Of a DNA stretch of 38,145 nt, positions 1 to 38,145 are shown piece by piece. The position numbers were made by a program, and so were the translations under genes. The stretch's first letter is position 1, and each line of letters starts with the position of its first letter. The stretch covers positions 1-38,145 of the forward strand of contig JAFSDL010000014.1 in the NCBI GenBank assembly GCA_017436285.1, read 5' to 3'. Under the pieces are notes generated by a model, which was given only the letters and a program-made list of their open reading frames with translations, was not told the DNA's origin and searched no databases. The stretch is from Clostridia bacterium. GTDB taxonomy: Bacteria; Bacillota; Clostridia; Oscillospirales; Acutalibacteraceae.

Positions 1-39
1 AAAACTCAAAAAACAGGAAAAATTAATGTTTTATGCTAC

Positions 40-129
40 GAACAAACCTCGCCACTCGACGTACCTTTGTACGCCTTCGGGCAAATCCCGATAAGCCTGA
101 AGCCTTATCGGGACTCGGTTTGTCCGTTC
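40..129. repeat. Imperfect long-hairpin intergenic element (copy 1)
   Basis: The outer arms GAACAAACC (40-48) and GGTTTGT..GTTC (117-129) are inverted relative to each other. Inside are a perfect 10-bp stem (TCCCGATAAG at 86-95 with CTTATCGGGA at 104-113) and the partly palindromic 12-mer GTACCTTTGTAC (61-72). The same 12-mer occurs in inverse orientation in the element after smc (17336-17347). The only open frame here is short and runs through the hairpins, so I read this as a non-coding repeat, not a gene. Confidence 0.55.
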
Positions 130-152
130 TGCATCTTTTTTTCCTATCCCTG

Positions 153-197
153 AAAAGGGGCTGTAAAAAAACTTGTCGTTTTTTTACAGCCCCTTTT
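153..197. terminator. Strong bidirectional intrinsic terminator
   Basis: A perfect 20-bp stem (153-172 with 178-197) has a 5-nt loop and carries GGGGCTGT/ACAGCCCC plus A/T runs. It sits six bases past the stop codon of the LiaF-like gene on the minus strand. It has T-rich tails on both strands, so it could also stop any transcript entering from the left. Confidence 0.9.
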
Positions 198-202
198 TTT
201 AA

Positions 203-886
203 TTACTTAATATAAATACCACCGAAAATGCAGTTGGCGTGAACAAAAATTGTATAAGGATTTTCAGGTGAGTTTTTATGCTCCTTATTATCAACACCGC
301 CAAAAATTGATGTTGAATGAATCTTGACGTTAACTCCCTCAGGAACATAAATATCAATACCGCCAAAAATTGCATTGGCTTTGATTACACAGTCCTGCTC
401 AATAAACGCCCCTCTTAAATCGCAGTCAACTCCACCGAATATTGCGTTAAGCTCTGTTCCGTAAAACATTTCTCCCGAGAAATTAGCAGAAGCTCCTGAA
501 AAGGCTGCCCCTATTTTTTTAGTGTCACCACCATTAATTTTAATGCTTTCCATTACCTTTTCGCTTTTATTACGGAAAATACCGCCAAAAATCATTTTAA
601 GACCAATTGCTACAATAATTACAGGAAGACCTAATTTCCATAGCATTGAGAATTCCAATATATCCTGACAACAGAGAAGAAGAAAAACACCTGCTGCCAG
701 ACCCAAAATATTGCTATATTTATCTTTAGAAGTAAATATCCCTATAAAACAAGGAATTATGATAAAAAGAGTCCACCAGCCCTCAAAGAAAATATCAATA
801 TCTGTAATTTCAAGGGCATTAAGTGCAACAATTACACCAACTGCAACAAGAACAAGTCCCCATATAATGCTTTTAAACTTTTTCAT
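203..886 (-). CDS. LiaF-like cell-envelope stress membrane protein
   Basis: This 227-residue protein has about four hydrophobic segments in its first 105 residues (near 7-26, 37-52, 60-77 and 84-102). A cytoplasmic-type beta-repeat domain follows, in which the motif IFGG recurs four times (AIFGGVDCDL, AIFGGIDIYV, SIFGGVDNK, CIFGGIYIK). This matches the LiaF/YvqF pattern of an N-terminal membrane domain followed by a DUF2154-type domain. LiaF family members restrain the LiaRS two-component system that senses cell-wall antibiotics. No LiaS or LiaR gene is visible nearby, so this is an orphan member and its partner is unknown. The ATG at 886 has an AGGAGG site 7-8 bases upstream. The gene lies about 30 bases after the metallophosphoesterase, so the two are probably co-transcribed, and a strong terminator follows. 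Confidence 0.8.
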   Translation of the reverse strand: MKKFKSIIWGLVLVAVGVIVALNALEITDIDIFFEGWWTLFIIIPCFIGIFTSKDKYSNILGLAAGVFLLLCCQDILEFSMLWKLGLPVIIVAIGLKMIFGGIFRNKSEKVMESIKINGGDTKKIGAAFSGASANFSGEMFYGTELNAIFGGVDCDLRGAFIEQDCVIKANAIFGGIDIYVPEGVNVKIHSTSIFGGVDNKEHKNSPENPYTIFVHANCIFGGIYIK

Positions 887-916
887 TAATATTCCTCCTT
901 TTTAATTTATATATAC

Positions 917-2224
917 TTATTCTTCCTCAACCTGATATTTAACATCTGCAAATTGCATTGTAACCTCTTCACGAGTAAAGCCTTCCAGATCATATCTGTC
1001 GGAATAATAGTTATACTTATCAATTGTAAATGTAGAATCAGGCTTGCAGGTAATCATAGTACAGCCTCTCTGAGAGCCTTCCTTTGAAATACCTATGTAT
1101 GCAAGGTAATCTATACTATAGCCATAGCTGAACTTGATACCTTTATATTCAACTGTTGTGTTGTTGTAGTGGTCGTGACCGTTATGCATAGCCTGAGTTG
1201 AGCCTAACTCAAGCATTTTTTCAAAAAGGTCGTCCTCACCAAAGCCACAGTAAACTCTTCTTCCGCCTTCACCGATTATACCTTCAATATATTTCACTTT
1301 TTCGGTATTTTCAAAATCGTTTTCCTGAAATTCCTTCCAGGCATCGCTCATTTCCACCAATGGAATATGGAAAAATACCTGAGTTTTTACAGCTTCTGCT
1401 TTTTTATCAATTTTCTTATTTTCCTCATTCAATTTCTTGATTTCAGCCTCATACCATTCAACCTGATTTCCGTGAATATTATCATAAGTGCCCTTTATAC
1501 TTGTGAGAATGGTATCATCCACATAAGCCTGAGAATCCATTAAAACTATACCCTGAGTAATAAGTCCGTCTGAGTTTTTCACCTTAATAATGTGATTTCC
1601 GTACCCGTCAACATCCTCAGGACCTGCCTGATACAAGCAATATTTATATTCACTATCCGAATAAAATTCCGAAACCCTTTCCCTGTCAAAATATGAATAA
1701 GGCTCGGAATCGTGGTTACCGAATGTAACATCCCAATAAACACCAAGGCTTTCCATAAGGTTAGCAAATATTTTTGCCCCACTGTAATTATTAAAGGTTC
1801 CTGCCTGAAAAAATACAGGATAAGCAATATCGCCTGAAGCAATAACCAAATCAGGCTTTTCCTTAGTAATCATAGTGGCAACAGCGTTAAGAGCCTTCAT
1901 ATCCTTGCCATAGCTCATCCAACCGCCACCGATATGAATATCTGTAAGGTGCATTACCTTAAAATCACCGTCTGTTGTGAAATACCAATAATCGTTTTCA
2001 TCCTTTTGGGGAACAAGCTGATTTTCAATTTCCACCTTATTGTATTCACTCCCCTTTTTAACAAGAGCTTTAAATACTATAAAGTTAGCAAGTGCAGCTA
2101 TAACTGTAATTGCCACAGCAACACAGACAAATATAAGTAAAATCTTTTTACCTTTTTTACATTTAACTTTAGCTATAAAGCACCACACCTTTCTATTTAC
2201 ATTTTTAGAATAACACAAAAACAT
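917..2224 (-). CDS. Membrane-anchored calcineurin-like metallophosphoesterase
   Basis: A short basic N-terminus (KVKCKKGKK) and one hydrophobic segment (LLIFVCVAVAITVIAALANFIVF) form a signal anchor. The rest would therefore lie outside the membrane. The catalytic domain shows the metallophosphoesterase motifs in order: HLTDIHIGGG, SGDIAYP, FGNHDSE, a later H in HIPLVEM, and NGHDHYN. These supply the two-metal site that hydrolyses phosphate esters; the substrate cannot be read from sequence. The start is uncertain. An open frame runs back to 2548, but that part overlaps the divergent gene and its promoter, so it is unlikely. I give the ATG at 2224. GTG at 2188 is possible. The best Shine-Dalgarno (AAAGGTG) lies just before an ATA codon at 2176. 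The LiaF-like gene follows closely. Confidence 0.82.
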   Translation of the reverse strand: MFLCYSKNVNRKVWCFIAKVKCKKGKKILLIFVCVAVAITVIAALANFIVFKALVKKGSEYNKVEIENQLVPQKDENDYWYFTTDGDFKVMHLTDIHIGGGWMSYGKDMKALNAVATMITKEKPDLVIASGDIAYPVFFQAGTFNNYSGAKIFANLMESLGVYWDVTFGNHDSEPYSYFDRERVSEFYSDSEYKYCLYQAGPEDVDGYGNHIIKVKNSDGLITQGIVLMDSQAYVDDTILTSIKGTYDNIHGNQVEWYEAEIKKLNEENKKIDKKAEAVKTQVFFHIPLVEMSDAWKEFQENDFENTEKVKYIEGIIGEGGRRVYCGFGEDDLFEKMLELGSTQAMHNGHDHYNNTTVEYKGIKFSYGYSIDYLAYIGISKEGSQRGCTMITCKPDSTFTIDKYNYYSDRYDLEGFTREEVTMQFADVKYQVEEE

Positions 2225-2240
2225 AAACTTTTCAATATTA

Positions 2241-2269
2241 TTGCATTTCAGAATATTTATAAGTATAAT
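2241..2269 (+). promoter_or_regulatory. Sigma-A-type promoter of the membrane protein/fucosidase genes
   Basis: TTGCAT (2241-2246) and a perfect TATAAT (2264-2269) are separated by 17 bases. Transcription would begin near 2276, about 30 bases before the ATG at 2307. The divergent metallophosphoesterase starts within about 20 bases, so the two genes share a compact control region. I could not place a convincing promoter for the minus-strand side. Confidence 0.75.
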
Positions 2270-2306
2270 ATAAACGTGATAAACTCTGTGAAAAAGGGTG
2301 AATTTA

Positions 2307-3674
2307 ATGAAAAAAGAAAATACAGTATTAAAAAATGTTGCTACAGTGCTTTTGGGTGCGCTTCTTATGGGTCTTTTATGGCGTGTTCGCGGTGAGCACG
2401 GTTGGGGCTCATCCTGGGGGCTTTTAAATGCAGGCTTTGTTTTCACAATGTTTATCGTTGTTGTAAAGGGCGCTCGCAAAAAGCTTGATATCGGTTGGCT
2501 TTCACTTACCGCATTAATGTTTATGCTCACAACGCCCGGTTGGGGCACACTTTTAAATCAGATTACCGGTGTTATTTATTCCGAGGAATCCTGGTTTACA
2601 GGTGTTGGCGAAGCAGTTTATACATCTATCGGCTCTGCAATTTTCTTAATGCTTTGCCTTGGCTTCGGTCTTGCTTCTCTTTTCGGTATTATGCTTGGCA
2701 GAGGCTTCAGCGAAAAGCAATGGAAAATTAAAGACTTTGTCATTCTTCTTGCAGTCTTCTACATAACAGATTTAATTGCAAGTGCAATTATTTCTCCCTT
2801 TATTTTAAATGCAGTTCAGCCTGAAGCTACAGAGCTTTTTGAAAAGGGTCTTGAAATGCAAGGTATTGATGGCTCTGCATATCAGGTATATATGGAGCAT
2901 TTCAAGGATGTTTCATGGGCTAAGAAAATTGATGGTGGCAGAAATTATTTTCAATCTGCAGAGGTAATCACCTCAACCATCAAGGCAATTGCTTCTCTTT
3001 TGACTGTTCGTTTCATTATTAAAGACAAGGTTTCTGCAAAAACAGGTGCAGTTGTTTGCTCTGCCTTTGCAATTGGTATTACCCTTGCCGACCTTTTCTT
3101 CTATTTCGGCAATGGTGGCTACCATATGCTCAAAGACTCCTATCTCCCTGAAAGCTTCTATGCATGGGGATGCTGGGAATATTTCACAGGCTTTATCGCA
3201 GGTGGTATAATCACTGCCTTCATTTTAAAGCTCAAGGCAGGCGCAGATGTTCCCGAGTTTGCTTTCTCGAAGGTTAAAGAAAAGCCCAAAGCAATTCTCA
3301 CCTTCATTCTCGGCACACTCTTTATGATTGGGGTTAATATCGTTAGACCTGTTCTTGTAAGATTTGAGGATTCAGATTTTATTATTATTGCAACTGTAAT
3401 TGCAGTAATATATGCAATTATTATGGTTGTCGCTATTACAAAGGGCTATGGCTTTAATGCTTCAAAAATCAAAATCGAAAAATATTATGCATTCCTTTTA
3501 CTTTTCTTTGTTACATATATAGAAATTATATATCTTCTTATCGGCACACCTGATTGCATTCACCTCTTCGCAAACGGTGGCTTCCAGCATACAATGGCAA
3601 TCCTTTCTGCCGCTATTATAATGGCTTGGATAATATTCAACAGCAAAAAGCTTTTACATTCCAAAGGTGAATAA
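2307..3674 (+). CDS. Polytopic membrane protein, family not recognised
   Basis: This 455-residue protein has roughly 11-12 hydrophobic segments (near 10-24, 38-54, 61-75, 103-130, 143-167, 222-236, 246-268, 291-309, 327-350, 358-378, 393-412 and 429-445). A polar loop of about 50 residues lies near 170-220. A distinctive motif, RVRGEHGWGSSWG, follows the first segment. I chose the ATG at 2307 over the in-frame GTG at 2298 because AGGGTG (2295-2300) lies six bases before that ATG. The stop is one base before the alpha-fucosidase start, so the genes are translationally close. That context suggests handling or uptake of a fucosylated glycan, but I see no transporter-family signature and do not assign a function. 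Confidence 0.85.
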   Translation: MKKENTVLKNVATVLLGALLMGLLWRVRGEHGWGSSWGLLNAGFVFTMFIVVVKGARKKLDIGWLSLTALMFMLTTPGWGTLLNQITGVIYSEESWFTGVGEAVYTSIGSAIFLMLCLGFGLASLFGIMLGRGFSEKQWKIKDFVILLAVFYITDLIASAIISPFILNAVQPEATELFEKGLEMQGIDGSAYQVYMEHFKDVSWAKKIDGGRNYFQSAEVITSTIKAIASLLTVRFIIKDKVSAKTGAVVCSAFAIGITLADLFFYFGNGGYHMLKDSYLPESFYAWGCWEYFTGFIAGGIITAFILKLKAGADVPEFAFSKVKEKPKAILTFILGTLFMIGVNIVRPVLVRFEDSDFIIIATVIAVIYAIIMVVAITKGYGFNASKIKIEKYYAFLLLFFVTYIEIIYLLIGTPDCIHLFANGGFQHTMAILSAAIIMAWIIFNSKKLLHSKGE

Positions 3675-3675
3675 A

Positions 3676-5022
3676 ATGGATTTCAAAGAGTTTTTAAAAA
3701 ACGCAGCACATGTAGTACCCAGCGAAAATCAATTAAGACATTTAAGGGAAACGCCCTTTTATGCGTTTATACATTTCTGCCCTAATACATACACAAATCT
3801 TGAATGGGGTGACGGAACCGAAGATCCTGCAATATTCAATCCCACAGAGCTTGACTGCGACCAATGGGCAAGAGCCGTTAAGGATGCAGGAATGAAGGGC
3901 ATTGTGCTTACTGCAAAGCATCACGACGGCTTCTGCCTTTGGCAAACAAAATATACCGAGCATTCAATGAAAAACAGCCCGTATAAAAACGGCAAGGGAG
4001 ATATTGTTAAGGAATGTGCCGAGGCTTGTAAAAAGCATGGTCTTAAATTTGGTTTTTACCTTTCCCCCTGGGACAGAAACTCAAAATATTACGGCACAGA
4101 TGAATATAATACATATTATAAAAATCAGTTAACCGAGCTTTTAACAAATTATGGCGAAATATTTTATGTCTGGTTTGATGGTGCTTGCGGCGAGGGACCA
4201 AATGGCAAAAAGCAGGTTTATGATTTTGAGGGCTATGTTGAGCTTGTTAAAAAATATCAGCCCAACGCCTGTATTTTTCACGACACCGGAACTATTCGCT
4301 GGTGTGGTAACGAAGCAGGAATGGCCCCCTTTGCCCAATGGGCAGTTGTTCCTAAAGAGCTTTGCCCTATGAACCCACCACAGACTGAGGGCGCATTAAT
4401 AGATGGTAGTCTTGAATTTTTATATAACACCGATATTACAATCGGTTCGCTTCAGAACATTATGTATTCAAAGGGTCTTGTTTTTGCTCCTGCAGAAACA
4501 GATATGTCTATAAGACCCGGCTGGTTCTACCACGAAAACGAAGAGCCTCATTCACTTGAAAGGCTTTTCACAACATACCTTAACACAGTTGGTAATAACT
4601 CAACATTCCACCTTAATATTCCCCCTATGCCCAACGGTAAATTTGATCCGAGAGATTTAAATAGATTAGGGGAATTAGGTAATCTTATAAGAACGGAATT
4701 TAAAACTAATCTTGCAGAATGTGTAGACTTTGAGATTCTTGAGGGTTATGGTGAAACACAACCCGAATACATTATAAAGCTCAACAAAAAAGAAAAAGTC
4801 AATTATGTTGAAATCGCAGAAAGAATCAGCGAGGGGCAACGAATTGAAAGCTTTTCAATTCGCACGAAAAACAAAGATAACGCTTGGGACACTCAAAAAA
4901 GATGCACTACTGTGGGTAGCAGAAAAATAGTGAAAATTGATGAAACAGTAACCGATGAAATCAAAATCACAATCACCTCGTCAAGAGATGTTCCTGATAT
5001 TGAATGGATTAAGGTTTATTAA
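3676..5022 (+). CDS. Alpha-L-fucosidase, glycoside hydrolase family 29
   Basis: The 448-residue enzyme should release terminal alpha-L-fucose from glycans by a retaining mechanism. The GH29 landmarks are clear: FIHFCPNTYTNLEWGDG near the start, TAKHHDGFCLW (His82, His83), GFYLSPWD, and YVWFDGACGEG. Asp168 of the last motif is the expected catalytic nucleophile. A beta-rich tail of about 90 residues follows the catalytic domain. No signal peptide is present, so the enzyme is probably cytoplasmic and acts on imported oligosaccharides. The start is ATG 3676, seven bases after an AAAGGTG that overlaps the end of the upstream gene; the in-frame GTG at 3667 lies inside that ribosome site. Length is typical of compact GH29 members. 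Confidence 0.95.
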   Translation: MDFKEFLKNAAHVVPSENQLRHLRETPFYAFIHFCPNTYTNLEWGDGTEDPAIFNPTELDCDQWARAVKDAGMKGIVLTAKHHDGFCLWQTKYTEHSMKNSPYKNGKGDIVKECAEACKKHGLKFGFYLSPWDRNSKYYGTDEYNTYYKNQLTELLTNYGEIFYVWFDGACGEGPNGKKQVYDFEGYVELVKKYQPNACIFHDTGTIRWCGNEAGMAPFAQWAVVPKELCPMNPPQTEGALIDGSLEFLYNTDITIGSLQNIMYSKGLVFAPAETDMSIRPGWFYHENEEPHSLERLFTTYLNTVGNNSTFHLNIPPMPNGKFDPRDLNRLGELGNLIRTEFKTNLAECVDFEILEGYGETQPEYIIKLNKKEKVNYVEIAERISEGQRIESFSIRTKNKDNAWDTQKRCTTVGSRKIVKIDETVTDEIKITITSSRDVPDIEWIKVY

Positions 5023-5042
5023 GCTATAATTGGCTTTTTATA

Positions 5043-5070
5043 TTGACATACATATTAAAAATGTTAAAAT
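5043..5070 (+). promoter_or_regulatory. Promoter of the fucose-isomerase-like gene
   Basis: A perfect TTGACA (5043-5048) and TAAAAT (5065-5070) are separated by 16 bases, ahead of an AAGGAAGG ribosome site and the ATG at 5106. The gene can therefore be transcribed on its own as well as by read-through from the fucosidase, after which no strong terminator is visible. Confidence 0.75.
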
Positions 5071-5105
5071 AGTTTTATTATTTATATTTAAGGAAGGTAA
5101 TTATT

Positions 5106-6572
5106 ATGATAAATATGCCTCAGGTTAAATTGGGTATTGTTGCGGTTTCCCGTGACTGCTTCCCTATGACTCTTTCCGAGGGCAGACGCTCTGCAATTGT
5201 GAAGGAATATGCAAAATACGGCGAAATTTACGAATGCCCTGTTTGCATCGAAAATGAAAATGATATGCTCAAGGCTTGCGAGGATGTTAAAAATGCAGGC
5301 TGTAATGCTCTTGTTATCTATCTCGGTAACTTCGGTCCCGAATCTGCAGAAACTCTTCTTGCAAGGCATTTTGGCGGTCCTGTTATGTACTGCGCAGCTG
5401 CTGAGGAAAGTCAGAATGACCTTCTTGACGGCAGAGGCGATGCTTACTGTGGTGTGCTTAACTTAAGCTACAACCTTAAATTAAGAAACATTAAAGCATA
5501 CATACCCGAATATCCCGTTGGCGATGCAGCTGACTGTGCTAAGATGATTAATGATTTTGTTCCCGTTGCAAGAGCAATTCTTGCTCTCAAAAACCTTAAA
5601 ATCATTTCCTTTGGTCCTCGTCCTCAGGATTTCCTTGCTTGTAACGCTCCCATTAAATGCCTTCACGATTTAGGAGTTGAAATTGAAGAGAACAGCGAGC
5701 TTGACCTTTTTGCATCATTTAATGCACATGCAGGTGATGAAAGAATCCCCGCAGTTGTTAAGGATATGGAAAATGAGCTTGGTGCAGGTAACAAAAAACC
5801 TGAAATCCTTGAAAAGCTTGCTCAGTATGAGCTCACTCTTCTTGACTGGGTCGAGGCTCACAAGGGCTCAAGAGAATATGTTGCAATTGCAGGTAAATGC
5901 TGGCCCGCATTCCAGACAGAGTTTAAATTCGTTCCCTGCTACGTAAACAGCAGACTCGCTTCACGGGGTATCCCTGTTTCCTGCGAGGTTGATATTTACG
6001 GTGTTCTTTCCGAATATATCGGTGCTTGCGTAAGCAACGATGCAGTTACTCTTCTGGATATTAACAACTCCGTTCCCCGCGATATGTACGATGCAGAAAT
6101 TGCAGGTAAAACACCTTATGGCTTCACAGATACATTTATGGGCTTCCATTGTGGCAACACCCCCTCCTGCAAGCTTTCATTCTGCGAAATGAAATATCAG
6201 AAGATTATGGCAAGAGCACTTCCCAAGGAATACACAAACGGTACTCTCGAGGGCGACATTGTTCCCGGTGATATTACATTCTTCCGTTTGCAGTCCACTG
6301 CAGGCAGTGAGCTTCGCGCATATATTGCTCAGGGTGAGGTTCTTCCCGTTGCAACCCGTTCATTCGGTGGTATCGGTGTATTTGCAATTCCCGAAATGGG
6401 CAGATTCTATCGTCATGTTCTTATTGAGGGCAACTTCCCCCATCACGGTGCAGTTGCTTTCGGTCATCACGGTAAAGCACTCTTCGAGGTATTCAAATAT
6501 CTTGGTGTTGAAAACATTGGCTACAACCAGCCTAAATCTCTCCCCTACAAAACAGAAAACCCCTTTGCATAA
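5106..6572 (+). CDS. L-fucose/L-arabinose isomerase-like protein (COG2407 type)
   Basis: This 488-residue protein has the layout of the FucI/AraA-like ketol isomerases. The N-terminal part is Rossmann-like (KLGIVAVSRDCFPMTLSEGRR), with GCNALVIYLGNFGPE and a central section with FGPRPQDFLACNAPI. The C-terminal domain is glycine- and histidine-rich (HCGNTPSCKLSF, EGNFPHHGAVAFGHHG). Members interconvert aldose and ketose sugars. Its place directly after the fucosidase makes fucose or a related deoxysugar the likely substrate, though COG2407 members are diverse. AAGGAAGG precedes the ATG at a good distance. A terminator shared with the convergent operon follows immediately. No fuculose kinase or aldolase is in the window, so the rest of the pathway lies elsewhere. 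Confidence 0.85.
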   Translation: MINMPQVKLGIVAVSRDCFPMTLSEGRRSAIVKEYAKYGEIYECPVCIENENDMLKACEDVKNAGCNALVIYLGNFGPESAETLLARHFGGPVMYCAAAEESQNDLLDGRGDAYCGVLNLSYNLKLRNIKAYIPEYPVGDAADCAKMINDFVPVARAILALKNLKIISFGPRPQDFLACNAPIKCLHDLGVEIEENSELDLFASFNAHAGDERIPAVVKDMENELGAGNKKPEILEKLAQYELTLLDWVEAHKGSREYVAIAGKCWPAFQTEFKFVPCYVNSRLASRGIPVSCEVDIYGVLSEYIGACVSNDAVTLLDINNSVPRDMYDAEIAGKTPYGFTDTFMGFHCGNTPSCKLSFCEMKYQKIMARALPKEYTNGTLEGDIVPGDITFFRLQSTAGSELRAYIAQGEVLPVATRSFGGIGVFAIPEMGRFYRHVLIEGNFPHHGAVAFGHHGKALFEVFKYLGVENIGYNQPKSLPYKTENPFA

Positions 6573-6584
6573 GGGTAAAGAAAA

Positions 6585-6620
6585 CCCCTTGAGTTTTTAA
6601 AACTCAAGGGGAATTTTTTT
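6585..6620. terminator. Bidirectional terminator between convergent operons
   Basis: The stem CCCCTTGAGTT (6585-6595) pairs with AACTCAAGGGG (6601-6611) and is followed by seven T residues (6614-6620) on the plus strand. On the minus strand a T-rich run also follows. It lies just past the isomerase stop and overlaps the stop of the convergent His-rich gene. Confidence 0.9.
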
Positions 6621-7326
6621 ATTCTACATACACATTTCCGGGTTCATCCATAATAGACATTTGAGCATATCTGATACCGGAAAGGCTTTTGGTTGAGTCA
6701 GGTCCTACAATTCCCTTCACATCAACCCATGTGCCATCCTCGGGAATTTCAACATCCTCATCGAAAATGACCTCAATAGGAATCATATCAGCGGGCAAGG
6801 AATCATCCTCATCGTGCTCGTGGTCGTGGCTATGCTCCTGACCATCGTGAGAATGCTGTCTGTAAACCCAATACTGAATTGCGCCACCTGAAAACTCTCT
6901 TTCGATAAACATACCCTGAAGATGAATTTCTGCACCACCAAAAGCGGCATAAGCCTCTTCATCAGCAGTTTGGTAGGACTCATCAAGAGTGGTAATCCAA
7001 TAATAAAAGGTATCATCGGTAACATTAATTTTAACCTGACTCTTATCATCGTGTGAGCCACCGTCTTTTTCGATTTTTTCAAGCTCTGATTTTACAGCAT
7101 CTCTTTCTTCAAAGAAAGCCTGTTCTATCTGCTCGAAGCGTTCATTTTCGAGCTTTGTATTGTACCAGCCTGCAACTATAACAGCAACAACACCCACTGC
7201 AAACACAGCAAGAATACAAAGATTGATTATGGTAACCTTCTTTCTGAAAGCCGCGTCTGCATAATCTTTTCTGCTCATACCCTCAGGAATAATTTCTTCC
7301 TTGGGTATTTTTTTCTTTTTAGCCAT
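6619..7326 (-). CDS. Membrane-anchored His-rich protein of unknown function
   Basis: The 235-residue protein has a lysine-rich cytoplasmic start, one membrane segment (about 31-53), a short acidic coiled-coil-like stretch (about 57-88) and an outer domain. The outer domain holds GAEIHLQGMFIEREF and DGTWVDVKGIVG, separated by a loop dense in His and Asp/Glu (HSHDGQEHSHDHEHDEDD, residues 158-175). The two strand-rich blocks weakly recall the C-terminal domain of the YcgQ/TIGR03943 proteins; I offer that only as a lead. The His/Asp loop suggests binding of zinc or another metal. It is the last gene of the glycosidase operon, 11 bases after the GH4 gene. Whether it belongs functionally to that operon is unclear. 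Confidence 0.8.
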   Translation of the reverse strand: MAKKKKIPKEEIIPEGMSRKDYADAAFRKKVTIINLCILAVFAVGVVAVIVAGWYNTKLENERFEQIEQAFFEERDAVKSELEKIEKDGGSHDDKSQVKINVTDDTFYYWITTLDESYQTADEEAYAAFGGAEIHLQGMFIEREFSGGAIQYWVYRQHSHDGQEHSHDHEHDEDDSLPADMIPIEVIFDEDVEIPEDGTWVDVKGIVGPDSTKSLSGIRYAQMSIMDEPGNVYVE

Positions 7327-7337
7327 ATTATTTCACC

Positions 7338-8621
7338 TTAATCTTTGAAAAACTGTGGTAAATAAGCCTTGTGCGCCTCTTTCATTTCCTCAAAGCAGGA
7401 TTTAGCCTGAGCAAAATCACCGCAAAGAGGATGAAGCATAAGAGCATTGAGAGCATCCTCGTCAGAGCCCTTGATACCTGCTTCAACAGTATATTTTTCA
7501 TAGGATTTAACTGTTCTCATAAGGCTTATAATGTGGCGGTTATCGAAATTCTCAACAGGAACGGGCTTTGCACCGTCTGCACCGATAACTGCCGCAATTT
7601 CAACAATATCATCGTCATCCATAAATTTAAGAGTACCGTTATTTTTGATGTTAACAACATGAACATCGTTTTTATCATTTGCAATAGAATCGATAAGAGA
7701 AACTGCTGCAAGAGAATATTTATAGCCACCACGCTGTTCAAGAAGAGCAGGCTTGATAACAAGCTCGTTATCGCTGTAAAGCTCGAGAAGCTGTTCTTCA
7801 ATTTCCATACAAACCTGAGCTCTGCTCTTTGAGCCCTGCTTTAAGTGAGCAAGCTTTGCTGCACGGCTATAATAATACTGAAGATATGATGAGGGGAAAC
7901 CTTTGCAAGCTGCAAGGCATTCCATATCAAAACCATCATCGTGGATATTCTTCATAACTGTGGGCGCAAAGTTATCGTAAAAAATTGTATCAAATTTCTC
8001 TTCGCCGTTAACCTTAACAGATGTAATCCAGCTAAGGTGGTTAAGACCGAGATATGTAATATCTGCATCCTCACCAACTGCAGCTTTAACATCATCAATC
8101 ATTGCAATGGGAACATTGCAAAGACCCATTGTTTTAACATTTGTGTGGTTAATGAGGAACTCAGAAATAATACCAGAAGGATTAGTGAAGTTAATAAGCC
8201 ATGCATCAGGGCAAATTGCTTCAATTCTTTCTGCGATATTTTTCATAACAGGAATTGTACGGAGAGCCTTGAAGAAACCGCCGATACCTGTTGTTTCCTG
8301 ACCGATAAGGTCGTGCTTGAGAGGAATTGATTCATCAATGTGACGGCAAGGAAGCTTACCAACACGAATCTGGGTAACAACGAAGTCTGCACCCTGCAAA
8401 GCAAGGTCAAGGTCATCAGTCATAACAACTTCGCAATCGATACCTGCGCTTTTAAGCATACGAACACAAAGACCGCCAACAATAGTGCGCTTTCTTTCAT
8501 CAATATCCATAAAAGCAACTCTTTTAAGTTTAAGAGAATCCTTTGCTTCGATAAATCCGTAAATAAGTTCGGGACAATATGTACTACCTGAACCAATGAC
8601 TGTTAAATTAATTTCTTTCAT
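7338..8621 (-). CDS. Glycoside hydrolase family 4 (phospho-glycosidase type)
   Basis: GH4 enzymes cleave glycosides by an NAD- and metal-dependent oxidation-elimination mechanism, often on 6-phosphorylated sugars. The 427-residue product starts with the dinucleotide fold (LTVIGSGSTYCPELI). It also has QIRVGKLPCRHIDE, GQETTGIGGFFKALRT, and NFTNPSG (Asn147). The metal ligands appear in GLCNVP (Cys168) and LNHLSW (His195). The length matches LicH/CelF-type members. Substrate choice (phospho-beta-glucoside, galactoside or other) cannot be decided from these motifs. It follows the BadF kinase gene by about 43 bases in the same operon. A kinase upstream is consistent with a phosphorylated substrate, but this is inference. 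Confidence 0.92.
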   Translation of the reverse strand: MKEINLTVIGSGSTYCPELIYGFIEAKDSLKLKRVAFMDIDERKRTIVGGLCVRMLKSAGIDCEVVMTDDLDLALQGADFVVTQIRVGKLPCRHIDESIPLKHDLIGQETTGIGGFFKALRTIPVMKNIAERIEAICPDAWLINFTNPSGIISEFLINHTNVKTMGLCNVPIAMIDDVKAAVGEDADITYLGLNHLSWITSVKVNGEEKFDTIFYDNFAPTVMKNIHDDGFDMECLAACKGFPSSYLQYYYSRAAKLAHLKQGSKSRAQVCMEIEEQLLELYSDNELVIKPALLEQRGGYKYSLAAVSLIDSIANDKNDVHVVNIKNNGTLKFMDDDDIVEIAAVIGADGAKPVPVENFDNRHIISLMRTVKSYEKYTVEAGIKGSDEDALNALMLHPLCGDFAQAKSCFEEMKEAHKAYLPQFFKD

Positions 8622-8664
8622 TTATTTCAAGTCCTTTCAGATATAAAATACTATTTATCTTTTA

Positions 8665-9597
8665 TTAGTCTTCAAGAAGCCAGTTGATGCAACCTGTAAC
8701 AGGAGCGCAGTTAAGCTTAATAAAATTAAACTTTCTGCCTGTTCTTTCTGCAACAAGCTCTGCCATTCTGTCAGTATATTTATATGAGGGAAGCTTTGTG
8801 TGAATTGAACCTGAGAGAACAACATTTATTTCGTCACCAAAGTTCATTCCGTTAACGTGACCGCAAATGAAATCTGCACCTCTCTGAGCCATTTCTTCAA
8901 TAACCTTAAGTGCTTCTCCATCATCATTGTTTGCCGCTTCAAAGAATGAAACAATAAGCATTCTTAGGAAATCCTCGCCCTTTTCTTCATCCTCGAGAAC
9001 TGCAATTGCATCAAGGAGCGTTGCCCTATCCTTAATTCCTGCTTTTTCGCCCATCAAAGCGGTAATCTGTGATTTTACTTTACCAAGACAAAGCTCATCA
9101 TACATAATTTTGAATGCCTGAGCACCAACCCAGTGACCATTACCTTTGTCACCTGAAAGCACATCAAAGCCGCCAATCTGGAGCATATTGCCATCATTAT
9201 CAAGGCAGTTACAGCAAGTACCTGTGCCACAGTTATAGCCAATACCTGCACCTGCGCCAACACCTGCTTTAATAACGATAAAGCCATCGTTATAAATTCT
9301 TGCACCTGTAATGCCGAGCTTTCCTAATTCAACCTGCATTTCATCGTGCTGATAAGGGTGGTCGATACCTGCAAGACCCATTAAAATTCCGCTGATATCA
9401 TCAAATTTAAGGTTTGCTTTATCTAAAAGACCATTGATACCACCTGCAATAATGCCTGCTGCCTGAGGAATTGCACCCTCAAGGTTTTCGTGGTTTGAGC
9501 CTTCTGTTTCGTACTGAGCAACAACATTTTTATTATCATCAAAAAGGGCAAATGCGGTTTTTGTTCCGCCACCGTCAACACCGATATAATATTTCAT
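8665..9597 (-). CDS. BadF/BadG-family sugar kinase (N-acetylglucosamine kinase-like)
   Basis: This is a 310-residue member of the ASKHA kinase fold. The phosphate-1 motif GVDGGGTKT is at residues 6-14. MGLAGID and a glycine-rich GVGAGAGIGYNCGTGTCC segment follow, then GGFDVLSGDKGNGHWVGAQA and VLSGSIHTKLP near the C-terminus. Bacterial relatives phosphorylate N-acetylglucosamine or similar amino sugars, while others activate dehydratases. The carbohydrate setting favours the sugar-kinase role. The start lies only two bases after the stop of the GH109-like gene, so expression is coupled. A plausible task is phosphorylating the hexosamine released by that glycosidase. Confidence 0.85.
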   Translation of the reverse strand: MKYYIGVDGGGTKTAFALFDDNKNVVAQYETEGSNHENLEGAIPQAAGIIAGGINGLLDKANLKFDDISGILMGLAGIDHPYQHDEMQVELGKLGITGARIYNDGFIVIKAGVGAGAGIGYNCGTGTCCNCLDNDGNMLQIGGFDVLSGDKGNGHWVGAQAFKIMYDELCLGKVKSQITALMGEKAGIKDRATLLDAIAVLEDEEKGEDFLRMLIVSFFEAANNDDGEALKVIEEMAQRGADFICGHVNGMNFGDEINVVLSGSIHTKLPSYKYTDRMAELVAERTGRKFNFIKLNCAPVTGCINWLLED

Positions 9598-9599
9598 AT

Positions 9600-10877
9600 T
9601 TATTCCTCAACTTTCTCAAAGCATTCATCGCAAACTTCTTCAAGACAATACATTCCGCGACGGAAGTCTTCTCTGTCAATCCATTTTCCGTTTGTGAAAT
9701 CAGGAACCGGAACGGGAGCGCCACCCATTGCAACTGACTGTTCAGAAAGACAAGTGATAACCATCCAAGCTGCAGTATCATAAACATCAATGGGGGGCTT
9801 TTCGCCTTCATAAACCGCATCAACGAAAGCTGAAAGAACAAGGTAGTCCATACCACCGTGACCTGCTTTTATTCCGCCCTTTTCATAAGCTACCCATAAG
9901 GGATGCTCATATTTCTCTCTCCAGGGTTCAAAATCATCCCATTCGTGAGTCCAGCTCTGATGCTCTGTATGAGTACCGTCAATATAAATTCTGCCTTTTC
10001 CGTCCTCGGGCTCGGAATAGATACCCTTTGTGCCCTGAACCTCGTAGTCACGGGTATATGGACGAGGAAGCGTACAGTCGTGAGTTAATTTAATTGTTTC
10101 TCCGCCTGCACATTTGATAATTGTTGTAACAATATCGCCGCATTTGAAATCTGTGTTATAAAGGTCATATTCTTCGCCTTTATTATCTTTAATCCACTGA
10201 TGAAGACCTCTTGCCTTACTTGCAACAGAGTTAACTGTTAAGAAACGGTTACCTCTGTTAATACGAAGAGCTTTTGAAATCGGACCTAACTGATGAGTAG
10301 GATAAAGCTCACCGTTTCTGTTCATAAAGTTAAAGAGTCTGCCGTGAATATTTTCTCTGCCGAGAGCGATTTCATCGCGCAAATCGTGACGATAACCGCC
10401 TTCCATATGTACTATTTCACCGAAAAGACCTTGTCTTATCATATTGAACACTGCCATTTCGTTACGGCAATAACAGCAGTTTTCAAGAAGCATACAGATT
10501 TTGCCTGTTTCTTCACTTGTTCTTACCATCTGCCAGCATTCTTCAACCGATGCTGCACCGCCAACCTCAGTTGCAACGTGGCAACCTGCTTTCATTGCAT
10601 CAACTGCAATTCTTGCGTGAGTAATCCAGGTTGTTGCAATAACAACTGCATCCAATTCCTCATTGGCGAACATTTCTTTATAATCAAGATAAGCGTGAAC
10701 AGGGTATTCCTTGTTGTTTGCCTTCTCAACAATTTCAATACCTCTTTCCGCTCTTTCCGGAATAATGTCGCAAACTGCAGCAACCTTAACACCCTCAACC
10801 TGCAAAAGAAGTCCAAGCATACCCGAGCCTCTTCCGCTGATACCGATAAAACCAATATTTGCGCTTGTTTTTCTCAT
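9600..10877 (-). CDS. GH109-like NAD-dependent glycosidase (Gfo/Idh/MocA fold)
   Basis: The N-terminal Rossmann domain (IGFIGISGRGSGML, then VCDIIPERAERG) places it in the Gfo/Idh/MocA group. Two motifs point more narrowly to GH109, the alpha-N-acetylgalactosaminidases: YPTHQLGP (192-199), whose Tyr and His line the GH109 active site, and GHGGMDY near the C-terminus. VATEVGGAASVEECWQMV is also family-like. GH109 enzymes remove alpha-GalNAc, for example from blood-group A structures, by a hydride-transfer cycle with bound NAD. This copy has no signal peptide. I moved the start from 10907 to ATG 10877 (425 residues) because AGGACGTG lies six bases upstream. It is the first gene of the four-gene operon. 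An oxidoreductase of the same fold acting on another sugar is the alternative. Confidence 0.85.
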   Translation of the reverse strand: MRKTSANIGFIGISGRGSGMLGLLLQVEGVKVAAVCDIIPERAERGIEIVEKANNKEYPVHAYLDYKEMFANEELDAVVIATTWITHARIAVDAMKAGCHVATEVGGAASVEECWQMVRTSEETGKICMLLENCCYCRNEMAVFNMIRQGLFGEIVHMEGGYRHDLRDEIALGRENIHGRLFNFMNRNGELYPTHQLGPISKALRINRGNRFLTVNSVASKARGLHQWIKDNKGEEYDLYNTDFKCGDIVTTIIKCAGGETIKLTHDCTLPRPYTRDYEVQGTKGIYSEPEDGKGRIYIDGTHTEHQSWTHEWDDFEPWREKYEHPLWVAYEKGGIKAGHGGMDYLVLSAFVDAVYEGEKPPIDVYDTAAWMVITCLSEQSVAMGGAPVPVPDFTNGKWIDREDFRRGMYCLEEVCDECFEKVEE

Positions 10878-10917
10878 TGTAATCACGTCCTGTGAAAAAA
10901 TATTCATAAGTAATATA

Positions 10918-10946
10918 ATTGTATCATACTATATTTATATTTTCAA
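10918..10946 (-). promoter_or_regulatory. Promoter of the GH109-kinase-GH4 operon
   Basis: On the minus strand TTGAAA (10946-10941) and TACAAT (10923-10918) are 17 bases apart, about 40 bases before the ATG at 10877. The surrounding DNA is AT-rich. I see no clear operator palindrome or catabolite-response element in it. Confidence 0.65.
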
Positions 10947-10978
10947 TAAAATACCAAAAGAAAACACCTAAAAAGTCA

Positions 10979-11010
10979 TAAAAAAACACCCTATCCTTTC
11001 GGATAAGGTG
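10979..11010 (-). terminator. Terminator of the rplU-prp-rpmA operon
   Basis: Read on the minus strand, CACCTTATCC, a GAAA loop and GGATAGGGTG (11010-10987) form a 10-bp stem with one mismatch, followed by a run of T. It begins about 17 bases past the rpmA stop. Confidence 0.85.
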
Positions 11011-11026
11011 AGTTTTCATAATTTAA

Positions 11027-11311
11027 TTATTGCTCAACAGGATAAACGCTTACTTTCTTGCGGTCTCTACCAAGACGCTCGAAGCGAACCTGACCATCAA
11101 TAAGTGCAAAGAGTGTGTCATCTTTACCCTTACCAACATTTGTACCGGGGTGGATTTTTGTGCCTCTCTGTTTTACAAGGATGTTACCTGCAAGAACATA
11201 CTGACCGTCTGCTCTTTTAGCACCGAGTCTTTTGGATTCGGAATCACGGCCGTTACGAGTTGAACCCATACCTTTTTTATGAGCAAATAACTGGATATTG
11301 ATTTTAAGCAT
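11027..11311 (-). CDS. rpmA: 50S ribosomal protein L27, with cleavable N-terminus
   Basis: L27 reaches toward the peptidyl-transferase centre of the 50S subunit. The 94-residue product shows the family core [21 protein letters not shown] and [17 protein letters not shown]. Before the usual Ala-His start lies a nine-residue extension, MLKINIQLF. This matches the Firmicutes form in which Prp removes the segment after Phe so that the N-terminus can enter the active site. The prp gene sits directly upstream, three bases away, which supports that maturation route. An AGGTG-type site precedes the ATG. Confidence 0.97.
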
Positions 11312-11314
11312 TCG

Positions 11315-11635
11315 TTACACCTCCGTAGTTATCGTAACATTTTTGGGATATTGCTTCTTGAGTTCATTAATATGAAGCTCCAGACCAAGCAATAGTTCTT
11401 TTGTTTTTTCTGCGCTTTCTTCGGGAACTCTTAAAGTCATTTCCCCATCTTCTTTAACATCAACATCTGCCGGAACTTTCATTATTTCAATGATAGTATT
11501 AGCTGTCATATATGCAACAGAAGAAATTGCGGCGCAAACTATATCGCTACCGTGAGCGGCATAACCTGCGTGACCTTTAAAAGAAAAACCTGAAGGCGCA
11601 CCATTTTCAGAATGAAAAAATTTTACATTAATCAT
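11315..11635 (-). CDS. prp: Ribosomal-processing cysteine protease Prp
   Basis: The 106-residue protein matches Prp (YsxB), the protease that trims the N-terminal extension of ribosomal protein L27 in Firmicutes. The catalytic pair is visible: His22 in FKGHAGYA and Cys34 in GSDIVCAAISSVAY, the same positions as in the Staphylococcus aureus enzyme. The gene lies between rplU and rpmA, three bases from each, which is the standard order. Translation of substrate and protease is therefore coupled. Confidence 0.95.
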   Translation of the reverse strand: MINVKFFHSENGAPSGFSFKGHAGYAAHGSDIVCAAISSVAYMTANTIIEIMKVPADVDVKEDGEMTLRVPEESAEKTKELLLGLELHINELKKQYPKNVTITTEV

Positions 11636-11638
11636 TGA

Positions 11639-11950
11639 TTATGCATTAATAGCTGAAATTTCAACCTTTGTATAGGGCTGTCTGTGACCCATTTTACGTT
11701 TTTCATTCTTTTTGGGTTTGTAGGTAGCAACAACAACCTTTTTGCCCTTACCGTTTTTGATAACCTTTGCTTCAACAGAAGCACCGTCAACATAGGGAGC
11801 ACCAACTTTGATGCCGTCGTCTGCACCAACAGCGATAACCTTATCGAAGGTTATAGTGGAATCAGCTTCAACTTCAAGCTTTTCGATGAAAATAACATCG
11901 CCGCTCTGAACCTTGTACTGTTTTCCGCCTGTTTCGATGATTGCGTACAT
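11639..11950 (-). CDS. rplU: 50S ribosomal protein L21
   Basis: The 103-residue protein starts [18 protein letters not shown] and ends in the conserved [22 protein letters not shown]. It is an early-assembling 23S rRNA-binding protein. It is first in the rplU-prp-rpmA operon and is preceded by a structured leader of about 98 bases. The ribosome site is a weak AGCAGGT type, in keeping with translational control through the leader. Confidence 0.97.
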
Positions 11951-12048
11951 AGATTTTTACCTGCTTTCTTTCAGTCTCGCTAACAAGGCACACCCTCTGC
12001 TCAGGTGTTTTTAGACGCACCTATAGCGTCTGCCCTTAATATGCGGCA
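11951..12048 (-). ncRNA. Putative L21-type leader RNA of rplU
   Basis: The transcript from the promoter at 12083-12055 would begin near 12048 and carry two hairpins. One is AGACGC/GCGTCT with loop TATAGGT (12031-12013). The other is ACACC/GGTGT (12008-11990). Ribosomal L21 leaders are a known Firmicutes class that represses this operon when L21 is in excess. I infer membership from position and structure and cannot confirm the consensus. The first hairpin is nearly the same as one in the infC leader (29370-29386). Confidence 0.55.
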
Positions 12049-12054
12049 AATGGT

Positions 12055-12083
12055 ATTTTAGCAGAAGCATCCCTATTTGTCAA
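12055..12083 (-). promoter_or_regulatory. Promoter of the rplU operon
   Basis: On the minus strand a perfect TTGACA (12083-12078) and TAAAAT (12060-12055) are separated by 17 bases. This predicts a start near 12048 and a leader of about 98 bases before rplU. Confidence 0.8.
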
Positions 12084-12121
12084 GAGAAAATACATTTTTT
12101 TACAACTTTTTTGATTAGGAG

Positions 12122-12149
12122 ATGCCAGATGCCAGATGCCAGTAGCCAG
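12122..12149. repeat. Short tandem repeat of 7-bp units
   Basis: Three exact copies of ATGCCAG and one variant, TAGCCAG, run head to tail in the gap between rplU and the accessory operon. Slippage could change the copy number. The gap 12084-12243 otherwise holds AT-rich DNA and the hairpin just downstream, and I see no gene in it. Confidence 0.7.
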
Positions 12150-12191
12150 CAAATAGCGAATAGTGTAAGTACTGCAACCATACAACCGTAA

Positions 12192-12211
12192 GGTACAGGC
12201 TTGCCTGTACC
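12192..12211. terminator. Hairpin downstream of the accessory operon
   Basis: A perfect 9-bp stem, GGTACAGGC (12192-12200) with GCCTGTACC (12203-12211), lies about 30 bases past the stop of the last accessory gene. It lacks a clear T-run on the minus strand, so it is a weak terminator candidate or part of a repeat. Confidence 0.4.
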
Positions 12212-12243
12212 ACAGAACCCGCAAATTTAGAACAATAAAACAT

Positions 12244-12729
12244 TCAGTCAATATTCGCAATATATTCCCGAACCTGCTGTTTCGTTTTCAAAACAACAGT
12301 TTTATCCTTGTACTTTTCTGCAATTTCAGCATAATAGCTTCGTCTTTCTTTGTTTCTGCAACCGAATAGCGTAAACTTTATAAACCACCAATTCATATCA
12401 TTGTTGTAACCGTCTTGTCTACGGCTCTTTGTCCGTTTAACTGCCCGAAAAAAGCAGGTCATTCTCGGAAGCTGAAGCAAAACTATTTTATCTGCCTTTT
12501 GCAGTCGCTCATCTATCATCAGGTATGTATAGTATCCGTCAATAATCCAATCGTTCTGTGCCATAAACTCTGCAACTTGTGGCAGAACAACTGAATCATC
12601 AATCGATTTCCATTCCTTGTCCCACTTTATATCATCAAGGTGAAGGACGGGGATGTTTTTCTTTTCAGCTATGTAGTCAGACAGATATGTCTTACCGCTT
12701 CCGGCATAGCCTAAAACTGCGATTTTCAT
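12244..12729 (-). CDS. P-loop kinase-like protein (DNA topology modulation/FlaR-like family)
   Basis: The 161-residue protein begins with a Walker A motif, GYAGSGKTYLS (residues 7-17), and continues with LHLDDIKWDKEWK and NDWIIDGYYTY. ADKIVLLQLPRMTCFFRAVKRT follows in the middle. That arrangement is typical of the small adenylate-kinase-fold proteins called topology-modulation or FlaR-like, whose substrate is generally unknown. It is the last gene of the five-gene accessory operon and starts one base after the preceding stop. Phosphorylation of a small molecule or nucleotide is plausible but not shown. Confidence 0.82.
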   Translation of the reverse strand: MKIAVLGYAGSGKTYLSDYIAEKKNIPVLHLDDIKWDKEWKSIDDSVVLPQVAEFMAQNDWIIDGYYTYLMIDERLQKADKIVLLQLPRMTCFFRAVKRTKSRRQDGYNNDMNWWFIKFTLFGCRNKERRSYYAEIAEKYKDKTVVLKTKQQVREYIANID

Positions 12730-12730
12730 T

Positions 12731-13210
12731 TTATAAATTCAACTCCATAAACTCAACTGTAAATGGTAAATGCTCAAATTTGCGTGTTGAAAAGTGGTTA
12801 AAACCGAGTTTCAAATACCAGTCTTTTAACTTTGTGTTTTCTTCAATTATACCGATTGATATTTTATTACCACCATAGCTTTTAACCATTTTAACAGCAT
12901 AATTAACCATTGCTTTGCCGATACCTAAATGACGATAGTCAGGTAATACTGCAAGGTTGTTTAATTCCCATTCGTCATCACTGCACTTTGTAAGAGAAAA
13001 ATATCCAACAGGGATAGTATCTTGATAAAACAGAAACATAGGTCTGCCATCATCGAACTGCTTTTCAAACTTATCAAAACTCATAAATGCAGTATGTGAG
13101 GGACAGTTGCTTTCGGTCAACCAAAACTCCTCCGCAACTGTTATAAAACTGCTACGGATTATTTCAAGACAAATATTCAGTTGTTCTTTCCTTTCAACTT
13201 GAATTATCAT
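12731..13210 (-). CDS. GNAT-family N-acetyltransferase
   Basis: The 159-residue protein has the GNAT layout: a first strand and helix (QLNICLEIIRSSFITVAEEF), then WELNNLAVLPDYRHLGIGKAMVNYAVKMV. The latter holds the acetyl-CoA pyrophosphate-binding R-x-x-G-I-G-K segment. The end is KLKDWYLKLGFNHFSTRKF. Such enzymes move an acetyl group from acetyl-CoA to an amine; the acceptor is not predictable. AAGGTGA lies five bases before the ATG. It is the fourth gene of the accessory operon, nine bases from the methyltransferase. Confidence 0.88.
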   Translation of the reverse strand: MIIQVERKEQLNICLEIIRSSFITVAEEFWLTESNCPSHTAFMSFDKFEKQFDDGRPMFLFYQDTIPVGYFSLTKCSDDEWELNNLAVLPDYRHLGIGKAMVNYAVKMVKSYGGNKISIGIIEENTKLKDWYLKLGFNHFSTRKFEHLPFTVEFMELNL

Positions 13211-13219
13211 AAACTCACC

Positions 13220-13978
13220 TTATTTCACAGCAAGTGTAGCAATATACTGCGGATAGTATTTTCTGATTTCGTTGCCGCCTTCTCCGTCACGGTCTTCATA
13301 TAATGCTTTGAGCACAAATCCAGCCTTGAGCTGACCGCCAATCTGTTCATCTAATGTGTGACTGAACTGCACACCGTCACCGTTTGCAATCATTGTGTCA
13401 CGCTTCTCTTTAGGCATTTTGAGGGGGTTAAAAGGTAACGAATTAACCACTTTTAAAGGCTCGTTTTCTTCAAATAAATAGTTAATTCCGTTATCCATAC
13501 CCGCAAGTAATCTGCCACATTTTTTGAGTATTCGGTAACACTCATTCCAGATATGGCAAACATCTTCAACATAGCAATTTGAAACCGGATGAAAAATCAA
13601 ATCAAAGCTTTCATTTTCAAACGGAAGAGGCTTTGACATATCACCTTTGATGATTGTAATGTTGTATCCTTCTCTTTCGGATACCATTTTTTCTGCTTCA
13701 AGCTGTTTGTCGGAATAATCAAACACAGTACATTCTGCACCGAACTTTGAAAGCACAGGCATCTGCTGACCGCCGCCACTTGCGAGTCCTAACACTTTTT
13801 TGCCTTTCAAATCACCAAACCATTCGTGAGGAACAGTAATACAAGGTGTAAGGTAAACTGCAAAATTATCTGCAGTAGTTTTTTCGTATTCTTCGTGACT
13901 TATAGGCAACGACCATTCACAACCGTCACTTGCCCACGAATCCCAAGTTTCTGAATTTATTTTTGTGTAGTCCATCAT
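13220..13978 (-). CDS. Class I SAM-dependent methyltransferase
   Basis: This 252-residue protein has the S-adenosylmethionine motif I as VLGLASGGGQQMPVLSKFGAECTVFDYSDKQLEAEK. The acidic end of strand 2 is in FDYS, and FENESFDLIFHPVSNCYVEDV forms motif IV with the following helix. CYRILKKCGRLLAG completes the fold. Related proteins methylate small molecules, and some are found with resistance or detoxification genes. The substrate is unknown. Two adjacent ATG codons (13978 and 13975) follow AAGGAA; either could start the protein. The gene is packed tightly between two acetyltransferase genes. Confidence 0.85.
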   Translation of the reverse strand: MMDYTKINSETWDSWASDGCEWSLPISHEEYEKTTADNFAVYLTPCITVPHEWFGDLKGKKVLGLASGGGQQMPVLSKFGAECTVFDYSDKQLEAEKMVSEREGYNITIIKGDMSKPLPFENESFDLIFHPVSNCYVEDVCHIWNECYRILKKCGRLLAGMDNGINYLFEENEPLKVVNSLPFNPLKMPKEKRDTMIANGDGVQFSHTLDEQIGGQLKAGFVLKALYEDRDGEGGNEIRKYYPQYIATLAVK

Positions 13979-13987
13979 TTTGTTTCC

Positions 13988-14548
13988 TTATATAGTTTTT
14001 AAATACTTCTGCATATAAACGATACTCTGATATGTACCATCTTTAAGTTTATATACATTTGGTTTTTCGGACACAATTTCAAAACCGAATTTTTCATAAA
14101 GTGCTTTTGCTCTTTCGTTGCCTTTAGTAAATTCCAGCTCCATAAAATCTATACCACCACGTTCGGTTGCAGCATTTATAAGTTCTTGGAACATAGCAGA
14201 GCCAATTCCCATATTCCAATATTTTTTGCGAAGTGCAATTCCTACTGATGCTCTGTGACAAGTTTTCATACCTGTTTTGAATGTAACATCACATATACCC
14301 GCAATTTCATTATCTACTTTGCAAATCAATACGAATGAATTTTTGGATTCACGAACACCTCTAACCCACTCTGCTTCACCCTCTACACTAACACTTTCCC
14401 ACTCTTCTTTATATCTTACAAGAAACTTAGTTTCACCGCTTACAGTAGCCATTAAACCAACAAGCTCAGCGGCATCTTCAATTTCAGGAGTTTTCAATAT
14501 AGCTTCCACGCCATTTTTCAATATAATTTTCTTTTCTTCAAATATCAT
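13988..14548 (-). CDS. GNAT-family N-acetyltransferase (RimJ/RimL-like)
   Basis: The 186-residue protein carries IAGICDVTFK, then HRASVGIALRKKYWNMGIGSAMFQELINAA, with the acetyl-CoA loop near R-K-K-Y-W-N-M-G-I-G. FMELEFTKGNERAKALYEKFGFEIV is typical of acetyltransferases that modify proteins or drugs. Its ATG overlaps the stop codon of the upstream HExxH gene by four bases (ATGA), which indicates translational coupling. It is unrelated in detail to the second acetyltransferase of the operon, so the two probably have different acceptors. Confidence 0.9.
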   Translation of the reverse strand: MIFEEKKIILKNGVEAILKTPEIEDAAELVGLMATVSGETKFLVRYKEEWESVSVEGEAEWVRGVRESKNSFVLICKVDNEIAGICDVTFKTGMKTCHRASVGIALRKKYWNMGIGSAMFQELINAATERGGIDFMELEFTKGNERAKALYEKFGFEIVSEKPNVYKLKDGTYQSIVYMQKYLKTI

Positions 14549-15024
14549 TTCAACCCACCATTTTCATTTAAAAATAAATCAATTATTCTGTAACGATAAA
14601 AATTAGCCTGCCACTCCGAGCCACGATCTGTTTGTTCAAATTGATTCACCCACTGAAAATAGTGAGTTAATTCGTGGACGAGAGATGACAATATTGCTTC
14701 TAATGCCGTATCTTCACCAACAATTCTCGCTTGTTCTAAATAATCACCTGTTGGTATTCGAATATACGGCTCATCAAAAGTATCGAAATACCTAAAAGAG
14801 CCCCAAGCAATACATCCGTTTTGTAATGTTATTGTTTCGCTTGCTTTAACATAAATCGTAACTCTGATAGGGAAATCATAATTTGCTCGCAACCAGTCGG
14901 TAAATCTCTTAAAAAGGTTTTTCACATCTTCGTGTACATCTTTTTCAAAACGTAAAGATATCCCTTGTCTGACATTTACATCCTTATATATATTCTTATG
15001 TTTTTTTGATTTCCAGGGGTTCAT
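14545..15024 (-). CDS. Putative zinc metalloprotease-like protein (HExxH motif)
   Basis: The 159-residue protein contains HELTH at residues 117-121, and Glu137 in SEWQANFY lies 16 residues later, spaced as a third zinc ligand in gluzincin-type sites. A region rich in beta-strand residues precedes it (FPIRVTIYVKASETITL, YIRIPTGDYLE). It has no signal peptide, so it would work in the cytoplasm. I moved the start to ATG 15024, five bases after AAAGGTG; the longer frame to 15057 would run into the attenuator hairpin. It is the first gene of the accessory operon, right behind the leader-peptide attenuator. The family is not recognised, and a protease role is inferred from the motif only. Confidence 0.75.
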   Translation of the reverse strand: MNPWKSKKHKNIYKDVNVRQGISLRFEKDVHEDVKNLFKRFTDWLRANYDFPIRVTIYVKASETITLQNGCIAWGSFRYFDTFDEPYIRIPTGDYLEQARIVGEDTALEAILSSLVHELTHYFQWVNQFEQTDRGSEWQANFYRYRIIDLFLNENGGLK

Positions 15025-15052
15025 TTCCTCACCTTTCTCAGACAACAAAACA

Positions 15053-15078
15053 GGCACCTCCGAAAATACGGAGATGCC
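15053..15078 (-). terminator. Attenuator terminator in the accessory-operon leader
   Basis: On the minus strand GGCATCTCCG (15078-15069) pairs with CGGAGGTGCC (15062-15053) around a TATTTT loop; one pair is a T-G wobble that works only in this strand's RNA. A U-rich stretch (15052-15042) follows. It lies between the leader peptide and the first structural gene, about 30 bases before ATG 15024. Confidence 0.75.
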
Positions 15079-15105
15079 TCAATTTACCAAAAGATAAAAA
15101 TTATA

Positions 15106-15162
15106 TCAATCGCAAACGGACAAAATGGCTCTCCAATTTCGGAAGTTAAGATTCATTGTCAT
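15106..15162 (-). CDS. Leader peptide of the accessory operon
   Basis: A short frame, too small for routine gene calling, encodes MTMNLNFRNWRAILSVCD (18 residues) and ends at TGA 15108-15106. AGGTGG lies five bases before the ATG. It falls in the leader made from the promoter at 15222-15194. Its first codons lie in an RNA stem: the start codon is the end of GGACAAAATG, which pairs with CATTTTGTCC later in the same frame. The downstream terminator and this overlap suggest that translation of the peptide sets transcription of the operon. It is a prediction from layout, not homology. Confidence 0.6.
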   Translation of the reverse strand: MTMNLNFRNWRAILSVCD

Positions 15163-15169
15163 TTTGTCC
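15118..15169 (-). promoter_or_regulatory. Leader hairpin overlapping the leader-peptide start
   Basis: GGACAAAATG (minus 15169-15160) and CATTTTGTCC (minus 15127-15118) form a perfect 10-bp stem around a 32-base loop. The overlapping segment GGAGAGCC (minus 15134-15127) can instead pair with GGCATCTCC (15078-15070), the 5' arm of the terminator, with a single-base bulge. The two pairings exclude each other, as in attenuation switches. Confidence 0.65.
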
Positions 15170-15193
15170 ACCTGCCTTTCGTTGTTATTCATA

Positions 15194-15222
15194 ATTATAC
15201 TCTTATGCATCAAGAAAGTCAA
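15194..15222 (-). promoter_or_regulatory. Promoter of the accessory operon
   Basis: On the minus strand TTGACT (15222-15217) and a perfect TATAAT (15199-15194) are separated by 17 bases. The start would be near 15187, giving a leader of about 163 bases before ATG 15024. A second candidate, an extended -10 element TGATATAAT (15108-15100), overlaps the end of the leader frame and could give basal expression. Confidence 0.75.
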
Positions 15223-15267
15223 CCTTTTGAAATTGCGTTACGAATAAATCATTTTGGTTTACTGTTT

Positions 15268-15873
15268 TTACTCTATAGACATATAATCCTTTAATTTTTC
15301 TGCTATCTGGCGAAGGGCGTTACCTCTGTGGCTTAAGGCGTCCTTTTCTTCACCTGTAAGCTCTGCGAAGCTCTTGTCCCCGACCATAAACAAGGGGTCG
15401 TAGCCAAAGCCTCCGTCACCCTTAGGCTCAAAGCCTATGTGACCCTTACATTCACCCCTTGCGGAAATAACGTCACCATTGGGGAAAACGCAACAAACAA
15501 CGGAAACGAATTTTGCGGTTCTTTCCTCATAGGGAACACCATCAAGGATTTTGAGAAGCTTCTGATTATTCTTTTCATCGTTACCGTGCTCTCCTGCAAA
15601 GCGGGCAGAATAAACCCCGGGGGCGCCTACGATATAATCAACTGCAAGACCCGAATCGTCTGCAACGCAGGGCATACCGCTTTCAAGGCAACCACTCTGT
15701 GCCTTTAAGAAAGCATTTTCGTAGAAGGTTTCGCCTGTTTCGTCAACATCGGTAATTTCCACCCCTGCCTGCTCTGCAGTTTTAACATCAATACCTAAAG
15801 GAGAAAGAATGCGATAAAGCTCATCTCTTTTTTTCATATTATGAGTGGCGATTAAAAAAACGTTGTTTTCCAT
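15268..15873 (-). CDS. rdgB: dITP/XTP pyrophosphatase (RdgB/HAM1 family)
   Basis: This house-cleaning enzyme hydrolyses non-canonical purine nucleoside triphosphates (dITP, XTP) to monophosphate and pyrophosphate. The 201-residue product has the family landmarks in order: LIATHNMKKRDEL, VADDSGLAVDYIVGAPGVYSARFAG, GFGYDPLF and LSHRGNALRQ. The start codon shares its A with the ftsY stop (TAATG), so the gene is translationally coupled to ftsY and is the last of that operon. Confidence 0.95.
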   Translation of the reverse strand: MENNVFLIATHNMKKRDELYRILSPLGIDVKTAEQAGVEITDVDETGETFYENAFLKAQSGCLESGMPCVADDSGLAVDYIVGAPGVYSARFAGEHGNDEKNNQKLLKILDGVPYEERTAKFVSVVCCVFPNGDVISARGECKGHIGFEPKGDGGFGYDPLFMVGDKSFAELTGEEKDALSHRGNALRQIAEKLKDYMSIE

Positions 15874-17237
15874 TAACCGAATAACCTCCCGAAGAAGCCT
15901 TTTTTCTTTTTAGGCACTTCTTTTGTTTCCTCTTTTGCTTCTTCTTTTTCTGCAACAAAAACTGCAGTAGGACCATCAGTCTCTTCAATAACATCAATTA
16001 ATTCAGCTTCAACAGCTTCAACTACCTCAACAGTCTCTATTTTCTGAGGAACAGCTTCTTCAACTGTTTTCTCAATAATTTCTTCAGGAATTTCATTGAT
16101 TTCTTCCTCTGTTTCCTTAACGGATTCTTCAATAATTTCTTCCGCAGTATCTACTGCTTCTTCAATAATTTCTTCTTCGGCATTTTCTTCTTCGTTTATC
16201 TCTGCCATAGCACCGAAGATTTCGCCTATTGCTTCAGCAATCTCACTATGAGCATCGTTTTCCTCTGCAGGAACATATTCCTCACGGATTTTTGAAAGGT
16301 CAATTTCATCCTCTTCAAAATCTTCGGGAAGGTCGTTGAAAAGGCCATCTGCAAAAGCATGTGGGTTAAAGGGCTGTAAATCATCAATACCCTCGCCCAC
16401 ACCAATAAATTTAACGGGAACCTTAAGGTCATTTTTAATTGAAAGAACAACACCGCCACGAGCTGTACCATCAAGCTTTGTGAGAATAATACCTGTGATT
16501 TCTGCAATTTTTGCAAATTCGCGAGCCTGATTAACTGCATTCTGACCTGTTGTTGCATCAAGAACAAGAAGTACCTCACGGTCGGAATAAGGAAGCTCAC
16601 GGTCAATAACTCTGTAAATCTTGCCTAATTCCTCCATAAGATTTTTCTTGTTGTGAAGGCGACCTGCGGTATCGCAGATGATAATTTCAGTACCTCTTGC
16701 CTTTGCGGCAGAAATGGTATCGAAAATTACTGCGGCAGGGTCTGCACCCTCTTTATGCTTAACGATGTCAACTCCTGCACGCTCTGCCCATACATCAAGC
16801 TGGTCAATAGCTGCAGCACGGAAGGTATCTGCGGCGGCAAGAATAACGCTCTTGCCCTCTGCCTTATATCTTGCGGCAAGCTTACCGATTGTGGTGGTTT
16901 TACCAACACCGTTAACACCGATAACAAGAATTACGGAAGGAATGGTAATAAGACCCATATCCTCGCCACCCTCAAGCATTTCGGCAACGATATCCTTAAT
17001 TTCTGCCTTAACATCGGCAGGGTCTTTTATTCCCTTTTTGCGAACAACATCATTAAGGCGCAGGGTGATTTCTGATGCAGTTGAAACACCAACGTCACCC
17101 ATAACAAGTGCTTCTTCAAGCTCGTCAAAAAGCTCCTGGTCAATTGATGTGTAGCTATCAAGAACATTATCAATAGCCCCTGAAACATTGTTTCTTGTTT
17201 TTCTTAAACCGAAGTTTATTTTCTTAAAAATACCCAT
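15873..17237 (-). CDS. ftsY: Signal recognition particle receptor FtsY with unusual acidic C-terminus
   Basis: FtsY docks the SRP-ribosome complex to the membrane. Residues 1-300 form a standard NG domain: the N-terminal helix GIFKKINFGLRKTRNN, the GTPase motifs GVNGVGKTT (107-115), DTAGR (189-193) and TKLDGTARGG (253-262), and QPFNPHAFADGLF at the end. Then comes an unusual extension of about 150 residues (302-454), extremely rich in Glu and Ile/Val and ending KKKKGFFGRLFG. In many bacteria the acidic, membrane-binding A region precedes NG; here comparable material follows it, and the last residues resemble the basic amphipathic motif usually seen at an FtsY N-terminus. The frame is open throughout and stops in the TAATG junction with rdgB, so the tail is not a frameshift artefact. 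Confidence 0.95.
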   Translation of the reverse strand: MGIFKKINFGLRKTRNNVSGAIDNVLDSYTSIDQELFDELEEALVMGDVGVSTASEITLRLNDVVRKKGIKDPADVKAEIKDIVAEMLEGGEDMGLITIPSVILVIGVNGVGKTTTIGKLAARYKAEGKSVILAAADTFRAAAIDQLDVWAERAGVDIVKHKEGADPAAVIFDTISAAKARGTEIIICDTAGRLHNKKNLMEELGKIYRVIDRELPYSDREVLLVLDATTGQNAVNQAREFAKIAEITGIILTKLDGTARGGVVLSIKNDLKVPVKFIGVGEGIDDLQPFNPHAFADGLFNDLPEDFEEDEIDLSKIREEYVPAEENDAHSEIAEAIGEIFGAMAEINEEENAEEEIIEEAVDTAEEIIEESVKETEEEINEIPEEIIEKTVEEAVPQKIETVEVVEAVEAELIDVIEETDGPTAVFVAEKEEAKEETKEVPKKKKGFFGRLFG

Positions 17238-17287
17238 TAGAAAAACTCCATCTAATTATTTTATCTTACTAATCTATAGATTTTTAA

Positions 17288-17393
17288 GATTTAACGTCAG
17301 ATTGTACGAAGAACGCAGTTTTAGTGAAGGAAGCTGTACAAAGGTACTGCGACTGAGCTAAAACAAGTTATTCGTGCGATATCACGTTAAATC
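17288..17393. repeat. Long-hairpin element at the smc 3' end (copy 2)
   Basis: GATTTAACGT (17288-17297) and ACGTTAAATC (17384-17393) form perfect outer arms, and the pairing continues inward with a few mismatches (ATTGTACGA against TCGTGCGAT). A second pair, GTTTTAG and CTAAAAC, encloses GTACAAAGGTAC (17336-17347). The total is about 106 bp. The right arm contains the last codons and the stop of smc, so the element is fused to the gene end. The rest of 17238-17381 holds nothing else I can identify. Confidence 0.7.
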
Positions 17394-20300
17394 AAATTTT
17401 GTTGCCATTTCGGCTGTTTTAAGCTCAAGAAGCTTAGATACACCCTTTTCCTGCATTGTTACACCATAAAGCATATCTGCCTCTTCCATTGTACCACGAC
17501 GGTGTGTAATGAGAATAAACTGTGTATTCTGAGTCATTCTGCGGACATAAGCAGCATATCTTGCAACGTTAACATCGTCAAGAGCCGCCTCAACCTCGTC
17601 AAAAATACAGAAGGGACAAGGATTAACCTTAAGAATTGAGAAAAGGAGTGCAATTGCAGAAAGACCCTTTTCACCACCTGAAAGAAGTGAAATGTTCTGA
17701 ACATTCTTGCCCGGAGGCTGAACCTTGATATCAATGTCACATTCAAGAACATCGCTTTCATCGGTAAGAACAAGAGATGCCTTACCGCCACCGAAGAGCT
17801 CTGAGAAGGTCTGACCAAAGCTCAGATTGATTTTATCAAACTGCTCCTTGAACTGAACGCCCATTTTACCTGTAAGCTCAGTGATAAGCTTAATAAGCTC
17901 TGCCTTTGATTTTTCAACATCGCTTACCTGAGTATGCATAAAGCTGTATCTTTCAGAAACCTCTTTATATTCCTCGATAGCGCTTACATTTACATTACCG
18001 AGCCCACGAATTTTGCTCTTAAGCTCATTAAGTCGTTTCTTTGATTCGGGAATATCTTCAATAACAATGTTGAGCTCCTCTGCCTCACGCTTTGTGAGCT
18101 CATATTCATCATAGAGCTTGTTTTGTACATCCTCAAACTCTTTTTCCATTGTTTCTTTTCTTTCGGAAAGTCTTGCCTTTTCTCCACCTAATTTTTCACG
18201 CTCTTCAGTTTTTTCTCTTTCAAGAATACGGAGCTTACCGCTTTCCTGCTCATACTGTTCACGTTTAGAAATAAGGGAAGCGACCTGCTCCTTGGAAGCT
18301 GAGCTCTGTGTTCTCAAGCCCTCTGCCTCACCGTTAAGAACCTCAATTCTTTCACGGATTTCCTCATTGCGTTTATTGATTTCTTCAATTTCGCTATCTA
18401 ACTGAGAAAGCTTATCCTTATGGCTTGTGCTTCTATTCTGAAGCCTTGCGATTTCCTCCTGCTTTGCCTCAATTTCCTTTTCGGCAGTTGCAATAGAAAG
18501 ATTTATCTGTGCCGCATCTGCAGTAAGCTTTTCTCTTTTTTCGCGAAGGCTTTCTCTGTCACCTGTGAGGGTGGAAAGCTCTGCTTCAACCCTGTCAAGC
18601 TCTGCCTGAAGAATAACAAGCTTTTCATTAGCAGAGGAAGCACCATCTTTAATGGATTTAACTCGCTGGTTTAATTGTGCCTTTTCTTCATCGGCAAGAG
18701 TCTGTGTCTGAAGAGTGTTTTCGAAATTACCCTTGCGAAGAGCAAGAACACCTTCAACTCTGATTTTTTCTTCACCAAGAGAAATAATTTCACTCTTACA
18801 TCCTTCAAGCTCTGCGGCAACTGAGGAATAGCTTTCCTGCTGAGCTTCCATATCCTTAAGCAATATTTCAAGATTTTCTTTTGACTCGGTCAAAGATGCC
18901 TTCAGCTTTTCAATTTCGTTTCCTCTGCTGAGAATACCAGCATTCTGAAGCTTTGCGCCACCGGTCATAGAACCGCCTGCATTAACAACCTGACCGTCAA
19001 GAGTAACGATTTTGAATTTATAATTATATTTTTTGGCAATTGCAATTGCCGCATCCAAATCCTCTGCAACAACAGTTCTGCCTAAAAGAGATTTGATGAT
19101 TTCTACGTATTTCTTATCATAATCAACAAGCTCAGATGCAAGGTTTATGTAACCGAAGCAATCGTCAAGGTCTTTTTCATCAAGCACCTTACCCTTAATT
19201 GCAGTAAGGGGCAGGAAGGTTGCTCTGCCTGCGTGGCTTTCCTTCAAAAAGCCTATTGCCTTTTTAGCATCGTTTTCAGTATCGGTAACGATATTCTGAA
19301 GCTGTGCGCCTAAAGCGGTTTCAATAGCTGAGGAATATTTATCTTTAACTGTGATAATCTGAGAAACGGGTGCGTGAATACCCCTAAGCACACCTCTTCT
19401 TACCTCGCGCATAACCGCTTTTACGCTACCCTGATAGCCTTCCATATTCTTTTCAAGGTCGGAAAGCATAGTAATACGGGAATTTTTGAATTGTATATCG
19501 TTACGGAGAATATTTTCCTGATCCTTTAATTTATCAAGCTTTTCTTTTCTTTTGGTTGCAAGAAGCTCGATACCTGAAAGGGAGTTGTTAAGCTCTGTAT
19601 TGCGCTCAACAATTTTGGAAAGCTCTTCCTCTGCTTCCTTGCACTGCGCCTGAAGAGCATCAAGAACAGGCTTTCTTGATGCAGTTAATTCATCAATAAC
19701 AGAAATTCTGTTTTCAATTTCCTCAACAGAGGAAGCGGCAGTTGAGCTTATAACTCTGTTATCTGCAATTTCAAGAGAAAGCTCAGACATCTTCTCGCTT
19801 AATTCAACGCTTCTCTGAGCAGATTTACTGTTTTCATCACTTAAAACATCAAGCTCACCTGCAAATGAATTAAGCTCTGATTTTTTCTCTTCAATAGCTG
19901 CCTGAAGCTCTGTGATAACCTTTTCTGCATCAGCTATCTGAGTACCGATTTCTGTATCAGTATCATTTTCTTCTGTTTTTTCTCTTTCAATACGCTCAAT
20001 TGTTTCGTTATTATGAAGAATTGTATTTTCCTGAACTGCAATCTGACTTTCGAGAATAGATGCCTGTTCTTCAAGCTGAGCGCAGGATCTTCTGATTTCG
20101 TCAACTGCAACAGTAATTCTCTGAGTTTCCGCAAAAGAAGAGTCGATTTTCTCTGTGATTTCCTCAAGAGATTTGCAAACCTCACTATACTGAGAATCAA
20201 TAATTGTGATTTTCTTCTCTTGTTCTCTTAAATCATTCTTGGTTTTCTCAATTGTGTATAACCAAAGGCCAATTTCAAGGTTCTTCTTTTCCCCTGCATA

Positions 20301-20951
20301 TTCAAGGAATTTCTGAGCCTTTTCGCTTTGGGTTTTAAGAGGGCCAACTCTTGATTCTAATTCTGTGAGAATATCTCTTAATCTTAAAAGATTTTCCTCT
20401 GCCTGATTAAGTCGGCGCATAGCATCTGCACGGCGGTATCTGTAATGAGAAATACCTGCCGCCTCTTCAAGCATATCACGTCTGTCCTCAGATTTGCCTG
20501 AAATAAGGGTTTCAACCTTACCCTGGCTAATCATAGAATAACCGTCACGACCGAGACCTGTGTCCATAAAGAGCTCGTGAATATCCTTAAGTCTTGCCTG
20601 CTCTCCGTTTATTTTATATTCACTTTCACCCGAGCGGAAATAACGCCTTGTAACAGTTACCTCTTTTTTCGGGTTATTCAGAGCCATATCGGAATTATCA
20701 AGCCTAAGTGTAACCTCAGCAAAGCCGACTGCGCGACGGGAATCTGTACCACTGAAAATAACATCTTCCATTTTTGAGCCACGCAGATTCTTTGTGGACT
20801 GTTCACCCAAAACCCAACGCATAGCATCGGAAAGGTTACTCTTTCCGCTACCATTGGGGCCGACAACAGCTGTTATGCCTTTTCCGAAATTCAACACAGT
20901 CTTGTCCGGAAAGGATTTAAAGCCCTGCATTTCTATCGCTTTAAGATACAT
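17382..20951 (-). CDS. smc: Chromosome partition protein SMC
   Basis: SMC is the ATPase core of the bacterial condensin. The 1189-residue product has Walker A GPNGSGKSNLSDAMRWVLGEQ at 31-51, a long coiled coil, the hinge around 510-650 (GYQGSVKAVM to GSMTGGAKL), the returning coiled coil, the LLSGGEKGLSAIALLF signature and Walker B CIFDEVEAALDD near the end. FILITHRRGTMEEADMLYGVTMQEKGVSKL completes the head. The length is normal. It sits after the radical SAM gene (7-base gap) in a run with rnc and ftsY, a common order in Firmicutes. The C-terminus reads DLT-stop, with the stop supplied by a hairpin repeat. No scpA or scpB is nearby. Confidence 0.97.
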   Translation of the reverse strand: MYLKAIEMQGFKSFPDKTVLNFGKGITAVVGPNGSGKSNLSDAMRWVLGEQSTKNLRGSKMEDVIFSGTDSRRAVGFAEVTLRLDNSDMALNNPKKEVTVTRRYFRSGESEYKINGEQARLKDIHELFMDTGLGRDGYSMISQGKVETLISGKSEDRRDMLEEAAGISHYRYRRADAMRRLNQAEENLLRLRDILTELESRVGPLKTQSEKAQKFLEYAGEKKNLEIGLWLYTIEKTKNDLREQEKKITIIDSQYSEVCKSLEEITEKIDSSFAETQRITVAVDEIRRSCAQLEEQASILESQIAVQENTILHNNETIERIEREKTEENDTDTEIGTQIADAEKVITELQAAIEEKKSELNSFAGELDVLSDENSKSAQRSVELSEKMSELSLEIADNRVISSTAASSVEEIENRISVIDELTASRKPVLDALQAQCKEAEEELSKIVERNTELNNSLSGIELLATKRKEKLDKLKDQENILRNDIQFKNSRITMLSDLEKNMEGYQGSVKAVMREVRRGVLRGIHAPVSQIITVKDKYSSAIETALGAQLQNIVTDTENDAKKAIGFLKESHAGRATFLPLTAIKGKVLDEKDLDDCFGYINLASELVDYDKKYVEIIKSLLGRTVVAEDLDAAIAIAKKYNYKFKIVTLDGQVVNAGGSMTGGAKLQNAGILSRGNEIEKLKASLTESKENLEILLKDMEAQQESYSSVAAELEGCKSEIISLGEEKIRVEGVLALRKGNFENTLQTQTLADEEKAQLNQRVKSIKDGASSANEKLVILQAELDRVEAELSTLTGDRESLREKREKLTADAAQINLSIATAEKEIEAKQEEIARLQNRSTSHKDKLSQLDSEIEEINKRNEEIRERIEVLNGEAEGLRTQSSASKEQVASLISKREQYEQESGKLRILEREKTEEREKLGGEKARLSERKETMEKEFEDVQNKLYDEYELTKREAEELNIVIEDIPESKKRLNELKSKIRGLGNVNVSAIEEYKEVSERYSFMHTQVSDVEKSKAELIKLITELTGKMGVQFKEQFDKINLSFGQTFSELFGGGKASLVLTDESDVLECDIDIKVQPPGKNVQNISLLSGGEKGLSAIALLFSILKVNPCPFCIFDEVEAALDDVNVARYAAYVRRMTQNTQFILITHRRGTMEEADMLYGVTMQEKGVSKLLELKTAEMATKFDLT

Positions 20952-20958
20952 CTGGTTT

Positions 20959-21990
20959 CTACCTTTCTTGTACTATAACTTCGTACTTTTCAAGTGTTTT
21001 CATTCCCTTAACGGAAACTTCCCACCCTGCTCTTTTCAGAGCAATTTTATTTACACTCTTCTGACCGGTCATTTTAGAAATTTCACGGTCATTAACATAA
21101 AGAATGATTTGTTTTTTCTTTGAAAGTGAGCATATATTTTTATTCTCAACGGGGTATTTTTCCGTGAGAATTTCTTTTGCTTTTTCCAAATAAATTTTGG
21201 ATTCGCAAAGCTCACCAAAGGCAGGATGATAAGGACCTGCCAGAAAGCCCTCCTCCACATTCCCCCCTGAGTGAAGACCTAAACGAATAACAGTAATATT
21301 TTCTTCGTGAAACCTTTGAAGAAGTTCAGCACAAACATCAACCGCTTCCTCTACTGTCTGCGGTTCATATTCACCTTTTTTATAAAGCTCTCCAAGATAT
21401 GTACCCTCAAGAACTATTGTGGGATAAATACGAACTGTATCAGGCTTTAATGAAATAATATCCTCTGCGGTTTTCAGGGATTTTCCAGGTGTATCACCTA
21501 AAAGCCCCGTCATCATCTGAAGCCCCAAGGAAAAGCCTTTTGCTTTTATTAACCTTGATGCTTTTATTATATCATCGCGGGTATGACCTCGGTGATTTAA
21601 TAAAAGAACCTGTTCATCTGTGCTTTGTGCCCCAAGCTCAATTGAGGTTACCTTATAATTTTTCAGAATTTCAAGCACATCCTCGTTAATAGCATCAGGA
21701 CGGGTGGAAATTCTTATTCCGCAAAAGCTACCGTTTTCAACAAAAGGCTTTGCTTCTTCTAAAAGAGAAATCATATAATCTCTCTTTATAGCAGTAAAGC
21801 TACCGCCGAAAAAGGCTATTTCTGTGTTTTCGGGGTCGACCCTATCATTAACTGCTTTTTCAAGAGTTGCTCTTATCTCTTCAGGTGTTAATTCCTTGAC
21901 CGAACCCGAAATGGTCTTCTGATTACAAAAGGAGCACTGATGAGGGCAACCCTGATGAGGAACAAAAAGTGAAATATTTGCGTGCTTCAT
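20959..21990 (-). CDS. Radical SAM protein, Elp3-like
   Basis: The 343-residue protein has the radical SAM cluster motif as Cys15-x3-Cys19-x2-Cys22 in PHQGCPHQCSFCNQ, which binds a 4Fe-4S cluster and S-adenosylmethionine. AFFGGSFTAI, GIRISTRPDAI and TSIELGAQSTDEQVLLLNHRGHT resemble the Elp3/YhcC-like group. The histone-acetyltransferase-like domain of true Elp3 is absent. The start overlaps the rnc stop by four bases (ATGA), and smc follows closely. The neighbourhood suggests a role in tRNA or rRNA modification, but the substrate is not known. Confidence 0.85.
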   Translation of the reverse strand: MKHANISLFVPHQGCPHQCSFCNQKTISGSVKELTPEEIRATLEKAVNDRVDPENTEIAFFGGSFTAIKRDYMISLLEEAKPFVENGSFCGIRISTRPDAINEDVLEILKNYKVTSIELGAQSTDEQVLLLNHRGHTRDDIIKASRLIKAKGFSLGLQMMTGLLGDTPGKSLKTAEDIISLKPDTVRIYPTIVLEGTYLGELYKKGEYEPQTVEEAVDVCAELLQRFHEENITVIRLGLHSGGNVEEGFLAGPYHPAFGELCESKIYLEKAKEILTEKYPVENKNICSLSKKKQIILYVNDREISKMTGQKSVNKIALKRAGWEVSVKGMKTLEKYEVIVQER

Positions 21991-22658
21991 TTTTGAATTT
22001 TCAAAAGAGCATTGCCTGCGGCTGCCTGCTCTGCTTCTTTTTTTGTTCTGCCTTCGCCTGTACCCACAATCTGACCATTGAGTTTCACAACAAACTTAAA
22101 GGTTTTGTCGTGGTCTGGTCCGAATTCACCAATTTCTTCATAAGAAAGAGTATTGCCCTTTTCTTTCTGAATTTCTTCCTGAAGAAGAGATTTGTTATCC
22201 TTAAAGCTTGCTTCTCTCTTAACAGCCTCTTTTATAAAACCAAGAACATAGGGTCTTGCAACATCAATACCACCATCAAGATACATTGCCGCAATAACCG
22301 CTTCAAAAGCATCTGAAACGATTGATGGTCTGTTTCTGCCACCTGTGTGTTCCTCGCCTCTGCCCATAAAAATAAATTCACCTAAATTTATTTTTTCAGA
22401 AAATTTAAAAAGTGATTTTTCACAAACAACTGCGGCACGAAGCTTTGTAAGTGCGCCCTCGGGACGATTTTTGAATTCCTCAAAAAGATATTCCGCAGTG
22501 ACAAAGCCTAAAACAGAATCGCCCAAAAATTCAAGCCTTTCATTATCGTGAGGCAATTTGTTTTCATTAGCATAGGATGAATGAGTCAATGCTCTTTTAA
22601 GCAGCTCTTTATCTTTAAAATCATAACCGATTACTTGTTCAAATGCAGATAAATCCAT
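21987..22658 (-). CDS. rnc: Ribonuclease III
   Basis: RNase III cleaves double-stranded RNA in rRNA processing and mRNA decay. The 223-residue protein shows the signature NERLEFLGDSVLG (residues 39-51), with the catalytic acidic residues, GRGEEHTGGRNRPSIVSDAFEAVIAAMYLDGG in the second half of the nuclease domain, and a C-terminal double-stranded RNA-binding domain (about 155-223, ending GEGRTKKEAEQAAAGNALLKI). AAGGAGG precedes the ATG. The frame overlaps the radical SAM gene by four bases. Confidence 0.96.
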   Translation of the reverse strand: MDLSAFEQVIGYDFKDKELLKRALTHSSYANENKLPHDNERLEFLGDSVLGFVTAEYLFEEFKNRPEGALTKLRAAVVCEKSLFKFSEKINLGEFIFMGRGEEHTGGRNRPSIVSDAFEAVIAAMYLDGGIDVARPYVLGFIKEAVKREASFKDNKSLLQEEIQKEKGNTLSYEEIGEFGPDHDKTFKFVVKLNGQIVGTGEGRTKKEAEQAAAGNALLKIQK

Positions 22659-22668
22659 AATTGCCTCC

Positions 22669-23982
22669 TTAAAGTTTTATAGCTTTGTAATAATCCATAC
22701 TGCGCTGAGCTACCTTAAGATAGCGTTCAGCCTTATCTTTAATTTTTTCATCCAAAGGGTCAATTATTCCGATTGCCGCACCCATTGGCTGAAAGCTTTT
22801 AACAGTTTCATCACTTATATATTTTGAAAGCGCACCCAGCATTGTTATTTTCGGAAGACTTATAGGCTCTTCACCGAAAATTCTTCTTGCGGCATTGTAG
22901 CCTGCGAGAATACCCGATGCGGCACTTTCCATATACCCTTCAACACCTGAAAGCTGCCCTGCAAAATATATACCAGGAGCTTTTTTCATACTGAAATCTT
23001 CATTCAGAAGTCCGGGTGAATTGAGGAATGTGTTTCTGTGCATAACCCCGTATCTTACAAACTCTGCATTTTTAAGAGCAGGGAACATTGAAAAAACTCT
23101 CTTCTGCTCAGGAAATTTCAAGTTGGTCTGAAAGCCCACAAGGTTATACATCGTTCCGTCTTTATTTTCTTTTCGGAGCTGAAGATTAGCCCAGGGTCTG
23201 TGGCCTGTTCTGGGATTAGTAAGTCCCACAGGCTTCAAGGGACCATAGCGCATTGCATCCTTACCTCTTGAAGCCAAAACCTCAATTGGCATACACCCCT
23301 CATAAACATCCTTCTTGTTATCAAAGGAATGAAGCTCGGCACCTTCGGCATTTATAAGAGCATCATAAAACTCTTCATATTCTTCTTTATTGAGAGGGCA
23401 ATTTATATAGTCATCCTCGCCACCTCTGTCATATCTTGACTGAGTAAAGGCATATTCCATATCAACACTATCTGCCGTAACTATGGGTGCTGCTGCATCA
23501 TAGAAGGAAAGAAATTCCTTACCGCAAAGCTTTGACACTTTTTCTGCTAAAGCATCACTCATCAGAGGGCCTGCGGCAATAATAACAATATCGCTTTCAG
23601 GTATTTCTGTTATTTCCTCTCTTACGAGAGTAATATTCGGGTCATTTTCTATACGCTCCGTAATAAGAGCGGAAAAAATATCTCTGTCAACAGCAAGAGC
23701 ACCACCTGCAGGAACCTTAGCCACAACTGCCGCATCAAGGCACACAGAACCGAAAAGGCGCATTTCCGCCTTTAAAAGTCCTGCTGCCGAGCCTAAACGA
23801 GTAGCCTTAAGGGAGTTTGAGCAAACAAGCTCCCCTAATTTTTCACTTTTATGGGCAGGAGAAAATCTTCGGGGCTTCATTTCATAAAGAGTTACCTTGA
23901 TACCTCTTTTACTTAACTGATTTGCCGCCTCAACTCCTGCAAGACCTCCGCCGATAACAACCGCTTTTTTATCAGTCATCAT
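22669..23982 (-). CDS. trmFO: FAD/folate-dependent tRNA m5U54 methyltransferase TrmFO
   Basis: TrmFO methylates uridine 54 of the tRNA T-loop, using 5,10-methylenetetrahydrofolate and FADH2. The FAD-binding motif VIGGGLAGVEAANQL lies at the start, and LGELVCSNSLKATRL and DDYINCPLNKEEYEEFYDAL carry the two conserved cysteines. PVGLTNPRTGHRPWANLQLRKEN, YNLVGFQTNLKFPEQKRV and AASGILAGYNAAR are family blocks. The longer frame to 24036 lies within topA, so I start at ATG 23982 (437 residues); ATG 23979 is equally possible. The gene overlaps the topA stop by about 11 bases, and coupling replaces a clear ribosome site. Confidence 0.95.
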   Translation of the reverse strand: MMTDKKAVVIGGGLAGVEAANQLSKRGIKVTLYEMKPRRFSPAHKSEKLGELVCSNSLKATRLGSAAGLLKAEMRLFGSVCLDAAVVAKVPAGGALAVDRDIFSALITERIENDPNITLVREEITEIPESDIVIIAAGPLMSDALAEKVSKLCGKEFLSFYDAAAPIVTADSVDMEYAFTQSRYDRGGEDDYINCPLNKEEYEEFYDALINAEGAELHSFDNKKDVYEGCMPIEVLASRGKDAMRYGPLKPVGLTNPRTGHRPWANLQLRKENKDGTMYNLVGFQTNLKFPEQKRVFSMFPALKNAEFVRYGVMHRNTFLNSPGLLNEDFSMKKAPGIYFAGQLSGVEGYMESAASGILAGYNAARRIFGEEPISLPKITMLGALSKYISDETVKSFQPMGAAIGIIDPLDEKIKDKAERYLKVAQRSMDYYKAIKL

Positions 23983-26092
23983 TTTCATTCTGTGTTTTCT
24001 TTGCATTTTTGCGAGTAGCCTTGCATGTGTAATCACAAGCCTCGTTTGAGCAGGTAATCATACCACCCTTACCCTTGAAGAGTGATTTGCCACATTTGGG
24101 GCAATTCTCACCTGTGGGCTTATCCCATGTCATAAAGTTACACTGTGGGTAGTTACTGCAACCATAGAACTGATAGCCTCTCTTTGACTTTTTACCGATA
24201 ACATTACCACCACAAATGGGACAAACAGCACTTGTTTCCTCAATAAGCGGCTTTGTTGTTTTACATTCGGGATAACCGGGGCAAGCGAGGAATTTTCCGT
24301 ATCTGCCAACCTTAATTACCATATTTCTACCGCATTTGTCGCATTTAACATCTGTGATATCTTCCTGAAGCTGAATCTTCTGACCCTGCATTTCAGTTTT
24401 TGCTTTAGAGAGGGTGTTCTCTAAATCGTCATAAAATTCGTGAAGCATTGCAACATAGTTTGTTTTGCCTTCATCAATTTCATCAAGCTTTGTTTCCATT
24501 GATGCGGTGAATTTAGTATTAACGATTTTCTGGAATTTTTCTTTAAGAAGATTTGTAGTTGCAACACCAAGCTCTGTCGCTTTAAGAAGCTTACCGTCAC
24601 GCTTTACATACTCTCTCTTGATAATTGTTGTAACAATTGAGGCATAAGTACTGGGACGACCAACGCCTGTTTCTTCAAGAGTTTTAATAAGAGAAGCTTC
24701 TGTATAGAATGAGGGTGGCTGAGTAAAGTGCTGATTGCCCTTAACCTCTTTAAGCTTAAGAACATCACCCGCTTTTACCTCGGGAATATTTGTATCACTG
24801 TCCTCATCGGCAGTAACATCCTCGTAAAGCTTTGTAAAGCCGTCAAATTTAATTGAATAACCACTTGCAGAGAATACGCAATAGCCTGCAACACCTTCTT
24901 TTTCAGCAGTGATTTCAATTTTTACAGTATCCTGAACACAAGGAGCCATAAGAGATGCCACATATCTGCACCAGATAAGGTTATAAAGCTTATACTGGTC
25001 ATTAGAAAGACTCCCCCTTGCCATAGCAGGTGTAATTGCAACATTAGCAGGTCTTATAGCCTCGTGACCATCCTGAGCGCCTGCTCTTGTTTTAAAGTAA
25101 CGGGGCTTTTCAGGAAGATATTTTTCACCATACTCGCTTGTAATAAAGGCATTTGCTGCTGCTCTTGCTTCTTCGGAAATACGAAGAGAGTCAGTTCTCA
25201 TATAGGTGATAAGACCTGTCATACCATAACCTGCCACATCAACACCTTCATAAAGCTCCTGAGCAATTTTCATTGTTTTCTGAGCCTGAAAATTAAGCTT
25301 TCTTGATGCTTCCTGCTGCATTGAAGATGTAATAAACGGAGGTGCGGGCTGTTTCTTTCTTGTGCCTTTTTTAACACTTGATGCTGTATAAGCCGCATCC
25401 TCAAGGCGAGAAAGGTAATAATCTGCCTGCTCTTTATTTTCGATTTTCACTTTGCCATTCTCGTCTGAAGTAAGAGATGCGCTCAATGTTTTTCTGTTTG
25501 AAAGGAATTTCGCATCTATTGACCAATATTCTTCAGGATTGAATTTTTCAATTTCTTCCTGACGGTCAACAATAAGACGAACTGCCACACTCTGCACACG
25601 ACCTGCTGAAAGACCTCTTCTGATTTTCTGAGAGATGAATGGACTGAGCCTGTAACCAACAAGTCTGTCAAGAATACGACGAGCCTGCTGAGCATCAACA
25701 AGACCCATATCAACAACCTCAGGATTGCTGATACCACGCTTCACACTTGTTTCATTGATTTCGTTGAATTTAACTCTGTTTTTGTCATTAAGGTCAAGAC
25801 CTAAAACAGTTGCAAGATGCCAGGAAATTGCCTCTCCTTCACGGTCCGGGTCAGTTGCGAGATACACCTTGTCACAGCCCTGTACCTTATCCTTAAGGTC
25901 CTTGACAAGCTTCTCCTTACCCTTGATAATTGCATATTTAGGACTAAAGTCGTTTTTAACATCAACGTTAAGCTTTGCGGCAGGTAAATCTCTGATGTGA
26001 CCCATTGAAGCCACAACATCAAAATCATTGCCGAGATATTTTTTGATGGTCTTTGCTTTCGCAGGAGACTCAACAATAACAAGTTTGGACAT
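23972..26092 (-). CDS. topA: DNA topoisomerase I (type IA)
   Basis: This enzyme relaxes negative supercoils through a transient 5'-phosphotyrosine. The 706-residue protein shows the Toprim parts LVIVESPAKAKTIKKYLG and TDPDREGEAISWHLA, the active-site region GLITYMRTDSLRIS with the catalytic Tyr, and GVGRPSTYASIV. Three C-terminal Cys4 zinc fingers follow (CDKCGRNM..CPGYPEC, CPICGGNV..CSNYPQC, CPKCGKSL..CSNEAC). The start is ATG 26092: AAAGGA lies eight bases ahead of it, whereas ATG 26101 is directly on top of the ribosome site. It precedes trmFO, as in many Firmicutes. Confidence 0.97.
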   Translation of the reverse strand: MSKLVIVESPAKAKTIKKYLGNDFDVVASMGHIRDLPAAKLNVDVKNDFSPKYAIIKGKEKLVKDLKDKVQGCDKVYLATDPDREGEAISWHLATVLGLDLNDKNRVKFNEINETSVKRGISNPEVVDMGLVDAQQARRILDRLVGYRLSPFISQKIRRGLSAGRVQSVAVRLIVDRQEEIEKFNPEEYWSIDAKFLSNRKTLSASLTSDENGKVKIENKEQADYYLSRLEDAAYTASSVKKGTRKKQPAPPFITSSMQQEASRKLNFQAQKTMKIAQELYEGVDVAGYGMTGLITYMRTDSLRISEEARAAANAFITSEYGEKYLPEKPRYFKTRAGAQDGHEAIRPANVAITPAMARGSLSNDQYKLYNLIWCRYVASLMAPCVQDTVKIEITAEKEGVAGYCVFSASGYSIKFDGFTKLYEDVTADEDSDTNIPEVKAGDVLKLKEVKGNQHFTQPPSFYTEASLIKTLEETGVGRPSTYASIVTTIIKREYVKRDGKLLKATELGVATTNLLKEKFQKIVNTKFTASMETKLDEIDEGKTNYVAMLHEFYDDLENTLSKAKTEMQGQKIQLQEDITDVKCDKCGRNMVIKVGRYGKFLACPGYPECKTTKPLIEETSAVCPICGGNVIGKKSKRGYQFYGCSNYPQCNFMTWDKPTGENCPKCGKSLFKGKGGMITCSNEACDYTCKATRKNAKKTQNENDD

Positions 26093-26129
26093 TGGTTTCA
26101 TCCTTTCATTTTCTCATATATCTGTTTGT

Positions 26130-27353
26130 TTAAATTATTTTATATTTCTTACCGTTTTCCAACTCCACAAAGCCATATAGCTCAAGCTCAGTAAGAGTTG
26201 ACAGTACAATATTCATTTTTAAATCTGTTGCCCTTACAATATCATCAATATGAACACCCTGCTCATTCAATGCAGAATAAACGATTTTTGCTTCATTACT
26301 GATATCATCGGGAAGAGCTTTTTTTGAAATCGGTTTAACAGGTGCTTCATCCGACTTTATTTTGCTGTCAGGCTTTTTTACTTCAACTGATTGGGAATTC
26401 TGCTTTTTCCTTCTGTAATCCACATAAGGAACTGAAGCAATAGTAGTTTTTGCATTTGACAAGTCTATCAAATCGCCATAAAGGTATTCGTATTCACTTA
26501 ACACATCTTCCGCATTAAAAACAGGCTTTGCACCATTCTTTATAAGATAATTTGCTCCGTCAAAGGAGGAACGGACAATATCACCGGGAACCGCAAAAAC
26601 ATCCTTACCTTGCTCAAGAGCATAATTTGCGGTAATAAGAGAGCCACTCTTCACGCCTGCTTCAACAACCACAACACCTAAGGACACGCCCGAAATCAGA
26701 CGATTTCTTATAGGGAATGTAGTTCTGCTTGCAGGGGTAAATGGTGAATATTCCGACACTACCGCACCATATCTGGTTATAGCTCTTCTTAAAGAAGCAT
26801 TTTCTGCAAGATAATTCACAGAAAGGCCGCAGCCTAAAAAAGCGAGGGTTCTGCCTTTAGCAAGCATTGCGCCTGCATGGGCTTCACTATCTATACCCAA
26901 AGCACCGCCACTTACAATTGTTGCTCCTGAAAGAGCCAACAAAAATGAAAGCTTCTGAGCAGTTTCAATTCCGTAATTGCTTGCATTCCTTGTGCCAACC
27001 ATACCGATACTGACTACATCATTTAAAACAGAGCAATCACCCATTCCGTAAAGCACAAGAGGCATATCAGCAAGATTTTTCAATCTGTTGGGAAAAAGGT
27101 TGTCATCAGGAGTTATTATTCTATAGCCCTTCTGACGACATTCATTTATTATTTCAGTAGTTTTTTCAAAGCTTGAGCTTTTGAGGGCTTCAATTTTCTT
27201 TTGAGTTAAAAGTCCTGATAAGCGCCATTCATATTCCCCTGCTTTATACATTTCCTCGGGAGTTCTGAAATATGCAAGAAGCTCATCGGTACGCGCTCCC
27301 GCGCCCAATGCGTTCTGTAACCATATCCAATATTCAACAGGACAAAAACTCAT
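26130..27353 (-). CDS. dprA: DNA-protecting/processing protein DprA
   Basis: DprA binds incoming single-stranded DNA and loads RecA during natural transformation. The 407-residue product has an N-terminal helical domain, the Rossmann-like core with VGTRNASNYGIETAQKLSFLLA, SGGALGIDSEAHAGAM and KSGSLITANYALEQGKDVFAVPGDI, and a C-terminal winged-helix-like part (EAKIVYSALNEQGVHIDDIVRATDL). The start overlaps the preceding methyltransferase gene by four bases (ATGA). Presence of the gene does not prove competence, because no other com genes are in the window. Confidence 0.95.
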   Translation of the reverse strand: MSFCPVEYWIWLQNALGAGARTDELLAYFRTPEEMYKAGEYEWRLSGLLTQKKIEALKSSSFEKTTEIINECRQKGYRIITPDDNLFPNRLKNLADMPLVLYGMGDCSVLNDVVSIGMVGTRNASNYGIETAQKLSFLLALSGATIVSGGALGIDSEAHAGAMLAKGRTLAFLGCGLSVNYLAENASLRRAITRYGAVVSEYSPFTPASRTTFPIRNRLISGVSLGVVVVEAGVKSGSLITANYALEQGKDVFAVPGDIVRSSFDGANYLIKNGAKPVFNAEDVLSEYEYLYGDLIDLSNAKTTIASVPYVDYRRKKQNSQSVEVKKPDSKIKSDEAPVKPISKKALPDDISNEAKIVYSALNEQGVHIDDIVRATDLKMNIVLSTLTELELYGFVELENGKKYKII

Positions 27354-28135
27354 CTCATCATTTCCCAGATAATTATTGAAGCAGCTGCTGCGGCATTAAG
27401 AGATTCTGCTCTACCCTTCATTGGTATTGTTACAAGCTTTGTTGCAACAGAGCAGGTTTCCTCGGTAATTCCGTTACCCTCATTACCGATTATGGCAACA
27501 ACACCGCCATTCATATTAACCTCTGTAATTTTCTCCGCATCAGAATCAGGAACACCTGCAAGCACAGACATACCGTTTTCTGCAAGCGCCTTTAAGGCTT
27601 CGGGCAAGCTCTCCACTTCAACAACATTAAGCCTGAACAGAGAGCCCATAGCTGCTCTTTGGGATTTGGGGTTATAAATATCACAACCACCGCTTACTAT
27701 AACGCCATCAAGCCCTACCGCTTCGGCAGTCCTTACAACTGCGCCGAAATTGGCAGGATTTGAAACACCTTCCAAGGCAATATATTTCCCATTGTATTTT
27801 ATTTTACCTATATTTATATTTTTGTCAAGCATTTTGCACAGGCAAAAAACGCCCTGATTCCCTTTTGTATCAGCAAGCTTTTCTGCCACCTCTTCAGACA
27901 CAACAAAGCAACGCTCAGCTTTTTCTTCAACCAAACGCGCATAGTCTGAATATTTATTCAAAGCCTTCTCCGTAACATACAATTCTGCTATGGGAACACC
28001 GCTTGAGGCGGCATCATAACAAAGCCTTGCACCCTCTGCAAAAAACAGATTTTCCTGCTTTCTGAAGGAGGCATTTTCTCTTATTTTTACCGCATATTTT
28101 ATGCGGTCATTTGCTTTACTTGTAATTTTTTCCAT
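27350..28135 (-). CDS. TrmH/SpoU-family RNA 2'-O-methyltransferase
   Basis: This SPOUT-fold enzyme should methylate a ribose 2'-hydroxyl in rRNA or tRNA. A substrate-binding N-terminus (KYAVKIRENASFRKQENLFFAEGARLCYDA) precedes the knot domain with its three motifs: NPANFGAVVRTAEAVGLDGVIV, VAIIGNEGNGI, and IPMKGRAESLNAAAAASIIIWEM. The exact target (RlmB-like or other) is not clear. The open frame extends to 28333, but that part overlaps rplT; I start at ATG 28135 (261 residues), and ATG 28150 is an alternative. Neither has a good ribosome site. Gene order and the missing promoter suggest read-through from rplT. Confidence 0.87.
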   Translation of the reverse strand: MEKITSKANDRIKYAVKIRENASFRKQENLFFAEGARLCYDAASSGVPIAELYVTEKALNKYSDYARLVEEKAERCFVVSEEVAEKLADTKGNQGVFCLCKMLDKNINIGKIKYNGKYIALEGVSNPANFGAVVRTAEAVGLDGVIVSGGCDIYNPKSQRAAMGSLFRLNVVEVESLPEALKALAENGMSVLAGVPDSDAEKITEVNMNGGVVAIIGNEGNGITEETCSVATKLVTIPMKGRAESLNAAAAASIIIWEMMR

Positions 28136-28154
28136 AGTTTTATAAAACATCTTA

Positions 28155-28180
28155 CGCCCGACCAAAATCTTGGCCGGGCG
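28155..28180 (-). terminator. Hairpin after rplT
   Basis: On the minus strand CGCCCGGCCAA (28180-28170) pairs with TTGGTCGGGCG (28165-28155) around a 4-base loop; there is one wobble in 11 pairs. It lies 14 bases past the rplT stop. The following bases are only moderately T-rich, so it may reduce rather than block expression of the methyltransferase gene behind it. Confidence 0.7.
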
Positions 28181-28193
28181 CAATTCTCGATTA

Positions 28194-28547
28194 TTAAAGA
28201 GCTGCTTTTGCTTTTTCAACGAGTGCTGCAAAACCTTCGGGGTCTGCAATAGCAATCTCTGAAAGCATTTTTCTGTTAAGCTCAATGCCTGCTTTTTTAA
28301 GACCGTTGATGAATGTTGAGTAGTTGATACCATTCATTTTGCAAGCAGCAGAGATTCTTGTAATCCAAAGACGACGGAAATCTCTCTTTTTCTGCTTACG
28401 ACCGATATAAGCATAGTTACCGCTTTTCATAACAGCCTGTTTAGCTGTTTTGAAGAGCTTGCTCTTTGAGCCATAATAACCCTTAGCGAGTTTAAGAACT
28501 TTATTTCTTCTTTTGCGAGTCATCATCGCACCTTTAATACGTGCCAT
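28194..28547 (-). CDS. rplT: 50S ribosomal protein L20
   Basis: The 117-residue protein matches L20, an early assembly protein of the 50S subunit. It begins with [32 protein letters not shown] and contains [21 protein letters not shown] and [12 protein letters not shown]-type ending residues. In Firmicutes and proteobacteria L20 represses its own operon by binding the leader. It is third in infC-rpmI-rplT, the standard order. Confidence 0.98.
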
Positions 28548-28576
28548 TATAAGTTACCTCCTGTACCGTTTTCTTC

Positions 28577-28774
28577 TTATTTATAAGGAATAAGACGTTT
28601 AATCTGCTTCTGATTTGTAACGTCTGCAACATTAGTCTTACGAAGACCTCTTTTACGCTTTGTTGTTTTCTTGGTAAGGATGTGAGACTTATTTGCGTGT
28701 CCGCGAATTGGCTTACCGTTTTTAGACATTTTGAAACGCTTTTTAGCGCCTGAGTGAGTTTTAATTTTAGGCAT
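28577..28774 (-). CDS. rpmI: 50S ribosomal protein L35
   Basis: This small basic ribosomal protein has 65 residues. It begins [21 protein letters not shown] and contains [22 protein letters not shown], which are diagnostic of L35. An AAGGAGG site precedes the ATG. It lies between infC and rplT with short gaps. Confidence 0.98.
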
Positions 28775-28794
28775 AATAATATCCTCCTTAAATT

Positions 28795-29310
28795 TTACTT
28801 AGATGCTTTGGGAACAAGGAACATAAGCATTTGACGACCTTCAAGCTTAGCAGGCTTTTCAACTGAACCGGTTTCGGAACAAGCCTCTGCAAAACGCTGC
28901 ATAATTGTAGTGCCGTATTCGGTGTGTGCCATTTCCCTGCCTCTGAAACGAATTGACACCTTAACCTTATCGCCATCCTTTAAGAAACGGAGAGCGTGGT
29001 TAACCTTTGTGTTAAAGTCACCTGTGTCGATATTCAAAGATAAACGAACCTCTTTGATATCCATAACCTTTTGTTTTTTCTTTGCTTCCTTTTCGCGCTT
29101 TGCCTGTTCGAATTTAAACTTACCATAGTCCATAATTTTGCAAACAGGGGGAACTGCGTTGGGAGCAATTTTAACAAGGTCAAGATTTGCTTTTTCTGCT
29201 AAAGCGATAGCTTCTTTTGCGGACATAACACCGATTTGCTCACCATCTGCAGAAATAACTCTGACTTCCTTATCTCTGATTTCTTCGTTGATTTGATTCT
29301 CCTTGCTGAT
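28795..29310 (-). CDS. infC: Translation initiation factor IF-3, probable ATC start
   Basis: IF-3 keeps the 30S subunit free and checks start codons. The product contains [24 protein letters not shown], the linker [21 protein letters not shown], and [20 protein letters not shown]. The longer ATG frame (to 29376) reads through the attenuator hairpin and the ribosome site, so it is unlikely. GGAGGTG is seven bases before an ATC codon at 29310, and no ATG, GTG or TTG lies suitably placed in frame. Starting there gives 171 residues, the usual IF-3 length. Rare start codons are known for infC in other bacteria, where IF-3 represses its own translation by rejecting them. Confidence 0.93.
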
Positions 29311-29453
29311 ACCTAAGCACCTCCAAAAAATAATGAAAAGCTCGAACAGAATTTCCGTTCGAGCCTCAAAACGCACCTATGGCGTTAATCATTGAAACTA
29401 TTGACCAAACAATACTCTCGGTTGGTGAGAACGGAACAGTTCTGCTTTATTGC
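29311..29453 (-). ncRNA. Putative L20-type leader RNA of infC-rpmI-rplT
   Basis: The roughly 143-base leader from the promoter at 29488-29460 contains several helices. ACCAA..TTGGT lies around 29420-29400. AACGC/GCGTT with loop CATAGGT is at 29386-29370. A terminator-like stem GCTCGAAC/GTTCGAGC (29364-29340) is followed by a T-rich tail right before the infC ribosome site. Known Firmicutes L20 leaders end transcription when L20 binds. I assign it by position and architecture only. Confidence 0.6.
29340..29364 (-). terminator. Attenuator terminator before infC
   Basis: A perfect 8-bp stem, GCTCGAAC with GTTCGAGC, has a 9-base loop and is followed on the minus strand by TTTTCATTATTTTTT. It lies 30 bases upstream of the infC start, so premature termination can shut down the whole operon. 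Confidence 0.8.
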
Positions 29454-29459
29454 CTTGAT

Positions 29460-29488
29460 ATAATACCAACTTTATTATTATTTGTCAA
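29460..29488 (-). promoter_or_regulatory. Promoter of the infC-rpmI-rplT operon
   Basis: On the minus strand a perfect TTGACA (29488-29483) and TATTAT (29465-29460) are 17 bases apart. The start would be near 29453, giving the leader described above. Confidence 0.85.
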
Positions 29489-29509
29489 GCATTTTTTAAA
29501 TTTTTTTGC

Positions 29510-31303
29510 TTATTCCGCAACTTCTTCAACAACAGGTTCATTATCTACTGCTTCTTCGGTTGTTTCTTCAGTTGTTTCCTCGGTTGTTTCCTCTGTTTCC
29601 TCAACATATTCTCCGTAGTAATAAACAATAATTTTATCGCTTACGGAAAGATGCCTGTCATCAGGAATTTCAACCCAGGTATCTGTTTCGGAATCCTCAC
29701 AAACAACGCTGTAAACCTTCATAGAATCCTCTTGCTTATCTGCAATGCTTCCTGCAACTGTTTCAATTTTCTTAAAGCCTGCTTTTTTCAAATCAGAAAC
29801 TGCAGATTTAAGAGTTTCACCCACAACATTGGGAACCTCTTGACCGTTGCTGACTCTGAGAGTTATTGTTCTTTCTTCAAAAACAATTGTACCCTCTGTT
29901 ATATCCTGAGAAATAACAGAACCCTTTTCCTCATCACTGTCTACATATTCTGTTTTAAAAATGAGGAATCCCTTGTAGGCATCGTCATTTTTTATATCAT
30001 CATACATTTTGCCTCTGAAATTCGGCACAGTTATGCTTGATGCACCAATTTCACCCTCAGTCTCCTCTTCAGAAACAAATTCAGTTGTAGATTCTTCAGT
30101 GGTTGTTTCATCCTCTTTATCGGTTGAAAAGCCCTTTATTCCCCAAAGGGCAACAATAAGTATTCCAAGACAAAGAATAACACTTATAATAAAAACTGCA
30201 ATTGTGCTTTTCTTTATTTTCTGAGAATCGGGAGCATCTTCAATTTCGTCCTCAAGAGCAACCTCTTCCACAACAGCTTCTTCAACCTCATCCGACTGAG
30301 AGGCATACATAGAGGAATAAGCCTCGGATGCAGTTCCTGCCGCCGCAGGAGATGCAGAAAGCTCATCTCTTAATTCTTCTGCAGTAACGGTTCTGTCGTT
30401 AGGAAGAATCTGCAAGCCATTCACAAGGGCATTTATAACATAAGCCGGTAATTGCTCGGCAAATTTGCCGGGAATCATAAGCTTATCATTAGTAAGTCTT
30501 GAAGCTGCACTCATAGGAACGCTACCTATAAGAGTTCTGTAAAGAACTGCAGAGAAAGCATAAATATCGGTGCTTGTGCCCAAGCCCTCACTGAAGCCAT
30601 ATTGCTCAACTGCTGCATAACCATCAAACAACTCGCACTCCATTGAGCTTTTCTGACGGCGCACCTCTTCAATTGAATAGCCTGTAATGCGAAGCTTACC
30701 GTTTTTATCGAGAATAAGAGTTTCGGGGCAGATACCACCGTGAATAATACCTGCATAATGAAGCTGACCCAATGCGGAAAGCACAGGCATAAAGAGAACT
30801 CTTGCCTCATCCCAGGAAATATAGCCTGTTTCCTGCTCTAACAGGAATTCTCTTAAGGTTTTGCCTTCACCGAGATATTCACTGACTGCATATACAGTAC
30901 CTAAATCCTCCACAAGCCCGTAAACCTGAGTAAGCGCAGTAAAGCCCTTGATTTCGGTAAGAGTGGTCCAGAGCTTTACAAACTCCTCCTTAGCATCGAT
31001 AAACTCTGAAGCTTTACCGATATTAACAAGGCAGTAGTTACCCTCACCTCTTGAAAGGATTCCCTTTGGGAAAAGCTCTCTCAAGGTAACGGGAGCTTTC
31101 TCATCCATATCGAAGGCATAATAGGTAGCACCCTCGCTGTTTGAAGCAACAAGCTTACCCACAAGATACCTTCCCCCTACAACTGTTTTAAGCGGTAAAA
31201 AGGGCTCTTTCTGGGGTTCACTGTTTTCCTTGCGACAATAAGGGCAAAAGTCATTATCCCCTATTTTTCGCATACAGCGCAAACAAAGTTTTTCTTTTTC
31301 CAT
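29510..31303 (-). CDS. Zinc-ribbon pseudokinase with PASTA domains
   Basis: The 597-residue protein has, in order, an N-terminal zinc ribbon (Cys7, Cys10, Cys20, Cys23), a protein-kinase-like domain (about 43-315), an acidic linker, one membrane segment (367-389), two PASTA-like repeats outside (about 422-485 and 488-555) and a Thr/Glu-rich tail. The kinase domain lacks key residues: the catalytic HRDLKPxN reads HGGICPET (188-195), the DFG motif reads TGY (207-209), and the usual lysine of strand 3 is Arg75 in VTLREL. It is therefore most likely a pseudokinase. PASTA domains bind muropeptides or beta-lactams in PrkC/Stk1 kinases, so a role in cell-wall sensing is plausible. It sits 12 bases after the coiled-coil gene. 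Confidence 0.88.
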   Translation of the reverse strand: MEKEKLCLRCMRKIGDNDFCPYCRKENSEPQKEPFLPLKTVVGGRYLVGKLVASNSEGATYYAFDMDEKAPVTLRELFPKGILSRGEGNYCLVNIGKASEFIDAKEEFVKLWTTLTEIKGFTALTQVYGLVEDLGTVYAVSEYLGEGKTLREFLLEQETGYISWDEARVLFMPVLSALGQLHYAGIIHGGICPETLILDKNGKLRITGYSIEEVRRQKSSMECELFDGYAAVEQYGFSEGLGTSTDIYAFSAVLYRTLIGSVPMSAASRLTNDKLMIPGKFAEQLPAYVINALVNGLQILPNDRTVTAEELRDELSASPAAAGTASEAYSSMYASQSDEVEEAVVEEVALEDEIEDAPDSQKIKKSTIAVFIISVILCLGILIVALWGIKGFSTDKEDETTTEESTTEFVSEEETEGEIGASSITVPNFRGKMYDDIKNDDAYKGFLIFKTEYVDSDEEKGSVISQDITEGTIVFEERTITLRVSNGQEVPNVVGETLKSAVSDLKKAGFKKIETVAGSIADKQEDSMKVYSVVCEDSETDTWVEIPDDRHLSVSDKIIVYYYGEYVEETEETTEETTEETTEEAVDNEPVVEEVAE

Positions 31304-31315
31304 TAAAAACTCACC

Positions 31316-31873
31316 TTAGTCTTCAAAGTTAGGTCTTGCTGAATTATTGTGTGCAAGTGCATCCTTAACGCTCTGGCGAAGCTTTCTGATATCATTAACA
31401 CTGTTTGTAAGAGTTTCGTCTGTTTCTCTTATAATTGTTTCAACATAAGAGCTTGCATTTCTTCTGATATCATTTGACCATTTTTCTGCCTTGAGAGTAA
31501 TCTCCTCAGCGTGCTGCTTTGAGGATGAAAGAAGTGCATCTGCCTCAGCCTTTGTCTGACGGAAAATATCTTCCGCAGCACTTTTAGCTTCCTTTGTAAT
31601 CTGATGCTCTTCAATCATAAGGTCTGCTCTCTGGCGAGCCTTGTTTATGATATCCTCTGCCTCAAGCTGAGCCTGGTCGAGAATATCGCGTCTTTCCTGA
31701 GCAATTCTCTTTGCCTGTGTGATTTCTTCAGGCATATTAAGACGAATATCTTCAATAAGTCTTGAAAGCTCCTCTGTATCCATAAGTGTTTTTGTTGAGA
31801 AGGGAACTGATTTCGCCTCATCAATAAGCTGCTCCATATCAGCAAGTGATTTTTCTACAATACTTGTAGCCAT
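31316..31873 (-). CDS. Coiled-coil protein of unknown function (DivIVA/ATPase-subunit-like)
   Basis: The 185-residue protein is almost wholly helical and rich in Ala, Glu, Lys and Arg. The middle part (ITQAKRIAQERRDILDQAQLEAEDIINKARQRADLMIEE) shows the AxxEAExIxxKAR pattern typical of coiled-coil proteins annotated as V-ATPase subunit-like or DivIVA-like. No membrane segment or enzyme motif is seen. AAAGGATG precedes the ATG. It lies between coaD and the PASTA pseudokinase; partnership with the latter in division or envelope control is only a guess. Confidence 0.78.
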   Translation of the reverse strand: MATSIVEKSLADMEQLIDEAKSVPFSTKTLMDTEELSRLIEDIRLNMPEEITQAKRIAQERRDILDQAQLEAEDIINKARQRADLMIEEHQITKEAKSAAEDIFRQTKAEADALLSSSKQHAEEITLKAEKWSNDIRRNASSYVETIIRETDETLTNSVNDIRKLRQSVKDALAHNNSARPNFED

Positions 31874-31908
31874 TATAAAAACATCCTTTCACCCTTAATT
31901 TTTGTTTT

Positions 31909-32397
31909 TCATTTTCGGGATAATCTATTAACAATATCATCGCAGATTTCTTCGGGAACAAATGTTGAAACATCGCCACCCAATCTGCAAACCTGTTTTA
32001 CAACGCTTGAGCTTAAAAACATATGCTCTGCGTTTGAAACCATAAAAATTGTTTCCATTTCGGAATTAAGCTTCTGGTTTGTTAATGCTTGCCGGAATTC
32101 ATCATCATAGTCAGAAATAGCCCTCAAGCCCTTAACAACCGCCGATGCACCCTTTTCACGAACATAATCCGCAAGAAGACCTGCGTAGCTGTCAACACAA
32201 ACATTAGGCAAATCCTTGGTACAACGCTTTATAAAATCAACTCGCTCCTCTGTTGTAAAGCTACCCACATCCTTGTTGGGATTCCTCATTACAACAACAA
32301 TAACCTTATCAAAAAGCTTTGCAGAACGGGTTATTATATCAAGATGACCTATAGTAAGAGGGTCAAAGCTACCGGGACAAACAACCGTTTTACCCAT
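31909..32397 (-). CDS. coaD: Phosphopantetheine adenylyltransferase
   Basis: CoaD makes dephospho-CoA from 4'-phosphopantetheine and ATP, the fourth step of coenzyme A synthesis. The 162-residue product has the nucleotidyltransferase start VVCPGSFDPLTIGHLDIITRS with the TxGH motif. VVKGLRAISDYDDEFRQA and the C-terminal SNAEHMFLSSSVVKQVCRLGG (with the Ser-Ser-Ser-Val-Val-Lys part) are diagnostic. The start shares bases with the rsmD stop (TAATG), showing coupling; rsmD-coaD is a widespread pair. Confidence 0.96.
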   Translation of the reverse strand: MGKTVVCPGSFDPLTIGHLDIITRSAKLFDKVIVVVMRNPNKDVGSFTTEERVDFIKRCTKDLPNVCVDSYAGLLADYVREKGASAVVKGLRAISDYDDEFRQALTNQKLNSEMETIFMVSNAEHMFLSSSVVKQVCRLGGDVSTFVPEEICDDIVNRLSRK

Positions 32398-32936
32398 TAA
32401 ACATTCCCCTTTCTATACACAGTCAAAGCAATTTTACCGTATTTATATCGTTTCGAGGTAAAGCCCTCAATATCCTCGGGAAGAACCTCGCGCTCACCTG
32501 TTTCGCAGACGATTATACCACCATCGGCAATATGAGGCGCAACCCTTTCAATTGCATCCCCCATAATACCTGCGTGGTAGGGTGGGTCGAGGAAAGCGAT
32601 ATCAAAAATTTCTGAGGTTCTGTCAAGATATTCAAGGGAATTACCAAGAACTGTTTTGGAAACATTCCTGAAGCCTGTTGTTGCAAGATTTTCCTCCGTA
32701 ACGGAAATTGATGCTCTTGAAATATCAACAAACACCGCAGAAGCCGCACCGCGACTCAATGCCTCAATCCCCAATTGACCGCAACCGCAGAACATATCAA
32801 GAATTCTTCTGCCCTCAATATCAAATTGAATAATATTAAAAATTGACTCTTTGACTTTATCGGTTGTAGGTCTGACACTGTCACCCTCAAGGGTCTTTAA
32901 TTTTCTGCCTCTGGCAGAGCCTGTTATAACGCGCAT
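32397..32936 (-). CDS. rsmD: 16S rRNA (guanine966-N2)-methyltransferase RsmD
   Basis: RsmD methylates G966 of 16S rRNA during 30S assembly. The 179-residue product starts MRVITGSARGRKLKTLEGDSVRPTTDKVKESIFNII. SAM motif I follows as ILDMFCGCGQLGIEALSRGA, then the catalytic DPPY in IAFLDPPYHAG. The open frame reaches 32996, but the ATG at 32936 is chosen because GGAGGTG sits seven bases before it and the protein then begins as its family does. The AT-rich region upstream (about 32985-33035) must hold its promoter; TTGACA (minus 33028-33023) is present, but a properly spaced -10 box is not obvious. Confidence 0.95.
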   Translation of the reverse strand: MRVITGSARGRKLKTLEGDSVRPTTDKVKESIFNIIQFDIEGRRILDMFCGCGQLGIEALSRGAASAVFVDISRASISVTEENLATTGFRNVSKTVLGNSLEYLDRTSEIFDIAFLDPPYHAGIMGDAIERVAPHIADGGIIVCETGEREVLPEDIEGFTSKRYKYGKIALTVYRKGNV

Positions 32937-33044
32937 CAGCCAACACCTCCATATAACAATCTTGATTACAAGCCATACTTTGACATATATAATCATTATA
33001 TTATTGCATTTATTTTATATGTTTGTCAAGTTTTTAAAGGAAAT

Positions 33045-33073
33045 TTGAGTTTTATTCTTGTTTGTGCTATACT
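33045..33073 (+). promoter_or_regulatory. Promoter of the NUDIX gene
   Basis: TTGAGT (33045-33050) and TATACT (33068-33073) are separated by 17 bases. The ATG at 33103 follows, with AGAGG as the ribosome site. Confidence 0.7.
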
Positions 33074-33102
33074 GTTTTTAATTTATAAAAAGAGGTTTTA
33101 CT

Positions 33103-33582
33103 ATGCCAAAAATTGAGCTTACAAATATGATTATGATTCAAAACCCTGAAACCAAAGATGTTCTGGTGCAAAAAAGAGTTAAATATTGGTGCGGTATCAC
33201 CTTTCCCGGTGGGCACGTTGAAAATGGCGAAAGCTTTTATGACAGTGCAGTAAGAGAGGTTAAAGAGGAAACAGGTTTAACCGTTAAAAACCTCGAATAT
33301 TGCGGTTGTGTTCATTGGCACAATACGGACACAAACGATAAATATATTGTATTTTTCTACAAAACCACAGAATATGAGGGCGAGCTTTTAAAGGCTACCG
33401 ACGAGGGCGAGGTATTTTTCACGCCCATAGATAGCATAAAGGATATGCCCCTCTCCCCTAACTTTGATAAATATCTTAATGTGTTTTTAAACGATGATAT
33501 CACAGAAATCTTCTGCAATTGGAACGAGAAAATGAAAGAAGAGGCAAACGGAGAACCCAATTGGGATTTTCAGTACAGATAA
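33103..33582 (+). CDS. NUDIX hydrolase (MutT/8-oxo-dGTPase-like)
   Basis: The 159-residue protein contains a complete NUDIX box, GGHVENGESFYDSAVREVKEETGL (about residues 36-59), with all the conserved Gly, Glu and Arg positions. The box binds magnesium and cleaves a nucleoside diphosphate linked to another moiety. The start KIELTNMIMIQN resembles members annotated as 8-oxo-dGTP diphosphatase, but substrates differ widely and the specificity is open. It is a single-gene unit on the plus strand, between the divergent rsmD and the convergent uvrC, with its own promoter and terminator. Confidence 0.9.
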   Translation: MPKIELTNMIMIQNPETKDVLVQKRVKYWCGITFPGGHVENGESFYDSAVREVKEETGLTVKNLEYCGCVHWHNTDTNDKYIVFFYKTTEYEGELLKATDEGEVFFTPIDSIKDMPLSPNFDKYLNVFLNDDITEIFCNWNEKMKEEANGEPNWDFQYR

Positions 33583-33586
33583 AAAG

Positions 33587-33616
33587 CAAGGAACAGAGTT
33601 TTTTCTCTGTTCCTTG
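33587..33616. terminator. Bidirectional terminator between the NUDIX gene and uvrC
   Basis: A perfect 12-bp stem (CAAGGAACAGAG with CTCTGTTCCTTG) surrounds six T residues. It lies between two convergent stop codons, with T-rich tails on the plus strand (TTGG-TTT) and the minus strand (TTTTT). Confidence 0.9.
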
Positions 33617-33621
33617 TTGGT

Positions 33622-35457
33622 TTATTCACCCCGAAAGGCTTTGATTATTTCAATTGCATTTGCTTCGGTTATACCCGGAACGCTCATTATTTCTGCCCTT
33701 GTGGCTTCTCTTATAGCATCCATAGTTTTGAATTTTATAATAAGGTTTTTTGCTTTCTTTTCGCCTATGCCCTTAATATCTGTAAGGGATGCGGTGAGGG
33801 CGGTTTTAGTATGCTTTTTGCGGTGATATGCAACAGAAAATCTGTGCACCTCATCCTGTATATTTGTAACAAGCTGGAAGGCTTTTTTTCTGGCATTAAA
33901 ATCAATTCTGCCACCTGCGGTGGAAATTGCCGAGGTTCTGTGCTTGCTGTTTTTAACCATACCAAACACGGGAACATCAATGCTATATTCCTTCAGAAGA
34001 GGTAAAACTGCATTAACCTGACCCTTGCCACCATCAAGCAAAATGAGGTCGGGGAGCCTTGCAAAGCCTACTGTTTCACCCTTTTCCTTATGGGCATAGT
34101 ATTCCTCAAAGCGACGGGCAAGCACCTCGTTCATTGAGCGGTAATCATCCTGACCGCTAAAGCCCTTTATGGCAAATCTGCGGTATGCTTCTTTAAGTGG
34201 CTTACCATCCTTAAAAACAACCATACCTGCAACATTGTCGCTGCCGCCTGTGTGAGAAATATCGTAAGCCTCAATATATTCAGGGATTTTTGACATTCCC
34301 AGAAGCAAGGAAAGCTCTTCAAGAGCCTCTCGGTTTCTGTCATTAACTCTATACTTATCAAGGAGCTTCTGAGAAGCGTTTGACTTGCACATCTCAACCA
34401 ATTTTGCCTGAACACCCTTTTGGGGTATCACAATACTTACATTTGTTCCTCGCTTTTCCGAAAGCCATTTTTCAAGGGTTTCAAGATTTTCAATATCTCC
34501 GTCAAGTTCAATTCTCGGCGGAATTTTTCTGTTCATTGAATAGTAAGAGGTTAAAAATTCCTCTCGCATTTCAGAGATTTTGTCGCCCTCTTCTGCAAAG
34601 AAATGCTCTGTATCAAAAAGTCTGTTATCACTGAAGCGCAGAACAGAAAAGCAAGCCTTACCATCCATAACGGAAAGTGCAAAAACATCCTGCTCCTTAT
34701 AGGTAGAAGAAACAACCTTCTGATTGCTTCCTACCTTTTCAATGCTTTTTATGGTATCACGGATTTTGGCAGCCTTTTCAAATTCAAGATTTTCCGAAGC
34801 CTCGTTCATTTGCTCGGTTAATCGCCTTATGGTTTCCTTGCTACCATTTTTCAGAAAATCGAGAGCATCCTGAACGTTTTTCTTATATTCACTGTTTTTG
34901 AGCTTACCCGAGCAGGGCGCACAGCAAATACCAATATGGTGATTAAGGCAGGGTCTGCCCTTTCCTATATCACGAGGAAAAACCTTTGAGCAGGCAGGCA
35001 ATTTAAAAACTTTTTTTGCTTCCTCAACCGCTTTTGTTACGCTATAGCCTGCGGTATATGGACCTATATATTCCGCATCCTCGTCATCCTTCTGAAGCAC
35101 GGGATAAATATTCTGCCAATCCCCTTTTGTAACCTTAATATAGCTGAAGCCCTTATCATCCTTTAAAAGAATGTTATATTTAGGCATATTCTGCTTTATA
35201 AGGCTACATTCGAGTACAAGGGCTTCAAACTCGCTATCTGTGAGTATATAGTCGAAATCCTGCACATTTTCAACCATTTTCTGCACCTTGGTTGAATGTT
35301 TAGCCTGTGCACCGAAATATTGGCTCACTCTGTTTTTAAGAGCCTTTGCCTTGCCGATGTAGATAATCTCATTATTCTTATCCTTCATAATATAAACACC
35401 GGGAGATAAGGGCAGTTTGTTAGCCTTGTCCTTTAATCTGCGAAGTCTTTGTTCCAT
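33622..35457 (-). CDS. uvrC: Excinuclease ABC subunit C
   Basis: UvrC makes both incisions in nucleotide-excision repair. The 611-residue protein has the GIY-YIG domain at the start (GVYIMKDKNNEIIYIGKAKALKNRVSQYF), a Cys cluster (CSKVFPRDIGKGRPCLNHHIGICCAPC), the UVR helix pair (LTEQMNEASENLEFEKAAKIRDTIKSIEKV) and an RNase H-like C-terminal nuclease (IPEYIEAYDISHTGGSDNVAGMVVFKDG, LILLDGGKGQVNAV). A helix-hairpin-helix pair ends it (LTDIKGIGEKKAKNL, MSVPGITEANAIEI). Length and order are normal. uvrA and uvrB are not in the window. Confidence 0.97.
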   Translation of the reverse strand: MEQRLRRLKDKANKLPLSPGVYIMKDKNNEIIYIGKAKALKNRVSQYFGAQAKHSTKVQKMVENVQDFDYILTDSEFEALVLECSLIKQNMPKYNILLKDDKGFSYIKVTKGDWQNIYPVLQKDDEDAEYIGPYTAGYSVTKAVEEAKKVFKLPACSKVFPRDIGKGRPCLNHHIGICCAPCSGKLKNSEYKKNVQDALDFLKNGSKETIRRLTEQMNEASENLEFEKAAKIRDTIKSIEKVGSNQKVVSSTYKEQDVFALSVMDGKACFSVLRFSDNRLFDTEHFFAEEGDKISEMREEFLTSYYSMNRKIPPRIELDGDIENLETLEKWLSEKRGTNVSIVIPQKGVQAKLVEMCKSNASQKLLDKYRVNDRNREALEELSLLLGMSKIPEYIEAYDISHTGGSDNVAGMVVFKDGKPLKEAYRRFAIKGFSGQDDYRSMNEVLARRFEEYYAHKEKGETVGFARLPDLILLDGGKGQVNAVLPLLKEYSIDVPVFGMVKNSKHRTSAISTAGGRIDFNARKKAFQLVTNIQDEVHRFSVAYHRKKHTKTALTASLTDIKGIGEKKAKNLIIKFKTMDAIREATRAEIMSVPGITEANAIEIIKAFRGE

Positions 35458-35480
35458 ATACTCACCACCTTATAAATTGA

Positions 35481-35580
35481 AAGTTGAAAATGGCAAGTGG
35501 CAAATTAAGGGTCTGCGACGCATTATATAATGTTTGGAAGCGAAGCTTCCCCAAAACTTGTCACTTTCCACTTGCAACTT
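35481..35580. repeat. 100-bp inverted-repeat element upstream of uvrC (copy 3)
   Basis: The 23-bp arms (35481-35503 and 35558-35580) match at 19 of 23 positions when inverted. Both are built from GGCAAGTGG-like steps. Inside are the perfect palindrome CATTATATAATG (35521-35532) and GGAAGC/GCTTCC (35536-35550 region). It fills the gap between the HPr terminator and uvrC. No gene lies in it. Confidence 0.7.
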
Positions 35581-35593
35581 GCCACTATAAAAT

Positions 35594-35623
35594 AAGCGGT
35601 AAAGGTGAAAACCTTTACCGCTT
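35594..35623 (-). terminator. Terminator of the HPr gene
   Basis: A perfect 13-bp stem, AAGCGGTAAAGGT with ACCTTTACCGCTT, has a GAAA/TTTC tetraloop and begins about 12 bases beyond the HPr stop. On the minus strand it is followed by TATTTTAT. Confidence 0.88.
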
Positions 35624-35634
35624 TAAAATCTGAA

Positions 35635-35901
35635 TTAAACCTCTGCGAAGCCGCTTTCAACCAATGCAACGAGAGCATTAACTGCCTGCTCTTCGTCAAC
35701 ACCGCCAGCAATGATGCGGATTTCGGTATCACCCATAATGCCGAGAGAAAGAACGCCGAGAAGACTCTTTGCATTAACTCTTCTTTCTTCCTTCTCAAGC
35801 CAGATTGAAGACTTGAACTCGTTAGCTTTCTGAATAAAGAAAGTAGCGGGACGTGCATGAAGACCTACCTGATTTTTAACTGTTACATCTTTAACGTACA
35901 T
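35635..35901 (-). CDS. ptsH: HPr phosphocarrier protein
   Basis: HPr carries phosphate in the sugar phosphotransferase system and, in Firmicutes, mediates catabolite repression after phosphorylation at Ser46. The 88-residue protein has the active His15 in GLHARPAT and Ser46 in NAKSLLGVLSLGI, so both sites are present. The sequence around Ser46 (KSLLGVLSLG) differs slightly from the usual KSIMGVMSLG. No PTS enzyme I or II gene is nearby; it is transcribed alone from its own promoter. Confidence 0.93.
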   Translation of the reverse strand: MYVKDVTVKNQVGLHARPATFFIQKANEFKSSIWLEKEERRVNAKSLLGVLSLGIMGDTEIRIIAGGVDEEQAVNALVALVESGFAEV

Positions 35902-35984
35902 AATAATTCTCCCACATTCAAAATTATAAAAATTGAATTATTTCTTACTTTTATGAGTGCAGAAATCTGCAAATCACTTACTAT

Positions 35985-36012
35985 ATTATACCACCAAATC
36001 ATTTTAAGTCAA
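35985..36012 (-). promoter_or_regulatory. Promoter of the HPr gene
   Basis: On the minus strand TTGACT (36012-36007) and a perfect TATAAT (35990-35985) are separated by 16 bases. The start would be about 77 bases before the HPr ATG. Confidence 0.75.
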
Positions 36013-36066
36013 CGAAAAAACACCAAACTTTTCTATGAAAACCAATAATTCGGATGGAATACTAAA

Positions 36067-36124
36067 CCTTTTAAAATTTAAAAGGCGTGTTTTGTGCAAG
36101 ATAACTACAATTGTCAGTAGTTAT
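36067..36124. terminator. Two hairpins downstream of trmD
   Basis: A near-perfect palindrome, CCTTTTAAA/TTTAAAAGG (36067-36085), and an 8-bp stem, ATAACTAC/GTAGTTAT (36101-36124), lie between HPr and trmD. Neither has a long T-run on the minus strand, so they may act together as a weak end to the trmD transcript. The rest of the gap shows no gene. Confidence 0.4.
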
Positions 36125-36140
36125 TATTGAACATAAACAA

Positions 36141-36878
36141 TTATTTAACATTCTTTTTCAATTCTTCTAAAAAAGCGCGTTCTTTTTTATCTAAATCCGC
36201 ATTTTCTAAAAGCTCGGGTCTGCGTTCAAGGGTTCTTTCGATAGAGCGCTCTCTCTGCCATTTTTTAATGTTGGCGTGGTGCCCCGAAGAGAGAACCTCC
36301 GGCACTGCCATATCGTGCCAGACGGGTGGTTTGGTGTATTGGGGGTATTCAAGAAGAGAGGCATAATGGCTTTCCCCCATAAAGCCCTCGGGCTCAGAAA
36401 GAACCCCGGGAAGCATACGGGACACTGCATCTGCAACAATCATTGCAGGCATTTCTCCCCCGGTTACAACATAGTCACCAATAGAGATTTCCTCATCAAC
36501 AATTTCATCAATAAGCCTTTGGTCAACGCCCTCGTACCTGCCACATAAAATTGCTATATTCTCCATTTTTGAAAGCTCTTTAACTCGTTCCTGAGTAAGA
36601 GTTTTGCCACAGGGAGACATATAAATAAGATGTGGTCTTGTACCCGCTTCGTCACAAACCTTCATAAAGCAATCGTAAATGGGCTGAGCCATCATAAGCA
36701 TACCTGCGCCACCGCCATAGGGGGTATCATCCACCTGATTATGCTTGTTTATTGCAAAATCACGAATCTGATGGAAGTTCATTTCCACCTTACCTGCTTT
36801 TCTTGCTCTGCCAATGATGCTTTCGCTCATAACTGCTTCGCACATTTCAGGGAAAAGAGTCAATATATCAAACCTCAT
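36141..36878 (-). CDS. trmD: tRNA (guanine37-N1)-methyltransferase
   Basis: TrmD makes m1G37 next to the anticodon, which prevents frameshifting. The 245-residue product carries the family start MRFDILTLFPEMCEAVM and DDTPYGGGAGMLMMAQPIYDC. The knotted SAM site is in LCGRYEGVDQRLIDEIVDEEISIGDYVVTGGEMPAM. A C-terminal helical part ends it. The start overlaps rimM by 11 bases. In many Firmicutes rplS follows trmD; here the operon appears to end, and HPr is next. Confidence 0.97.
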   Translation of the reverse strand: MRFDILTLFPEMCEAVMSESIIGRARKAGKVEMNFHQIRDFAINKHNQVDDTPYGGGAGMLMMAQPIYDCFMKVCDEAGTRPHLIYMSPCGKTLTQERVKELSKMENIAILCGRYEGVDQRLIDEIVDEEISIGDYVVTGGEMPAMIVADAVSRMLPGVLSEPEGFMGESHYASLLEYPQYTKPPVWHDMAVPEVLSSGHHANIKKWQRERSIERTLERRPELLENADLDKKERAFLEELKKNVK

Positions 36879-37386
36879 CGAAAAGCCCCCTTAACGGACG
36901 AATGTATGCCACATCATTTGCCACATCACATTCAATAACAACATCTTTAATAGCAGGAATAAGCACTTCCTTGCCATCGGGAGCTTCAATAAACCACACG
37001 TCATTTGCAGTATAGCTTTCTATATCCTTAATTTTGCCATAGCAAATACTATTATCATCATAATCGAGAACTTTGCAACCAATAAGCTCGGAAACGAACC
37101 ATCTACCCTGAGGCAAATTAACATCTGTGCGTTTCATATAAAGGACTGTATTTCTTAATTTTTGTGCATCCTCAACAGTATCAACACCCTCAATTTTAAG
37201 CACAGCAACATTACCGTGAGGACGGCAGGAAGCAATTTTAAAGCTGTTAATCCCTTTTTCATCACGGTAAAGTGTTTTGAATTTTTTAACAAACTCGGGA
37301 GAATCGCACCAAGGGTTAAGGCGCACCTCACCCTTTATTCCGTGAGTGCTTACAATCTGCCCGATTTCAAGATATTCTTTAATCAT
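36868..37386 (-). CDS. rimM: 16S rRNA-processing protein RimM
   Basis: RimM helps mature the 30S head near ribosomal protein S19. The 172-residue product begins YLEIGQIVSTHGIKGEVRLNPWCDSPEFV and has a second domain with FVSELIGCKVLDYD, ending with DGKEVLIPAIKDVVIECDVAND. The open frame to 37407 starts at TTG; the ATG at 37386 has GGGAG five bases upstream and gives the usual length. It overlaps trmD by 11 bases. Confidence 0.95.
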   Translation of the reverse strand: MIKEYLEIGQIVSTHGIKGEVRLNPWCDSPEFVKKFKTLYRDEKGINSFKIASCRPHGNVAVLKIEGVDTVEDAQKLRNTVLYMKRTDVNLPQGRWFVSELIGCKVLDYDDNSICYGKIKDIESYTANDVWFIEAPDGKEVLIPAIKDVVIECDVANDVAYIRPLRGLFDEV

Positions 37387-37430
37387 AAATACTCCCAAAA
37401 CAAACAAAAGAGTTAAATTCAGAAAAAAAC

Positions 37431-37537
37431 AAAGACGAGTTGATTTTAGATGCAGAAGGCGGAATTTTACACCGACGGTGTATGAAGATACTCCGAGTGT
37501 GTAAAAAACGCCTTATGCGCTAAAAGCAACCGTCTTT
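37431..37537. repeat. Long-hairpin intergenic element after khpA (copy 4)
   Basis: The outer arms AAAGACGAGTTGATTTTAG (37431-37449) and CTAAAAGCAACCGTCTTT (37520-37537) pair imperfectly, as do AAGGCG/CGCCTT and TTTTACAC/GTGTAAAA further in. The centre is the palindrome ACACCGACGGTGT (37469-37481). At 107 bp it is close in size to the element behind smc. It lies just past the khpA stop and fills most of the khpA-rimM gap, so it would be transcribed within the operon. Confidence 0.7.
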
Positions 37538-37540
37538 TAA

Positions 37541-37774
37541 TCAGTCGATGTCGACTTGAATTTTTACATCCTTGCGAATAGCAGCCGCACGCATAACAGT
37601 ACGGATTGCTTTTGCAATTCTGCCTTGCTTACCAATAACTCTTCCCATATCGTCGGGTCCGACGTGAAGATGATAAACAACAACACCCTCTTCGTTGGGC
37701 TCGTCAACAGTGACCTCGACTGCGTCAGGGGCATCAACGAGGCCCTTTGCGACTGTTTCGAGTAATTCTTTCAT
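37541..37774 (-). CDS. khpA: KH-domain RNA-binding protein KhpA
   Basis: The 77-residue protein is a single KH domain with the RNA-gripping GxxG loop in MGRVIGKQGRIAKAIRTVMRAAA. KhpA (YlqC) binds RNA, often with KhpB, and influences cell length and small-RNA-based control in Firmicutes. I start at ATG 37774, with AAGGTG six bases ahead; the in-frame GTG at 37783 lies inside that ribosome site. It follows rpsP closely, the standard Firmicutes order. Confidence 0.95.
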   Translation of the reverse strand: MKELLETVAKGLVDAPDAVEVTVDEPNEEGVVVYHLHVGPDDMGRVIGKQGRIAKAIRTVMRAAAIRKDVKIQVDID

Positions 37775-37788
37775 CGTAGTCACCTTAA

Positions 37789-38034
37789 TTATTTAATGAT
37801 GTTTTCTTTTTTGAGAAGGTCACGAACTGTATCAGTGGGCTGTGCGCCGTTCTGAATCCATTTTGTAACTTTTTCTGCATCGATTTTAACCTCTGCAGGA
37901 TTGCTGATGGGGTTGTAGTAACCAACTTCTTCGATGAATCTGCCGTCACGAGGATAACGTGAATCAGCTACAACTACACGATAGAAAGGTGCTTTCTTTG
38001 CGCCCATACGGCGAAGACGAATTTTTACTGCCAT
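37789..38034 (-). CDS. rpsP: 30S ribosomal protein S16
   Basis: The 81-residue protein starts [42 protein letters not shown], which is diagnostic of S16, a 16S rRNA-binding assembly protein. The longer frame to 38139 runs back into the end of ffh; ATG 38034 is chosen because GGAGG lies about eight bases before it. Confidence 0.97.
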
Positions 38035-38080
38035 TTTAATTACCTCCGAAAAGTAAAATATAATACTAAACTGATTTATA

Positions 38081-38100
38081 TTAAACACATTTGTGTTTAA
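38081..38100. terminator. Hairpin between ffh and rpsP
   Basis: A perfect 8-bp stem, TTAAACAC with GTGTTTAA, has a 4-base loop and begins five bases past the ffh stop codon. It has no T-run on the minus strand, so it is more likely an mRNA-stability or processing stem than a terminator. Confidence 0.45.
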
Positions 38101-38104
38101 AGAC

Positions 38105-38145
38105 TTACATTGGGAATCCACCCATGCCACCCATGCCACCCATAC
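38105..38145 (-). CDS. ffh: Signal recognition particle protein Ffh, C-terminal end (partial)
   Basis: Only the last 12 codons are in the window: [12 protein letters not shown] and a TAA stop. The Gly-Met-rich tail is typical of the end of the Ffh M domain, and rpsP directly downstream is the usual neighbour. The rest of the gene lies beyond the right edge. Its partner receptor, ftsY, is about 21 kb away in the same window. Confidence 0.75.

Follow-up and report, generated by a model that had tools for sequence, protein, structure and literature searches.

On the minus strand of the window, by which we mean the whole 38,145-nt stretch of Clostridia DNA that was analysed (contig JAFSDL010000014.1), a five-gene array is preceded by a leader that is probably a ribosome-sensing transcription attenuator, belonging to a portable leader family and switched ON by ribosome arrest at codons 1-3. 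Comparison across copies shows a leader ORF kept in frame, a hairpin (P1) over the leader's Shine-Dalgarno (SD) sequence and AUG, an antiterminator and a terminator that change together, and a promoter-like site at most copies; on these comparative grounds, the identification of an attenuator with a translated leader ORF is well supported. The role of early ribosome arrest as the ON signal is supported by geometry and by the predicted folding of incomplete transcripts, and we may fairly infer that the leader senses drug or ribosome stress.

An earlier note, made from the letters alone, had described a promoter, an 18-codon frame, pairing segments and a terminator, and we find each of them in place (Table 1), the whole element running from promoter to terminator over 15222-15052 (minus). 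The proposed pairing of GGACAAAATG (15169-15160) with CATTTTGTCC (15127-15118) is confirmed as part of a P1 helix longer than was claimed, and the alternative pairing of GGAGAGCC (15134-15127) with GGCATCTCC (15078-15070) likewise holds, with 8 pairs possible around one bulged A. The note had further let GGAGAGCC overlap the second P1 arm; the two do have one base in common (15127), but the segment lies otherwise in the loop, so that the antiterminator is placed in the P1 loop rather than in an arm, and the exclusion of P1 by the antiterminator would be more topological than a matter of shared bases. The terminator's 3' flank, GTTTTGTTGT on the minus strand of the window, is a U-rich tail. RNAfold on 15187-15024, the check that had been proposed, returned a minimum free energy (MFE) of -50.4 kcal/mol. 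The shuffles averaged -35.3 (sd 3.9), which puts the leader at z -3.84, and 1 in 200 was as stable; this nested fold of the free RNA includes P1 and the terminator together. An extended P1 pattern derived from the window site matched once in the window, with no match of any kind in 100 shuffles. Rfam placed no family at gathering score anywhere in the window; below that score the best on the leader strand was ncr1575 (20.7 bits, E 0.94), which we take to be the tlrB (yxjB) leader, and among the elements of eight loci none was placed except for weak ones nearby in locus L030.

Table 1. Leader features and the genes behind them, in window positions
Feature	Position	Strand	Remarks
Promoter	15222-15194	minus	TTGACT-17-TATAAT; sigma-A-type, 11/12 consensus matches
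P1 hairpin	15175-15112	minus	GCAGGTGGACAAAATG / CATTTTGTCCGTTTGC; encloses leader SD (AGGTGG) and start codon
P1 arms	15175-15160 with 15127-15112	minus	16 contiguous pairs, in MFE
Leader ORF	15162-15106	minus	18 codons, MTMNLNFRNWRAILSVCD then stop; own SD AGGTGG
Antiterminator segment	15134-15127	minus	GGAGAGCC; within P1 loop
Intrinsic terminator	15079-15052	minus	11-bp stem AGGCATCTCCG / CGGAGGTGCCT; arms 15079-15069 / 15062-15052; in MFE
Gene 1	14545..15024	minus	159-aa HExxH protein; no Pfam/NCBIfam family
Gene 2	13988..14548	minus	GNAT acetyltransferase; PF00583 E 2.8e-15; homologues in other arrays
Gene 3	13220..13978	minus	class I methyltransferase; PF08241 E 1.7e-16
Gene 4	12731..13210	minus	GNAT acetyltransferase; PF00583 E 3.4e-15
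Gene 5	12244..12729	minus	P-loop kinase-like; NCBIfam 'DNA topology modulation protein', under its cut-off

The leader frame was assessed with a pattern in which both P1 arms were fixed and 18 to 48 bases of any kind could stand between them, so that neither frame nor stop was selected by the search. Once 5 duplicates had been removed, the search gave 92 distinct elements. In 91 of them the P1 arm shares the frame of the ATG, with lengths of 31, 34, 37, 40 and 46, and in 89 a stop stands in frame no more than 6 codons from the arm, the other frames giving 2 and 24 such stops. A wider set came from R2, a covariance model of P1 plus loop in which the loop enters as unpaired columns and which holds neither the terminator nor the antiterminator pairing. 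Of its 184 matches in loci, 127 distinct ones remained once 49 duplicates, 6 that lacked a recognised P1 arm (3 of these being a variant leader) and 2 that lacked an ATG had been set aside, and at least 2 of the 127 are antisense; here the frame is kept in 123 and the stop in 122, against 5 and 28 in other frames, though the loop and tail columns of the model could bias this set to such lengths. The leader ORF of the earlier note is thus borne out by comparison. Across 71 distinct sequences, in an alignment that was fitted to the P1 structure, 97.7% of cells in the 13 core pairs are paired (at most 51% in slid controls), with two-sided changes at 4 pairs.

A terminator was found in 117 of the 127 matches; in 4 of the others a contig end or masked bases cut the element short, 2 are antisense and 4 fall below our criteria. 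Grouped by leader-loop and terminator sequence, the 117 elements form 33 clusters. Loops pair better with their own terminators than with swapped ones (-17.4 versus -10.7 kcal/mol, permutation P = 5e-5) in a duplex test that includes six bases of the terminator 3' arm, and also in a narrower test confined to the terminator 5' half (-11.9 versus -7.9 kcal/mol); native loops outperform base-shuffled ones at p < 0.05 in 29 of 33 clusters and at p < 0.01 in 19. In a 24-sequence alignment, 82% of antiterminator cells are paired, compared with at most 54% when slid. By a simple rule the terminators fall into 51 of the GGCATCT kind, 40 TGATTTTATCA, 9 CTGATTTCA, 6 CTCTGATTTT and 11 other; with four recurrent kinds plus others, the pairing has been kept while the sequence was replaced. 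Antiterminator and terminator thus change together across the family, as the alternative pairing put forward earlier would have it. A further stem, bracketing the terminator and lying over the SD region of gene 1, is significant (p < 0.05) in 14 of 33 clusters (own -12.4 versus -9.3 kcal/mol, permutation P = 5e-5) and is not claimed for the window. Upstream, a promoter-like site (at least 9/12) stands at 106 of the 117 elements, where base-shuffled sequence gives a mean of 16.8.

The position of the ribosome at which the array would be read was approached by folding with bases -15 to +15 of the P site held unpaired. In the main version, with the transcript cut at the terminator 3' arm and the antiterminator scored at 6 or more pairs in the MFE, the antiterminator forms with the ribosome on codon 1 in 33/33 clusters, codon 2 in 33/33 and codon 3 in 32/32, and then fades over codons 4 to 8 (21/32, 10/32, 3/32, 3/32, 0/32); it appears in 8/236 cases over the rest of the mid-leader, in 13/64 for the two that precede the last codon and in 14/32 for the last codon itself. 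Ribosome-free, the cut transcript gives the antiterminator in 8/33 clusters and P1 in 25/33. When six 3'-arm bases are allowed, codons 1-3 give 30/33, 30/33 and 22/32, and the last codon 18/32. With shuffled loops and a ribosome on codon 1, 52% reach at least 6 pairs and 37% at least 8, a baseline that is not low, and the native figure, 33/33 for both, stands well above it; with the six 3'-arm bases the shuffled loops give 31% and 22%, against 30/33 native. Complete leaders at equilibrium lose the terminator at codon 1 in only 8/33 clusters, at codons 2-4 in 0-4 of 32-33, on the last codon in 3/32 and mid-leader in 1/300; given so weak an equilibrium effect, the switch must be kinetic, and our conclusion on ribosome position relies on the cut-transcript folding and not on the complete-leader version. 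The window leader is among those that switch even when complete, the predicted fold preferring the antiterminator when the ribosome sits at codon 1 (the AUG) and once more when it sits at codon 18. The geometry is consistent with an early signal: in 114 of 117 elements the first antiterminator base stands at +13 or beyond, and in 99 of them at +16 or beyond, and the start-codon ribosome of vmlR gives a toeprint 16 nt downstream, at +16 (PMC9226507), which puts the start of the antiterminator at the edge of an AUG-bound ribosome.

The suggestion that a ribosome held early in the leader frees the antiterminator therefore finds support, which comes from this folding with a footprint, but its counterpart, that a ribosome at the stop covers GGAGAGCC and lets the terminator form, is not supported: in 87 of 117 elements the last sense codon comes 14-16 nt after the 3' end of the antiterminator, and a last-codon footprint yields the antiterminator in the window as well as in the clusters counted above. 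Termination would instead be favoured by mid-leader ribosomes, or by ribosome-free RNA with P1 closed. It is conceivable, if unlikely, that the same attenuator is switched at the stop or leader end, by a peptide- or release-dependent arrest of the TnaC kind in which the ribosome would sit over the 3' arm of P1, with the antiterminator left unpaired by it. The last-codon results just given (14/32 clusters, 18/32 with the six 3'-arm bases, and the window) point that way, as do the frequent Asp before the stop and the nearly fixed distance from stop to P1; however, on the shorter transcript the effect is absent in 18/32 clusters, early ribosome positions score higher, the C-terminal LS(A/V) of the peptide is accounted for by the pairing in P1, and its final residues differ between copies (D, K, E, N, A, V and others). 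About equally improbable is a sensor of missing initiation, in which without a ribosome P1 and the antiterminator would form a pseudoknot and the array be read, and translation would displace the antiterminator and bring about termination. Such a pseudoknot is possible with the antiterminator in the P1 loop and one base shared, and the leader SD and AUG lie inside P1 family-wide, but folding restricted to nested structures gives P1 and the terminator in the free RNA, with P1 in 25/33 clusters.

Family ORFs are mostly 15-18 codons long, and we considered the 105 distinct peptides, of 107, with at least 12 residues. All 105 contain LS, followed in most by A or V, a conservation explained by these codons forming the P1 arm; from codon 3 to the antiterminator, there is no residue that they all share. 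We looked in 96 close loop pairs for strong purifying selection on the peptide and found none, the synonymous fraction of 0.257 against 0.202 expected being near neutral, and the peptide, Thr2 apart, thus seems little selected. Codon 2 is Thr in 67 of the 105 peptides (ACA 54, ACT 5, ACG 5, ACC 3), and in 20 of 33 clusters versus 17 of 351 background ORFs, a comparison whose binomial P is only indicative as the clusters are related; leaders of the CTGATTTCA kind have Met or Ile there, not Thr. Chloramphenicol and linezolid arrest is best with a penultimate Ala and less with Ser or Thr (PMC8987054). As a lead, Thr2 would make arrest more likely while codon 3 occupies the P site, a position at which the antiterminator is still free on the shorter transcript. 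IFVI is a macrolide nascent-chain arrest motif, and none of the arrest motifs of such leaders (RLR, RYR, IFVI) is conserved in the 105 peptides. RYR and RLR are leader arrest motifs (PMC6851288 and PMC6310831, respectively).

That the peptide lacks a run of one amino acid, as had been remarked of the window leader, is true also of the 105 family peptides, and it weighs against an amino-acid starvation attenuator. A leader ORF with alternative hairpins and a common Thr2 would suit that reading, which we nonetheless regard as very improbable: no run of regulatory codons like those of amino-acid attenuators occurs in any of the 105 peptides, Thr2 apart there is no shared codon from AUG to antiterminator, and the families met most often downstream are those of acetyltransferases and methyltransferases rather than of biosynthetic enzymes. 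A ligand-binding riboswitch with an incidental ORF is scarcely credible, as the stable, conserved hairpin has a loop that varies in sequence, varies in length by threes and holds no invariant bases, and Rfam gave no match at gathering score and weak ones below it.

The genes behind the leaders were called by a simple script on the 117 elements, 107 of which have a first gene of at least 70 aa. At least 66 of these 107 match Acetyltransf_1, and 6 have GNAT_C/NAT_N domains; there are also 4 histidine phosphatases, 3 methyltransferases and 3 LytTR regulators, together with single or few cases of MFS, ABC transporters, S66 peptidase, P-loop kinase-like proteins, PNP and HAD. Among 94 later genes scanned, out of the 100 of at least 80 aa, 24 match Acetyltransf_1, 17 Methyltransf_11, 6 GrpB and 6 AAA_18, and ten later genes examined singly included APH, NUDIX and S66. 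No ARE ABC-F gene of the kind that follows the vmlR leader was met downstream in the 25 of 60 families listed, the first genes being GNATs and others. Comparison thus supports the resistance-like gene set that the earlier note read behind the leader. One first-gene cluster of ~280 aa, whose representative carries GNAT_C and NAT_N, follows six type-b leaders (L070, L081, L085, L099, L107, L152), and at L129:1630-2251 an array is followed, judging by eye, by two ORFs, a small antitoxin-like one and a PIN-like one.

The five window genes are separated by 1-9 nt or overlap, and homologues of them recur at other leader loci in different order. Those of gene 3 are 80-90% identical in leader loci L108, L095, L068, L134, L125, L117, L136 and L131; those of gene 4 reach 77-85% in arrays L134, L108, L181 and L115; and those of gene 5 are 84% identical in the array of congener G020 and 73% over 83 aa in L077. 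Gene 1 was matched in 3 of 99 genomes, its own, G020 (99%) and G081 (23%); a leucine aminopeptidase in the PDB is a weak match to its product (E 0.074). The array (15268-12244) is flanked by rdgB and rplU. None of its genes stands beside rdgB in congener stretches L007-L020, and as rdgB is followed by other DNA in seven congener stretches, the site looks like one of insertion or rearrangement. Between the array and rplU, a short GGCATCT tandem repeat occupies part of the gap (12145-12115), and a promoter-like site with a structured-looking stretch precedes rplU (12083-11950, no Rfam match at gathering score), perhaps an L21 leader.

The window leader is one of a family whose related elements precede unrelated genes, mostly in uncultured Clostridia. 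The 171-base leader used as a query matched 34 of 398 genomes of the same taxonomic family (E <= 0.001), some with 2 or 3 matches, the weakest being short. In congener G020 a block corresponding to 15193-13997 (the leader, gene 1 and nearly all of gene 2) is 96.8% identical, and the promoter and upstream DNA differ; with the promoter outside the shared block, the two copies have no promoter in common, and in the remainder of the query the kinase gene alone has a match (84%), at another place in the array of G020. A P1-only pattern found 96 stretches in the genome collection and none in viral contigs; uncultured Clostridia (Oscillospiraceae, Clostridiales and others), many of them from animal guts, account for almost all of the 80 titles listed, which also include one labelled Bacilli and one Paenibacillus ginsengarvi. 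The copy of that named isolate (L100:3640-3790) precedes a PF09818 P-loop protein, and there TTTTGTCCACC, downstream of the terminator, could pair with the leader SD too. Plasmid and phage collections gave no match with the window leader as query, nor did plasmids with a type-b leader as query. Of 15 genomes of the genus, 9 have a strong R2 match (E < 1e-10) and 2 more a weak one, and the 7 other genomes scanned alongside them have no strong one; under the stricter filters used for the broader samples, R2 matched 22 of 250 genomes of the taxonomic family at E <= 1e-5, was strong in 5 of the 391 class genomes, the own one among them, and at E <= 1e-4 found in 299 genomes of the phylum the own genome and one weak match. 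The latter (G997, locus L228, E 6.8e-5) is a bare hairpin and was discounted, and class-sample matches at E 3e-4 to 1e-2 were taken as chance. A second, diverged leader of the same design, carrying GGACATAATG with matching changes in the other P1 arm, occurs in the own genome (L178, G000:C23:60861-60940) and in congeners (L189, L190, L195, L198); the genes downstream of it in L190 and L198 match ABC_tran, and the cut gene in L178 starts alike but has no family match. In the open papers searched and in Rfam, including the parts consulted of two structured-RNA surveys (PMC8040213, PMC11109978), we found no description of the leader family.

Copies ahead of unrelated genes, and a G020 copy 97% identical over the leader and nearly the whole of two genes with upstream DNA not shared, might suggest that the end of a mobile or recombining element (attC- or MITE-like) has been mistaken for a regulator, a notion to which we give next to no weight, given that frame, stop, promoter position and antiterminator/terminator co-variation are all kept; as for an integron cassette, the narrow gaps and overlaps between the window genes leave no room for an attC.

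The best reading, by analogy with vmlR of Bacillus subtilis, is that ribosome arrest at or just after the start codon opens the detoxification array. In the OFF state the first ribosome would load before P1 is complete and cross the antiterminator codons; P1 would then close behind it, the terminator form, and P1 block later rounds. In the ON state a ribosome arrested on codons 1-3 would hold P1 open with a footprint ending at or just short of the antiterminator, which would capture the terminator 5' arm before the 3' arm is made, so that RNA polymerase continues into the array. Likely inducers would be compounds that cause arrest at or just after initiation (pleuromutilin-, lincosamide- or tetracycline-like), and possibly, by way of the common Thr2, phenicol- or oxazolidinone-like ones, and the array products (GNATs, methyltransferase, kinase-like protein) would modify small toxic molecules. 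We infer both the antibiotic-like inducers and the resistance function from the gene set and from the parallels with vmlR, toiL, tlrB, bmrB and hflXr.

It is possible, though we hold this only tentatively, that the family constitutes a portable, general switch for a ribosome stuck at the start, placed before interchangeable detoxifying arrays in uncultured gut Clostridia, such that dozens of orphan GNATs, methyltransferases, kinases and exporters would belong to a single inducible resistance regulon that shuffles its genes and has neither transcription factor nor integrase. If so, one RNA signature would mark orphan GNATs and small enzymes that give inducible protection against ribosome-targeting compounds, offering a route to both genes and inducers in gut Clostridia; furthermore, the regulator would travel apart from promoter and genes, and the antiterminator would stay matched to the terminator while both drift to unrelated sequences.

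Several known systems share parts of this design. The 'mobile attenuators' are likewise related attenuators ahead of unrelated genes, but they involve transposable-element terminators, and the section covered describes no conserved leader ORF (PMC2965389). The bmrB leader of bmrCD in B. subtilis (PMC4191407), ahead of drug efflux genes, and Listeria rli80/hflXr (PMC6310831), ahead of a resistance gene, act by ribosome-mediated transcription attenuation, and genes for ABC transporters likewise lie behind the variant leader in congeners; the two known systems differ in being other leaders with single target operons, and rli80 has an RLR motif. The B. subtilis tlrB (yxjB) leader resembles ours in its leader peptide, terminator and hairpin over the gene's SD, but needs the nascent-chain motif RYR together with tylosin (PMC6851288). 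The toiL uORF of the Escherichia coli topAI-yjhQ-yjhP operon reports arrested ribosomes, the start codon included, yet its targets are topAI translation and Rho, with no intrinsic terminator, in a toxin-antitoxin operon (PMC12121999).

Closest is the vmlR leader of B. subtilis with its uORF(MIN), where a leader uORF, a hairpin that needs to stay open and an antiterminator opposed to an intrinsic terminator all find a counterpart, and arrest of an initiating ribosome as the trigger a predicted one; a further hairpin on the gene's own SD is shared too, significant here in the 14 clusters given above (PMC9226507). The uORF of vmlR, however, has 3 codons, far from the usual length in the present family, and precedes one ABC-F gene, whereas the present leader precedes many gene types, the likeness being one of design. 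Compared with vmlR, the present leader has its SD and AUG inside the P1 helix and its antiterminator in the P1 loop, and we met no like arrangement of an antiterminator in the apical loop of a start-codon hairpin in the literature consulted. By this analogy, the present leader would work like the vmlR type, without being filed as a member of it.
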